NCBI RefSeq assembly: GCF_039691755.1
Contig: NZ_CP137552.1
Coordinates: 372,001 to 436,000 of the forward strand
Source of the DNA: Halomonas sp. Bachu 37
Lineage (GTDB): Bacteria; Pseudomonadota; Gammaproteobacteria; Pseudomonadales; Halomonadaceae
Length of the DNA stretch: 64,000 bases
Reading direction: 5' to 3'
Numbering within the stretch: the first letter of the stretch is position 1; each line of letters starts with the position of its first letter. Under the pieces are notes generated by a model that had not been told where the DNA came from, ran no database searches, and saw only the letters and a program-made list of their open reading frames with translations. Shown here in pieces: positions 1 through 64,000 of the stretch. The position numbers and the translations under genes are program-made.

Positions 1-2771
1 TCGAGATCGACAGCGATAACCGCCGGGTCACGGTGCAGGGCGGGGCGATCAACGACAAGGTCAACCAGGCGCTGGCATCGTACAACCTGGTGTTTCCACC
101 GGACCCCGCCACCCACGAGTGGTGCACCATCGGCGGCAATATCGGCAACAACTCCTGCGGGGTGCATTCCGTCCAGGCTCAGTGCTACGGCCACGGACCG
201 CGCACCTGCGACAACGTGGCGTCGCTGGACGTTATCACCTACGACGGCGAGCGCATGACGCTCAAGGATGGCTATCGCGAGGAGGAGATCGACGCCATCA
301 TCGCCGCGGGCGGGCGCAAGGGAGAAATCTTCGCCAAGCTGAAGGCGCTCCGCGACCGCTACCTCGAGCAGATCCGCCGCGGTTATCCACAGATCGAGCA
401 CATGCCGCGCCGCGTCTCGGGCTACAATCTCGACGACCTGCTGCCGGAGCGCGGCTTCAACCTGGCGAGTGCTCTGTGCGGCACCGAGGGCACCTGCGTG
501 ACGGTGCTCCACGCTACCCTCAAACTGACCGAGAACGCCAGGCATCGCACCCTGATGGTGGTGGGCTTCGACAGCGTGGAGGCCGCTGGTGACCATGTGC
601 CGGCCATTATCGAGGCGCGGCCGATCGCGCTGGAGGCCATCGACAAGCGGCTATTCCAGCACGAGGCCGACCAGCACATGAACGTCGAGACCCTCGAACA
701 GATGCCCCAGGGCGACGCCTTCCTGATGATCGAATTCGGCGGCGAGGATTCCGCCGATACCTGCGCCCAGGCAAAGCGGCTGCTCGAGATACTGCAGCGC
801 TCCGCCAGCGCCCCCACGGACTATCAGATCGTCGACGATGCCGATGAAGCCTTGCGCATCTGGGAGGTGCGCAAGGCCGGGCTGGGCGCGACGGCGTTCC
901 CGCCGCCCAAGAAGAAACCGCACTGGCCCGGCTGGGAGGACTCCGCCGTACCGCCGGAGAAGGTCGGCGACTACATCCGCGACCTCAAGGCGCTCTACGA
1001 GAAGCACGGCTTTGAAGGGGCCTTGTACGGTCACTTCGGCCAGGGCTGCATTCACTCGCGCATCGATTTCGACCTGCACAGCGAGGAGGGTGTGCGCAAG
1101 TACCGTGCCTTCGTCGAGGAAGCCGCCGATTTGGTGGTCTCCTACGGCGGTTCGCTCTCCGGCGAGCATGGCGACGGCCAGGCCCGCGGCGAGCTGCTGG
1201 AGCGCATGTACGGACCCGAACTGATCGAGGCGTTTCGCGAGTTCAAGCGCATCTGGGACCCGCAGTGGATGATGAACCCCGGCAAGGTCATCGACCCCTA
1301 CCGGCTCGACGAGAATCTGCGCCTGCGTGATTACGCGCCGGCACCCGTGGAGACCTACTTCCAGTTTCCCGAGGACGAGCGCAGCTTCGGGCGGGTGGCG
1401 TTTCGCTGCGTCGGCGTCGGCAAGTGCCGCAGCGACGAGGGCACCATGTGTCCGAGCTACATGGTGACCCGCGAGGAGAAGCACAGCACACGCGGTCGGG
1501 CGCGGCTGCTGTTCGAGATGATGAATGCTGAGGTGATCACCGACGGTTGGCAGTCCGAGGAAGTGCGTGATGCATTGGACCTTTGTCTGGCCTGCAAGGG
1601 CTGCAAGGGCGACTGCCCGGTTAACGTCGACATGGCCACCTACAAGGCCGAGTTCCTGTCGCACTACTTTGAAGCGCACCGGCGTCCGCTCAACCACTAC
1701 GCCTTCGGCTTCATCGACCGCTGGTCACGACTGGCCTCGAAGATTCCCGCAGTGGTCAACTTCGTCAGCCAGACGCCGCCGCTAAGCCATGTCATCAAGG
1801 CCATTACTTCCATGCCCCAGCCGCGCCAGGCACCGGTATACGCCCCCGAGACGTTCAAGGCCTGGTTCGCCAAGCGGCCGATAGTCAATGAGCAGGCCGC
1901 GCCGGTAATGTTGTGGGCGGATACCTTTAGTAACCATTTCTATCCCGAGACTGCCCGGGCCGCCACCGAGGTGCTCGAGGCGGCGGGTTATCGTGTGTTG
2001 ATTCCGCCCGAGGGGCTCTGCTGCGGCCGGCCGCTCTACGACTTCGGCATGCTCGACGACGCCAAGGCGTACCTGAGGCAGGTGATGGCCGCGCTAGGGA
2101 CGGCCATCGAGACGAACATGCCGATTATCGGCCTGGAGCCTTCATGCATCGCGGTGTTCCGCGACGAGCTGATCAACCTCTTCCCCGATGACGAGCGCGC
2201 CCGGCGGCTGCACGACAATAGCATGATGCTCAGCGAGTTCCTGGTGCAGCGGGCCGAGGATTATCGGCCACCGCGGCTGACTCGCAGGGCGCTGGTGCAC
2301 GGCCACTGCCACCATAAAGCCATCATGCATCTGGATGCCGAAAAGACCCTGATGAAGCAGATGGGGCTGGATTTCGAGGTGCTCGACTCCGGCTGCTGCG
2401 GCATGTCCGGCTCGTTCGGCTTCGAGCGCGACAAGTACGACGTCTCCATGGCCGCTGGCGAGCGGGTGCTGTTGCCCCAGGTGCGCGAGGCCGACGAGGA
2501 GACCCTGATCATCACCGACGGTTTCAGCTGCCGCGAGCAGATCGCCGGGAGCACGGACCGGCGCGCGCTGCATATCGCCGAGGTGCTGCGCATGGCCATG
2601 GACACTTCGCTGCAATCATCGGTCGGCCCGCCGGAGCAGGCCATCATACAGCGCCGGGCGCTGGCCCAGCGGCAAGCCAATCGCCGCGCCGCGACGGTGG
2701 CCGGTGCGGTGGCCGCCGGTGGGCTGCTGCTGTGGGGCTTGAACCGTCGCCGCCTGCGCCGTCGTCTGTAA
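1..2771 (+). CDS. FAD-binding oxidase / 4Fe-4S / CCG-domain oxidoreductase, 5'-truncated
   Basis: The frame is open from base 3 (EIDSDNRRVTVQGG), so the true start lies upstream; GTG at 33 is only the first internal start-like codon. About 922 residues are visible. Order: rest of a PCMH-type FAD-binding domain; FAD-oxidase C-terminal domain (SLSGEHGDGQARG near residue 380, counted from 33); two cysteine clusters near 459 (CVGVGKC) and 518 (CLACKGCKGDCP) for 4Fe-4S centres; two CCG segments (GLCCGRP, SGCCGMSG) as in GlpC/glycolate oxidase Fe-S subunits. This architecture is that of D-lactate / 2-hydroxyacid dehydrogenases of the YdiJ/Dld-II type, roughly 1000 residues long. Substrate is not determinable; 2-hydroxyacid oxidation feeding the quinone pool is the inference. 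Oddity: the last ~30 residues are one hydrophobic segment followed by an Arg-rich end, a possible inner-membrane anchor. The SDR gene follows after 21 bp. Confidence 0.88.
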   Translation, partial: EIDSDNRRVTVQGGAINDKVNQALASYNLVFPPDPATHEWCTIGGNIGNNSCGVHSVQAQCYGHGPRTCDNVASLDVITYDGERMTLKDGYREEEIDAIIAAGGRKGEIFAKLKALRDRYLEQIRRGYPQIEHMPRRVSGYNLDDLLPERGFNLASALCGTEGTCVTVLHATLKLTENARHRTLMVVGFDSVEAAGDHVPAIIEARPIALEAIDKRLFQHEADQHMNVETLEQMPQGDAFLMIEFGGEDSADTCAQAKRLLEILQRSASAPTDYQIVDDADEALRIWEVRKAGLGATAFPPPKKKPHWPGWEDSAVPPEKVGDYIRDLKALYEKHGFEGALYGHFGQGCIHSRIDFDLHSEEGVRKYRAFVEEAADLVVSYGGSLSGEHGDGQARGELLERMYGPELIEAFREFKRIWDPQWMMNPGKVIDPYRLDENLRLRDYAPAPVETYFQFPEDERSFGRVAFRCVGVGKCRSDEGTMCPSYMVTREEKHSTRGRARLLFEMMNAEVITDGWQSEEVRDALDLCLACKGCKGDCPVNVDMATYKAEFLSHYFEAHRRPLNHYAFGFIDRWSRLASKIPAVVNFVSQTPPLSHVIKAITSMPQPRQAPVYAPETFKAWFAKRPIVNEQAAPVMLWADTFSNHFYPETARAATEVLEAAGYRVLIPPEGLCCGRPLYDFGMLDDAKAYLRQVMAALGTAIETNMPIIGLEPSCIAVFRDELINLFPDDERARRLHDNSMMLSEFLVQRAEDYRPPRLTRRALVHGHCHHKAIMHLDAEKTLMKQMGLDFEVLDSGCCGMSGSFGFERDKYDVSMAAGERVLLPQVREADEETLIITDGFSCREQIAGSTDRRALHIAEVLRMAMDTSLQSSVGPPEQAIIQRRALAQRQANRRAATVAGAVAAGGLLLWGLNRRRLRRRL

Positions 2772-2792
2772 CCTATCGAAGGAGGCTTGACC

Positions 2793-3812
2793 ATGGAGCA
2801 GAAGCAGCAAGTCGTCGTCATCACCGGGGCCGGAGCGGGCCTGATGCGAGCCGCGGCACGGGAATTTGCCCGTCACGGTGCTGATATGGGACTAATCTCG
2901 CGCAGCCCTGAGCGCCTCGAGGCGGTAAAAAGCGAGGTCGAAGCGCTGGGCGCGCGAGCGGTGACGGTGAGCGCCGATGTTGCCAGCGCCGATCAGGTGG
3001 AACGCGCGGCAGAACAGATCGAAGCCGAGCTCGGTCCCATCGACGTGTGGGTCAACGGCGCCATGACCACGGTATTCTCGCCTCTGCACGAAATGAGTGC
3101 AGAGGAGTTTCGGCGGGTCACCGAGGTGACCTATCTGGGCTACGTGCATGGCACCATGTCAGCACTGCGGCGCATGCGGCCGCGCAATCGCGGCACCATC
3201 GTCCAGGTCGGTTCGGCGCTGGCGTATCGCCCGATACCCCTGCAGACAGCGTACTGCGGTGCCAAGCACGCCATCAAAGGCATGACCGAAGGGCTGCGCT
3301 GCGAGTTGCTGAACGAGGGCAGCGACGTTCATGTCACGCTGGTGGAAATGCCGGCGCTCAATACACCGCAGTTCGATTGGTGCAAGAGCTACATGCCCCA
3401 CCGGGCGCGGCCCATGTCGCCGGTATTCCAGCCCGAGGTCGGCGCGCGGGCTATCGTCTGGGCCGCCCGGCATCGCCGGCGCGAGCTGTATGTCGGTGCT
3501 TCTTCGGCGCTGACTGTCTGGGGGAACAAGCTGGCGCCCGCGTTGATGGATCGCTTCCTGGCTAAAACCGCTGTCAGTGGGCAGCAGACGCCAGAGCCAA
3601 GAGATCCCGAGGCGCCCGATAACCTATGGCAGTCGGTCAAGGGCGACATGGGAGCTCGGGGTCGTTTCAATCCCGAATCTCACGACGATAGTCCCCAGCT
3701 GTGGATGGCCACCCATCGCGGCCAGATAGGGTTTATTGCCGGTGCGGCACTGGTCGGCGCATTGGCTGTCTTGGGCATGCAGAAGAAACCCCGTCATTCT
3801 CGCTACCGTTAG
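2793..3812 (+). CDS. SDR family oxidoreductase with C-terminal membrane tail
   Basis: About 339 residues. Start ATG at 2793 is chosen over TTG at 2787 because AAGGAGG ends 7 bp before it. Classical short-chain dehydrogenase: glycine motif TGAGAG near residue 11, Asn-containing NGA motif near 88, and the catalytic triad Ser (VGSALAY, ~141), Tyr and Lys (YCGAK, ~154 and ~158). It should bind NAD(P)H; the substrate is unknown. At about 340 residues it exceeds the usual 250; the extra C-terminal part ends in a single hydrophobic helix (GFIAGAALVGALAVLG) and a basic tail, like the upstream oxidoreductase. Only 21 bp separates the two genes, so co-transcription is likely, perhaps as a membrane-associated redox pair (inference). 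Confidence 0.88.
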   Translation: MEQKQQVVVITGAGAGLMRAAAREFARHGADMGLISRSPERLEAVKSEVEALGARAVTVSADVASADQVERAAEQIEAELGPIDVWVNGAMTTVFSPLHEMSAEEFRRVTEVTYLGYVHGTMSALRRMRPRNRGTIVQVGSALAYRPIPLQTAYCGAKHAIKGMTEGLRCELLNEGSDVHVTLVEMPALNTPQFDWCKSYMPHRARPMSPVFQPEVGARAIVWAARHRRRELYVGASSALTVWGNKLAPALMDRFLAKTAVSGQQTPEPRDPEAPDNLWQSVKGDMGARGRFNPESHDDSPQLWMATHRGQIGFIAGAALVGALAVLGMQKKPRHSRYR

Positions 3813-3884
3813 CGCCGTTGTTCTTAGCAACGTTGTCGATGCCAACTAGCCAATGAGCCAACAACAGGATTAGAGGAGAAGAAA

Positions 3885-4259
3885 ATGGAAAAGGTGGGAA
3901 GTACCTGCTGGGCTATCGCCGAAGGGTATATACCTGGCTCCGGTCACGGCCCCGAGCCGCAAATGACGAGTCATGAAACGGCTTGCATACTTAATGCCAC
4001 GGAGGTAGACGCCGAGGTACGCATCATGCTGTATTTTTCCGACCGCGACCCGGTGGGGCCTTATAGGATCGATGTACCGGCACAGCGAACGCGGCACGTA
4101 CGCTTCAACGACCTTGATAACCCCGAACCAGTACCTCGTGATACCGATTACGCCAGCGTTATCCAGTCCAATGTTCCAATCGTTGTGCAGCATACTCGGC
4201 TGGACTCACGCCAGAGCGAATTGGCATTGCTGAGTACGGTGGCATTTCCTGTCAAATGA
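3885..4259 (+). CDS. Anabaena sensory rhodopsin transducer (ASRT) family protein
   Basis: 124 residues; ATG at 3885 with AGAGGAG about 7 bp upstream. The protein follows the Anabaena sensory rhodopsin transducer family over its whole length: TCWAIAEGYIP near residue 7, GPEPQ, SHETACILNA, YFSDRDPVGPYR, HVRFNDL and SVIQSNVPIVVQHTRLDS. The Anabaena protein is a soluble beta-sandwich tetramer that binds the cytoplasmic face of a microbial rhodopsin; homologues in organisms lacking rhodopsin have no agreed function, and carbohydrate binding has been suggested. No opsin is in this window, so a light-signalling role cannot be claimed. It lies 72 bp after the SDR gene on the same strand and may share its transcript. 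Family assignment is from remembered sequence similarity. Confidence 0.85.
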   Translation: MEKVGSTCWAIAEGYIPGSGHGPEPQMTSHETACILNATEVDAEVRIMLYFSDRDPVGPYRIDVPAQRTRHVRFNDLDNPEPVPRDTDYASVIQSNVPIVVQHTRLDSRQSELALLSTVAFPVK

Positions 4260-4330
4260 CGTTTGCAAAAGATGCTACCGCTACACTTTTAGGGCAAGTT
4301 CAGGAAACTAGAAAAATTCAGGCAGCGAGG

Positions 4331-4585
4331 CTAAGTTAAGAATTCTTCCCTGATTCGCTTGTCCTCCGTGGTATAGGTAACTCCATTCTCCGAGTTAATC
4401 AGTTTGCCGGCTGCCACATGAATGGGTTTTCCGCCAATGGTACGCAAGCTCGCTCTGCCGCGGCTCTCCTCGATTCCTGTGAGAGAACGTTCGATATGGT
4501 GCTCGATTTCCGCCACCATCAGCTCTGTTTCGCCGTTTTCACTGACAGCCTCGAATTGATAGGTTTCCGTACGTAGCTCGTTCAT
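4331..4585 (-). CDS. small hypothetical protein
   Basis: 84 residues, not recognised. ATG on the minus strand is preceded by GGAGAAGG at good spacing, which makes it a credible gene. The protein is charged and soluble, with no signal peptide or membrane helix, and looks like one small beta-rich domain (TYQFEAVSENGETELMV, then a GKPIHVAAGKLI stretch and TTEDKRIREEF at the end). It is convergent with the ASRT-family gene (71 bp gap). The surrounding 4.26-5.0 kb is AT-richer than its neighbours. No function is proposed. Confidence 0.6.
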   Translation of the reverse strand: MNELRTETYQFEAVSENGETELMVAEIEHHIERSLTGIEESRGRASLRTIGGKPIHVAAGKLINSENGVTYTTEDKRIREEFLT

Positions 4586-4770
4586 GACCTTCTCCGTGGT
4601 TCAAATGCTATGTCCCCTGAGCGCTGCTACTGTTTGCGCTTTATGAGTGACGGTCAGGATAAGTAGCGATACGACATGATATTTTTAGATTTAATGCTTG
4701 GTCCGTTTAAAGTAAATCGCGACCATTTCTCTAATAGACATCCTTTTCATAACCTAGGTTAGTTTATATC

Positions 4771-4928
4771 GGATTCTGCTCTGGCACTGTAAGTTCAATG
4801 CAAGGACGCGTTTCAAGGAAGACGAGACAGGAGTGTCTCGCGTTGCCCAAGGATGCACGGACAGGATGCTCGTGAGAGACGTTAAAGGATTCGTTGCTAT
4901 AAAGCCCGGCCATAGGTCGGGCTTTTTT
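4771..4928 (+). ncRNA. candidate CsrA-sequestering small RNA (CsrB/RsmX/Y/Z type)
   Basis: A non-coding stretch of about 155 nt with eight GGA trinucleotides (starting at 4771, 4804, 4817, 4830, 4851, 4859, 4864 and 4887) that ends in a strong intrinsic terminator. One GGA sits exactly in the six-base loop of a perfect hairpin: stem CGAGAC 4823-4828, loop AGGAGT, stem GTCTCG 4835-4840. Several others are preceded by A/CA (AAGGA, CAGGA), the favoured CsrA/RsmE contact. GGA motifs in loops plus a terminal Rho-independent terminator are the hallmarks of RNAs that titrate CsrA. The 5' end is uncertain; TTATAT at 4764-4769 could be a -10 box, which would exclude the first GGA. I found no clear GacA/UvrY box (TGTAAG-N6-CTTACA) upstream. 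Confidence 0.55.
4902..4928 (+). terminator. intrinsic terminator of the GGA-rich RNA
   Basis: AAGCCCGGC, loop CATAG, GTCGGGCTT (one G-T pair), followed by a run of Ts. No open reading frame on the plus strand ends just upstream, so it probably terminates the small RNA candidate rather than an mRNA. Confidence 0.85.
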
Positions 4929-5009
4929 GTGGGCGACTGCTCCCTTTCGATGACGGTGCGGCAGCTCAGTGGTGGTAAGCTGAAGCTCTGATGAGGTTGG
5001 GAGAGAATA

Positions 5010-5600
5010 ATGTTCGATAAGCACTGGCTAAGGTGGGCGATAACGGCGGCTATGCTGATATTGGCCGGATGCGGGGGGAGTGAGGAAAATCCTGACTCCT
5101 CCACTCAAGTACCGTCTTCGGAGTTCACGCAAGAGGGTCCACGAGACACTGTTGCGAATGAGAAGCCCGAGGTTGAGCCATTGCCAGTAACTATTTCCGT
5201 GTCGGCTCAATTGCGTTCCGATCAGCGGATAGAGGTCGAGGGGCAAACCAACCTGCCCGAAAATGCACGCCTGCTGGTGATTGTAGAACGCGAGGCTAGT
5301 GGGGTGCGCTGGCAATCCAGAACGAACGTGGAACAAGGCGCTTTTTCGGTCGGCCCCCTGGGGCCAGGCAGCGGTATGCCGGACGGCAACTACCGCATTA
5401 TCGTCCAACTCTCCGAAGCCCCCGTGCAGCCTGAACAGGTCCAGCAACGCATCGGACAGCAGGGGCAGCACCTGACGGGAGAGTTGGTAACTGTCTCCCG
5501 TCATGGGCTGGGCCAGTTCGCAAGCTACTCTCAGCGTTACCTTATCGGTAGAGAGCCGCAGGGGGACCGCAAGGAGGTGCGGGTGCTTGAGCGTCCTTGA
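5010..5600 (+). CDS. putative lipoprotein of unknown function
   Basis: 196 residues; ATG preceded by GGGAGAG. The N-terminus is a type II signal peptide: basic start, hydrophobic stretch ITAAMLILAG and lipobox LAGC with Cys21. A Ser/Glu/Pro-rich linker (about 25-60) follows, then a beta-rich domain (TISVSAQLRSDQRIEVEGQTNLPENARLL) that reads like an immunoglobulin-type fold, with repeated Gln residues near 145. Probably exported and lipid-anchored. It is convergent with the XRE regulator 10 bp downstream. No specific function recognised. Confidence 0.72.
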   Translation: MFDKHWLRWAITAAMLILAGCGGSEENPDSSTQVPSSEFTQEGPRDTVANEKPEVEPLPVTISVSAQLRSDQRIEVEGQTNLPENARLLVIVEREASGVRWQSRTNVEQGAFSVGPLGPGSGMPDGNYRIIVQLSEAPVQPEQVQQRIGQQGQHLTGELVTVSRHGLGQFASYSQRYLIGREPQGDRKEVRVLERP

Positions 5601-5610
5601 GTCGAGTCAC

Positions 5611-6144
5611 TCAATGAAGTGGCTGCTGCTGCCACGCGGCCAGTAGTACGGCCACGATTTGGTCATTATCCGGTGCAGTCTCCAGGTGGCGAAGCGCCAA
5701 TTGCTGTTCGGTTTCGACCAGGTAATAGCCGGTTTGTTTAAATTCCGCAGTAGGGCCGAACAACCCCATGTCCCTGGGTTTGAGAGGTGGCAGATCCGTA
5801 TCGGGGCCGGGTGTCGCCAGGTAACATTCGCTTGACCAAGGCATGCTCAATTCAAGATGCGTGGGCGGGAAGGGAAGAACCGCTTGAGTTTGGCGCCATT
5901 CAACGGGTTTATCATGCGTCAGTATGAGTAAAGAGGCGCTAGGATTCTCTTCCAGCAAGGTAGAAAGAGGGCATTCCAGTGCTTCTGCCAGGGCAACCAA
6001 CCGCTCATGGCCTATCTGCTTGATAGCGCCCGATTCCCAGTACGAGATGGTGACATCCGATACTCCGACCTCACGAGCCAGAGCTGCCTTGTTGAGCTTG
6101 GCCCGAAGTCGTAGCCGCTTGATACGTGAGCCTAGCGATTCCAT
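5611..6144 (-). CDS. XRE-family transcriptional regulator
   Basis: 177 residues. Residues 5-60 form a Cro/CI-type helix-turn-helix (IKRLRLRAKLNKAALAREVG, then VSDVTISYWESG as the recognition region). The rest, about 110 residues, is an unrecognised C-terminal domain ending in a Gln-rich stretch; it lacks the LexA-like Ser-Lys peptidase signature, so it is not an obvious CI-type self-cleaving repressor. It is transcribed away from gltX. A 27-bp inverted repeat lies about 115 bp upstream of its start (6258-6284) and is a natural candidate operator. Targets unknown. Confidence 0.8.
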   Translation of the reverse strand: MESLGSRIKRLRLRAKLNKAALAREVGVSDVTISYWESGAIKQIGHERLVALAEALECPLSTLLEENPSASLLILTHDKPVEWRQTQAVLPFPPTHLELSMPWSSECYLATPGPDTDLPPLKPRDMGLFGPTAEFKQTGYYLVETEQQLALRHLETAPDNDQIVAVLLAAWQQQPLH

Positions 6145-6257
6145 TTTGTCATCCTGTTCGGTGAGCTTGGGGAGCTCGTTTAAAGAGTGACCATGATGGA
6201 GAGGCGTGTTGTAACGCTTTCTGAATTAGCCTTTCCCTTGTGCCTGTCGCCATGGGA

Positions 6258-6284
6258 TTAACGCCCAATCTAATTGAGCGTTAA
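6258..6284. promoter_or_regulatory. 27-bp inverted repeat, possible operator
   Basis: TTAACGC-c-CAAT-cta-ATTG-a-GCGTTAA: 11 of 12 arm positions are symmetric around a 3-bp centre. Its position upstream of the XRE gene, away from any gene end and with no T-run, fits a repressor-binding site better than a terminator. Confidence 0.4.
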
Positions 6285-6496
6285 CTAGGCGATTGGCCCT
6301 CTGTCCTGTGGGCCTTTCCTTGGCTGAACCAGGCTTTTGGTCAATATAGATACCCTTGGGTACGAGTACAAAATTAAAGCGCCATCCTAAGTGATTGTGC
6401 TCGATCGCGCATCTCGGCCACTGACTGAGCCTTGGGTAAGACGCCGCTTTTCTCCATACGTTCCCTGAGTCGACTTTTGGTTGAGGTCAAGGTGCG

Positions 6497-6502
6497 TATA
6501 AT
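6497..6502 (+). promoter_or_regulatory. putative -10 element of gltX
   Basis: Perfect TATAAT; no good -35 hexamer at 17 bp (CTTTTG). Transcription would begin about 35 bp before the gltX ATG. Confidence 0.4.
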
Positions 6503-6544
6503 GTCGTCCACGCACGATAGGCCATTTCACAGGATTTACCGATC

Positions 6545-8026
6545 ATGACCGTACGCACTCGTATCGCCCCGTCGCCTACCGGCGATCCCCATGTCGGCAC
6601 GGCGTATATCGCCTTGTTCAATCTATGTTTTGCTCGTCAGCATGGCGGCCAGTTCATCCTGCGAATCGAGGATACCGACCGAGTGCGTTCCACGCCGGAA
6701 TCCGAACAGATGATTCTGAACTCCCTGCAGTGGCTGGGATTGGAGTGGGATGAAGGACCCGATGTTGGTGGGCCGCACGGGCCCTATCGACAAAGTGAGC
6801 GTGGCGATATTTACGCAAGCCATGTTCATCAATTGCTGGAGGCGGGGCACGCCTTCAAGTGCTACCGCACGGCTGAAGAGCTGGATGAGTTGCGAGAAGC
6901 TCGCAAGGAGGCTGGGCTTCAGTTGGCTCTCAAGCCGGCCGATCTGGCCTTGCCGGACGCGGAAGTGGCGCGCCGTGAGCAAGAGGGGTGGCCGTACGTC
7001 GTGCGTATGCAGGTGCCCACCGAAGGCGTCTGCGTGGTGCAGGACATGCTGCGGGGGCGTATCGAAGTCGATTGGGCGCAGGTGGATGCGCAGATTCTGC
7101 TCAAGTCCGATGGCATGCCCACCTACCATCTGGCCAATGTGGTGGACGACCACCTAATGGGAATCACCCATGTTCTGCGCGGCGAGGAGTGGATCAATTC
7201 CGCGCCCAAGCATCAATTGCTGTATGACTACTTCGGCTGGCAGATGCCCGAGTTGTGTCATATGCCGCTGTTGCGCAATCCCGACAAGTCAAAGCTCTCC
7301 AAGCGCAAGAATCCGACATCGATCAACTATTACCGGCGCATGGGGTTCTTGCCTCAGGCCGTGACCAATTACCTGGGCCGCATGGGCTGGTCGATGCCGG
7401 ATGAACGGGAGAAATTCGCGCTGGATGAAATGATGGAACATTTCGATATCCAGCGGGTATCCCTGGGAGGGCCGGTTTTCGATCTCGACAAGCTCACCTG
7501 GTTGAATGGGGTCTATCTGCGCGAAGACCTGGACGATGCAGCTTTTTTGAAAGCGTTGATGGAGTGGTCCTTCAATGAAGCGTACGTTGGGCAGATCCTG
7601 CCGCAAGTGCGTCCCCGGGTGGAGACGCTTTCCCAGGTGGCTCCTTTGGCTGCCCATTTTTTCTCGGGCTTGCCCGCTATCGACAAGGCGTCATTTGACT
7701 CGGTGAAGCTTGATGAAGAAACGCTTGTCAAGTTGTTGCAGTTTCTCGTCTGGCGTTTCGAAACGGTACCTGCCTGGCACAAGGATACCTTGCTGGCCGA
7801 GGTCAAGGCGCTGGCGGATGTGTTCGAACTCAAGATGAAGGCGTTTCTCGCGCCTGTGTTCATTGCCATTACGGGCTCGACGTCGAGTACGTCGGTCATG
7901 GACGCCATGGCCATCCTCGGCTCGGATGTCACCCGCGCCCGGCTGCGCCACGCCATCGACGTGCTGGGAGGCGTATCCAAGAAACAGGCCAAGCGTTTCG
8001 AGAAGGAGTACAAGACGTTAAGTTGA
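6545..8026 (+). CDS. gltX: glutamate--tRNA ligase
   Basis: 493 residues, the normal bacterial GltX length. It charges tRNA-Glu with glutamate using ATP. Class I synthetase signatures: the HIGH-type motif reads HVGT in [16 protein letters not shown] (residue ~17) and the KMSKS-type loop reads KLSKRK (~255). The Rossmann-fold catalytic half is followed by the helical anticodon-binding region, ending in the common ...[16 protein letters not shown] type of tail. The downstream tRNA pair includes tRNA-Glu, a gltX-tRNA arrangement also seen in pseudomonads. No terminator lies between gltX and the tRNA promoter, so partial read-through is possible. Confidence 0.97.
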
Positions 8027-8072
8027 GTGCTCTTGTGGTAGATCAGGATACGATTGATAAGAGATAAAGAGC

Positions 8073-8101
8073 TTGACGAAGACGGGGAGTAACAGTAACA
8101 T
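8073..8101 (+). promoter_or_regulatory. sigma70 promoter of the tRNA pair
   Basis: TTGACG, 17-bp spacer, TAACAT, then a GC-rich discriminator (CGCCCCG) typical of stringently controlled stable-RNA promoters. The predicted start is about 15 nt before tRNA-Ala. Confidence 0.6.
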
Positions 8102-8123
8102 ACGCCCCGTCTTCAAGGCATGT

Positions 8124-8199
8124 GGGGCCTTAGCTCAGCTGGGAGAGCGCAACACTGGCAGTGTTGAGGTCAGCGGTTCGATCCCGCTAGGCTCCACCA
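8124..8199 (+). tRNA. tRNA-Ala (anticodon GGC)
   Basis: 76 nt with encoded CCA. Acceptor GGGGCCT pairs with the 3' strand, D-arm has AGCTCAGC-TGGG, the anticodon stem CAACA/TGTTG encloses CTGGCAG (anticodon GGC, reads GCC/GCU), and the T-loop is GGTTCGATCCC. Confidence 0.96.
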
Positions 8200-8234
8200 A
8201 ACGTGACCTGAAGCATGCAGTTCTGTGTGATTAC

Positions 8235-8310
8235 GTCCCATTCGTCTAGTGGTCCAGGACACCGCCCTTTCACGGCGGTAACAGGGGTTCGAACCCCCTA
8301 TGGGACGCCA
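8235..8310 (+). tRNA. tRNA-Glu (anticodon UUC)
   Basis: 76 nt with encoded CCA. Acceptor GTCCCAT/ATGGGAC, anticodon stem CCGCC/GGCGG enclosing CTTTCAC (anticodon TTC), T-arm GGGGTTCGAACCCC. It is 35 bp after tRNA-Ala and probably on the same transcript. Confidence 0.97.
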
Positions 8311-8888
8311 CCACCTTCCATTACTATTCTCTTTCCCCTCTTTTTCATGGCGATGCTCCGGCATGCGTCACGTCTTGCGTTGTCTGATCCTCGACACGGC
8401 TTTTTTATAGCTCTTTCAACAAGATTTGGTCGATTTCAAGCTTGACTTGTCCACTTTTTCTATTCCTGTCCCGGTGTTGTGTACAACCCCGTTTGGGATT
8501 TTTGTCTATCAGTGAAACTTGGTTAAAAGCTTTTAAAACAATGAGTTATGTTAGGTTAAAAATTAACCAATCTGACAGTGAGCCACTGATCATGGCGATT
8601 CCGGGGCGTTTTGTAGAGGTTGTAAACAGGGTTATCCACAGATAGTGTGGAAAACCTCGCAGAGGCCCGAGGCGAGCGGCAAGAGCGGTAAAAAGCAAGG
8701 GGTAAATGGCTTCAGAGTGGCCCCGAGCGTACTGAATCGGTGACTGATGTACGCGTCGGGTCAAGAGCCGCGTTGGACAGAGCACGCTAATGGCTGGGGA
8801 TGATCAGAGGACACCTGGCGAAGCGTGTCGGTTATGTCGTTGCGAGTTTGGTGTTATGAGCTGCGATAAGTCGATCGATCCCCTATAA
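8311..8888. other. intergenic region between tRNA-Glu and gltA with one DnaA-box sequence
   Basis: About 580 bp without a supportable gene; the short frames here overlap the tRNAs or lack ribosome-binding sites. The part from 8400 to 8600 is AT-rich. One perfect TTATCCACA (8632-8640) matches the DnaA-box consensus but has no partner nearby, so no origin is called. Confidence 0.6.
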
Positions 8889-8920
8889 CGCAAAAGACCG
8901 CCCAAGGGCGGTCTTTTGCG
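8889..8920 (-). terminator. terminator of gltA
   Basis: Near-perfect hairpin CGCAAAAGACCGCCC / GGGCGGTCTTTTGCG with a 2-nt centre (about 4 nt after fraying), 18 bp after the gltA stop. It has T-runs on both strands and can work bidirectionally. Confidence 0.9.
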
Positions 8921-8938
8921 TGAGCTGACAGCTAGGCG

Positions 8939-10225
<1,287 letters not shown>

Positions 10226-10855
10226 GTTGGCCTCCTATTCGAGTTCGGGTTGGGACGTAAGTCTGTAATTTCGCTTGCCGCTCCGGCGAAAAGGCTCGCC
10301 CACTATAGAAGTGTGCGGCGGATTGTCAATTAGCTTAATCGCTAGCTTGTAAGTACTTTGCTGCTTGTTTTGAAAAGAATTTGTCTAAAATTTCGTGCCA
10401 TGATCCTGGCGTAAACAGCCGTTTTAAAAGAGGTTCGTCAGCTGAAAGCCTCGAGAGGCCATTGGCGTTTCCGGCACGTCCCAGGATAAGAACGCTATAG
10501 TTAGTTTGAATGCTAATCGGCTGTGGCTGCGCTTCCCACCCTGGAAGTATGGAGTGGTTGTAATGAGGGGCTCGTGTCATTTTGAAACAGCCGCAGCGTC
10601 AACACAGGTTATCACTATAGCTATGCTGCAACGCAAAATCGACTCTGATTCGGTCGTATATTCTTGCACGATAGTCGATTATGGCGGAGTTCGGTTTGTC
10701 ACCAGAGGCCAAGGTTCTTATAATCTTCGGCGCGCGACCGGCAGGCAGGTGGTCGTGCTCGACTTGGCAACGACCGAGCCCCTTCTAGCAACCACCGCCC
10801 GCTCAGGCCATGCCCGACATGTCGTAGAGTGGGCCAAGAGAGTGTGTATAGAGCC
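10226..10855. promoter_or_regulatory. gltA / sdhC divergent regulatory region
   Basis: About 630 bp that must carry both promoters. Frames here (for example 10506-10859) resemble no known protein and run into sdhC. I could not assign -35/-10 pairs or a named operator with confidence. Confidence 0.5.
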
Positions 10856-11233
10856 GTGAATAGCAAACGACCCGTAAACTTAGACCTTTCGACCATACAT
10901 TTCCCGCTTCCGGCGTTGACGTCGATCACACACCGCATCACGGGTGTCATCCTGTTCGTTGGCCTCATCTTCGCTTTCTGGGCGCTGGGAAAGTCGCTTT
11001 CTTCACCCGCTGGCTTTGATGCAGTAAGCCATACCTTGGCTGACAATTTTCTGGCCAAATTGATCGCCTGGGGACTGCTGTCTGCGCTGGCGTTTCATTT
11101 TGTGGCCGGGATCAAGCACTTGTTCATGGATGCCGATTTCGGTGTGACCCTTGAAGGGGGCGTGAAGAAGGCAAAAATGACCGTCGTGATCAGCGCGGTA
11201 CTGATTATTCTGGCAGGAGTCTGGGTATGGTAA
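10856..11233 (+). CDS. sdhC: succinate dehydrogenase cytochrome b556 subunit
   Basis: 125 residues from GTG at 10856, giving VNSKRPVNLDL, the usual family N-terminus; a GTG at 10829 would add nine residues and is the alternative. Large membrane anchor of complex II, carrying haem b and part of the quinone site. Three hydrophobic segments (about 30-50, 68-88, 103-122) and the conserved SITHRITG and FHFVAGIKHL motifs; one of these His residues is the expected haem ligand. Its last 7 bp overlap sdhD, the standard translationally coupled arrangement. Confidence 0.93.
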   Translation: MNSKRPVNLDLSTIHFPLPALTSITHRITGVILFVGLIFAFWALGKSLSSPAGFDAVSHTLADNFLAKLIAWGLLSALAFHFVAGIKHLFMDADFGVTLEGGVKKAKMTVVISAVLIILAGVWVW

Positions 11234-11574
11234 CCAACATCACAAGCTTTGGCCGCAGCGGCCTTTCCGACTGGCTGATGCAGCGTGTTTCCGCCGTGGT
11301 ACTGGCGTTGTACACGGTGTTCATCGTTGGCTACCTGCTGTTCAATCCGGACCTCGATTACTACACCTGGAGCGCTCTTTTCGCCCAGACGTGGATGCGG
11401 ATCTTCTCCTTGCTGGCCTTTATATCCCTGGCGGCTCACGCCTGGATCGGCCTGTGGACCGTGACTACCGATTACATCAAGTCTACCTCCCAGCGCGTGG
11501 CTGCCCAGAGTGTCATCATTCTCGGCATCTTCGTGTACCTGGTGTGGGGCATTCAAATTTTGTGGGGAGCCTGA
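11227..11574 (+). CDS. sdhD: succinate dehydrogenase hydrophobic anchor subunit
   Basis: 115 residues. Small membrane anchor of complex II with three transmembrane helices; GLSDWLMQRVSAVVLALYT at the start and SLAAHAWIGLWTVTTDYI near 72-90 are typical SdhD motifs supplying haem/quinone residues. It overlaps sdhC by 7 bp and stops 3 bp before sdhA. Confidence 0.95.
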   Translation: MVTNITSFGRSGLSDWLMQRVSAVVLALYTVFIVGYLLFNPDLDYYTWSALFAQTWMRIFSLLAFISLAAHAWIGLWTVTTDYIKSTSQRVAAQSVIILGIFVYLVWGIQILWGA

Positions 11575-11577
11575 TTC

Positions 11578-13350
11578 ATGTCCAACCTGCGTAGCCTGAC
11601 ATTCGACGCCATCATCATCGGCGGCGGCGGCTCCGGTCTGCGAGCCGCTCTGGAACTGGCCAAGTCCGGTAAGAAAACCGCCGTATTGTCCAAGGTCTTC
11701 CCGACTCGCTCCCATACGGTTTCCGCCCAGGGCGGTATCACCTGTGCCATCGCTTCCGCCGACCCCAACGATGACTGGCGCTGGCACATGTATGACACCG
11801 TCAAGGGCGGCGACTATATCGCCGACCAGGACGCGGCGGAATACATGTGTTCCGAAGGACCGAAGGCGGTGTTCGAACTCGAGCACATGGGTCTGCCGTT
11901 CTCACGCTTCGACAACGGCCGTATCTACCAGCGCCCCTTCGGTGGCCAGTCCAAGAACTTCGGCGAGGGTGGCCAGGCGGCACGTACCTGTGCTGCGGCC
12001 GACCGTACCGGACATGCGCTGCTGCATACGCTTTACCAGAATAACTTGAAGAACAACACGACCTTCCTCAATGAATGGTACGCGGTCGATCTGGTCAAGA
12101 ATGCCGAAGGCGACGTGGTTGGCTGTATCGCCATGGATATCGAAAGCGGCGAAGTGGTACACGTGAAGTCCAAGGCCACGGTACTGGCCACCGGCGGATC
12201 GGGACGCATCTATGCTTCCACCACCAATGCCCTGATCAATACCGGCGACGGCATCGGCATGGCGCTGCGGGCGGGCTTCCCCATGCAGGACATGGAAATG
12301 TGGCAGTTCCACCCGACCGGTATCTACGGCGCGGGCACCCTGGTCACTGAAGGTTGCCGTGGTGAAGGCGGTTATCTGATCAACAAGGACGGCGAGCGCT
12401 TCATGGAGCGTTACGCGCCCAACGCCAAGGACCTTGCCGGCCGCGATGTGGTCGCGCGCTCCATGGTCATGGAGATTCTGGAAGGCCGTGGATGCGGTGA
12501 GAAGGGCGATCACGTCTTCCTGAAACTCGATCACCTGGGTGAAGAGGTGCTGGGCAAGCGCCTGCCGGGTATCGTCGAACTGTCCAAGACGTTCGCGCAC
12601 GTCGATCCGGCCAAGGAGCCGATTCCGGTAGTGCCGACTTGTCACTACATGATGGGTGGCGTCCCCACCAACGTGCATGGCCAGGCGATCATGCAGGACG
12701 AGCAGGGCAACGACAAGATCATCAATGGCCTGTTTGCCTGTGGCGAAGCGGCGTGCGTCTCGGTCCACGGTGCCAACCGTCTGGGTGGTAACTCGCTGCT
12801 GGACCTGGTGGTCTTCGGCCGTGCCGCCGGCATGTTCATCGAGGGTGCCCTCAACGAAGGTATCGAATACCTGGATGCCTCGGAATCCGATATCGAGTCG
12901 GCGATGAAGCGCATGAATCGTTGGAATGAGTCCGAAAGCGGCGAAACCGTGCCGGAACTCAAGGCGGCGCTGCAGGACATCATGCAGAACTCCTTCGGTG
13001 TGTTCCGTGAAGAGAAAAACATGCAGGAAGGGGTCAAGCAACTGGCCGAACTGCGTGAGCGGATTGCCAACGCCTACCTGCCTGACAAGACCAATGCGTT
13101 CAATACTGCGCGTGTCGAAGCGCTGGAGCTGGACAATCTGATGGAAGTGGCCGAAGCCACCGCTATTGCCGCCCTTGAGCGCAAGGAGAGCCGTGGAGCG
13201 CACTCGCGCTACGACTACCCGGATCGTGATGACGTCAACTGGCTGAAGCACTCGCTCTACTTCCCGGCCGATAAGACGCTGAAAAAGCGCGATGTCAATT
13301 TCAAGCCGAAGACCATGGCGACGTTCGAGCCGAAAATCCGCACCTACTAA
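11578..13350 (+). CDS. sdhA: succinate dehydrogenase flavoprotein subunit
   Basis: 590 residues. Oxidises succinate to fumarate with covalent FAD. FAD-binding GGGGSG (about 17-22), the flavin-linked His in SHTVSAQGG (~43), substrate-site HPTG (near 244) and the Arg-containing [16 protein letters not shown] and [10 protein letters not shown] segments are all present. Electrons pass to the SdhB Fe-S centres and on to quinone. It lies between sdhD and sdhB in the standard sdhCDAB order. Confidence 0.97.
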
Positions 13351-13374
13351 CTCCGTTGACGAGAGGGAGTCACT

Positions 13375-14085
13375 ATGTCCAATCTTCAGGTATCCGTATA
13401 CCGCTACAATCCGGAAACCGACTCCGCGCCGTACATGCAGGAGTTTCAGGTCGACACCAAAGGGCGTGACCTAATGGTGCTGGATGTGCTGCATTTGATG
13501 AAAGAGCAGGATAACGGCTTGGCCTACCGTCGCAGCTGCCGCGAAGGTGTGTGCGGTTCCGATGGTATGAACATGAACGGCAAGAACGGACTGGCGTGCA
13601 TTACGCCGGTTTCCGAGGTGGTCAAGGCAGGCAAGCTGGTACTGCGTCCGTTGCCGGGTCTTCCGGTCATCCGCGACATGGTCGTGGACATGGGGCTGTT
13701 CTACAAGCAGTACGAGCGTATCCAGCCGTACCTGCAAAACGATGAAGCTGCGCCCGCCATCGAGCGACTGCAGTCACCCGAAGAGCGTGACAAGCTGGAT
13801 GGGCTCTACGAGTGTATCCTGTGCGCTTGCTGCTCCACGTCGTGCCCCTCGTTCTGGTGGAACCCGGAGCGTTTCGTGGGTCCGGCGGGTCTGTTGCAGG
13901 CTTATCGTTTCTTGGCCGATTCGCGCGATACCGCCACACGCGAGCGCCTTTCCGAACTGGAGGATCCCTTCAGTGTGTTCCGTTGCCGCGGCATCATGAA
14001 CTGCGTAGCGGTGTGTCCCAAGGGACTGAACCCGACCCGTGCCATCGGCAAGATCCGCGAAATGCTGCTGGCCGATGCGACGTGA
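13375..14085 (+). CDS. sdhB: succinate dehydrogenase iron-sulfur subunit
   Basis: 236 residues. The N-terminal ferredoxin domain has the [2Fe-2S] ligands in SCREGVCGSDGMNMNG (~58-73) plus a later Cys; the C-terminal domain has CILCACCSTSCP (~150) and CRGIMNCVAVCPKGLNP (~205) for the [4Fe-4S] and [3Fe-4S] clusters. It transfers electrons from SdhA FAD to the membrane quinone site. ATG preceded by GAGAGGGAG, 24 bp after sdhA. Confidence 0.97.
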   Translation: MSNLQVSVYRYNPETDSAPYMQEFQVDTKGRDLMVLDVLHLMKEQDNGLAYRRSCREGVCGSDGMNMNGKNGLACITPVSEVVKAGKLVLRPLPGLPVIRDMVVDMGLFYKQYERIQPYLQNDEAAPAIERLQSPEERDKLDGLYECILCACCSTSCPSFWWNPERFVGPAGLLQAYRFLADSRDTATRERLSELEDPFSVFRCRGIMNCVAVCPKGLNPTRAIGKIREMLLADAT

Positions 14086-14430
14086 TTGTCGGATTCACTC
14101 GTGAGACATATGAGAAATAAGGAAGTGCCACTTAAGTTACGTGCCTATGCCACTTAAATCATGGCGCTTCACTTGTTATCATATGGGGCAGCCTGAGCTG
14201 CGACGTTTCGTCGCGACTCATGGCTAGCTCCTGCTGCAAAAGCCGGTGCCTGGAGTGCCGGCTTTTGAGCATGACCAGAACAGTGAGCTTGACGAGAACA
14301 TGAAGTACGGGCAGACGGCCTCAGCCGATGCCGCCGGTAAATGTCCCGCCCCGCCGGCAGGGCAATAGCGATGTCGCCGCGTTTTCGCGACGATGCCGAT
14401 ACCACCCCATCAGTGCAGGGTGACCGAGAG
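14086..14430 (+). other. sdhB-sucA intergenic region with stacked hairpins
   Basis: 345 bp without a gene. It has a 3'-UTR-like segment with GCAGC-CTGA-GCTGC (14188-14201) and the partly overlapping GCGACG-TTT-CGTCGC (14200-14214), then a terminator at 14238-14267, then about 160 bp of sucA leader. TATCAT at 14177-14182 could be a -10 box for an 80-nt transcript. Confidence 0.5.
14238..14267 (+). terminator. sdh operon terminator
   Basis: AAAAGCCGG, 11-nt loop, CCGGCTTTT. It separates sdhCDAB from sucA, so sucA either has its own promoter or depends on read-through. Confidence 0.75.
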
Positions 14431-17268
14431 ATGCAACAAGGCATAATGGAGTTGATGTGGCGTTCCTCTCACGTGACTGGCAGCAATGTCCACTACGTGG
14501 AAACGCTCTATGAGCAGTACCTCGCCGACCCCGATACTGTCCCTGATGAATGGCGTAGCTATTTCGATCAGCTACCCCGTCCCGAGGGCAGTGCCTCCCA
14601 AGATGTCCCGCTAAGTCCGGTACGTGAACAGTTCTACCAGCTGGGTCGTGAAAAGCGTCCCGGCGTTGCGGCGCCTGCCGCCGACAGTGGTGAGAACAAG
14701 AAGCAGGTCAAAGTCCTGCAGCTGATCAACGCGTATCGCTTTCGGGGTCATCAAAAGGCGGATATCGACCCTCTGGGGCTGCGTAACCCTACCCCGATCC
14801 CCGATCTAGACCTCGCGTTTCATCAATTGTCCAAGGATGACTTGGACACCGAGTTTCAGACGGGCTCGTTTTTCCTGGGGGTGGACAAGGCGCCACTACG
14901 CGAGATCGTCAACGCGTTGGAGCAGACCTACTGCCGCTCCATCGGCTGCGAGATCATGCATATTGTCGATACCGAAGAGAAGCGCTGGCTTCAGCGTCGC
15001 TTCGAGTCGGTGCGCAGTGCCCCCGACTTCAGCGAAGACGTGCGCAAGCACGTGCTGGAGCGCCTGACCGCAGCCGAAGGCCTCGAGAACTATCTGGCCT
15101 CCAAGTATCCGGGTACCAAGCGCTTCGGCCTGGAGGGCGGTGAATCCTTCATTCCCATGATGGATGAGTTGATCCAACGTGCGGGTGGATACGGCACCAA
15201 GGAAGTGGTCATCGGCATGGCCCACCGTGGGCGCCTCAACCTCCTGGTCAACATCCTCGGCAAGAATCCGGCTGATTTGATCGACGAGTTCGACGGCAAG
15301 AAAGTCTTCGACCGCGGTTCCGGTGATGTTAAATATCACCAGGGGTTCAGTTCGAATGTTATGTCTCCCGGCGGTGAAGTCCACCTGGCCCTATCGTTCA
15401 ACCCCTCCCACCTTGAGATCGTTGCTCCCGTCGTGGAAGGGTCGGTGCGTGCTCGCCAGGATCGGCGCAAGGACAGCGAAGGCAGCAAGGTTCTGCCGAT
15501 CAATGTGCATGGCGATGCCGCCTTTGCCGGCCAGGGCGTGGTCATGGAGACATTCCAGATGTCTCAGACCCGCGCCTACAAGACTGGCGGGACGGTCCAT
15601 ATCGTCATCAATAACCAGGTGGGGTTCACTACTTCCCATCCGCTGGATGCGCGTTCTACCGAGTATTGCACCGATATCGCCAAGATGGTTCAGGCGCCGA
15701 TCTTTCATGTCAACGGCGACGATCCCGATGCGGTACTGCACGCGACCCAGGTGGCGTTGGACTATCGTCAGCAGTTCAAGAAGGATGTGGTGATCGACCT
15801 GGTCTGCTATCGCCGGCGGGGACACAACGAAGCCGACGAGCCATCCGGCACCCAGCCGATGATGTACTCCAAGATCAAGGATCATCCTTCCTCTCGTTCG
15901 CTCTATGCCCAGCGCCTGGCCGATCAAGGTGTACTGAGCGAAGACGACACCAAGGCGATGATTGAAATCTATCGCGATGATCTGGTGGCGGGCAATCACG
16001 TAGCCAACGCGCTGGTGCAGGAGCCCAATACCTCGCTGTTCGTCGACTGGGCGCCTTACCTGGGTCACGAGTGGAGCGGTGACGCCGATACCAGCGTGGA
16101 CATGAAGCGCCTGCAGCAACTCGCGACCAAGATGTGCGAGATTCCCGATGGAGTGGAGGTCCAGCGTCAGGTTGCCAAGATCTACGAAGACCGCCGCAAG
16201 ATGCAGGCGGGAGGTCTGGCGCTCAACTGGGGATTTGCTGAAACCCTGGCCTATGCCACGCTGCTCGATCAAGGGCACCCGGTACGTATCACCGGTCAGG
16301 ATGTCGGACGAGGAACCTTCTCCCACCGCCACGCCGTGGTACACAACCAGAAGGACGGCTCGACCTACGTTCCGTTGCAGAATATCGCCGATGGCCAGCC
16401 GACATTCACCATCCACGACTCTTACCTCTCGGAAGAGGCCGTGCTGGCATTCGAATACGGTTATGCCACGACCGCTCCCACCGATCTTGTGATCTGGGAA
16501 GCGCAGTTCGGTGATTTCTTCAACGGTGCCCAGGTGGTGGTCGATCAGTTCATCTCCTCGGGCGAGACCAAGTGGGGACGGTTGTGCGGTTTGACCATGC
16601 TGCTGCCTCACGGTTATGAGGGGCAGGGGCCGGAACACTCCTCCGCACGCCTCGAGCGTTTCCTGCAGATGTGTGCCGAACACAATATGCAGGTCTGCGT
16701 ACCCACCACGCCAGCGCAGATTTTCCACTTGCTGCGCCGTCAGGTGATACGTCCGCTGCGCAAGCCGCTCATCGTGATGTCGCCCAAGTCGCTGCTGCGT
16801 CATAAGGAAGCGACGTCCAGCCTGGAAGATCTGGCCTACGGCAAGTTTCATATGGTACTGCCGGATCAGCAGGCGGAGCAGAAGGCGGAGAATATCAAGC
16901 GCATCGTGCTGTGTTCCGGCAAGGTCTACTACGATCTGGCGACATGGCGCAGCGATAACGAGCGTGACGATACGGCGATCGTGCGGCTGGAACAGCTATA
17001 CCCGTTCCCCAAGGAAGAGCTGCTCGAATCGCTCAAGGACTACACCAATGTCGAGGATTTGGTGTGGTGCCAGGAAGAGCCCCAGAACCAGGGCGCCTGG
17101 TACTCCAGCCAGCACCATATGCGTGCCGTCGCCGATATGGTCAAGGACGGTTTTGGGCGCGAGCTCAAGTTTGCCGGTCGCCCGGCATCGGCAGCACCGG
17201 CAGCGGGCTATATGTCCGTTCATACTGAACAGCAGCGCCAGCTGGTGGAAGACGCCTTCAATCTGTAA
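14431..17268 (+). CDS. sucA: 2-oxoglutarate dehydrogenase E1 component
   Basis: 945 residues from ATG at 14431 (MQQGIMELMW), matching the usual SucA N-terminus and preceded by AGGG; an in-frame ATG at 14341 would add 30 unrelated residues. Thiamine-diphosphate-dependent decarboxylation of 2-oxoglutarate and transfer of the succinyl group to lipoyl-SucB. Present: the ~40-residue N-terminal E2-binding segment (VETLYEQYLADPDTVPDEWR), the TPP domain with IGMAHRGRLN and the GDAAFAGQG/NNQVGFTT pair, and the transketolase-like C-terminal domain (GQDVGRGTFSHRHAV). First gene of the suc cluster. Confidence 0.96.
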   Translation: MQQGIMELMWRSSHVTGSNVHYVETLYEQYLADPDTVPDEWRSYFDQLPRPEGSASQDVPLSPVREQFYQLGREKRPGVAAPAADSGENKKQVKVLQLINAYRFRGHQKADIDPLGLRNPTPIPDLDLAFHQLSKDDLDTEFQTGSFFLGVDKAPLREIVNALEQTYCRSIGCEIMHIVDTEEKRWLQRRFESVRSAPDFSEDVRKHVLERLTAAEGLENYLASKYPGTKRFGLEGGESFIPMMDELIQRAGGYGTKEVVIGMAHRGRLNLLVNILGKNPADLIDEFDGKKVFDRGSGDVKYHQGFSSNVMSPGGEVHLALSFNPSHLEIVAPVVEGSVRARQDRRKDSEGSKVLPINVHGDAAFAGQGVVMETFQMSQTRAYKTGGTVHIVINNQVGFTTSHPLDARSTEYCTDIAKMVQAPIFHVNGDDPDAVLHATQVALDYRQQFKKDVVIDLVCYRRRGHNEADEPSGTQPMMYSKIKDHPSSRSLYAQRLADQGVLSEDDTKAMIEIYRDDLVAGNHVANALVQEPNTSLFVDWAPYLGHEWSGDADTSVDMKRLQQLATKMCEIPDGVEVQRQVAKIYEDRRKMQAGGLALNWGFAETLAYATLLDQGHPVRITGQDVGRGTFSHRHAVVHNQKDGSTYVPLQNIADGQPTFTIHDSYLSEEAVLAFEYGYATTAPTDLVIWEAQFGDFFNGAQVVVDQFISSGETKWGRLCGLTMLLPHGYEGQGPEHSSARLERFLQMCAEHNMQVCVPTTPAQIFHLLRRQVIRPLRKPLIVMSPKSLLRHKEATSSLEDLAYGKFHMVLPDQQAEQKAENIKRIVLCSGKVYYDLATWRSDNERDDTAIVRLEQLYPFPKEELLESLKDYTNVEDLVWCQEEPQNQGAWYSSQHHMRAVADMVKDGFGRELKFAGRPASAAPAAGYMSVHTEQQRQLVEDAFNL

Positions 17269-17307
17269 GGCGACCACCGGAATACCAGAACACATAAGGG
17301 AAACGAC

Positions 17308-18903
17308 ATGGCTACCGAGATCAAAGCGCCAACCTTTCCGGAATCCGTTGCCGAAGGGACTGTGGCTGCCTGGCACAAGAAGCCGGGCGACAGCGTGGAT
17401 CGCGATGAACTGATTGTTGAAATCGAGACCGACAAGGTGGTGCTCGAAGTCGTCGCTCCGGAAGCGGGTACCTTGACCGACGTGTTGGCCGAAGAGGGCG
17501 ATACCGTCGAGTCTGAGCAGGTATTGGGCAAGATCGGCGAAGGGTCGGCCAAGGGCGGCGATGATGCTCCGGCCAAGTCCGCCGCGAAGGATCAAGAAAA
17601 GCCCGAGCCCAAGGCAGAGAAGAAGGACGACGCCAAGGCGGAAAAACCGTCCGGCGGCGGCAAGCAGCATGAAGTCAAGGCGCCCAGCTTTCCTGAGTCC
17701 ATCCAGGAAGGAACGGTTGCCACCTGGCACAAGAAGGTCGGTGAAGCGGTCAAGCGCGACGATGTGCTGGCGGATATCGAGACTGACAAGGTAGTGCTGG
17801 AAGTCGTGGCTCCGGCCGACGGCGCCCTGGTCGAGATCAAGGCCGAAGAAGGCAGCCAGGTGGAGTCCGAAGAGGTACTGGCGCTGTTCTCCGAAGGCGC
17901 TGGTGGTAGCGCGGGTGGAAGTGCCGATGAAGGCGCATCCGCCGAATCGCGTGGCGACGAGAACGAAGCCAGCGGCGCCGAAGCCGACGAAAAGGTCGGA
18001 GACAAGATCCTGGCGCCGGCGGCGCGCAAGATGATCGCTGAACACGACCTGGATGCCAGCAAGATCGAAGGCACCGGCAAAGGCGGCCGCATCCTCAAGG
18101 AAGATGTGCAGAAAGCGGTCAAGAACGGCAGTGCCAAAAAGAGCGCTAAGCAAGCGCCGGCCAAGTCCTCCGCCACCGCGTCAGCACCGGCCGTGGCCGG
18201 CGAGCGTGAAGAGAAGCGCGTTCCCATGAGCCGCTTGCGTCAGACCATCGCCAAGCGCCTGGTCCAGGCCCAGCAGACCGCCGCCATGCTCACCACCTAC
18301 AACGAGGTGGACATGAGCGCGGTCATGGAATTGCGTGCTCAGTACAAGGACACCTTCCAGAAGGCTCATGACACCAAGCTTGGGTTCATGGGCTTCTTCG
18401 TCAAGGCGGCTTCCGAGGCGCTCAAGCGCTTCCCCGATGTCAATGCCTCCATTGACGGCACCGATATCGTCTACCATGGCTATCAGGATATTGGTGTCGC
18501 AGTATCGACGCCGCGTGGTCTGGTAGTTCCGGTCCTGCGCGATACCGACAACATGAAGATCGCCGACGTCGAAAAGACCATTGTCGACTTCGGCAAGCGG
18601 GCGCGTGACGGTAAGCTGGGTATCGACGAGATGCAGGGCGGCACTTTTACCATCACCAATGGCGGTATTTTCGGTTCGCTGATGTCGACGCCGATCATCA
18701 ATCCGCCGCAGACGGCTATCCTGGGCATGCACAAGATCCAGGAGCGCCCCATGGCGGTGAACGGAAAAGTCGAGATTCGTCCGATGATGTACTTGGCGGT
18801 CTCCTATGATCACCGCATGATCGACGGCAAGGATGCAGTGCAGTTCCTGGTGACAATCAAGGAATTGCTGGAAGATCCGGCACGCCTGTTGCTGGACGTG
18901 TAA
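17308..18903 (+). CDS. sucB: 2-oxoglutarate dehydrogenase E2 (dihydrolipoyl succinyltransferase) with two lipoyl domains
   Basis: 531 residues versus about 405 in E. coli. The extra length is a second lipoyl domain: residues 1-78 with IETDKV (Lys43) and 121-196 with IETDKV (Lys161), separated by a Lys/Glu/Ala-rich linker. Then a subunit-binding domain ([15 protein letters not shown], ~235-268), an Ala/Lys linker and the catalytic domain with the acyltransferase motif HRMIDG (His502, Asp506). It forms the core of the complex and moves the succinyl group to CoA. The two lipoyl domains look like an internal duplication. Confidence 0.96.
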
Positions 18904-20421
<1,518 letters not shown>

Positions 20422-20439
20422 AACAACAAGCCACAACCA

Positions 20440-20459
20440 GCGCCACCTTTGGGTGGCGC
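20440..20459 (+). repeat. hairpin after lpd
   Basis: GCGCCACC-TTTG-GGTGGCGC. There is no clear T-run afterwards, so it may stabilise or process the sucAB-lpd transcript rather than terminate it. Confidence 0.55.
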
Positions 20460-20527
20460 AACACTTTCGGCCTCGTACTGAAAAATGTCAGACGACTCGT
20501 TTCGAAAACGAGGACCGAAAGCCCGGG

Positions 20528-20568
20528 GATGACCAGACGCTCGCAACGACGCGGGTGGTCTGGTCATC
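20528..20568 (+). repeat. 11-bp inverted repeat in the sucC leader
   Basis: GATGACCAGAC and GTCTGGTCATC are perfect inverted copies separated by 19 nt, ending 33 bp before the sucC ATG. It could be a leader stem-loop or protein-binding site. Confidence 0.5.
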
Positions 20569-20601
20569 GTTCGAGTCACATGCAACCAATGGCATGAATC
20601 G

Positions 20602-21767
<1,166 letters not shown>

Positions 21768-21768
<1 letters not shown>

Positions 21769-22640
21769 TGAGCATCCTGATCGATAAGAACACCAAGGTC
21801 ATCTGCCAGGGCTTTACCGGTGGCCAGGGCACGTTCCATTCCGAGCAGGCGATTGCCTACGGTACGCAAATGGTCGGTGGTGTTACGCCGGGCAAAGGCG
21901 GCCAAGAGCACCTCGGTCTGCCCGTTTTCAACACTGTGAAAGAAGCGGTAGAGAAAACCGGCGCGGAAGCCAGCGTTATCTACGTACCGGCGCCGTTCTG
22001 CAAGGACTCCATCCTTGAAGCGGCGAATGCAGGTATCAAGCTGATCGTCTGTATCACCGAAGGCATCGCTACTCTCGACATGCTCGAAGCCAAGGTCAAG
22101 TGCGACGAGCTGGGCGTGCGCCTGATCGGCCCGAACTGCCCGGGTGTGATTACGCCGGGAGAGTGCAAGATCGGCATCATGCCGGGTCACATCCACCAGC
22201 CCGGCCGTGTCGGTATCGTCTCGCGTTCCGGTACCTTGACCTATGAAGCGGTCAAGCAGACCACCGATCACGGCTTCGGCCAGTCCACCTGCGTGGGCAT
22301 CGGTGGCGACCCGATCCCGGGTTCCAACTTCATCGACATCCTGGAGATGTTCGAGAAGGACCCGAAAACCGAAGCGATCGTGATGATCGGTGAAATCGGT
22401 GGTACCGCCGAAGAAGAGGCCGCCGCCTACATCAAGGCCAACGTCTCCAAGCCGGTGGTTTCCTACATCGCCGGTGTCACCGCGCCTCCGGGCAAGCGCA
22501 TGGGCCATGCTGGTGCGATCATCTCCGGTGGCAAGGGTACCGCTGACGAGAAGTTCGCAGCGCTCGAAGATGCTGGTGTCAAGACCGTCCGTTCGCTGGC
22601 GGAAATCGGAGATGCGCTGAAGGCCGTTACCGGCTGGTAA
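21768..22640 (+). CDS. sucD: succinyl-CoA synthetase subunit alpha
   Basis: 290 residues. Binds CoA (Rossmann fold, [14 protein letters not shown] at ~14) and carries the phosphorylated His in the [12 protein letters not shown] segment (~246). Works as an alpha/beta pair with SucC. A strong terminator follows 30 bp downstream, closing the suc cluster. Confidence 0.97.
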
Positions 22641-22670
22641 CAGCAGGTTTTCACTTGTTGCATGTCCATG

Positions 22671-22699
22671 AAGGGGCACCTGAAGAGGTGCCCCTTCTT
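22671..22699 (+). terminator. suc operon terminator
   Basis: AAGGGGCACC-TGAAGA-GGTGCCCCTT followed by CTTG; a perfect 10-bp stem. Confidence 0.88.
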
Positions 22700-23003
22700 G
22701 CGTTTAGGGATGATGAAAATAGTACCCAGTACCAGGTGTTTTGGCCCGCCTCGTTTATTGACAGGAATACCTAGGGCGCTTACTTTTAATTTGTAATATT
22801 TAATGTTTTTGAGTTATAAATTGTAAATCAATAGCGCTTAGCTGTTTCCCGCCTAATATAGCAAGCGAATATAGCGAAATTTTGTTTTTTGTTTCGAGAA
22901 GAAGGGAAACGGGAATCTATTCTTTCCAACAGTGGCAATTAGCCTAGTAAATTTAAATGGCTGACCATTGTGAAAGGAAAAGGCTCATTTCGGATAATTT
23001 GCC
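22700..23003 (+). other. AT-rich leader of the accessory sugar operon
   Basis: About 300 bp, visibly AT-richer than both flanks, without a gene. It holds a good promoter candidate (22758-22786) and would give a 5' UTR of about 210 nt. Confidence 0.55.
22758..22786 (+). promoter_or_regulatory. putative sigma70 promoter of the sugar operon
   Basis: Perfect TTGACA, 17-bp spacer, TACTTT. Confidence 0.45.
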
Positions 23004-24047
23004 ATGTATAACGTATTCGCGGTTATCCTCACATATAACCGTAAGGATCTGCTGAAACGATGTCTCGATGCGGTGTATTCCCAGACACGGCTTTGTGAGT
23101 ATGTCATCGTTATAGATAACGCCAGTAGTGATGGTACTCAACAAATGCTATCCGAAGGCAGTTATCCAGGTCTCATGGTACATGTGCTGAAGGATAATAT
23201 TGGAGCTTCGGGTGGGTTCAATGCGGGCCTGCGCCTGGCTTATCAAAAGGGAGCCGACCTTGTCTGGACCATGGATGACGATGTCATACCTGAGCCGGGT
23301 GCCCTTCATGATCTGCTGGCGGCCAACGAATTGTTGAAGAGCAAAGGGAAGAAGGCAGCTTTTCTACTCTCCAAGGCTGTCACTGAAAATGGACTGGTCA
23401 CCAATACCCCGGTCATAAGCAATCTGAATAACGGCATCGGCTATCGAGACTGGCCAGAACTGCTTGAATTGGGGTTGGTTCCTGTGCAACGTGCCACATT
23501 TGTCTCGATACTCTTGCCGCGTGCCACCTTGGCGCAACACGGCCTGCCTATTACCGCCATGTTCATCTGGGGCGAAGATAGTGAATTTACTTTGAGAGTC
23601 ACCCAAGATATTCCGGGTTATTTTGTCGGAACAAGCAAAGTACAGCATTTGCGTCAGGAAAGTGGACCTATCAGTGTTATAGCCGAAACTAATCCCATGC
23701 GGTTGAAGTTATATCGCCATTATATTCGTAACAAGCTTTTTATTGCTCGAAAATTTCGTCACTTGCCTCGTTATAACTACTCTATAAAGTCAGAAGCCTA
23801 TAAATTGTCTCGGCTTATCTTTGTACTCTTGATTAGAGGAGATTTCTACAAGGCCAAGATAGTACTAAGCGGAATGCTGGAAAGTTTGTGGTTTTTTCCG
23901 GTGCCCGAGGCCGCCGAGACGCCTGTCGAAAAAATGAAAACCTCCATGCGGTCATTGGATCTGCAGTGTCCTAAGCAAACAGGCGAGAATAAAGAAACGC
24001 AGGATAAAGGTAGCTTGAAGCTGGGCCCAGTGGAAAGACCGGGTTAA
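23004..24047 (+). CDS. family 2 glycosyltransferase
   Basis: 347 residues, GT-A fold. N-terminal nucleotide-sugar site VFAVILTYNRKDLLKRC, VIDNASSDGT (~38) and the metal-binding DDD in WTMDDDVIP (~92) are diagnostic of GT2 enzymes; the middle part (GYFVGTSKVQHLRQESG) resembles rhamnosyl/galactofuranosyl transferases of the GlfT2/RfbN-like group. It would transfer a sugar from a nucleotide donor to a surface polysaccharide or lipid. Base composition is AT-richer than the neighbouring housekeeping genes, consistent with horizontal acquisition. First gene of a five-gene cluster; the next begins 26 bp later. Confidence 0.87.
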   Translation: MYNVFAVILTYNRKDLLKRCLDAVYSQTRLCEYVIVIDNASSDGTQQMLSEGSYPGLMVHVLKDNIGASGGFNAGLRLAYQKGADLVWTMDDDVIPEPGALHDLLAANELLKSKGKKAAFLLSKAVTENGLVTNTPVISNLNNGIGYRDWPELLELGLVPVQRATFVSILLPRATLAQHGLPITAMFIWGEDSEFTLRVTQDIPGYFVGTSKVQHLRQESGPISVIAETNPMRLKLYRHYIRNKLFIARKFRHLPRYNYSIKSEAYKLSRLIFVLLIRGDFYKAKIVLSGMLESLWFFPVPEAAETPVEKMKTSMRSLDLQCPKQTGENKETQDKGSLKLGPVERPG

Positions 24048-24072
24048 CTGATGGCAAGAGCGAGGTAGCGCT

Positions 24073-25191
24073 TTGAAAATCTTGATCGTAGGAAATATGG
24101 GGTATATCGGCTCCGTCGTGGTACGGGAGTTAGCCTTGCGACACCCATCAGCCATTCTCCATGGCTATGACAATGCCTATTTCATGCATTACCTGACGGG
24201 AACCGAGCTTTTTCCCGAGCGTTATCTCGACCATCAGTTTCTGGGAGACATTCGGGATATGCCGGTAAATTTTCTGAAGGGCTATACAGCTGTGATTCAA
24301 CTGGCTGCCATTTCCAATGATCCCATGGGGGATCGCTTCGCTGCAGTTACGGCTGAAATCAATCAGCATGCAACCAATGATATGGCCAAGGCAGCGGCTC
24401 AGGCTGGTGTGGAAAACTTCGTGTTTGCCTCAAGCTGCAGTATTTATGGCGTAGCTTTGGGTGCTCCGCGTTGTGAAACGGACCCCGTGGCTCCCGTAAC
24501 CGCTTATGCCCGCTCGAAAATAGCGGCTGAAGAGGCCCTGGCGAGCATCGAGGGGGGCATGGTGATTACCAGCTTGCGCTTTGCGACTGCCTGCGGGATG
24601 TCGGAGCGTTTACGCCTGGATCTGGTGCTCAATGATTTCGTCGCCTGCGCACTCAGCCAGCAGCATATTACCGTGCATAGCGATGGCTCTCCCTGGCGCC
24701 CCTTGATCGATGTCGCCGATATGGCCAGGGCTATCGACTGGGCGGTACAGCGCAAGCCTGAAAATGGTGGGCGCATTCTCAAAATCAATACCGGCTCAAA
24801 CGAGCGCAATCATCAAGTGCGGGACTTGGCAACTGCCGTTGCACAGGCAATTCCCGGCACCACCCTGAGTATCAATACCGAAGCGCCGGCGGACAGCCGC
24901 TCCTATCAGGTGGATTTCAGCCTATTTGCCAGGCTGGCCCCCGAGCATCAACCGCAGTTGACGCTTATGGATTCGATCATGGGGCTGGCCAATGGCCTCA
25001 AGAGCATGAAATTTTCCGATACGCGCTTCCGCTCCTCAAGCTATATACGCCTTTATGCCTTACAGGCGCATATCAACGCAGGACGCCTCTCTGAAAACCT
25101 GACCTGGCAAGCGGGTAGTGCGGTAAACCTCAGCGCTCTATCTGCCTCTACCCGCGCTACTTTTACGCCAGAATTGGAGGTTAGCCCATGA
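24073..25191 (+). CDS. NAD-dependent epimerase/dehydratase (extended SDR)
   Basis: 372 residues from TTG at 24073, preceded by GAGGTAG. Extended short-chain dehydrogenase acting on nucleotide sugars: NAD motif GNMGYIG (~7-13), active-site SSCSIYG (~120) and YARSK (Tyr~145, Lys~149). Substrate specificity cannot be read directly; the neighbouring cytidylyltransferase suggests a CDP-sugar. Whether it acts as 4-epimerase, reductase or 4,6-dehydratase is open; the dehydratase-typical Asp-Glu pair next to the catalytic Thr/Ser is not seen, so epimerase or reductase is favoured. Its end overlaps the next start (ATGA). Confidence 0.85.
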   Translation: MKILIVGNMGYIGSVVVRELALRHPSAILHGYDNAYFMHYLTGTELFPERYLDHQFLGDIRDMPVNFLKGYTAVIQLAAISNDPMGDRFAAVTAEINQHATNDMAKAAAQAGVENFVFASSCSIYGVALGAPRCETDPVAPVTAYARSKIAAEEALASIEGGMVITSLRFATACGMSERLRLDLVLNDFVACALSQQHITVHSDGSPWRPLIDVADMARAIDWAVQRKPENGGRILKINTGSNERNHQVRDLATAVAQAIPGTTLSINTEAPADSRSYQVDFSLFARLAPEHQPQLTLMDSIMGLANGLKSMKFSDTRFRSSSYIRLYALQAHINAGRLSENLTWQAGSAVNLSALSASTRATFTPELEVSP

Positions 25192-25958
25192 AAGTCGCAA
25201 TTTTTGCAGGAGGATACGGGACACGCTTGAGTGAAGAGACCGCGATTCGTCCCAAGCCGATGGTGGAAGTGGGGGGCCGGCCGATTCTCTGGCACATAAT
25301 GAAAATGTATGCCCATCACGGCTTCAAGGAATTCGTCGTATTGGGAGGCTACAAGGTGGAGTACATCCGCGATTACTTTCTCAATTATCGCGGCAATCGA
25401 ACCGACTACACCATTGACCTGAAGACCGGCAATGTCGAGTGGCTTCAAAGCGTGAACGATGACTGGAAAGTCACCGTACTGGATACGGGGGACGATGCCA
25501 TGACCGGAGGGCGGCTCAAGAAAGCCATGCCTCTATTGGCGAACGAACCTTTTTGTCTGACCTATGGCGATGGGTTGAGTGATCTGGATATCAATGCCTT
25601 GGTCGATTCTCATCTGGCCTCGAAAAACTGGTGCACGCTTACGGCGGTAACTCAACCGGGCCGCTATGGTGCGCTGCGCCTGACCGAAGGCAACAGTCAG
25701 GTAGAGGGCTTCCGCGAAAAGGGAGAAATAGACGGAGGGCTGATCAATGGGGGCTTCTTCGTCTGTGAGCCGGAAGTATTCGAGACGATCGACGATAGCC
25801 AGACCGTTTGGGAAAACGAGCCCATGCATCGAATGATCGAAATGGGGAAATTGGGATACTTCCATCACAACGGTTATTGGCAAAGCATGGATACGCTGCG
25901 AGACAAAATGGTGCTTGAGACCGCTTGGGCGCAAGGTGCCCCCTGGAAACGCTGGTAA
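25188..25958 (+). CDS. rfbF: glucose-1-phosphate cytidylyltransferase
   Basis: 256 residues, normal for RfbF/DdhA. Makes CDP-glucose from CTP and glucose-1-phosphate, the first step toward CDP-linked deoxysugars. N-terminal nucleotidyl-transfer signature IFAGGYGTRLSEET with Lys in RPKPMVEVGGRPILWH, the metal Asp in TYGDGLSDLD (~129) and the ...HNGYWQSMDTLRDK C-terminal motif typical of this family. It starts within the end of the epimerase gene (4-bp overlap). Confidence 0.92.
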   Translation: MKVAIFAGGYGTRLSEETAIRPKPMVEVGGRPILWHIMKMYAHHGFKEFVVLGGYKVEYIRDYFLNYRGNRTDYTIDLKTGNVEWLQSVNDDWKVTVLDTGDDAMTGGRLKKAMPLLANEPFCLTYGDGLSDLDINALVDSHLASKNWCTLTAVTQPGRYGALRLTEGNSQVEGFREKGEIDGGLINGGFFVCEPEVFETIDDSQTVWENEPMHRMIEMGKLGYFHHNGYWQSMDTLRDKMVLETAWAQGAPWKRW

Positions 25959-25972
25959 GGAATGAGCCGTCG

Positions 25973-27319
25973 ATGATTATTGTGGATACCGTGCTTGCCA
26001 AACGCGAGGCACAAGGCAACCCCATTCGAGTGGGTATGGTCGGTGCGGGTTTTCAAGCCGCGGGTATAGGCTTGCAGATAATGACCGCGACGCCCGGGAT
26101 GCATCTCTGTGCCATCGCCAATCGTCATATAGATGCAGCCGTCAAGGTTTTCCAGCAAGCCGGGATTGAGCCAACCGCCTGTGACTCCCAGCAGGAACTC
26201 GAGGCGGCGATTGCGACTGGCCGTCCGGCAGTCACCGAGGATGCGGTGGCACTGGCCCGTGCCGAGGGGCTGGATGCAATCATCGAGGTAACCGGTTCGC
26301 TTGAGTTCGCAGCACATGCCGTGTTGGCCGCTCTGGAAAGCGGCAAGGACGTCATTCAGATGAATGCGGAACTCGACGGTACGATTGGCCCGATCCTGAA
26401 GGTGAAAGCCGATGCGGCAGGTGTCGTCTACAGCTTTGCCGATGGCGACCAGCCCGGCGTAGAGATGAATCTCTATCGGTTCGTCGCCGGCCTGGGAGTG
26501 AAGCCCGTACTTTGCGGCAATATCAAGGGATTGCATGATCCTTATCGCAATCCGGCTACCCAGGAAAGTTTTGCCAGACGCTGGGGACAAAAACCGGCGA
26601 TGGTGGCATCGTTTGCCGACGGAACCAAGATTTCGTTCGAACAGGCCATCGTCGCCAACGGCACCGGAATGCAGGTGGCGCAACGTGGCATGCTCGGTCC
26701 CGATTTTTCCGGGGGCGTGCCCGGCGGCCCCCTGGTGCCCATCGAACAGACGGTGTCAGCGTTTGAACCCTACCTGGACCCGGCAGGGCCGGGATTGGTG
26801 GACTACGTGGTAGGGGCACGGCCAGGGCCGGGCGTATTCGTGCTGGGCACCATCGAGAATCCCCGCCAACGCCATTACCTCGAACTCTACAAGATGGGAG
26901 AGGGGCCGTATTACTGCTTCACGACGCCTTATCATCTCTGCCATTTCGAAGTGCCCACCTCCGTTGCCCGAGCCGTGCTGTTTCGTGATCCGGTCTTGTC
27001 TCCCCTGAAGGGTCCAAGGGTGGGCGTTATCGCCATGGCCAAGAAACGCCTGAACGAGGGCGAGACAATCGAGGAACTCGGCGGTTTCGAAGTCTACGGT
27101 GTGGCTGAAAACATGGATGTAATTCGGCGGGAGCGGCTGTTGCCTATCGGGCTTGCGCTCGGCTGCCAGGTGGCAGGTCATATAGAAAAGGACACGGCGC
27201 TGACCTTCGATGATGTGCTTATCCCGCCAGGACGCCTGATAGACCGTCTGTATGCCGAACAGGAGGCGATGTTCGCCATGGAGTCCCTGCCCGGCACCAC
27301 CGCTACTCACCTGGAGTAA
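25973..27319 (+). CDS. SAF-domain NAD(P)-dependent oxidoreductase (homoserine-dehydrogenase-like)
   Basis: 448 residues from ATG at 25973; an upstream in-frame start at 25925 overlaps rfbF and is less likely. N-terminal Rossmann domain (RVGMVGAGFQAAGIG, ~18) resembles homoserine dehydrogenase/GFO-IDH folds; the C-terminal ~80 residues (ALGCQVAGHIEKDTALTFDDVLIPPGRL) look like a SAF domain. This two-domain type is annotated as predicted homoserine dehydrogenase in COG collections, but the setting between two nucleotide-sugar genes argues for a sugar-related redox step. The actual reaction is not known to me. Confidence 0.75.
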   Translation: MIIVDTVLAKREAQGNPIRVGMVGAGFQAAGIGLQIMTATPGMHLCAIANRHIDAAVKVFQQAGIEPTACDSQQELEAAIATGRPAVTEDAVALARAEGLDAIIEVTGSLEFAAHAVLAALESGKDVIQMNAELDGTIGPILKVKADAAGVVYSFADGDQPGVEMNLYRFVAGLGVKPVLCGNIKGLHDPYRNPATQESFARRWGQKPAMVASFADGTKISFEQAIVANGTGMQVAQRGMLGPDFSGGVPGGPLVPIEQTVSAFEPYLDPAGPGLVDYVVGARPGPGVFVLGTIENPRQRHYLELYKMGEGPYYCFTTPYHLCHFEVPTSVARAVLFRDPVLSPLKGPRVGVIAMAKKRLNEGETIEELGGFEVYGVAENMDVIRRERLLPIGLALGCQVAGHIEKDTALTFDDVLIPPGRLIDRLYAEQEAMFAMESLPGTTATHLE

Positions 27320-27340
27320 ACCATTTTCATGGAGTAAGCC

Positions 27341-27889
27341 ATGCGTTTTCATCAAACGAAACTCAAGGATGCCACGCTCATAGAGCTTGAACCCCGCGGT
27401 GATGAGCGTGGCTTCTTTGCCCGCACCATGTGCCGGGAGGAGTTCGAGCGTCATGGCCTTCTGAGTGACTTCGTGCAGCAGAACACCTCTTTCTCGGCTC
27501 AGCGAGGTACCTTGAGAGGATTGCATTACCAGCACCAGCCGCATGCCGAAGCCAAGCTGATACGCTGCATTCGGGGAGCGATTGTCGATGTCATCGTGGA
27601 TATCCGCGAGGACTCGGAGACCTACTTGCACCATCAGTTGTTCGAACTTACCGACACGAATCGGCACCAACTTTATGTGCCGCAAGGCTTTGCGCACGCC
27701 TTTCAGACACTGACTGACGACGTTGAAGTCAGCTATCTAGTCTCGGCGGCCTATTATCCCGAGGCCGAAAGCGGGTTGCGCTATAACGATGAGCGATTGG
27801 CAATCGAGTGGCCCATTCCACCCACGGTCGTTTCCGAAAAAGACGCCAGTTGGCCATTGATTCGGGAGCGAAGCAAGGCGCTTTTCTAG
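27341..27889 (+). CDS. rfbC: dTDP-4-dehydrorhamnose 3,5-epimerase family protein
   Basis: 182 residues, typical RmlC length, cupin fold. MRFHQTKLKDATLIELEPRGDERGFF with FARTMCREEF, QNTSFSAQRGTLRGLHYQ (~50-67, catalytic His), GAIVDVIVDIR and YVPQGFAHAFQTL (~110) are family signatures. It would epimerise C3/C5 of a 4-keto-6-deoxy nucleotide sugar; since rmlA, rmlB and rmlD are absent here and RfbF makes a CDP-sugar, the true substrate may be CDP-linked. Last gene of the operon, followed by a strong terminator. Confidence 0.9.
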   Translation: MRFHQTKLKDATLIELEPRGDERGFFARTMCREEFERHGLLSDFVQQNTSFSAQRGTLRGLHYQHQPHAEAKLIRCIRGAIVDVIVDIREDSETYLHHQLFELTDTNRHQLYVPQGFAHAFQTLTDDVEVSYLVSAAYYPEAESGLRYNDERLAIEWPIPPTVVSEKDASWPLIRERSKALF

Positions 27890-27924
27890 CCATCGGCAAA
27901 CCAGGTCGTCAGACATATCATAGA

Positions 27925-27952
27925 AAAGGGGCAGCGTGATCGCTGCCCCTTT
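27925..27952. terminator. bidirectional terminator between rfbC and rnb
   Basis: AAAGGGGCAGCG-TGAT-CGCTGCCCCTTT, a perfect 12-bp stem with A/T ends, between convergent genes. Confidence 0.9.
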
Positions 27953-27984
27953 CGAGTGACTCTTACGGCATGTCGACTTGAACG

Positions 27985-29925
27985 TCAGTCAGCAGGACGC
28001 GCCACCAGCGAGCGGGTTTCCTCGCGCGCTTCGGTGAGCGCCACACGCAAGCTGTCTCCCAGCTTGAAGCGCTCCTCGCCTTCGATCTGGATACGACCTT
28101 CCTTGTCGTCGATCACCACCTTGCTGCGGTCGCTGTGCATCAGCGGGGCCGGAACGAAGGCGGTGGCGCCGTTGGCGAGCAGGCGAACCCGCATGCCGCC
28201 ACGGTTGATCGCCATGATTTCCGCATCGAAGGTTTCCTGATTTTCGGCAGACGGCGTCAGATAACGCACATACAGCCAATCCTTCACATCGCGCTCGGCC
28301 ATGCGATTCAGGCGCCGCCGCTCGGTGAGCTGCTCGGTGAGCTGCAGGCTGGCTTCCGCAGGCGCCTGTTCCCCCTTGAGCACGCGCTTGATCAAGCGGT
28401 GGTTGACCATATCGCCGTACTTGCGAATCGGCGAGGTCCAGGTGGCGTAAGCCGGCAGGCCCAGGCCGAAGTGAGGCCCGGGCAGGGCCGACATGTTGGT
28501 AAAGCCCTGGAAGCGCCGCAGGCGCGCATCCAGCCAGGCGTCGTCACGGCTTTCCAGAGCCCGCTTGAGTTCGCGGTAGCGCGGGAGTTCGGTCAAGGCA
28601 TCGCGCTCGACCTCGACCTCTTGGTTGGTCAAGAATTCATGGGCGGCATCGGCCTTGTCCGGGTCGAAAGCCTGATGGACGTTGAAAATGCCGTGGCCGA
28701 CATGCTGGGCGAGAAGGTCGGCGCAACAGGCATTGGCCGCGATCATCGACTCCTCGATCATGCGGTTGGCGATACGCCGCTCTTCGGTACGGATACCCAG
28801 GACGTTACCGGCTTCGTCGAGGTCGAACACGTAGTCGGGGCGATCCTTGAACACCAGAGCATGTTCGGCACGCCAGGCGCTGCGGGCTTCGGTCAGATCG
28901 CGTAACGCTTGCAGCTGCTCTGCAATGCTGCCCTCGGGTGCCCAGTCGCCCTGGCCTTCGATCCAGTCCGAGACACGGTCGTAGACCAGCCGGGCGTGGG
29001 AGCGCGCGGTGGCGGCGAAGAAGCGGTATTCACCCAGGCTGCCGTCGGCCTGGATGTCCAGGGCACAGGCAAGTACGGGGCGATCCTTACCTTCATGCAG
29101 CGAACACAGATCGTCGGCCAGCACTTCGGGAAGCATGGTGACGTTCTGGCCCGGCAGGTAGACGGTGAAGGCACGGGTGCGCGCTTCGAGGTCGGCAGCG
29201 TGGCTCTCCTCGACGTAGGCGGTAGGATCGGCGATGGCCACGGTCAAGCGCCAGCCACCGGTCGCCAGGGTTTCCACCCGCAGGGCGTCGTCCATGTCGC
29301 GGGTCTTTTCCCCGTCGATGGTGAAGAACGGCTCGGCGGTGAGGTCTTCGCGGGTCAAGCCCTCGTCGCTCAGGGGCCAGTCATCGCCGGCTTCGGGAGA
29401 CGCCTGTTCGAGCGCGTGGCGGGCCAGGGTGACGCGCCACGGTACCGCCGGATCGTCACTCTTGGCGACCAGCTCGTCGATCTGGGTGAAGAAGGCGCGA
29501 TCGTCGGGCTTCAGGGGGTGACGCACCAGGCGCGCGACAACCCAATCGCCATCCTGAATGGAGTCTTCATCCAGGCTGCGCTTGATGCGCGCCTTGAGCA
29601 CGTTCTTGATCGATGGGTGATCCGGCACGACGGCAAGCTGACCTTCACGCTTCTGGACCCGAGCCACGAAACGGTCCAGACCGGCCTCGATCAGCTTTTC
29701 CGGCTGCACGGAGGACTTGTCGCCTTCTTCGTGTACCACGGCTTCGACTCGGTCGCCGTGCAAGACCTGCTTCATGGCGGGCGGTGGCACGAAATAGGAG
29801 TTGCCGTCGTCGGTTTCCAGAAAGCCGAAGGCCTTGGCCGTCGCCTTGATCACGCCCTCGACACGCGGCGTGGTTTCACGAATCTGCTGCTTGAGCTGAG
29901 CAAGCACGGAATTATTCTGCAACAT
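27985..29925 (-). CDS. rnb: exoribonuclease II
   Basis: 646 residues from ATG at 29925 (MLQNNSVLAQLKQQI), close to E. coli RNase II (644); an upstream in-frame start would add 51 unrelated residues. Processive 3'-5' hydrolysis of single-stranded RNA. Cold-shock domains (PRVEGVIKATAKAFGFLE; HGDRVEAVVHEE), the RNB domain with the metal-binding acidic cluster in IDGEKTRDMDDAL (~195-207), and a C-terminal S1 domain (FDAEIMAINRGGMRVRLLANG). It is far shorter than RNase R and matches RNase II in detail. Confidence 0.95.
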   Translation of the reverse strand: MLQNNSVLAQLKQQIRETTPRVEGVIKATAKAFGFLETDDGNSYFVPPPAMKQVLHGDRVEAVVHEEGDKSSVQPEKLIEAGLDRFVARVQKREGQLAVVPDHPSIKNVLKARIKRSLDEDSIQDGDWVVARLVRHPLKPDDRAFFTQIDELVAKSDDPAVPWRVTLARHALEQASPEAGDDWPLSDEGLTREDLTAEPFFTIDGEKTRDMDDALRVETLATGGWRLTVAIADPTAYVEESHAADLEARTRAFTVYLPGQNVTMLPEVLADDLCSLHEGKDRPVLACALDIQADGSLGEYRFFAATARSHARLVYDRVSDWIEGQGDWAPEGSIAEQLQALRDLTEARSAWRAEHALVFKDRPDYVFDLDEAGNVLGIRTEERRIANRMIEESMIAANACCADLLAQHVGHGIFNVHQAFDPDKADAAHEFLTNQEVEVERDALTELPRYRELKRALESRDDAWLDARLRRFQGFTNMSALPGPHFGLGLPAYATWTSPIRKYGDMVNHRLIKRVLKGEQAPAEASLQLTEQLTERRRLNRMAERDVKDWLYVRYLTPSAENQETFDAEIMAINRGGMRVRLLANGATAFVPAPLMHSDRSKVVIDDKEGRIQIEGEERFKLGDSLRVALTEAREETRSLVARPAD

Positions 29926-30074
29926 GGGCACAATCAATTGGCGGGAGTAGGCTGCCACTATACGGATTCCCGCAGGCGCCGCCAAACTCCACGATGAACA
30001 AGCTACTCTTGCACGAGATTTCAGATACTTGCCCACGGCAGGATCAGATGCAGCAGGCAAGGAGCCGAATGCGG

Positions 30075-30515
30075 TCAATGCACCGTGATAACCGTGCAGT
30101 CTGCCGCATGGGTGACTTTGTGTGAAACGCTGCCGATAACAAAGCCTTGCAAGTCACTGAGACCACGAGTTCCCATGGTGATCGCATCGACTTCGAGCTT
30201 CTTCGACATATGCAAGATAGTACGTGCCGGATCGCCCTTGCCGAGATGGGTCTTGATCTGCTCTACCCCTTGGCCGCGTGCCGATTCTGCAGCTTTTTCC
30301 ACCATCTCGCTGCCGATATCCTCGCGCTCTTGCCGGGAAGCTTCGATGGCGATGGCACCCAGCCCCCAGACCAGCGTGGCGTCATGGGTGAGTTCTTCGG
30401 GAATATGCAGAATATGCAATATGGCATCGTTTTGCCGGGCCAGCTGGCACGCGACCTGCAGCGCTTTCTGGGCATGTTTCGAGCCGTCTACGGGAATCAG
30501 GATGGACGTGAACAT
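30075..30515 (-). CDS. universal stress protein (UspA family)
   Basis: 146 residues, a single Usp domain. Starts TSILIPVDGSKHAQKALQ (Asp near 9) and has the ATP-binding pattern G-x2-G-x9-G-S in GTRGLSDLQGFVIGS (~115-130), so it belongs to the ATP-binding subclass. Cytoplasmic; these proteins help survival under starvation and oxidative or osmotic stress. Start ATG follows GGAG. It lies 149 bp upstream of rnb on the same strand. Confidence 0.92.
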   Translation of the reverse strand: MFTSILIPVDGSKHAQKALQVACQLARQNDAILHILHIPEELTHDATLVWGLGAIAIEASRQEREDIGSEMVEKAAESARGQGVEQIKTHLGKGDPARTILHMSKKLEVDAITMGTRGLSDLQGFVIGSVSHKVTHAADCTVITVH

Positions 30516-30626
30516 GGAGAAGTCTCCTCGGCGGCGAATGTGCTTTAAGCACGAATGTCCCTAAAGCGTAGCCGTTATTGCTCGCATCGTCGTGATCGGC
30601 ATCAAACCTTGTTGAATATGCAGGCG

Positions 30627-31739
30627 CTATCTCTTCTCTTGCTTTTCGGTCTTCTCGGCCGACTTGTCGATCCGGCGCAGCTGTTGCCACAGGTCGCGGC
30701 GCAAGTCTCCCAGGCGCGGGCGTTCGGTTGGGTCAAACGGCAACGGCCGGCACAGGCGTTGGGTTCGCAGGCCCAGCCGGGCGCTCAGCAGCCCGGTCCC
30801 CAGCCCTTGGCCTGCCCGCGTGGATAGGCGGGCGGCCAGGTCCAGTGACAGCATATCCATGCCGGCATCCGTGACCAGCTCGCTGGCGCCGGCGAATGCC
30901 ATGTTGTGCAGCACGTTGCGAAATAGGCGCAAGCGGCTGGCGTAGCCGAGCTCCAGCCCGTAAAGACGGCAGATGCGATCCACCATGGTCAGGTTGCGCC
31001 ATGCCACCAGCGCCATATCGACCAAGGTGAGCGGGCTGATGGCGACCATGACGGCGGTTTCGCCGGACATGCGCGAGACCAACCGCTGGGCCGCCTTGTC
31101 CCGGGGCGCCAAAAGATGGTGACTCAACAAGGCGTGAATGTCGCGGCCGTCATGGTGGGGCTGGCAAGCTTGCTGAAAGGCCTGCCAGTGCGGGTCGTCG
31201 GCGTGCAACTTGAGTTGTCGCCGAAGTTGCTGGGCCAGTTCACGTGCCTGCTTGGGACCGGCATAGGGCAAATGGGTCAATTGCTCACGCAGGCGATCGT
31301 GTCGGCGCAGGCGTTTAAGGCGCCACAGCTCGCGCATCAGCGCGGCGCTTCCCACCGCTATCACGCCAAGCCCGAGCAGTTGCCAGCCGAGCGCCAGCCA
31401 GTCTCCCCCTATCATGCTGGCGGGCAGGGCGGTAACAAGCTCGGCGCTACCCAGCGCCAGACCGCCCACGAGGGTCAGCATCAGTCCCCAGCGTCGCTTG
31501 CGCGGGGCGCCGAGGCTTGTCGTCAGCGCCTGTTCTGTCCCGGTGGCGGCTTGTTCGTCGAGTTCTCGTTCGCTGACATTGCCATCGAATTGCTGCTGTG
31601 CGCGCAGGGGATCGCTCGCAGGAGGCGCCTCGGCGGGCGTGGTGGAGTCGGGTGCCTCGTCCAGGGTGAAATGCCGCCGAGGTCTGGTCGGTTCCGAATT
31701 CTTGAACTCGGGAGGTGACTCGGAAGAGTGGCGTGTCAT
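30627..31739 (-). CDS. YcjF family membrane protein (DUF697)
   Basis: 370 residues. A polar, Pro/Glu-rich N-terminal third, two transmembrane helices (~75-100 and ~108-130: GLMLTLVGGLALGSAELV and WLALGWQLLGLGVIAVG), and a C-terminal DUF697 region (RLVSRMSGETAVMVAISPLTLVDMALVAWRN). In E. coli ycjX-ycjF are part of the Psp/sigma54 stress regulon; molecular function is not settled. The start overlaps the ycjX stop (ATGA), so the two are translationally coupled. The psp genes are not adjacent here. Confidence 0.88.
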   Translation of the reverse strand: MTRHSSESPPEFKNSEPTRPRRHFTLDEAPDSTTPAEAPPASDPLRAQQQFDGNVSERELDEQAATGTEQALTTSLGAPRKRRWGLMLTLVGGLALGSAELVTALPASMIGGDWLALGWQLLGLGVIAVGSAALMRELWRLKRLRRHDRLREQLTHLPYAGPKQARELAQQLRRQLKLHADDPHWQAFQQACQPHHDGRDIHALLSHHLLAPRDKAAQRLVSRMSGETAVMVAISPLTLVDMALVAWRNLTMVDRICRLYGLELGYASRLRLFRNVLHNMAFAGASELVTDAGMDMLSLDLAARLSTRAGQGLGTGLLSARLGLRTQRLCRPLPFDPTERPRLGDLRRDLWQQLRRIDKSAEKTEKQEKR

Positions 31740-33127
31740 ATGAGCTTATCTCCGAACAGCCAGTCGATGGCCGCATCCATGCGGATATGGTCGAGTGCAG
31801 CCGTATGGCGTTCAACCGGGCGGAAAAGAGGAAAATCGAATCCTTGACGCTGCCAGAAATTCGCCGGTGGCAGGCGCTGGGGAACGTCGCCGGGATAGAC
31901 CAATACTTCCTCACCTTCGAGTGTGGTGCCGCGCAAGGCGGCGGAACTGCGGCCCTGCTGAGTGACTTCGCGAGCTTGGGTGGCGCGAATGGCCGCCAGT
32001 GACAGCGCCTTGACCGGAATATCGGCGAAACGCAGATCCTGCAGCGGTTCGGCAAGCAGAGACTCCAGCAGGCTTACCAGATTGGGATGCTGCTCCGGCG
32101 TGACATGATCGGCCTTGGTGGCGGCGATGGTCAGGCGATCGATACGCGGGGCGAAGAGCCGCGACAGCAGGCTGCGCTTGCCGTAGTCGAAGCTTTGCAT
32201 CAGCAAACGCAAGGCATGGGAAAGATCCTCGAAGCGCTCCGGGCCGGCATTGAGTGCGCCGAGGACATCGACCAGCACGATCTGGCGATCGAAATGGCGA
32301 AAGTGATCGCGATAGAAAGGCTTTACCACATGCTGCTGATAGTAACGAAAGCGCTTGGCCAGCGTGGCGTACAGGCTATGGGCTGGCAACGCTTCCAGTT
32401 CGTTGCGCTGGCTCTCGTCAAGGCCGGGAAGCGGGAAGAACTGCAGCACCGGGGCGCCTTCCAGCTCGCCAGGCAGCAGGAAGCGACCGGGTTGCAGGTT
32501 GGAAAACCCGGCGACCTTGGCACGCCGCAGGCCGTCGGCGTATTGTTCGGCGAGTTCGGCAAGTTGGGCTTCGTCACTATCGCCGGCAGGGTCGAGGGCC
32601 GCGACCGCCTGGTGCCACTGACTGAACATGGCCTGACGCTGCTCGCCGCCGACGCGGGCCTGCGCCTGGCTCCAGCTGAGGAAATCGTGCTGCAGCAAGG
32701 GGAGGTCGAGCAGCCATTCACCGGGATAATCGAACAGATCCAGCGTCAGGCGGGCGGTTTCCGGCTGGCGCCAGCCGCTTCTGGCGGGCCGGTAGCGCAC
32801 CTCGAGGCGCAGTTCGCTGATGCCTCGGGTGGGGTCGGGCCAGCGTGGCGGTATGGCATCGAGTGCCGCCATGGCCTGATCGTAGGGAAAACGCGGGATG
32901 CCGAGATCCTGCTGCTCGATGCGCTGGGCGCCGAGCAGGCGGCCTTCCCGGGCGGCCGGTAGCAGATCCAGGCGGGCTTCAAGACCGGCATGGCGGAGTT
33001 GATTGACCAACGAGGTCAGAAAGGCTGTCTTGCCGGCGCGCGAGAGTCCGGTTACCGCCAGACGCAGTTGCCGGTCTCGACCCCGTTCCAGCAGGTTATA
33101 CAGTTCGCGATGCAAGGGCTGGCGCAT
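31736..33127 (-). CDS. YcjX family GTP-binding protein (DUF463)
   Basis: 463 residues. P-loop AVTGLSRAGKTAFLTSL near residue 25 (GxxxxGKT), followed by features of the YcjX/DUF463 family of predicted GTPases: FPYDQAMAALDAIPPRWP, LDLFDYPGEWLLDLPLL (Walker B-like Asp) and IVLVDVLGALN. Cytoplasmic; stress-linked in E. coli, with structural similarity to heterotrimeric G-alpha proteins reported for a Shewanella homologue. First of the coupled ycjX-ycjF pair. Confidence 0.9.
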   Translation of the reverse strand: MRQPLHRELYNLLERGRDRQLRLAVTGLSRAGKTAFLTSLVNQLRHAGLEARLDLLPAAREGRLLGAQRIEQQDLGIPRFPYDQAMAALDAIPPRWPDPTRGISELRLEVRYRPARSGWRQPETARLTLDLFDYPGEWLLDLPLLQHDFLSWSQAQARVGGEQRQAMFSQWHQAVAALDPAGDSDEAQLAELAEQYADGLRRAKVAGFSNLQPGRFLLPGELEGAPVLQFFPLPGLDESQRNELEALPAHSLYATLAKRFRYYQQHVVKPFYRDHFRHFDRQIVLVDVLGALNAGPERFEDLSHALRLLMQSFDYGKRSLLSRLFAPRIDRLTIAATKADHVTPEQHPNLVSLLESLLAEPLQDLRFADIPVKALSLAAIRATQAREVTQQGRSSAALRGTTLEGEEVLVYPGDVPQRLPPANFWQRQGFDFPLFRPVERHTAALDHIRMDAAIDWLFGDKLI

Positions 33128-33145
33128 GAGAGAAGCGTTCCCGGA

Positions 33146-33343
33146 TCATTGGCTGTAGAGCATTGTCATGATGGCTTGATAGATCATGGGGGTCGCGGCT
33201 ATCAAGAAGCCGATGCCGGCCAGTACATAGCCCGGCCAGCGACGCGTCATGCGCTGGGCGAGCGTCAGGCCGGCAATACATACCACGGCGCCGACAATGT
33301 TGAACAGCAGGGTAAAAGCGTCAAGCCAATGCTGAGGGGGCAT
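33146..33343 (-). CDS. small two-helix membrane protein
   Basis: 65 residues. ATG preceded by AAGGAG at 7 bp. Two hydrophobic helices (LLFNIVGAVVCIAGLTLA and YVLAGIGFLIAATPMIYQA) joined by a basic turn (QRMTRRWPG), predicting both ends periplasmic by the positive-inside rule. It lies 18 bp upstream of ycjX and probably shares its transcript. No named family recognised. Confidence 0.65.
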   Translation of the reverse strand: MPPQHWLDAFTLLFNIVGAVVCIAGLTLAQRMTRRWPGYVLAGIGFLIAATPMIYQAIMTMLYSQ

Positions 33344-33407
33344 GCAATCTCCTTGTCGAAAGGCACACTCGTCGAAAGTTACAACAGTACCGCCATCATA
33401 ACAGTCA

Positions 33408-34277
33408 TCAGGCCAGGCTCAGCGTGGTGCCCAGCATGTGCTGGGCTCCCGGCACCAGCCACACCGGGTCGAGACGCGTATTGGCGGCTTCAACGCACAG
33501 AAACTGGCGGGCGGCTTGCATGGGAATATCGGCCGGGAGCGTCGTGTCCGGATGCCACACTACCGTGGAGTCGCTCGACTGCTTGGCGATGCGCATCACC
33601 CGCTGTCCATCGTCGAGCCGCAACTCGTTGTTGGTATGGTAGATGCGATCGACTTCGCCGCGAACGGCAAGTTCACCCTGCTGCTCGCCTTCGGCGAAAC
33701 CCTTCAGCTTGTCCAGGTAGCGTGCCCCGGCCAGGCCCGACAGGCGGCACTGGTGAACGTCCTTCACGGCGAGATAGCTGTGCAGCGCGGCGCTCATCTT
33801 CACCGGCGTGTCGCCGCGATTCTCACTGATCAATTCCACATGCAGGCGTTGGGCGTTGGCCTGGATCACGACCCGGGGCACCAATAGTGAATGCAGACGT
33901 GTCTCGGGGGACAGATGGAGTTCGATACCTTCCTCGTGCTCGTCCGCTGCTTCCAGACGCCACAGGGCCTGCCGGGAAAGACCATGAAACGGACCGTCGC
34001 GTTCGGCACTCTCATCGGCAAAGCGCTCATCGCCAAACCATGGCCAGCAAAGAGGAATGCCGCCTCGCAGCGTGCCCGGCAAATCCTTCGGCGTAGGCGT
34101 CAGCCATAGCCAGTCGGAGCCGCCGCTAGGGGCGAAGTGCAACACCTGGGCTCCTTGCAACGACACGACAAGTTCGCCCCAGGCGGCGTTGAATAACCAG
34201 ATATCCCGACCTTGCCATTGGACCAGACGCTCTTCGTTAGTGTCATCCATCAGCTGACGCAAAGTGGAAGGGATCAT
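33408..34277 (-). CDS. D-hexose-6-phosphate mutarotase (YeaD-like)
   Basis: 289 residues from ATG at 34277, which has AGGAG upstream; a longer frame from 34373 adds 32 atypical residues. Galactose-mutarotase-like fold: GAQVLHFAPSGGSDWLWLTP, GGIPLCWPWFG, an LHSYLAVKDV segment (His ~168) and FLCVEAANTRLDPVWL near the end (Glu ~262) correspond to the family's catalytic His and Glu. It would interconvert alpha and beta anomers of hexose 6-phosphates. Its physiological partner is not evident nearby. Confidence 0.9.
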   Translation of the reverse strand: MIPSTLRQLMDDTNEERLVQWQGRDIWLFNAAWGELVVSLQGAQVLHFAPSGGSDWLWLTPTPKDLPGTLRGGIPLCWPWFGDERFADESAERDGPFHGLSRQALWRLEAADEHEEGIELHLSPETRLHSLLVPRVVIQANAQRLHVELISENRGDTPVKMSAALHSYLAVKDVHQCRLSGLAGARYLDKLKGFAEGEQQGELAVRGEVDRIYHTNNELRLDDGQRVMRIAKQSSDSTVVWHPDTTLPADIPMQAARQFLCVEAANTRLDPVWLVPGAQHMLGTTLSLA

Positions 34278-34418
34278 TGACGCTCCTTGGCCCAGTAAGC
34301 AGTGAGATTTGTATGAAATGAGAATGTACGAGAGAGGATGTGAGAATTTCACACTGTTATCATGGTATGGCAAGCTAGGTTCTCAGGTAAAACTCAAGGT
34401 AAACACAAGGAGTGCGTT

Positions 34419-34661
34419 ATGGGTTTCATCGCTTGGTTGATCATCGGCGGTCTGGCGGGATGGATTGCTGGCCACATCATGCGCGGCGGCGGCTTCGGTA
34501 TTCTGGGCAATATCGGTGTCGGTATCGTGGGGGCGGTACTCGGCGGCTTCCTCTTCAGCCTGCTGGGCTTGCATGCCGGTGGCTTTATCGGCTCGCTGGT
34601 AACGGCGGTCGTGGGCGCAGTCGTTCTGCTATGGATAATCAGTAAGGTACGAAAGGCGTAG
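34419..34661 (+). CDS. GlsB/YeaQ/YmgE family membrane protein
   Basis: 80 residues from ATG at 34419 with AAGGAG upstream; frame upstream to 34362 is not needed. Three hydrophobic, Gly-rich helices; MGFIAWLIIGGLAGWIAGHIMRGGGFG followed by NIGVGIVGAVLGGFLF is the transglycosylase-associated / YeaQ signature (written here in parts: GGLAGWIAGHIMRG, then GIVGAVLGG). Often stress-induced; biochemical role unknown. Single-gene unit with its own terminator. Confidence 0.9.
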   Translation: MGFIAWLIIGGLAGWIAGHIMRGGGFGILGNIGVGIVGAVLGGFLFSLLGLHAGGFIGSLVTAVVGAVVLLWIISKVRKA

Positions 34662-34686
34662 CCACTCTCGACACGCTATAGGGCAG

Positions 34687-34709
34687 CCCGGCCAAGCGCC
34701 GGGTTTTTT
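34687..34709 (+). terminator. terminator of the YeaQ-like gene
   Basis: CCCGGC stem with GCCGGG, followed by six Ts. Confidence 0.85.
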
Positions 34710-34876
34710 GTGTCTCTGATTTTTGTGTCTTCAAGTCCATCAGCAAAAGCGCACCTAAATTCGATTGATCATGGAATACATCCTGGAGTCTCGGTCTCGT
34801 CCACGCTTTCCGTTACACTAGGGCGCCCCATGCCCGGCACGCTGCCCGGCCTGTTTGTGTAATGTCGAGGTGAATC

Positions 34877-37354
34877 TTGGTCGACCCCCTTAACGCCTGG
34901 TGGGCGCAGCAATTGGTGCTTTGCGACTGGGATTTTACGCCCGATCCCCTCCAAGTGGAGCCGGCAGCAGCGCGCCTGCGCCTGACACAGCTCGGTATCG
35001 ACAGCCGCGGCGAGCTCGGCCGTCATCTTTTGTACTCGCTTTCCACTGCCGACGAGGCGCAAGCGCTGTTGTCGATGCTGGAGCTTACCGCTCTGGCGGG
35101 AGCGGCCGGCTGGCTGAGCGAGTCGCGTGGGCGTGCCTGGGCCGAGCACGTCGCCCGCCGAGTCACGTCCCGCTATGCCGATATCAACGCCTGGTTGAGC
35201 GCCTTGAAGCACGCCCGCAATAACCGAGGCTGGCTGAATGGCGATGACGATTTCGATCTTGCCTGCCAAGCCTTGGCGGCCCTGGAACAGGAAGAGGTAG
35301 GCATCACCTGGCCACTATTGAACACCTGGCTGGAGCAACAGGAGGCGGGTCATCGCAGCGGGAGTCGCTCAGAACAGACCGGACTCTGGCCCGATGCCCC
35401 CGATCAGCGCTGCTGGCGCTTGAGCGCGGTGTTCCAGCCGATAGTGGAGTATCCGGCGCGGCCCGAGGATTGGCCCGACGCGACTGGCTGGTTGCATCAG
35501 GCATGGGAAATCCAGGGGCGCGACGAACTGATCCGGGTACTGCTGTGGCTGGCTTCGCAAGGGGAGCGTCAGCGCTGGGATATCGAGGCGCGCACCTTGT
35601 TGGGCCTAACCCCCGAGCAGCAGATCGAATGGCTGGAAGAGACTCGCGAGGAGCCTTATGCGCCCGAGCTGCTTGCCTTCGTCAGGGTGGGTGAACCGCT
35701 GGAGTGGGCAGCCTGGGATTGGCTGCGCCTGGTCGAACTGGCCTGGGCCGGCGCCTGCTGTGGCTGGCTGAGCCAGAGCGAAGCGGATCATTTTGCCGCC
35801 CACGCCGCTGACCTGATTACCCGCCGCTACCACGACTGGTATGCCGTGTTGCAAGCGTATCAGCGCGGCCGTCGTCTTTTCGACGGTCAGGCAGTGCCTT
35901 CGGTTGATAGCGAAGAGCGAATGCTACTCCAGGCGAGCCATTCTCCGTGGCAGCAAGTGCCCGATTTTCTGCTGGATGAGGCCGTGAGCGATGCTTCTCG
36001 TCGCGCCATGCGAGCGTGGCGCAGCGATCCTCGCCACTGGCTGCTGGCGTTGGCGGGAGTGCGTGAACCCGACTTGATGCAGCGCCAGGGAGTTATCCCA
36101 ATGGCGGTGGCGGAAACTCGCCGTGCCGATGCCGGGCAATACCTGCAAGATACGCTGGGGCTGCATGCCGATGAAGGTGTCGAGGCGCTACGGCGTTACT
36201 GGTTGCCGGCCCAGGCCCATCACCTCAATCAACTGGCTGCCGATGCGGCACACGGCGCCTTGCCGTTGGCGCGCACCCCCCTTGGCGAGCCGAGCCCCGA
36301 TGACCTGCGCCAGCGTAACGGCTTGAAAGGCGTCAGCCGTCACTCCGCGACCATTCATATGGCGGAAAAATTCGCGTTCTACCTGCAGATGGCGATAGAC
36401 AGCGACATGTTCGATGGCGTGGCGATGCAGGAGCTGGTGGCTGCGCTGCGCGACTGCCTGTGCCGATTCTACCCCGATGCGCGGCGTCTGCTGGAAGCCT
36501 GGGCGGCCTGGGAGTCGCGCTTGCCCGATGTGGAGCAGCCGCCGCTGGGACAAGAAATTCAGTGGCATCTCGAGGACCCGGGCAGCATTTTCCATTGGCT
36601 GGACTGGCGCTCCGGTGACTGGCAGGAGCCGGGAGCACGCCCCAGCTTGTCGCACTTTACCTCGATGTCGTTGGTCGGTCCCTTGAATAGCGCCGTGTGG
36701 AGCGAGCCGCAGCCGGAAAGCGAGCGGGAGTGCGTGGCCATCCGGGAGTGGGTGGATGGGCACTACGGCTTGCATTGCGCCCGGGATCTCGAGGATTTTC
36801 TTGCCTTCATGTTCGAGGCTGGGGACCGTCAGGAATACCTGATCAACTATGCCCCCTACACCTTGAACCGTTCACGGCTGGAGTCCGAAATCGCCATCCT
36901 GGAGACGGGCGATTGCAGCGAAGAGGATCGCCATCACCTGTTGCGCTTGCGCCGCGTCCGGGACAACGAAGACGGCTGCAACGACGTCGATATGGCGGCC
37001 TGGGATATCGCCCAGTTGATGGACCTGGCCATTGCGGGGCGACAGCTGGGGTGGCTGGGAGCGGATGAATTCGCCCGCTACCTGGAGAGAACGTATACAT
37101 TGGCCGCCCGGCATTATGCGGGGTGGCAGGATTACGCCTTGGGTATGTATGCAGGGTTCTCGTTCTTCATGGGAGAAACTCCCGAGCGGGAAGCTTTCCT
37201 GGCCGGCTTTCGTCAGGCCTTGATCGCCTGGTTGACTGGTGCGCCAGCATTGGCGGGGGCCTGGGCGAGCCTGGATTTTCCCGGGGCCAAGCCGCGCCAT
37301 TTCGCGCCGCTGCACATCGATACCTTGCCAGGCGATCAGCGCACCTTGCATTGA
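34877..37354 (+). CDS. large protein with three DUF1266-like segments
   Basis: 825 residues. Start TTG at 34877: an in-frame stop lies just upstream and GAGGTG sits at proper spacing. Three regions repeat a pattern of an aspartate/glutamate-led helix, an aromatic 'GWL' turn and a 'Y..W...L...R' helix: ~60-120 (LTALAGAAGWLSE..RYADINAWL), ~280-335 (LVELAWAGACCGWLSQSE..RYHDWYAVL..GRRLF) and ~705-770 (LMDLAIAGRQLGWLGADE..HYAGWQDYAL). This resembles DUF1266, found singly in E. coli YbeR/YbeU. Very Trp-rich, no signal peptide or membrane segment. DUF1266 has no known biochemical role, so none is assigned. It stands alone between a terminator and the NlpC gene. Confidence 0.75.
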   Translation: MVDPLNAWWAQQLVLCDWDFTPDPLQVEPAAARLRLTQLGIDSRGELGRHLLYSLSTADEAQALLSMLELTALAGAAGWLSESRGRAWAEHVARRVTSRYADINAWLSALKHARNNRGWLNGDDDFDLACQALAALEQEEVGITWPLLNTWLEQQEAGHRSGSRSEQTGLWPDAPDQRCWRLSAVFQPIVEYPARPEDWPDATGWLHQAWEIQGRDELIRVLLWLASQGERQRWDIEARTLLGLTPEQQIEWLEETREEPYAPELLAFVRVGEPLEWAAWDWLRLVELAWAGACCGWLSQSEADHFAAHAADLITRRYHDWYAVLQAYQRGRRLFDGQAVPSVDSEERMLLQASHSPWQQVPDFLLDEAVSDASRRAMRAWRSDPRHWLLALAGVREPDLMQRQGVIPMAVAETRRADAGQYLQDTLGLHADEGVEALRRYWLPAQAHHLNQLAADAAHGALPLARTPLGEPSPDDLRQRNGLKGVSRHSATIHMAEKFAFYLQMAIDSDMFDGVAMQELVAALRDCLCRFYPDARRLLEAWAAWESRLPDVEQPPLGQEIQWHLEDPGSIFHWLDWRSGDWQEPGARPSLSHFTSMSLVGPLNSAVWSEPQPESERECVAIREWVDGHYGLHCARDLEDFLAFMFEAGDRQEYLINYAPYTLNRSRLESEIAILETGDCSEEDRHHLLRLRRVRDNEDGCNDVDMAAWDIAQLMDLAIAGRQLGWLGADEFARYLERTYTLAARHYAGWQDYALGMYAGFSFFMGETPEREAFLAGFRQALIAWLTGAPALAGAWASLDFPGAKPRHFAPLHIDTLPGDQRTLH

Positions 37355-37453
37355 AGCAACACCAAGCGGGACGCCCGGCAGGATTACGTCTCGCCAAGTT
37401 GCGCAATTGTGGATATAGTCATGCTTTTTGATTATGTTGAAGAGGTCAGTCGC

Positions 37454-38107
37454 ATGTTGGCTCTGCCGCGTAATGACGTGCCTGCCGGCCGTATCGCAAG
37501 TTGCTGTATCATCATGTTGCTGTTGGCCGGTTGCGCGGGGAGTCCGACCACCGCTCGCCAGACCGAGCCGGATGCGGAGGATTACTTCGCCATGACCCTG
37601 CCGGGACTGGAAGGGCAGTGGAGCCCGAGCATGTCCCCGGTGGACAATCCGATTGCCCAGCTGCGCAGCCTGCAGGAGCCTCCACCAACGATAGTGCGTC
37701 GGGCACTGCTGGCGCAGCACCAGCGTTGGGCCGGAACGCCGTATCGGCTCGGTGGCAACAACGAACGGGGTATCGACTGTTCGGCGCTGGTGCAGAGTAT
37801 TTACCTTGATACCTTCAACATGCAGCTCCCCCGCTCTACCCGAGGGCAAGTCCATGAGGGACGCCCGATCGACCGCCAGGCGCTAGAGGCGGGCGATCTG
37901 GTTTTCTTCCGCCCACCGGGGCGTTACGACCACGTCGGTATCTACATGGGGGATGGCTATTTCCTGCATGCCTCGTCCTCCCAGGGTGTCACCATCTCCC
38001 GACTGGACAACAGCTATTGGCAGCGCTACTACTGGCAAGCGCGGCGCACACTCGAGCCCACGCACCTGGCGCAACTCAATCGTACCGGTTCGATCGCCAG
38101 CCTGTAA
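37454..38107 (+). CDS. NlpC/P60 family lipoprotein, probable peptidoglycan endopeptidase
   Basis: 217 residues from ATG at 37454 (GAGGT 7 bp upstream); earlier in-frame starts (37409, 37421) would bury the signal peptide. Lipobox LLAGC with Cys27 gives an exported lipoprotein. C-terminal NlpC/P60 domain (~95-205): catalytic Cys in GIDCSALVQSIY, His in DHVGIYMGDGYFLHASS. Similar in layout to E. coli MepS/NlpC, which cut D,D or D,L peptide links in murein. Activity is inferred from the intact catalytic residues. Confidence 0.9.
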   Translation: MLALPRNDVPAGRIASCCIIMLLLAGCAGSPTTARQTEPDAEDYFAMTLPGLEGQWSPSMSPVDNPIAQLRSLQEPPPTIVRRALLAQHQRWAGTPYRLGGNNERGIDCSALVQSIYLDTFNMQLPRSTRGQVHEGRPIDRQALEAGDLVFFRPPGRYDHVGIYMGDGYFLHASSSQGVTISRLDNSYWQRYYWQARRTLEPTHLAQLNRTGSIASL

Positions 38108-38128
38108 CACGACGCTACTCGTGCCACC

Positions 38129-38153
38129 GGCTCGGCTTTCGCTACGCCGAGCC
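38129..38153 (+). repeat. hairpin after the NlpC/P60 gene
   Basis: GGCTCGGC, 9-nt loop, GCCGAGCC. No T-run follows, so it may not be an efficient terminator before the MFS gene. Confidence 0.45.
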
Positions 38154-38197
38154 GCCTTGCTTGCGCCAGTCGACCACGTCATTCGAGGCGAGCCCTC

Positions 38198-39391
38198 ATG
38201 ATCGCAGTTCATAGCCGCGCCTGGTGGCGCGCCACCCTGGCCCTGTGCCTGGGCTCCTTTCTGGTCTTCATCAATCTGTACGCTCCCCAGCCCTTGCTGC
38301 CTGCACTGCGCGACGCCCATGGGGTGTCGACCCTCGGGGTCAGTATGGTGATGTCGGTCGCCACCTTGTCCCTGGCGTTTTCCCTGCTGATTTTCGGACC
38401 GTTATCGGATGCCATCGGGCGCGAAAGCATCATGCGCATCACGCTTCTGCTGACGGGGCTCTGTTCCCTGGCATTGGCCTTCGCTCCCAATTTCGAAAGC
38501 CTACTGGTGCTGCGCTTTGTGCAGGGGTTCGTTCTGGGGGGATTGCCCGCCGTCGCCATCGCCTGGATGGGCGATGAGTTCGAACGACCGGCCCTGCTCA
38601 GCGCGGTGGGCCTGTATATCGGCGCCAATTCCCTGGGGGGTATCAGTGGGCGGCTTCTGGGAGGATGGGCGGGCGACCTGGGTGGGCCGATGGCGGGATT
38701 TCTGGCGGTCGGGGCGACGACGCTGGTGGGCCTGGTGATTTTCTGGCGCCTCTTGCCGACCAGTACCGCTTTCGCGCCGCGGCGTTTTTCCTGGCACGCC
38801 GCCGTCCAGGATCTTTCCGGTCATTTGCGCAACCCGGTATTACTGGCGGCATATCTGCTGGGTGGCATCAATTTTCTGGTCTTCATCAATCAGTACAGCT
38901 ATATCACGTTCCGCCTGGCCGATGCCCCTTATCGTCTGGCGGCAACAGGCTTGGGCCTGATATTTCTCACTTACCTCGGGGGAACGCTGGGATCGACGAT
39001 CTCGGGACGCCTGGCGCAGCGCTGGTCGCAATCATGGTGCATGGTGCTGGGGGTGGTCATCATGATGACGGGCACCGGGGTCACGCTAAGTTCGGCCCTG
39101 GTGGGTATTATCGCCGGCCTGACCATCAATGCGTTCGGCTTCTTTCTGGTCCACTCCATGGCTTCGGGCTGGGTCAGTCGCCAGGCGCAGGGCGCCCGGG
39201 GCAGTGCCTCGGCGTTGTATCTGGTGTTCTATTATGTCGGCGCCAGCCTGGGAGGCTTCTGGCTGGAACCGTTCTGGAATAATGCGGCCTGGCCAGGGGT
39301 GGCGGTAGGGTCATGGCTGCTTCTGGCATTGACTCTGGCGATCGCCGGTTGGCTCTATCGCAAGGAGCACGCGGTACGCATCTCCAGTTGA
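38198..39391 (+). CDS. MFS transporter (YnfM-like)
   Basis: 397 residues with about 12 hydrophobic segments. Motif A-like GPLSDAIGRESIMR between helices 2 and 3, and the NLYAPQPLLPALRD opening seen in the YnfM/drug:H+ antiporter subgroup. Probably a proton-coupled exporter in the inner membrane; substrate unknown. It is convergent with the Nik importer, only 22 bp from nikE, with no obvious terminator between them. Confidence 0.9.
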   Translation: MIAVHSRAWWRATLALCLGSFLVFINLYAPQPLLPALRDAHGVSTLGVSMVMSVATLSLAFSLLIFGPLSDAIGRESIMRITLLLTGLCSLALAFAPNFESLLVLRFVQGFVLGGLPAVAIAWMGDEFERPALLSAVGLYIGANSLGGISGRLLGGWAGDLGGPMAGFLAVGATTLVGLVIFWRLLPTSTAFAPRRFSWHAAVQDLSGHLRNPVLLAAYLLGGINFLVFINQYSYITFRLADAPYRLAATGLGLIFLTYLGGTLGSTISGRLAQRWSQSWCMVLGVVIMMTGTGVTLSSALVGIIAGLTINAFGFFLVHSMASGWVSRQAQGARGSASALYLVFYYVGASLGGFWLEPFWNNAAWPGVAVGSWLLLALTLAIAGWLYRKEHAVRISS

Positions 39392-39413
39392 GGCGCCAAC
39401 CCGGTGTCGGCAT

Positions 39414-40055
39414 TCAAGCAGGTATAGAGTCATCGGTAGGTAGGCGAGGCGATAATCGGCCGGCGGCCATGCGGTAGCCAGTGAGACAGAGCCGGTCCAG
39501 CAGCGCCGTGTCATGACTGATCACCAGAATACCGATCTGGCGCTGGGTACATATGTACCTGAGCGCTTGCCACAGCTCGACCTGGGATAATGGGTCGAGC
39601 ATGGCGGAAATCTCGTCGGCCACTAGATAACGCACACCGGGGGCAAGCGCGCGGACTACCGTGATGCGCTGCAACTCGCCGCCCGAGAGCTGGTGTGGCC
39701 TACGCTCGAGCCACGCGTCGTCTATACCGAAAATCCGGCGCGTGGCCGGGTCGGGATGCCAGGCTTCGTTGAGCAGATGCTTGATTTTCCAGCGTGGGTT
39801 GACGGCGAGTTCCGGCGCTTGGGGTAGCCACTGCACAGGGGACAAGCCGCGCCGAGGCAGTGGCTTGCCGGCAACGGTCACGCTTCCGCTGCGTGGCGGA
39901 AAATGCCCGGCCAGCAACTTGCCCAGGGTGGTCTTGCCCGCTCCGGACTCTCCACTCAGCCCAACCCACTCTCCCGGCTTCAGCGTCAACGAAACCCCAG
40001 CTACTACCGATGGACCGGAAGAATAGCGGTGCTGCAGGCGCTCGGCTTCAAGCAA
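39414..40055 (-). CDS. nikE: nickel ABC transporter ATP-binding protein (NikE-like)
   Basis: 213 residues from TTG at 40055, preceded by AGGAG in the end of nikD; much of the longer upstream frame is a shadow of nikD. Walker A GESGAGKTTLGK (~31), Q-loop, ABC signature LSGGELQRI and Walker B-like YLVADEISAMLD (~135). Shorter than E. coli NikE (268). Second ATPase of the importer; energises uptake together with NikD. Last gene of the nikABCDE-type operon. Confidence 0.85.
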   Translation of the reverse strand: MLEAERLQHRYSSGPSVVAGVSLTLKPGEWVGLSGESGAGKTTLGKLLAGHFPPRSGSVTVAGKPLPRRGLSPVQWLPQAPELAVNPRWKIKHLLNEAWHPDPATRRIFGIDDAWLERRPHQLSGGELQRITVVRALAPGVRYLVADEISAMLDPLSQVELWQALRYICTQRQIGILVISHDTALLDRLCLTGYRMAAGRLSPRLPTDDSIPA

Positions 40056-40935
40056 GGACTGGCTCCTCGTGGGGCAGACGGATATTGTGCTGGCGGCCGG
40101 TGAGGGGCGCTGCGGTAAAGGCATTATCGGGCAGGGCCAGCCACAGGGCTCGGGCATAGTTGCTGTGCAGTTGTTGTCCATCGCCGCTGAAGGCCGCAGC
40201 GGTGGTGGTTTCGAGTTTCCTGCCCTGGCGAAAGACGCTGACCCTATCGGCAATGGCAAGTGCATGGCGCAGGTCGTGACTTATGACCATCACGCCCTTG
40301 CCGCTATCGGCGAGCGCGCGAAGATAATCGAGTACCTTGCGTCGCTGCTCGTTGTCCAGACCGACGCTGGGTTCATCGGCGATCAATAGATCGGGCTCGC
40401 CGACCGTGGCCATGGCCAGCAGGATGCGCCGTGCCATGCCGCCGGAAAGCTCGTGGGGATAAGCGTGGCGGCACGCCTCCACGGCGTAGCGCTGAAGCGC
40501 GCTTGTAGCCGCCCGTTCGGCCTGGTGAGTTGCCAGGCCCGCCCGGCGAGCCGCCCACACCACTTGTCGGCCACAGGACGCCAAGGGGTCGAGCGATCCC
40601 AAGGATTGAGGCACCCAGGCAAGCTGGGCACCCCGTAAACGAGCCTGGCGCTTGGGTGTCAGCGCGTCGTCGTCGTAATCGAGTGTCCCGCTGAGCCGGG
40701 CACTGCCCGGCAGCAAGCCCATTATCGCGGCGGCCAACAGGCTTTTCCCCGCCCCCGAAGCACCCACCACGGCATGCACTTCGCCGCGCAGCAGATCGAA
40801 ATCCACCTCATGCAGACAGCGGTGAAACCGACGCCGCCAACCGCCGGAGTCATGCAACTCCAGATTTAGCCCCTCGATGAGCAGCATGGGTTGGCGTGGC
40901 ATAGTCTTTGTACGCGTCGTTATGAACATCGTCAT
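40048..40935 (-). CDS. nikD: nickel ABC transporter ATP-binding protein (NikD-like)
   Basis: 295 residues from ATG at 40935, which overlaps the nikC stop (ATGA); an in-frame GTG at 41040 lies inside nikC and is rejected. Walker A VGASGAGKSLLAAA (~48), signature ELSGGMARRILLAMA and Walker B DLLIADEPSVGLD. OppD/NikD subfamily. The C-terminal ~40 residues extend past the ATPase core and include a His-containing tail. Confidence 0.88.
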   Translation of the reverse strand: MTMFITTRTKTMPRQPMLLIEGLNLELHDSGGWRRRFHRCLHEVDFDLLRGEVHAVVGASGAGKSLLAAAIMGLLPGSARLSGTLDYDDDALTPKRQARLRGAQLAWVPQSLGSLDPLASCGRQVVWAARRAGLATHQAERAATSALQRYAVEACRHAYPHELSGGMARRILLAMATVGEPDLLIADEPSVGLDNEQRRKVLDYLRALADSGKGVMVISHDLRHALAIADRVSVFRQGRKLETTTAAAFSGDGQQLHSNYARALWLALPDNAFTAAPLTGRQHNIRLPHEEPVLA

Positions 40936-41774
40936 GAGCGCACCCGTGAGAAAGTCAGGTGACGTAACCCATCGGCCAGGCGGCCGAAGGTAAGAACCAG
41001 TAACAGCAAGCCCAGGCCGGGAAACACGCCCAGCCACCAATAGCCGGCGCTGACATAGCGCATGGCGTCGGCCAGCAGTACTCCAATAGCGGGCTGACCC
41101 GGCGTCAGGCCGAAGCCGAGAAACGTCAGGGCGGCTTCATGAAGGATGGCGTGGGGAAATAGCAGCAGGCAGCCGACCAGGCACTGGGGAAGCAGATGCG
41201 GCAATACATGACGGTAGAGGATGAAAAGGCGCGACTTGCCCAGATGACGCGAAAGTCTGACGTAGTCGGCATTGAGTGTCTGTCGGATCTCCGCGCGCAG
41301 CAACCGGGACAGGCTCGGCCAGTGGATCAGCGCCACTGCCAGAATGACCGCCTGGGTTCCGCCTCCCAGAGCGAACGCAATCAACAGCAGCAGAACGAAG
41401 TGGGGCAGCCCCAATACGCTGTCCACCAGCAAGCCGACCACGACGTCACAGGAGCGGTTCAAGGTCGATAGCGCCGCCAGCCCCAAGGCTACCAGAGTGC
41501 CCAGCCCCGCGGCAGCGGCGCCAACTCCGAGGCTCAACAGCAGACCTTGAAGCGTGCGGGCGAACAGGTCTCGGCCCAGCACATCGGTACCGAACCAATG
41601 GGCGGCGTCGGGGGGCGCCAAGCGCGCGGAGAAGTCGGTATGGGACGCACTATCGCTGACGATTTGAGCGGCAATGACCAGCGCCGCCAACAGCAGTACG
41701 CCGGTGATGATTCTGGCGCCAGCACCCGACCCGGGGTGGCGATGCTGGGCAAAGGAAATCGCAGTGGCCCTCAT
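40932..41774 (-). CDS. nikC: nickel ABC transporter permease (NikC-like)
   Basis: 280 residues, about six transmembrane helices. OppC/NikC family: DAAHWFGTDVLGRDLFART near 60 and the EAA loop (RAEIRQTLNADYVRLSRHLGKSR region, ~165-190) that contacts the ATPases. Overlaps nikB by 4 bp at its start and nikD by 4 bp at its end. Confidence 0.9.
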   Translation of the reverse strand: MRATAISFAQHRHPGSGAGARIITGVLLLAALVIAAQIVSDSASHTDFSARLAPPDAAHWFGTDVLGRDLFARTLQGLLLSLGVGAAAAGLGTLVALGLAALSTLNRSCDVVVGLLVDSVLGLPHFVLLLLIAFALGGGTQAVILAVALIHWPSLSRLLRAEIRQTLNADYVRLSRHLGKSRLFILYRHVLPHLLPQCLVGCLLLFPHAILHEAALTFLGFGLTPGQPAIGVLLADAMRYVSAGYWWLGVFPGLGLLLLVLTFGRLADGLRHLTFSRVRS

Positions 41775-42751
41775 GACGCGATACCTGGCAGACGCGGGTC
41801 GATACGGGTGTGAAGAAAGTCCGCGATCAGGTTGCCCGTGCTGACGAATAGAGTGGTGAACAAGGCGATGCCCAACAGCAAGGGAATGTCGCTGCGTAGC
41901 CCCGCTTCAACGGTAGCCTGGCCGAGGCCGGGATAGGCGAAAACCTGCTCGATCAGGATCGAACCGCCGAACAGCTCCCCCCAGGAGGCAAAGGCGAGCG
42001 TCATTGCCGGCAGGCAGGCATGGCGCATGCCGTGGCGCCAGGCGATATCCCAGCGTCCCGCGCCTTGGGCCATGGCGTGCAGGGCGAACTCAGACTCCAT
42101 CACCGCCACCATCCGGGCGCGGGTGTGCAGGGTAATCTGCGCAATTCCCAGAAGCGCCAGGGTGAGTGCCGGCAACAGCAGATGGTGCAGGCGTGTCCAC
42201 CAGGTCACATCGTTGCGCAGAACGCCACTTGGCCCCGCGCAGCATATCGGCGTCCAGCCCAGGGTGACCGAGAAGAGCAGCAAGGCCACGATCGCCAGCC
42301 AGAATGCCGGGGTGGATGCCACGCCATAGGCGTAGAGACAGATAAGGCGGTCACCGAAGGAGCCTTCGCGCATCCCGGCAATGACGCCAAGGAGAAAACC
42401 CAGAACGGTCGAACCGACCCAGGCAAGCAGCAGCAGGGCGAAAGAGGTCTGGAAACGCTGGCTCAACACTTCATTGACAGGCTGGTTGAAGATATGACTC
42501 CAGCCCAACTCTCCCTGAAGTAACTGCCGCGCCCAATGGAAGAATTGGCTTACGGCGGGCTGATCGAACCCCCAGCGTTGGGCGATGATCGCGCGCTGCT
42601 CGGGGCTGACTTGCGCCATCTGCGGTCCAAGGTAGGCATCCACCGGATCGATCGGGGCCAGCTGAATCAGACTGAAGGCGACGACGGCAACCACGCCCAG
42701 CACAGCGGCCAGGCGCAGCGACCGACGCAGGAACCAGCGGGTCAGTCGCAC
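41771..42751 (-). CDS. nikB: nickel ABC transporter permease (NikB-like)
   Basis: 326 residues, six helices. OppB/NikB family: the N-terminal helix, then LGPQMAQVSPEQRAIIAQRWGFDQP (seen as PEQRAIIAQRWG), the periplasmic QLLQGELGWS motif (~72), and the cytoplasmic EAA loop (RARMVAVMESEFALHAMAQG, ~215). Forms the channel with NikC. Starts 10 bp inside the end of nikA. Confidence 0.9.
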   Translation of the reverse strand: MRLTRWFLRRSLRLAAVLGVVAVVAFSLIQLAPIDPVDAYLGPQMAQVSPEQRAIIAQRWGFDQPAVSQFFHWARQLLQGELGWSHIFNQPVNEVLSQRFQTSFALLLLAWVGSTVLGFLLGVIAGMREGSFGDRLICLYAYGVASTPAFWLAIVALLLFSVTLGWTPICCAGPSGVLRNDVTWWTRLHHLLLPALTLALLGIAQITLHTRARMVAVMESEFALHAMAQGAGRWDIAWRHGMRHACLPAMTLAFASWGELFGGSILIEQVFAYPGLGQATVEAGLRSDIPLLLGIALFTTLFVSTGNLIADFLHTRIDPRLPGIAS

Positions 42752-44343
42752 GTCCAGCGCCAGTCCAGCAGGCTGGCGGTCACCGGCCAGCCGTGTCCGT
42801 GCGGAGCGGTGGGCAGCTCGCCGATATCGAGGCAGCTATCGACGAAGTAGAGATGCTCGAGATTGACCAGCCAGGCCCAGGCGGCATCGCCGCGTTCGCC
42901 GTAGCCGGTCTCGCCGTCCCATTGGGCGGCCTGCCACGAGGGGTAGGAGGCTTCCAGGCTGGCGGCGGCCTGGGCGGTTTCCAGGTGTGTATCCACCGCC
43001 GAGTTGGCGTATAGCCCGGCATTGTAGAAGCCCTGCCCGGCGTGGGCGCTATGGTAGAGGTAGTAGATTTCCTGCGGGCTATGGCTGCCCCAGCCGAACA
43101 GGATAGCATCGCTATGCAGGGCCTTGCGCTGGATATCATCCCAGTGACGCCCGGTGGGGATCATTTCGATGCCTACCGGCCGGAGCATCTCGGCGCTGAC
43201 TTCGGCCAGCAACTGACGGGTAGTATCGTGGCTGGGGTAATTGAGCCGAAAGCGTGCCGGGAGACCATCACGGTGGCGAATCCCTGATTCGTCAGGCTTC
43301 CATCCCGCCGCTTCCAGCACGGCGATTGCCGCATCGGCGCCGGTAGGGGAGAGCCTGGCTTCAGGGTTGTCCCACGGCAAACCGTCGGCGGGACCATGGG
43401 CGGGACGGCCAAAACCGTGCAGAGCCACCTCCACCAGTACGTCACGATCGAGGCCGAGATTGATCGCTTGGCGAATCGCGGGGTCGGCGGTCACGTCGTT
43501 GCCGATGGCAAGACCGTCGCCGGTCGTTTCGCCAAGCGCTGGCTGCATGGGGAACAGGATGCCGCGATTATCGACGCTCTGCATGGCGACTCGGTGCATG
43601 CCATCTGGCGTGCGCCCGGCCAGGGCGGGAGGGGCGACGGCGACATCCACTTGGCCCGCATTGGCTGCCGCCAACGTGGTATCTTCCCCCATGAAGCGAA
43701 ATACCAGGCGCTGGAAGGCGGGTTGTTTGCCATGGAAGTAGGGGTTGCGTTCGACGATCAGCTGTTCCCCCTCCTGCCACTCCACCATGCGGTAAGGGCC
43801 GGAACCCAGTGGCGAGCGGCCGTATTCTTCGTTATAGCCATTGTCACGGTCGCCGTGGGGTACGATACCCAGGGTATGGAAGTGCTCGGCGAAGGTGATA
43901 CGCGGCTCGCTCAAGGTCAAACGTAGATGATATGGGCTGACGGCTTCGGCTTGCTCCAGCACACTCAAGTCCGCGCGACCACCCGCTTGCGCGGCGTGGC
44001 GAAAGGTATAGGCGGCGTCCCGGGCGGTCAGCGCCGTGCCATCGGCAAATCGGGCATCGTCGCGCAGGGTGATATTCCAGGTCAGACGGTCTTCCGAAAG
44101 TTCCCAGCGGGTGGCAAGGTCGGGGCGAGAGGCGAGTGAAGCATCGCGACTCAGCAGGGTGGATTGAAACAGCGGATGGCCATACTGCCCCCAGCCCAGC
44201 AGGGGATCGTAACCCTGCTCGGGTTCGCCGCCGATGGCGAGTACCAGTTGCTCCTTGGCCGCCGCCTGAACGGAAGCCGACAGCAAGCCCAGTAGCAGCA
44301 AAACCGCTGTCAGTCGCGAACGGCCTTGAGCGAAAGGGGACAT
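42742..44343 (-). CDS. nikA: periplasmic nickel-binding protein (NikA-like, SBP family 5)
   Basis: 533 residues from ATG at 44343 with AGGAG upstream; an in-frame start at 44448 would cross the NikR operator and is rejected. Sec signal peptide (LTAVLLLLGLLSASVQAAA). Family 5 solute-binding protein: LVLAIGGEPEQGYDPLLGWGQ region, SPLGSGPYRMVEW (~160), AINLGLDRDVLVEVALHG and the long C-terminal lobe. Family members bind peptides, nickel or other metals; the nickel assignment rests on the adjacent nikR and operator, not on the protein alone. Confidence 0.87.
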   Translation of the reverse strand: MSPFAQGRSRLTAVLLLLGLLSASVQAAAKEQLVLAIGGEPEQGYDPLLGWGQYGHPLFQSTLLSRDASLASRPDLATRWELSEDRLTWNITLRDDARFADGTALTARDAAYTFRHAAQAGGRADLSVLEQAEAVSPYHLRLTLSEPRITFAEHFHTLGIVPHGDRDNGYNEEYGRSPLGSGPYRMVEWQEGEQLIVERNPYFHGKQPAFQRLVFRFMGEDTTLAAANAGQVDVAVAPPALAGRTPDGMHRVAMQSVDNRGILFPMQPALGETTGDGLAIGNDVTADPAIRQAINLGLDRDVLVEVALHGFGRPAHGPADGLPWDNPEARLSPTGADAAIAVLEAAGWKPDESGIRHRDGLPARFRLNYPSHDTTRQLLAEVSAEMLRPVGIEMIPTGRHWDDIQRKALHSDAILFGWGSHSPQEIYYLYHSAHAGQGFYNAGLYANSAVDTHLETAQAAASLEASYPSWQAAQWDGETGYGERGDAAWAWLVNLEHLYFVDSCLDIGELPTAPHGHGWPVTASLLDWRWTCD

Positions 44344-44403
44344 TGGCACTCCTGAAAATAGCCCCTTCTTTAAAGGGGAGCGGCGGCGGGCCGACCACTT
44401 GAA

Positions 44404-44431
44404 GTATGATGAAAATATAAAAACATCATAC
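44404..44431. promoter_or_regulatory. NikR operator
   Basis: GTATGA-N16-TCATAC, a perfect match to the E. coli NikR site, symmetric even further inward (GTATGATG...CATCATAC). It lies 60 bp before nikA and 36 bp before nikR, so NikR can control both directions. Confidence 0.92.
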
Positions 44432-44466
44432 ACCAAAGAATCTGGCATTAAAGATCGGGAGAAGCC

Positions 44467-44904
44467 ATGCAGCGAATTACGGTGACGCTGGACGACACGC
44501 TGATGGAAGAGCTGGACAAGGTGATGGCGCAGCGAGGTTATCAGAACCGCTCCGAAGCGATTCGGGATCTGGCGCGGGCAGGACTAAAGACGATGAAGGT
44601 CTCCGACCAGCCCGACCAGCCTTGCGTCGGAGCCTTGGTGTATGTCTATGATCACGATTCCCGTGAACTCTCCAAGCGCTTGACGCGTCACTCCCATGCC
44701 CATCATCACCTCACGTTGTCCACGCTGCATGTACATCTGGATCATGACAGTTGTCTCGAAGTCGCCTTGTTGAAAGGCAAGGGCGGGGAGATCCAGGAGT
44801 TCGCCACCGACGTGACATCGGAGCGCAGTGTGCGGCACGGACAACTGGTATTGGTGCCGGAAACGGGGCAGGAGCGTTCTACCGAGCATCACCATCAGAA
44901 ATAA
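44467..44904 (+). CDS. nikR: nickel-responsive regulator NikR
   Basis: 145 residues. Ribbon-helix-helix N-terminus (RITVTLDDTLMEELDKVM..YQNRSEAIRDL) and ACT-like C-terminal metal domain. The high-affinity nickel ligands are conserved with a one-residue offset: His77, His88, His90 and Cys96 (TLHVHLDHDSC). With nickel bound it represses the divergent nikABCDE importer through the operator at 44404-44431, and probably its own gene. The C-terminus carries an additional His cluster (EHHHQK). Confidence 0.95.
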   Translation: MQRITVTLDDTLMEELDKVMAQRGYQNRSEAIRDLARAGLKTMKVSDQPDQPCVGALVYVYDHDSRELSKRLTRHSHAHHHLTLSTLHVHLDHDSCLEVALLKGKGGEIQEFATDVTSERSVRHGQLVLVPETGQERSTEHHHQK

Positions 44905-44918
44905 GCAGGCGAACACGA

Positions 44919-44946
44919 AGAAGGGCGGCTTTAAAGCCGCCCTTCT
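44919..44946. terminator. bidirectional terminator between nikR and slyD
   Basis: AGAAGGGCGGCTTT/AAAGCCGCCCTTCT, perfect 28-bp palindrome between convergent genes. Confidence 0.85.
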
Positions 44947-44977
44947 GCAGATGCGCGAGTCAGTCTGATCGAGTCGA

Positions 44978-45460
44978 TCAGTGCTCCACGCCACCTTCGC
45001 CGTGTACATGACCGTGCTCGATCTCCTCGGCGCTGGCTTCGCGGACGTCCGCGATTTCAACATCGAAGTTGAGATGCTGGCCGGCCAGGGGATGGTTGCC
45101 ATCGACCAGAACCGTATCGCCTTCGACCTTGGTGACTGTGACCATCAGTGGCCCGCCCTGGGTCTGCGCCTGGAACTGCATGCCCGGCTCGACATTTTCA
45201 ACGCCCTGGAAGGCATCCCGCGGAACTTCCTGCATCAGCTGGGATTGCACTTCGCCATAGCCTTCTTCCGGCGAGACCTGGACATTGAGCTTTTCACCGC
45301 TTTCATGGCCTTCCAGCTCTTTTTCCAGACCCGGAATGATATTGCCGGCGCCATGAAGATATGTCAGCGGCTCGCGGCCTTCCGAACTGTCCAGCACCTC
45401 ACCTTCGTTGTTGGTCAGGGTGTAGTGGAACGCGACAACCGCGTTTTGTGCAATTTGCAT
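44978..45460 (-). CDS. slyD: FKBP-type peptidyl-prolyl isomerase SlyD
   Basis: 160 residues from ATG at 45460 (MQIAQNAVVAFHYTL); an upstream in-frame ATG adds eight residues. FKBP domain with inserted-in-flap (IF) chaperone domain: EGREPLTYLHGAGNIIPGLE, SPEEGYGEVQSQLMQEVPRD, GNHPLAGQHLNFDVEI. The tail is short but His-containing (GHVHGEGGVEH), versus the long His/Cys tail of E. coli SlyD, which stores nickel and assists hydrogenase maturation. Convergent with nikR. Confidence 0.92.
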   Translation of the reverse strand: MQIAQNAVVAFHYTLTNNEGEVLDSSEGREPLTYLHGAGNIIPGLEKELEGHESGEKLNVQVSPEEGYGEVQSQLMQEVPRDAFQGVENVEPGMQFQAQTQGGPLMVTVTKVEGDTVLVDGNHPLAGQHLNFDVEIADVREASAEEIEHGHVHGEGGVEH

Positions 45461-45643
45461 GGAATAACCTTTCGGTGAGTGCATGTCCCAATATGGTAGC
45501 GCGTGTTTGGGGGGTCTGTCAGGGGGCGAGGGGAATTTTCCCGCTTACCCGCCTTTCGGCGATGTTGCGCCGCTGCCCGCCCGGGGATACCCTAACGCCA
45601 CCACTTTTCCGCCAATATCCAGTGAACTGTTCCGGAGCGCCCT

Positions 45644-45925
45644 ATGACCATCTTGTTGATCTGGCTGATTGCCTTCGCCGTGATTTTCTATTTCACCTAT
45701 ACCCGATGGAATAAGGGTTTTAGCGGGGGGCTGGACAACCTTTTGCCGAGTATCCTGAAAAGTCACGGTGATGACCGCTTGTTATGGAGCGCAGTGCTGG
45801 CGGTACTGGGGGCCACTACGCTAGTGAATCCTGTCGATATGCTGCTGGTGGCGATCCTGCTGGGTATTATCGGATTTATAGTGGTAAAGCTGGTGGGTTG
45901 GGCCGGCGACAGGTTCCGCCATTGA
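45644..45925 (+). CDS. small membrane protein
   Basis: 93 residues with CGGAG upstream of the ATG. Three hydrophobic segments: LLIWLIAFAVIFYFTYT at the N-terminus, WSAVLAVLGATTLV near the middle and MLLVAILLGIIGFIVVKLVG near the end. No family recognised. Single-gene unit ended by the terminator at 46001. Confidence 0.7.
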   Translation: MTILLIWLIAFAVIFYFTYTRWNKGFSGGLDNLLPSILKSHGDDRLLWSAVLAVLGATTLVNPVDMLLVAILLGIIGFIVVKLVGWAGDRFRH

Positions 45926-46000
45926 AGGCTGACCAACGCTTGAGCAATGCTGTGTCTTGATCCCGCTGTCAGTAGCAGGAAACGCAGCTAACAAGCATTG

Positions 46001-46027
46001 AAAATGCCCGGATTATCCGGGCATTTT
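46001..46027. terminator. terminator between the small membrane protein and the glycine-zipper lipoprotein
   Basis: AAAATGCCCGG-ATTAT-CCGGGCATTTT, 11-bp stem, bidirectional between convergent genes. Confidence 0.9.
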
Positions 46028-46061
46028 GCTGGCTGAACGTTTGAATTAGGCGGCCGAGCGA

Positions 46062-46529
46062 TCAGTAGGGAGCCACGCTCAGGTTTGACCCGCTGCCGAT
46101 CAAGCGGACGCGCTGTCCGGCCTGGAAGTTCTGGTCGGCACGCTGTACCACGACGACATCACTGCCATCATCACGGCGGATCTCCATTTCCCAGGCGGCT
46201 ATACGGTTGGCACGGTCCTCTGCTGCGGTACCGGCGACAGTACCACCGAGGGCGCCAGCAACGGTCGCCAGCTGGCGTCCGCTTCCCCCACCTACCTGGC
46301 TACCCAGCAAGCCACCGATGATGGCGCCGCCGCCGCTTCCCAGCAGGCCTCCGGCGCGGCTGTCGGCTTGAATCTGCACCTGGCGAATTGCCACGATGGT
46401 ACCGTAGCTAACGCTCTGTCCTGTCTGGGCCTGGTTGCCGCGATAGACATCGCCTGAATAGGGCGCGGTATTGGCGCAACCGGCCAGGGTCAATAGGCTT
46501 AGTGCGGCAATGGGAAGAATACGCTTCAT
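46062..46529 (-). CDS. glycine-zipper outer-membrane lipoprotein (SlyB/Pcp-like)
   Basis: 155 residues from ATG at 46529 (GGAGGTGA upstream); longer frame rejected. Lipobox TLAGC, Cys18. A Gly-rich 2TM zipper (LLGSGGGAIIGGLLGSQVGGGSG and AGALGGTVAGTAAED, given in two parts) spans ~68-110, followed by a small beta domain (VVVVQRADQNFQAGQRVRLIG). SlyB/Pcp/OsmE-like lipoproteins stabilise the outer membrane under stress. Four tandem repeats lie about 185-255 bp upstream of its start. Confidence 0.87.
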   Translation of the reverse strand: MKRILPIAALSLLTLAGCANTAPYSGDVYRGNQAQTGQSVSYGTIVAIRQVQIQADSRAGGLLGSGGGAIIGGLLGSQVGGGSGRQLATVAGALGGTVAGTAAEDRANRIAAWEMEIRRDDGSDVVVVQRADQNFQAGQRVRLIGSGSNLSVAPY

Positions 46530-46712
46530 CTGTTCACCTCCGGGAAAGTCTGTCTCGACGTAAACCGCCGTGGCGCATCGTTGGCGATGCTTGAACGTTG
46601 GTCTGTCAGTTATAGAACACTGTTTTTTAATAAGAAGCAAGACCTATAATTCTTTGACCACAACTAAGTGAAAATGCTCATGAAGATGGCAAATACTTCT
46701 ACGGCTTACCGA

Positions 46713-46783
46713 GTCGTGAAAACAAGGACGTCTTGAAAACATAGCTTGTCGTGAAATCATAGACCGTCATGAAAACACAGGAC
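46713..46783. repeat. four tandem 17-18 bp direct repeats
   Basis: Copies begin at 46713, 46730, 46748 and 46766; each reads GTC-N-TGAAA-(A/T)-CA-N-(A)G plus 2-3 variable bases. Regular near-two-turn spacing suggests an array of protein-binding sites. Confidence 0.75.
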
Positions 46784-46856
46784 GTGAGTGTAACAGGGCA
46801 GCGATTGTTGAAAAGCCAAGGCAGGGTAATCAGAGCCGGATAGCGGAAACGAAAAA

Positions 46857-46876
46857 GGGAGGCCAGTTGGCCTCCC
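46857..46876 (-). terminator. aceA terminator
   Basis: GGGAGGCC-AGTT-GGCCTCCC; on the minus strand it is followed by a T-run, 19 bp after the aceA stop. Confidence 0.88.
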
Positions 46877-46895
46877 CAATGGAACCGGTTTCGGT

Positions 46896-48494
46896 TTAAC
46901 CGAACTGGTTCATGGTGTTGTCCTTGCCACCTGCCTTCAGGGCCGCTTCACCGTGGAAGAATTCCTTGTGGTCGTCACCGATATTGGAGCCGGCCATATC
47001 CTGGTGCTTGACCGTGGCGATGCCTTGGCGGATCTCTTCGCGCTGAACGCCCTTAACGTAGGCCAACATGCCTTGCTCGCCAAAGTAGCCCTTGGCCAGG
47101 TTGTCGGTGGAGAGCGCGGCCGTGTGGTAGGTCGGCAGGGTGATCAAGTGGTGGAAGATACCCGCTTCACGCGAGCCGTCGCGCTGGAAGTTGGCGGTCC
47201 ACTCGTCAGCCAGCTTGCCCAGCGGGGTGTCGTCGTACTTGGCCTGCATCAGATCGCTGCGCTCGTACTCGGAGACATCCTTGCCTTCCTGTTCCCAGGC
47301 ATCGAATACCTGCTGACGGAAGTTGAGGGTCCAGTTGAACGACGGCGAGTTGTTGTAGACCAGCTTGGCGTCGGGGCAGACTTCCTTGATCCGGTTGACC
47401 ATGGCGGCAATCTGGCCCACGTGCGGTTTCTCGGTCTCGATCCACAGCAGGTCGGCACCGTTCTGCAGGCTGGTGATGCAGTCGAGCACCACGCGATCTT
47501 CGCCGGTACCCGGCTTGAACTGGTAGAGACCGGAAGCGAGACGCTTGGGCTTGACCAGCTTGCCGTTCTGCTTGATGACCACGTCGCCGTTGTTGATGTC
47601 CGAGGCATCGGCGATCTCGTCACCATCGAGGAAGCTGTTGTACTGGTCGCCTAGGTCGCCCGGCTCGTTGGTCACGGCGATCTTCTGGGTCAAGCCGGCA
47701 CCGAGGGAGTCGGTGCGTGCCACGATAACACCGTCATCAACGCCCAGTTCCAGGAAGGCGTAGCGTACCGCGTTGATCTTGGCGATGAAGTCTTCATGGG
47801 GCACGGTGACCTTGCCGTCCTGGTGGCCGCACTGCTTCTCGTCGGACACCTGGTTTTCCAGCTGGATACAGCAGGCGCCCGCTTCGATGAACTTCTTGGC
47901 CAGCAGGTAGGTGGCTTCGGCGTTGCCGAAACCGGCATCGATATCGGCGATGATCGGCACCACGTGGGTTTCATGGTTGTCGATCTTGCTGATCAATTCC
48001 TGCTCTTTCGCCTTGTCGCCGGCTTCCTTCGCCGCATCCAGGTCACGGAAAAGGTGGTTGAGTTCCCAGGCGTCCGCCTGCTTCAGGAAGGTGTAGAGCT
48101 CGGCGATCAGGTTGGCGACCGAGGTCTTCTCATGCATGGACTGGTCGGGCAATGGGCCGAACTCGCTGCGCAGGGCGGCCACCATCCAGCCGGAGAGGTA
48201 CAGGTAACGGCGCTTGGTGCTGTTGAAGTGCTTCTTGATGGAAATCATCTTCTGCTGGCCGATAAAGCCGTGCCAGCAACCCAGGGATTGGGTGTACTGC
48301 GACGTGTCCGCGTCGTAGGCGGCCATGTCGTCACGCATGATCTTGGCGGTGAACTTGGCGATGTCGAGACCGGTATGGAAGCGGTTCTGGGCACGCATGC
48401 GGGCCACGTATTCAGGCTTGATATGGTCCCATTTGCCGCCTTGGGCTTCGCGCAGATGAGCTATTGCCTTGATTTCGTCGAGTAGTCCGGACAT
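46896..48494 (-). CDS. aceA: isocitrate lyase
   Basis: 532 residues from ATG at 48494 (MSGLLDEIKAIAHL), with GGAGGGAAGG upstream; an in-frame extension to 48740 is rejected. This is the longer (~530) form found in Pseudomonas, not the ~435-residue enteric form. It splits isocitrate into glyoxylate and succinate, the first glyoxylate-shunt step, in competition with Icd. Signatures: TQSLGCWHGFIGQQK, the active-site KQCGHQDGKV loop with catalytic Cys, and WIETEKPHVGQI. The partner malate synthase is not in the window. Confidence 0.96.
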   Translation of the reverse strand: MSGLLDEIKAIAHLREAQGGKWDHIKPEYVARMRAQNRFHTGLDIAKFTAKIMRDDMAAYDADTSQYTQSLGCWHGFIGQQKMISIKKHFNSTKRRYLYLSGWMVAALRSEFGPLPDQSMHEKTSVANLIAELYTFLKQADAWELNHLFRDLDAAKEAGDKAKEQELISKIDNHETHVVPIIADIDAGFGNAEATYLLAKKFIEAGACCIQLENQVSDEKQCGHQDGKVTVPHEDFIAKINAVRYAFLELGVDDGVIVARTDSLGAGLTQKIAVTNEPGDLGDQYNSFLDGDEIADASDINNGDVVIKQNGKLVKPKRLASGLYQFKPGTGEDRVVLDCITSLQNGADLLWIETEKPHVGQIAAMVNRIKEVCPDAKLVYNNSPSFNWTLNFRQQVFDAWEQEGKDVSEYERSDLMQAKYDDTPLGKLADEWTANFQRDGSREAGIFHHLITLPTYHTAALSTDNLAKGYFGEQGMLAYVKGVQREEIRQGIATVKHQDMAGSNIGDDHKEFFHGEAALKAGGKDNTMNQFG

Positions 48495-48562
48495 GAGCCT
48501 TCCCTCCAGGGTCTTTGAAAAGCGTCGTTGTGAGGCGAAGCCGAATGGCGCCGCGTTGAGGA

Positions 48563-48590
48563 CCACTATCGCTGAAGGGGGATGTGTCAA
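48563..48590 (-). promoter_or_regulatory. putative aceA promoter
   Basis: On the minus strand TTGACA (48590-48585), 16-bp spacer, TAGTGG; the -35 is perfect, the -10 weak. The leader would be about 60 nt. Confidence 0.4.
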
Positions 48591-48624
48591 CAATTGGCAG
48601 TTGGGGGCAGGGAGGGTTGTAACT

Positions 48625-48669
48625 CGACTACAGGAAGAGAGTGGAGGGCGGTTTCCTGTAGTCGTTTTT
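48625..48669 (+). terminator. plus-strand terminator-like hairpin upstream of aceA
   Basis: CGACTACAGGAA (48625-48636), 16-nt loop, TTCCTGTAGTCG (48653-48664), then TTTTT. The T-run is on the plus strand although both flanking genes are on the minus strand. Confidence 0.6.
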
Positions 48670-48693
48670 CGCTGGAGGGAGACGCAGGTTATG

Positions 48694-49128
48694 TCACTTG
48701 CTGAGCTTGAGGACCATTTCCCGGTGAGGAATACCGGCATCTAGGAACTCATCCCCCTGCGCGATGAAACCGAGAGACTCGTAGAAAGCCAAGGCATGGG
48801 TCTGCGCGCTGAGCACTACCCTGCTGTGGCCGTGGCGCTGAGCGCAGACAATGGCGGCCTCCATCAACGCCCGACCGACACCCTTGCCACGCCCCTCCAG
48901 AAGGACCGCGACACGGCCGATATGGCCGTCGGGGAGCAGGCGCGCGGTCCCTAGCGCTTGCGAGCCGCGATAGGCCAGGAAGTGGCGACATTGCGGATCG
49001 AGACCGTCCCACTCCTCTTCCTGCGGTACCTCCTGCTCGTCGATGAAGACGCGCTGACGAATCGCCCCGGCGGCTTCACCGAGGCTCGCCCAGTCGCCTT
49101 CTTGCAAATTCAGGTCGTCAAGGGTCAC
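48694..49128 (-). CDS. GNAT family N-acetyltransferase (YjcF/ElaA-like)
   Basis: 144 residues. Acetyl-CoA binding motif A in IGRVAVLLEGRGKGVGRALM (~70-90, RxxGxG) and a C-terminal FYESLGFIAQGDEF motif. N-terminal AGAIRQRVFIDEQEVPQEEEWDG is typical of the ElaA/YjcF-like GNAT group. Substrate unknown. Its start overlaps the roxA stop by 4 bp, so both are probably co-expressed. Confidence 0.9.
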   Translation of the reverse strand: MTLDDLNLQEGDWASLGEAAGAIRQRVFIDEQEVPQEEEWDGLDPQCRHFLAYRGSQALGTARLLPDGHIGRVAVLLEGRGKGVGRALMEAAIVCAQRHGHSRVVLSAQTHALAFYESLGFIAQGDEFLDAGIPHREMVLKLSK

Positions 49129-50318
49129 TCCTCGAGGTCCTCCATGGGCCAGTCGATGCTGCCGGCATTGAACAGTGTAACCAGCAGCGCGGGCGCACCC
49201 TCGATAGCGGCAACGTCAGCGGTTATCGCGTTGCCGGCCGAGAGCCGCTTGGCCAGCTCCTCCGAACAGGGCAGACCGTCGCCGTCGACGAACAGCGTGG
49301 TGCGCGACCCCTGCGTGCGCCAGGCGAATCGCGAACCCGGACTGGGGTAGAGCCGTTCGCCTTCTTGTAGTCGAGCGACAAGCGTCGTTTCATCCATGGG
49401 TTGCGCCGGGGGAATGAGTTGATCCACGTACTTGGGCTGGGTCATGACCCGGCCGAACCACTGGCTCATGCGGGCAGGATCGTCCAGCGTCTCCAGAATC
49501 ATTCGACGGATACGCTCCATGGCGGCGTCATCGATCTCCCCCGGCTCGTTCGGCACTTGCATGCCGGCATCGGAGTAGCGCAGGGAGGGCGGAAGCTGCT
49601 CGCCGATATAGTCGGCGTAGGAGGTCACGGCCTCGTCGGCGGAAGGGGCGCGAAAGCCGACCGAGATCGTCATGCAGTCGTCGCTCTGGCTGACGCCGTG
49701 GTGGGCCCAGGCGGGGGGCAAGTACAGCATGTCGCCCGGCTCGAGTACCCAGTCGGAGCCCGCTTCGATCTCGAAGTGCTCGAGAATGCGCAGGTCGATG
49801 CCCGAGAGAATCGGGGCGTCGTCCGCTATCTTGCCGCCCAGCTGCCAGCGGCGTCGCCCCGTGGCCTGTAGCAGGAATACATCGTACTGATCGACATGCG
49901 GGCCGACGCTGCCGCCGGGAGGCGCATAGCTGATCATGATGTCGTCCAGGCGCCAGCGAGGCAGGAAGTCGAAGTGTTCCATGAGCCCGGCAACGGCGGG
50001 AACGTAGTGGTCCACCGCCTGGACCAGTAGCGTCCAGTCCCGCTCGGGCAGGCGTTCGAAGGTGGCTTCATCGAAGGGACCGTGGGTCACCTGCCAGGGC
50101 TGTGGCCGGCCGCTGGCGTCCTGGCCATGCTCTTCCACCAGGCGTGCCTCGACGCCGTCTTCGCAGGCCAGGCCAGCCAGCTCGTCGGCGTCGATGGGAC
50201 TAAGAAACTCGGGCAGCGCACCGCGGATCAGAAGCGGTTTCTGTTGCCAGTAATGGGTCAGAAACTCGCTGGCGGTGAGATCGCCCAGCAGGGTTAACGG
50301 TTGGTCGTGGTGGCTCAT
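49125..50318 (-). CDS. roxA: 50S ribosomal protein L16 arginine hydroxylase
   Basis: 397 residues. JmjC-type 2-oxoglutarate/Fe(II) oxygenase of the YcfD/RoxA family, which hydroxylates an arginine of ribosomal protein L16. Iron ligands His141-x-Asp143 in GPHVDQYDVFLLQ and the distal His at ~206 in PPAWAHHGVS; the 2OG-binding Arg is in the same cupin core. C-terminal dimerisation and winged-helix-like regions follow. 21 bp upstream of purB's 3' end on the same strand. Confidence 0.92.
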   Translation of the reverse strand: MSHHDQPLTLLGDLTASEFLTHYWQQKPLLIRGALPEFLSPIDADELAGLACEDGVEARLVEEHGQDASGRPQPWQVTHGPFDEATFERLPERDWTLLVQAVDHYVPAVAGLMEHFDFLPRWRLDDIMISYAPPGGSVGPHVDQYDVFLLQATGRRRWQLGGKIADDAPILSGIDLRILEHFEIEAGSDWVLEPGDMLYLPPAWAHHGVSQSDDCMTISVGFRAPSADEAVTSYADYIGEQLPPSLRYSDAGMQVPNEPGEIDDAAMERIRRMILETLDDPARMSQWFGRVMTQPKYVDQLIPPAQPMDETTLVARLQEGERLYPSPGSRFAWRTQGSRTTLFVDGDGLPCSEELAKRLSAGNAITADVAAIEGAPALLVTLFNAGSIDWPMEDLEE

Positions 50319-50339
50319 GTGAGTGTCCTGGTTGCCCGC

Positions 50340-52460
<2,121 letters not shown>

Positions 52461-52464
<4 letters not shown>

Positions 52465-53588
52465 GCGGCGGACTCCATGGCATTCCAGGTAGCGTTGATG
52501 ACGCCGCCTCCCAGGCAGATATCGCCATCGTAAAGTACCAGGGATTGCCCCGGCGTGACGGCGCATTGGGGAGTGTCGAAGTGTACCTCCACGCCGCCAT
52601 CCTCCCGCGTGTGAACAGTGCAGGACACATCGCGCTGGCGGTAGCGGGTCTTGGCGGTAAAGCGACCTTCCTGGGCAGGCGGTTCACCGGCTACCCAGTC
52701 CATGGCTTCGGTGCTGAGTGTGTCGCTGTAGAGCAGCGGATGGTGCTTGCCCTGCACGGCGACCAACACGTTGCGCTCCAGATCCTTGGCCGCAACGTAC
52801 CAGGGCTCTTCGGGATAATTGGCGAGCCCACCGATGCCCAGGCCCTGGCGCTGGCCCAGGGTGTAGTACATCAGTCCCATGTGCTTGCCGATCACGTCGC
52901 CGTTGGGCGCTTCGATGGTGCCGGGCTGAGCGGGCAGGTACTGCTGCAGGAAGTCGCGGAAGCGGCGCTCGCCGATAAAGCAGATACCGGTGGAATCCTT
53001 CTTCTTCGCCGTCACCAAGTCGTATTGCTCGGCGAGCTTGCGAACGGCGGGCTTCTCCAGCTCTCCCACGGGAAACAGGGTACGAGCAATCGCCGCCTCG
53101 GGAACCGCGTGCAGGAAATAGCTTTGGTCCTTGTTGGTGTCCAGCCCCTTGAGCAGGCGAGGGCGCCCGTTTCGAACCCCCTGGCGGACGTAGTGGCCGG
53201 TGGCGATCATCTCGGTGCCGAGCATTTCGGCGTACTCGAGGAAGACCTTGAACTTGATTTCCCGGTTGCACAGGATGTCCGGATTGGGGGTGCGCCCGGC
53301 CTTGTACTCGGCGAGGAAGTGCTCGAAGACGTTATCCCAATACTCGGCGGCGAAGTTGGCGGTGTGAAGCGGGATGCCCAGCTTGGCGCACACGGCTTCG
53401 GCATCCGCCAGGTCTTCCTTGGCGGTGCAATAGTCGGTGCCGTCGTCTTCGTCCCAGTTCTTCATGAACAGGCCTTCGACTTCATAGCCTTGCTGCATCA
53501 GCAGAAGTGCGGATACGGAAGAGTCGACACCGCCGGACATGCCGACGATCACCTTGCCGGTGGCGGTCGACTGTGGAGTGGATGTCAT
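52461..53588 (-). CDS. mnmA: tRNA-specific 2-thiouridylase MnmA
   Basis: 375 residues from ATG at 53588, with GAGG six bases upstream (a second ATG at 53594 is too close to it). Adds sulfur to U34 of tRNA Lys/Glu/Gln. PP-loop [15 protein letters not shown] (~18), catalytic Cys in [12 protein letters not shown] (~108) and second Cys in [12 protein letters not shown] (~205). Overlaps hflD by 4 bp. Confidence 0.97.
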
Positions 53589-53694
53589 GGGCATCCTCGG
53601 TTGAATGGCTGCAAATGGGTGCCGATTATACACGATGCGACGTCACGGCTTCGAGTGTTGCGCAGCTGTTCCCGGCACGTGTGACGATTGAGGC

Positions 53695-54141
53695 TCACTC
53701 ATGGATCACCTCCAGGGGGAAGATACGTCCCGCCCGGCTGTCCACCAGGCGTTGCAGGACTAGAGGGCTGCGTACGCGCGACTGGCTATGCAGTGCCTGG
53801 ATCTCGTCCAGCGTCATCCAGTGCGTGGCCTTGATGGCCGGGTCCAGCGGGGTATCGAGAAACGTTTCGGGCCGGGCCACGAAGGCATGACTGTGAAACG
53901 TCATGTCGCTTCCCGCCTGAAAGACGTAAAGCCCAAGATAGCCGGTCAACTGTATCTCCCAGGCGGTTTCCTCGACCACCTCCCGTAGCGCTGCGGCGAT
54001 AGGCCCCTCGCCGTATTCGACGTGACCGGCAGGCTGGTTGAATAGCGTCCAGGGACCGCCACGGTCCTCCTCCACGACCAGAAAGCGGCCTTCGCGCTCG
54101 ATCACGCAGGCAACGGTGACATGCGGCTTGAAGCGGGTCAT
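53695..54141 (-). CDS. nudJ: Nudix hydrolase (NudJ-like)
   Basis: 148 residues. Nudix box G-x5-E-x7-R-E-V-V-E-E-T-A (GHVEYGEGPIAAALREVVEE, ~38-57) with Ala replacing the usual late Gly. Placed as NudJ (HMP-PP phosphatase / thiamine pyrophosphatase in E. coli) by neighbourhood and similarity (FNQPAGHVE). The catalytic Glu residues are intact. Overlaps rluE by 4 bp. Confidence 0.87.
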   Translation of the reverse strand: MTRFKPHVTVACVIEREGRFLVVEEDRGGPWTLFNQPAGHVEYGEGPIAAALREVVEETAWEIQLTGYLGLYVFQAGSDMTFHSHAFVARPETFLDTPLDPAIKATHWMTLDEIQALHSQSRVRSPLVLQRLVDSRAGRIFPLEVIHE

Positions 54142-54758
54142 GGTCGACGTTTCCCCTTGGTTGGCCGGCTAGACTTGTTTGGCAGAGAAGGCTGGTTCGG
54201 CCGAGAGCTCTGGGGGGCGTGCAGGACTTCGCGGCGCCACTCTCCCGGCGCCAGGCCTTCCAGCCGCCAGGGGCCGATTGCCACGCGGATCAGGCGCAAG
54301 GTCGGCAGGCCGACGTGAGCGGTCATCCTGCGCACCTGGCGGTTGCGGCCCTCGGTGATGGTCAGTTCCAGCCAGCTGGTAACGGGATGACGGCGGGGCT
54401 CCACCGGCGGGTTGCGATCGGCAAGCCTCGGCGGAGCAATGACGCGTACCTTGGCCGGGCGAGTGGGACCATCCTTCAAGGTGATACCGCTGCGAAGCGC
54501 CTGCAACGCCGCTTCCTCGCAGCGGCCTTCCACCTGGACCCAGTAGGTCTTGGGCTGCTTGTGGCGCGGGTGGGCGATACGGTGGATCAAGCTGCCGTCG
54601 GCGCTCAGCAGGAGCAGGCCTTCGGAGTCGTAATCCAGCCGGCCCGCCGGATAGATGCCAGGAATATCGATCAATTCGGCAAGGGTAGCGCGCCCTTCGC
54701 GATCGCTGAACTGAGATAACACCCGATATGGCTTGTGTAACAGATAAAGGTCGCTCAT
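54138..54758 (-). CDS. rluE: 23S rRNA pseudouridine synthase (RluE-like)
   Basis: 206 residues, no N-terminal S4 domain, as for RluE. Catalytic Asp in GRLDYDSEGLLLLSADG (~38), KTYWVQVEGRCEEAAL and the RQVRRMTAHVGLPTLRLIR motif (~140). RluE modifies U2457 of 23S rRNA in E. coli. Basic C-terminal tail. Divergent from icd. Confidence 0.9.
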   Translation of the reverse strand: MSDLYLLHKPYRVLSQFSDREGRATLAELIDIPGIYPAGRLDYDSEGLLLLSADGSLIHRIAHPRHKQPKTYWVQVEGRCEEAALQALRSGITLKDGPTRPAKVRVIAPPRLADRNPPVEPRRHPVTSWLELTITEGRNRQVRRMTAHVGLPTLRLIRVAIGPWRLEGLAPGEWRREVLHAPQSSRPNQPSLPNKSSRPTKGKRRP

Positions 54759-54894
54759 GGAGTGCCATGGCCTTAGTGGAGTTGTGATTTTGAACTTTAT
54801 TGCGAACTGTGCCGGGCACGATGGGTTGAACTTTAGTCGCGACCGACTTTAGGACGGGGCCTTGTGGTAAGGCTACTCCGTGGGGCGGGTGGGA

Positions 54895-54903
54895 TGCTAT
54901 ACT
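54895..54903 (+). promoter_or_regulatory. putative extended -10 promoter of icd
   Basis: TGCTATACT, an extended -10 (TGn-TATACT), 38 bp before the icd ATG; no good -35. Confidence 0.45.
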
Positions 54904-54941
54904 CCGCGCTCCACTGAACAGACCAGACAGGGGAGTTCTCT

Positions 54942-56198
<1,257 letters not shown>

Positions 56199-56217
56199 TT
56201 AGTCGGTCGTCGCCGAA

Positions 56218-56249
56218 CCCTCGTCCGCCTTGGCGGGCGGGGGTTTTTG
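56218..56249 (+). terminator. icd terminator
   Basis: CCCTCGTCCGC paired with GCGGGCGGGGG (G-T pairs included), then TTTTT. Confidence 0.8.
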
Positions 56250-56335
56250 CGTTTTGCGTTATGATTATTAAGCTTTCCAATGAACCCTTGGCGATCAGCG
56301 GCGTCTCATCGTTGAGACAAACGCGCTGGTCTGAC

Positions 56336-56364
56336 TTGAGTAAACCTACTGTGCCTCTTATGTT
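56336..56364 (+). promoter_or_regulatory. putative clpS promoter
   Basis: TTGAGT, 17-bp spacer, TATGTT. The -10 overlaps an in-frame ATG at 56360, which argues that translation starts further down. Confidence 0.5.
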
Positions 56365-56398
56365 CAATGTAACCAGTACGAGCGCTATCCGGACGGAT

Positions 56399-56740
56399 AT
56401 GCGGGCCAGCGCCGGCATGACCCGGCCGGATCAGCCCGAAGACGACGAAGATATAGCGGTCCAGCCCGGCGAGCCTGAACTCGCCGAACCGCCCATGTAC
56501 AAGGTGATACTCCACAACGACGATTACACTCCCATGGAGTTCGTGGTGGAGGTCTTGCAGGGTATTTTCCACCTGGATAACGAGACCGCCGTCCAGGTAA
56601 TGCTGGCGGTACATACCCAGGGTAAGGCCACGTGCGGAATCTTCACTCGCGATATCGCCGAGACAAAGAGTTATCAGGTCAATGAATACGCCCGTGAATG
56701 CGAACATCCATTGATGAGCGATATCGAAGCCGCCGACTGA
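56399..56740 (+). CDS. clpS: ATP-dependent Clp protease adaptor ClpS
   Basis: 113 residues from ATG at 56399; the in-frame ATG at 56360 lies in the predicted promoter, and 56417 is another possibility. Acidic flexible N-terminal tail (needed to inhibit/deliver to ClpA), then the ClpS core: [20 protein letters not shown] with the N-degron contacts, and [20 protein letters not shown] (His near 84 of the core). It hands Leu/Phe/Trp/Tyr N-degron proteins to ClpAP. Confidence 0.95.
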
Positions 56741-56773
56741 GCCGAGTCGTCAGTGAGCCGTGAGTATCGGTGA

Positions 56774-56811
56774 GCTGGGAATAAATGAGTCGGCTGGGAA
56801 TAAATGAGTCG
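56774..56811. repeat. perfect 19-bp tandem duplication
   Basis: GCTGGGAATAAATGAGTCG twice, directly adjacent (56774-56792, 56793-56811), between clpS and clpA. Confidence 0.9.
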
Positions 56812-56947
56812 AAAGCAAAAAAATCGATGGTGATACTTGCAACAGCGCGTTTTGTACCTGATGTTGAATATGCCGGATAACGAATTGATTTGATCCGACG
56901 CAAGTCCTAGACGGCGACCAGCCCTAGGTGGCGAAAAGGGGACTGCC

Positions 56948-59224
56948 ATGCTGAGTAAAGAACTTGAACTGACCCTGAACACGGCCTTCACCGTGGCTCG
57001 CTCCAAGCGCCACGAGTTCATGACCGTGGAGCATCTCCTGCTGGCGCTATTGGATAACGCCTCTGCCGCGGATGTGCTCAAGGCCTGCGGGGCGAATCTC
57101 GACAAGCTGCGGTCCGACCTGCAGGATTTCATCAACTCCACCACCCCGTTGATTCCCGAAAACCAGAGCGATCGTGAAACGCAACCGACCCTGGGTTTTC
57201 AGCGTGTCCTTCAGCGGGCTGTCTTTCATGTGCAGTCTTCGGGAAAGAACGAGGTTACCGGTGCCAATGTGCTGGTAGCGATCTTTTCCGAGCAGGAGAG
57301 CCAAGCGGTCTATTTCCTCAAGCAACAGAATGTTGCACGTGTGGACGCAGTCAATTACATCGCCCACGGTATTTCCAAGGTGGCCGGCCACGGGCCCACA
57401 CCATCTCCCTCTTCCCCCGAGGCGGAGGACGCCGAGGAGGGAACGGCGGAAGGTGGGGCGCATCCGTTGACCGGCTACGCCACAAACCTCAACGAACAGG
57501 CCAGGCTGGGCAAGATCGATCCGTTGATCGGGCGTGACCATGAACTCGAAAGGGTGGTGCAGATACTGGCGCGGCGGCGCAAGAACAACCCCCTGCTGGT
57601 AGGTGAGGCGGGTGTCGGCAAGACCGCCATCGCCGAGGGCTTGGCCAAGCGCATCGTCGAGGAAGACGTGCCTGAAGTGATCAGTGATGCCGTTGTCTAT
57701 GCATTGGACATGGGCGCGCTGCTGGCGGGAACCAAGTATCGCGGGGATTTCGAAAAGCGTCTCAAGAGCTTGCTGGGCGAGCTCAAGAAGCAACCCAACG
57801 CCATTCTGTTCATCGATGAAATCCATACGGTGATCGGGGCGGGCGCCGCTTCCGGTGGGGTGATGGATGCTTCCAACCTGCTCAAGCCTCTGCTCTCTTC
57901 CGGCGAGTTGCGCTGCATCGGCTCCACCACGTTCCAGGAATTCCGCGGTATCTTCGAGAAGGATCGGGCGCTGGCACGGCGTTTCCAGAAAGTCGATGTG
58001 CTGGCACCGTCGGTGGACGATACCATTCGCATCCTCAAGGGGCTGCGCTCACGCTTCGAGGAGCATCATCAGCTCAAGTATACCGATGGTGCTCTGGAAA
58101 GCGCGGCACGCCTGGCGGATCGTTATATCAATGACCGTTACTTGCCTGACAAGGCCATCGATGTGATCGATGAGGCTGGCGCGCATCAGCGGCTGTTGCC
58201 GCCCGAAGTGCGTGTCGACGCCATCGACGTCGATCAAGTCGAAGCCATCGTGGCGTCGATTGCACGTATTCCGCCGAAGAGCGTCTCCAGCTCGGATCGC
58301 AAGTTGCTGGAAAAACTCGACCGCGACCTGAAGATGCTGGTGTTCGGCCAGGATGAGGCCATCGATAGCCTGTCTGCCGCGATCAAGCTTTCCCGTGCCG
58401 GTCTCAAGTCACCCGACAAGCCGGTGGGTAGCTTCCTGTTTGCCGGCCCCACCGGGGTGGGTAAGACGGAAGTGGCCAAGCAGCTTTCCCATATCATGGG
58501 TATCGAGCTTGTGCGTTTCGACATGTCCGAGTACATGGAGCGACATACGGTCTCTCGGCTGATCGGCGCTCCCCCCGGCTATGTCGGCTACGATCAAGGC
58601 GGCCTCTTGACCGAGGCCATCACCAAGCAACCGCATTGCGTGCTGCTACTCGATGAGATCGAAAAAGCGCATCCCGAGGTCTTCAATCTGCTGCTGCAGG
58701 TGATGGATCATGGACGCCTTACCGATAACAATGGCCGTGAGGCGGATTTCCGCCATGTCATCCTGATTATGACCTCGAATGCCGGGGCCGAGCAGGCGGC
58801 GCGCCGTTCCATCGGTTTCCAGAGTCAGGATCACTCGACCGATGCCATGGAAATCATCCGCAAGACGTTCACTCCGGAATTCCGCAATCGCCTGGACGGT
58901 ATCATCCAGTTCCATTCGCTGCCGACGTCCGTGGTGCGCAACGTAGTCGACAAGTTCTTGATCGAGCTACAGGCGCAGCTTGATGAAAAACGCGTGCAGC
59001 TTGAAGTCGACGACAAGGCCCGCGACTGGCTGGCGGAAAAAGGCTACGACCCGGACATGGGTGCCCGGCCGATGGCGCGCCTGCTGCAGGAAAAGGTCAA
59101 GAAGCCACTGGCCGAGATGATTCTGTTCGGCGAACTGGCCGAGCATGGCGGCACGGTGTATATCGAGGTCGAGGATGGTGAGTTGCGCCTCTCCACGGAA
59201 CCGGAATTGGCCGATGCCCCTTAG
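56948..59224 (+). CDS. clpA: ATP-dependent Clp protease ATP-binding subunit ClpA
   Basis: 758 residues. N domain (to ~145, contacts ClpS), two AAA+ modules: Walker [15 protein letters not shown] (~220) with Walker [11 protein letters not shown] (~285), and Walker [14 protein letters not shown] (~502) with Walker [15 protein letters not shown] (~565). ClpP-binding loop reads [12 protein letters not shown] (IGF in place of E. coli IGL). Sensor-2 [10 protein letters not shown] near 700. No ClpB-type middle coiled coil. Starts 207 bp after clpS. Confidence 0.97.
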
Positions 59225-59244
59225 CCACTTGGATGCCCCTTAGC
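59213..59244. repeat. 13-bp direct repeat at 19-bp period over the clpA stop
   Basis: GATGCCCCTTAGC at 59213-59225 and 59232-59244. The first copy contains the clpA stop codon. Confidence 0.7.
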
Positions 59245-59274
59245 GGCAAAAACAGCTAGGCATGAAAACACAGC

Positions 59275-59300
59275 GCCCTGTCACATGACGGGGCGTTGTT
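59275..59300 (+). terminator. clpA terminator
   Basis: GCCCTGTC-ACAT-GACGGGGC (one G-T pair), then GTTGTT, about 50 bp after the stop. Confidence 0.65.
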
Positions 59301-59417
59301 TCGTATGGCTCTGGTAGTTGACCAGGTGATAGTCGACCCAAGTGCCCGGTCGGGGCAATGCGATCGGGAACGGGAAGGCGGGACGAAACACAAGACAGCG
59401 AACGTCCTACCTTCAGC

Positions 59418-59636
59418 TCAACGTGAGCGGTAGACGATGCGGCCCTTTGACAGGTCGTAAGGCGTCAGTTCCACTTTCACCTTGTCACCGGTAAGAATGC
59501 GGATGTAGTTCTTGCGCATTTTTCCGGAGATGTGGGCGGTCACGACATGACCGTTTTCCAGCTCGACACGAAACATGGTGTTGGGAAGGGTATCGACGAT
59601 GACGCCTTCCATTTCAATATGATCTTCGCGTGCCAT
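59418..59636 (-). CDS. infA: translation initiation factor IF-1
   Basis: 72 residues, the exact family length; one S1/OB-fold domain ([20 protein letters not shown], then [16 protein letters not shown]). Binds the A site of the 30S subunit during initiation. Convergent with clpA. Confidence 0.97.
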
Positions 59637-59761
59637 ATAGGCAGTTCCTCGCTTGATAGAGAGATAAGAACAGTAACATTACTGGAGTACAGGATGGCTT
59701 GCACTCGAGAAACAGCGCTATATTGTGCCGCAAGCCTGTCGTCAAGGCAAAAAAGCCGTAC

Positions 59762-60499
59762 CTAGCTACTGATCAACCGACGCCAGCGCCGCCCATCCAG
59801 CACTTCGAGTGGCGTATAGAGCTGTTTGTAGCGCATCTTACGGCACTCTTCGATCCAATAACCGAGATAAAGATGGGAAAGCTGTAATTCCTTCGTCAGT
59901 TCGAGTAACCGAAGGATGGCGAAGGTGCCCAAGGAGCGCCGCTCGTGGGCGGGGTCGATGGTAAAGAACGTGTATATCGCGGAAAGGCCATGCTCGAGTT
60001 GGTCGAAAGCGGCAACGGCCACCAGTTCCTCTCCCAAGCGCATTTCCAGAAGCTTGGCATACGGTTCGTCGAGCGCGAGAAAGGTGCGGTACTGCTCGTG
60101 AGTGGGCGGATACATGTCGCCATCGGCATGACGGTGAGAGATATAGTCGGCGTACAGGGCATAGTGCGCGGGCTCGTATTGTGCCGGCAGTATGCTGTAA
60201 GTGATATCCTGATTGCGCCGCCATATCTTGCGCTGGGTGCGGTTGGGTGCGAACTCATCCGCGGGGATGCGTACCGAGCGGCAAGCGTTGCAGTCCTCGC
60301 AATGCGGACGGTAGAGGTGCCGACCGCTGCGCCTGAAACCGAGCAGGGAGAGGGAATCGTATACCCCGCGCACCGGCGATTCCTTGGGATCAAGAAATAG
60401 TGTGGTGGCTTCTCGTCCCTCCAGATAACTGCAAGCGTGGGGGACGGTAAGGAAGAAGCGCAGATCCCGCACCGGTCTTTTGGGAGCGTTGCTGCTCAC
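59762..60499 (-). CDS. bpt: aspartate/glutamate leucyltransferase (Bpt; arginyltransferase family)
   Basis: 245 residues. ATE-type N-terminal segment with Cys pairs (ACSYLEGREATTLFLDP; RPHCEDCNACRSVRIP) and the C-terminal acyltransferase half (YTFFTIDPAHERRSLGTFAI, YLGYWIEECRKMRYK). In gammaproteobacteria this family transfers Leu from Leu-tRNA to N-terminal Asp/Glu, creating N-degrons for ClpS. Only 3 bp separates it from aat upstream. Confidence 0.94.
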   Translation of the reverse strand: MSSNAPKRPVRDLRFFLTVPHACSYLEGREATTLFLDPKESPVRGVYDSLSLLGFRRSGRHLYRPHCEDCNACRSVRIPADEFAPNRTQRKIWRRNQDITYSILPAQYEPAHYALYADYISHRHADGDMYPPTHEQYRTFLALDEPYAKLLEMRLGEELVAVAAFDQLEHGLSAIYTFFTIDPAHERRSLGTFAILRLLELTKELQLSHLYLGYWIEECRKMRYKQLYTPLEVLDGRRWRRLISS

Positions 60500-60502
60500 G
60501 GC

Positions 60503-61276
60503 TTACCTCCTTGATTCGAACTCCTCATGGGTCTTGTCGCTCTCCTGGCCAAGCTCCCGGGCAAGCATGGCAAGCCAAGGCGAATGAGGGACACTGGGGG
60601 CGTCACGGAAGAGAAAACCTTCTTCGGGAAGCCACTGTTCAAGATAGCCGATGAACCGGTCTCGAGCGATGCTTGTCGCACCGAGGCTGGCCAGGTGTGG
60701 TGTATGCATCTGGCAATCGATGAGCTTACCACCGTGACGCTGCATCGCGCTTGACAGGTAGGCCAGGGCCACCTTGGAGGCGTCGCGCTCGCGTGAGAAC
60801 ATCGATTCGCCGAAAAATACCGGCCCCATGGCCAATCCATACAAGCCACCGACCAGGCGCTGATCGTGATGGATCTCGATGCTGTGAGCGATACCCAGCG
60901 CGTGAAGTTCACAGTAAGCTGCATGCATTTCCGCGGTGATCCAGGTTTCGGCCTCGCCGGCTCGAGGAGCGGCGCATGCGGCCATTACCTCGGTGAAGTG
61001 CTGGTTCAGCGTCACCTGGAACCCTGCGTTACGCAGCCGCTTGGCAAGACTGCGACGCAAGCGGAATTGCTTGGGAAGCAGTACCATGCGGGGGTCGGGG
61101 CTCCACCATAGCACCGGGTCATCGTCACCGAACCAGGGAAAGATACCCTGGCGATAGGCCTGTACCAGCCATAACGGAGAAAGCTCGCCGCCGGCGGCCA
61201 GCAGCCCGTTGGGCTCGGGCAGGGCGGTACTGGGGCAGGGAAAGCGGGGGGGATGAGCGGAAAGCCAGGGTAGCAT
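60503..61276 (-). CDS. aat: leucyl/phenylalanyl-tRNA--protein transferase
   Basis: 257 residues; ATG with AGGAG upstream. Attaches Leu/Phe to N-terminal Lys/Arg of proteins, making primary N-degrons. Family motifs PNGLLAAGGELSP, GIFPWFGDDDPVLWWSPDPR (~45-64), GLYGLAMGPVFFGESMFS and IDCQMHTPHLASLGA. First gene of an aat-bpt pair. Confidence 0.96.
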   Translation of the reverse strand: MLPWLSAHPPRFPCPSTALPEPNGLLAAGGELSPLWLVQAYRQGIFPWFGDDDPVLWWSPDPRMVLLPKQFRLRRSLAKRLRNAGFQVTLNQHFTEVMAACAAPRAGEAETWITAEMHAAYCELHALGIAHSIEIHHDQRLVGGLYGLAMGPVFFGESMFSRERDASKVALAYLSSAMQRHGGKLIDCQMHTPHLASLGATSIARDRFIGYLEQWLPEEGFLFRDAPSVPHSPWLAMLARELGQESDKTHEEFESRR

Positions 61277-61403
61277 TGCAATCTCCTAAAACGGGGCTGG
61301 CTGTTCAATGAGACAAGCCCTGTGACGGCGCCAGGATGCTCGGTATGATGGAAACTCGCAAGATGCTTAAAGACGCCGTGTGCGGTGCAAAGGGAGAGGT
61401 CGC

Positions 61404-64000
<2,597 letters not shown>

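Follow-up and report, generated by a model that had tools for sequence, protein, structure and literature searches.

A conserved GGA-rich RNA of the Halomonadaceae as a candidate CsrA-sequestering decoy in Halomonas sp. Bachu 37

A short RNA gene with GGA hairpins and an intrinsic terminator

Within the window (the whole 64,000-nucleotide stretch of Halomonas sp. Bachu 37 DNA that was analyzed), a short GGA-rich gene lies on the plus strand, and its features are collected in Table 1. A complete protein of the ASRT (Anabaena sensory rhodopsin transducer, PF07100) family is encoded upstream of it, at 3885–4259. No plus-strand ORF of at least 60 amino acids covers 4771–4928, and the two minus-strand ORFs that overlap this interval are 116 and 86 amino acids long. 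The arrangement is that of an independent short gene with a promoter, an intrinsic terminator, and no ORF on its own strand. Note that a simple scan for sigma-70 promoters and terminators listed none for the RNA at 4797–4931, though the sequence clearly shows the terminator, and therefore the promoter was assigned by conservation only.

Table 1. Features of the RNA gene and its promoter region (window coordinates)
Feature	Position	Strand	Details
Possible degenerate remnant of a GacA-like box	4721..4738	+	place of the GacA-like box TGTCGGnAATCTCTTACA in copies of other genera; fewer than 10 of 13 positions match
Perfect 12-bp palindrome	4750..4761		TAACCTAGGTTA; promoter element centred at about −41.5
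Inferred −10 element	4785..4790	+	CACTGT; CActGT is conserved in 110 selected same-genus copies, 35 nt downstream of where the palindrome begins
Csr/Rsm-type small RNA (candidate)	4797..4931	+	about 135 nt; start (~4797) inferred from the −10 element; covariance model R1 matches 4794–4931 at 99.3 bits, this copy being itself one of the model's 12 training sequences
Six GGA common to relatives	4804..4889	+	4804, 4817, 4830, 4851, 4864, 4887; 12-copy alignment
Hairpin with GGA in its hexaloop	4823..4840	+	CGAGACAGGAGTGTCTCG; 6-bp stem CGAGAC/GTCTCG, loop AGGAGT
Second GGA hairpin	4856..4874	+	CACGGAC/GCTCGTG, loop AGGAT; one A-C mismatch in the window copy
Intrinsic terminator	4901..4928	+	stem 4901–4911/4915–4925; T run 4923–4928; helices 3 and 4 of the model

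GGA motifs are found at 4771, 4804, 4817, 4830, 4851, 4859, 4864, and 4887, which places eight of them in 119 nt. At least eight GGA occur in 0.34% of 158-nt segments taken from both strands of the 64 kb, where the mean is 2.3, and eight per 121 nt recur at three other places on the plus strand and at none on the minus strand. Two of these three overlap plus-strand ORFs (825 and 232 amino acids). A repeated CAGGAA tract of high GGA density, for which no ORF of at least 150 amino acids is listed, lies on the plus strand at 62335–62531. Because the motif at 4771 is upstream of the inferred −10 element, it is probably untranscribed, and the RNA would then hold seven GGA. An initial annotation of this DNA had described eight GGA within about 120 nt of noncoding sequence, one of them in the hexaloop of a perfect 6-bp hairpin, followed by a strong terminator with no ORF to terminate. 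The hairpin and the terminator are as described and the count is correct, but the first motif probably falls outside the RNA.

In an alignment of 12 copies from related genomes, the GGA at 4817, 4851, 4864, and 4887 form invariant columns, those at 4804 and 4830 are present by eye in all 12 copies with small shifts, and the one at 4859 is not conserved. The hairpin at the place of 4823–4840 covaries across homologs (helix 1), with a model loop of 7 nt and a window-copy loop of 6 nt. The predicted fold of 4801–4931 is better than those of all 200 shuffles (z −3.03); that of the longer 4771–4931 is not outstanding (z −1.50), 13 of 200 shuffles being equally good. For the window copy, the minimum-energy fold of 4794–4931 leaves three of seven GGA fully unpaired and places one of the seven in a hairpin loop. 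When 139 same-genus RNAs were folded singly, they held 7.4 GGA per RNA versus 4.7 in dinucleotide shuffles, with 58% of GGA fully unpaired (30% in shuffles) and 39% in hairpin loops (12% in shuffles), figures that serve as support rather than proof because the model that selected these RNAs had itself been trained on GGA-rich copies. Thus, the initial expectation that GGA would lie in loops of the folded RNA is borne out at the level of the family, where several are in loops or single strands and the hairpins covary across homologs, but it is less clear in the window copy alone.

Conservation and covariation across the Halomonadaceae

A DNA search of 97 genomes returned matches in 17, several of them over the terminator only. 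In several genomes of the same genus, portions of the RNA were matched at 72–86% identity, and the Bachu 37 genome itself yielded a second copy. We built a covariance model, R1, from 12 copies in eight genomes, the window copy included. At E ≤ 1e-7, R1 has matches in 66 of 82 same-genus genomes (counted from match rows) and in 130 of 275 genomes of the family (nine of 24 genera), the matched genomes including the eight that supplied the 12 sequences. No match at this threshold was obtained in 16 of the 82 genomes of the genus or in 129 of the family's other 193. Counts with R1 were made at E ≤ 1e-7 or E ≤ 1e-6 because matches near 1e-5 include opposite-strand matches, arising from terminator palindromes, of true copies; one search at E ≤ 1e-6 covered 80 loci.

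Three copies were found on contig C1 of the Bachu 37 genome, at C1:376794 (the window copy), C1:477973, and C1:470073, with R1 E values of 2.1e-25, 8.4e-30, and 4.8e-14, respectively. The latter two are about 7.8 kb apart, within C1:468500–479700; one is beside what we take to be an SCO1/SenC-like gene and the other precedes a presumed dicarboxylate-symporter-like gene. Tandem pairs of the RNA a few hundred bases apart are present elsewhere, for example in the genomes G002, G009, G016, and G053. A further R1 match at C1:3092770 (E 1.3e-4) is a GGA-rich 3′ UTR, which was set aside as a separate observation. There, many CAAGGA/TCAGGA motifs are spread over roughly 250 nt immediately 3′ of a gene for a 191-amino-acid repeat protein without a Pfam match, on the same strand, and the sequence 5′ of that gene is likewise GGA-rich. 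The 250-nt stretch may be an mRNA-borne CsrA sponge.

Covariation was assessed with 139 same-genus copies, 137 of them distinct. Both partners have changed in 19 of the model's 21 pairs (shuffles average 11.6), and 95.8% of alignment cells form pairs versus 86.0% in shuffles. The covariation score is 0.366 versus 0.182 for shuffled and at most 0.109 for slid versions. All of these figures are biased toward the modelled structure because the alignment was fitted to it. Helix 2, which corresponds to the hairpin at 4856–4874, shows changes on both sides at seven of its seven pairs.

Promoter elements and copy-number expansions

The promoter counts given here come from copies in related genomes, which are not independent, and from the same promoters in which the box and palindrome patterns had been read; the shuffles used for comparison keep base composition only. 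With the start inferred from the conserved −10 element, the palindrome upstream of the window copy is centred near −41.5, a position at which class II activators bind. Of 139 same-genus copies, 111 have a TAACCTAGGTTA-like palindrome (at least nine of 12 positions) between −48 and −42 relative to the model start; shuffles average 0.6. This count was made without the filter applied for the promoter logo, whose 110 same-genus and 18 other sequences were chosen for a palindrome of at least 9/12, so that its palindrome columns are biased. Among the matches listed for 10 bases of the palindrome in open-licence papers, the portions available included none on Gac/Rsm.

The consensus of the GacA box is TGTAAG-N6-CTTACA. 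No good GacA box was found upstream of the window copy, where the perfect palindrome is present instead. The third copy of the same genome (C1:470073) has a GacA-like box, TGTCGGTAATCACTTACA, at −72, and a poor palindrome (8/12), the two being 8 bp apart. For the genus as a whole, matches to the GacA-like box score no higher than those in shuffles, with a mean best match of 7.6 versus 7.7 of 13 positions, and a box of at least 10/13 is found in two of the 139 copies, one of which is this third copy. In five genomes of other genera, a box of at least 10/13 occurs in 20 of 27 copies (shuffle mean 0.64), and box and palindrome are exactly 8 bp apart in 14 of the 27 (shuffle mean 0.22); the set comprises 27 of 30 copies, loci L142, L156, and L161, which are cut by a contig end, having been left out. 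The consensus is exact in three copies of Modicisalibacter luteus.

Among the 82 genomes of the genus, 14 contain the exact 13-mer TAACCTRGGTTAG, with 17 distinct places in all (18 rows). As judged by comparing coordinates, 12 of these places are just upstream of an R1 match and five are not. A palindrome with one mismatch, AACCTGGGTTAG, precedes an ORF at C1:1787358 in the Bachu 37 genome. We take this ORF to encode an amino-acid-binding transport protein, and the site is a possible further target of the palindrome's putative regulator.

Some genomes of the family hold many copies. Matches to R1 at E ≤ 1e-6 number 18 in M. luteus, 13 in M. xianhensis, 12 in Halomonas sp. McH1-25, nine in Litchfieldella xinjiangensis, seven in Halomonas sp. 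EAR18, six in Billgrantia endophytica, three in H. colorata, and two in H. sulfidaeris, the eight genomes having been chosen for holding a 21-mer of the RNA and overlapping match rows having been counted apart. For M. luteus, 21 match rows come to about 19 loci after overlaps are merged by eye. These copies are diverged in sequence and spread over many contigs, carry 5 to 12 GGA (21 rows), and by our own count, at a cut-off without a shuffle control, have a box of at least 12 of 17 positions at −72 to −97 in 13 of 19 loci. The largest set of Rsm sRNAs found in the available portions of the open-licence literature is that of Azotobacter vinelandii, with eight or nine, which some Halomonadaceae exceed (18 matches in M. 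luteus).

Relation to Csr/Rsm systems and proposed function

The genome of Halomonas sp. Bachu 37 encodes the protein partners of a Csr/Rsm system. It has one CsrA (C1:2004543, 92.8 bits), which by eye equals the Halomonas hydrothermalis CsrA shown in an excerpt of PMC12889724 except for the last residues. A single response regulator passes the NCBI cut-off for GacA/UvrY and combines REC and LuxR-type domains, and one GacS/BarA homolog is 33% identical over residues 5–893 of 918 of Escherichia coli BarA and carries HAMP, HisKA, HATPase, REC, and Hpt domains.

At Rfam gathering scores, the 64-kb window yielded two tRNAs and nothing else. The RsmY model (RF00195, gathering cut-off 57 bits) gives 15.4 to 23 bits for halomonad RNAs where it is listed: 15.4 over its full length at the window RNA, 16.6 at the third copy of the same genome (the second copy is not listed), and 20 to 23 at four places in three of nine relatives' loci. 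Nor does any other Rfam Csr/Rsm family reach its cut-off in the window or in the halomonad loci scanned, and RF00166 (PrrB_RsmZ), RF00018 (CsrB), and RF00084 (CsrC) are absent from the eight Rfam matches listed for 4590–5010 at E ≤ 10. Across 390 genomes drawn from the order, RF00195 gave 16 matches over its cut-off, none of them in the family of Bachu 37, and in the Bachu 37 genome it had no match at E ≤ 0.001. Rfam membership was therefore rejected on score. From the Rfam comparison proposed in the initial annotation, what emerged was this sub-threshold match to RsmY but none to RF00018 or RF00166.

Searched with R1, 11 of 11 RsmY loci, taken from Rfam matches in one other family of the order, presumably the Pseudomonadaceae, are matched in place, with E values from 1.2e-7 to 0.86 that are 0.004 or more in four of the 11. 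These are 11 of 17 RsmY loci, 10 over the Rfam cut-off and one (L194) just under it. R1 did not find CsrB in a 12-kb stretch of E. coli K-12. Because R1 finds RsmY and the Rfam models fit poorly, we take the halomonad RNA to be an unlisted, RsmY-related lineage outside those models. RsmY is similarly about 120–140 nt long, has six to eight GGA in the loci shown, and ends in a terminator, and its GacA box at −75 to −79 in 10 of 11 loci is near the −72 of halomonad copies. Unlike the halomonad RNA, it has no palindrome of at least 9/12 in the 150 nt upstream in any of the 11 loci. RsmX/RsmZ and CsrB/CsrC, according to the portions available of PMC7366521 and PMC7911923, are GGA-rich decoys for CsrA/RsmA under GacA/UvrY, a logic that the halomonad RNA would share, whereas their models are not among the matches listed there. 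In the open-licence papers searched, and in the available portions of PMC7366521, PMC12889724, and PMC13414033, we found no description of a Halomonas Rsm/Csr sRNA.

Other explanations of the locus were weighed against a Csr/Rsm function. The terminator ends about 80 nt before the start codon of a lipoprotein-like gene (5010–5600) on the same strand, and the RNA might thus be a 5′ leader or attenuator of that gene in which the terminator acts as a switch. However, when 90 same-genus loci with R1 matches, weak ones included, were searched by tblastn (flanks of mostly about 1.5 kb), no relative of the lipoprotein-like protein or of four other window neighbours was found, and the paralogs in the same genome adjoin other genes. 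In the absence of shared neighbours at these 90 loci, the leader was rejected, and we consider it very improbable. A random cluster of GGA beside a terminator, with no gene, is what the presence of comparable density in 0.34% of segments would allow, but the spread of R1 matches at E ≤ 1e-7 through 130 of 275 genomes, the covarying helices, and the fixed promoter spacing leave this explanation with almost no weight.

Slightly more room, though still little, is left for an sRNA of the Hfq type, working chiefly through base-pairing, in which the GGA are incidental. In its favour are the terminator with its T run, the purine-rich unpaired stretches, and matches below threshold to several further families of sRNAs and leaders, which rest largely on the terminator. 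Against it stand the conservation of the GGA and their greater frequency in hairpin loops than in shuffles, the link to RsmY, and the GacA-like boxes upstream of many relatives.

The RNA at 4797–4931 belongs to a conserved, covarying, GGA-rich, terminator-ended lineage, and csrA, gacA, and gacS are present in the same genome. Our preferred reading, to which we assign a probability of about 0.9, is that the product of this sequence is a decoy RNA that sequesters CsrA and has two paralogs in the genome. To our knowledge, such a decoy is of a known kind, and this lineage of it is unlisted. The Csr/Rsm-type function first proposed from the window has gained support from strong conservation in the Halomonadaceae, from the covarying GGA hairpins, from the GacA-like box of a paralog, and from the presence of csrA, gacA, and gacS.

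As a CsrA decoy, the RNA would present about six GGA sites once its promoter is switched on, two in hairpins and the others between, and would bind several CsrA dimers, so that CsrA-repressed mRNAs are freed. GacS/GacA probably drives the copies as a set, via the box TGTCGGnAATCTCTTACA at about −72 where it is present. The palindrome, the only well-kept promoter element of the window copy, is probably an activator site, read either by an altered form of GacA or by a second regulator. More tentatively, and at rather less than even odds in our judgment, the Halomonadaceae may possess an Rsm superfamily with a two-site promoter, in which a GacA box at about −72 is followed, typically exactly 8 bp on, by the −41.5 palindrome read by a putative second regulator. 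The genus of the window would have mostly the palindrome only, placing decoy production partly or wholly off direct GacA control, and in sister genera the RNA would have multiplied, reaching at most about 19 loci in a genome, with variant promoters. If this is true, the amplified copies would make CsrA titration a many-input summing device.

In Halomonas anticariensis, GacS/GacA influences quorum sensing, exopolysaccharide, and biofilm, and the sRNA entry for this species in the table of a 2020 review is “Unknown” (PMC7366521, in the portion available). With the halomonad RNA, the RNA link of that circuit, which has been studied chiefly in other bacteria, gains a candidate sequence together with a model and a promoter pattern. 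Genomes that carry at least a dozen copies provide a natural experiment on how decoy dosage sets CsrA activity, and the −41.5 palindrome is a lead to its putative regulator. The promoter element and the copy-number expansions therefore merit more attention than the single locus from which they were approached.
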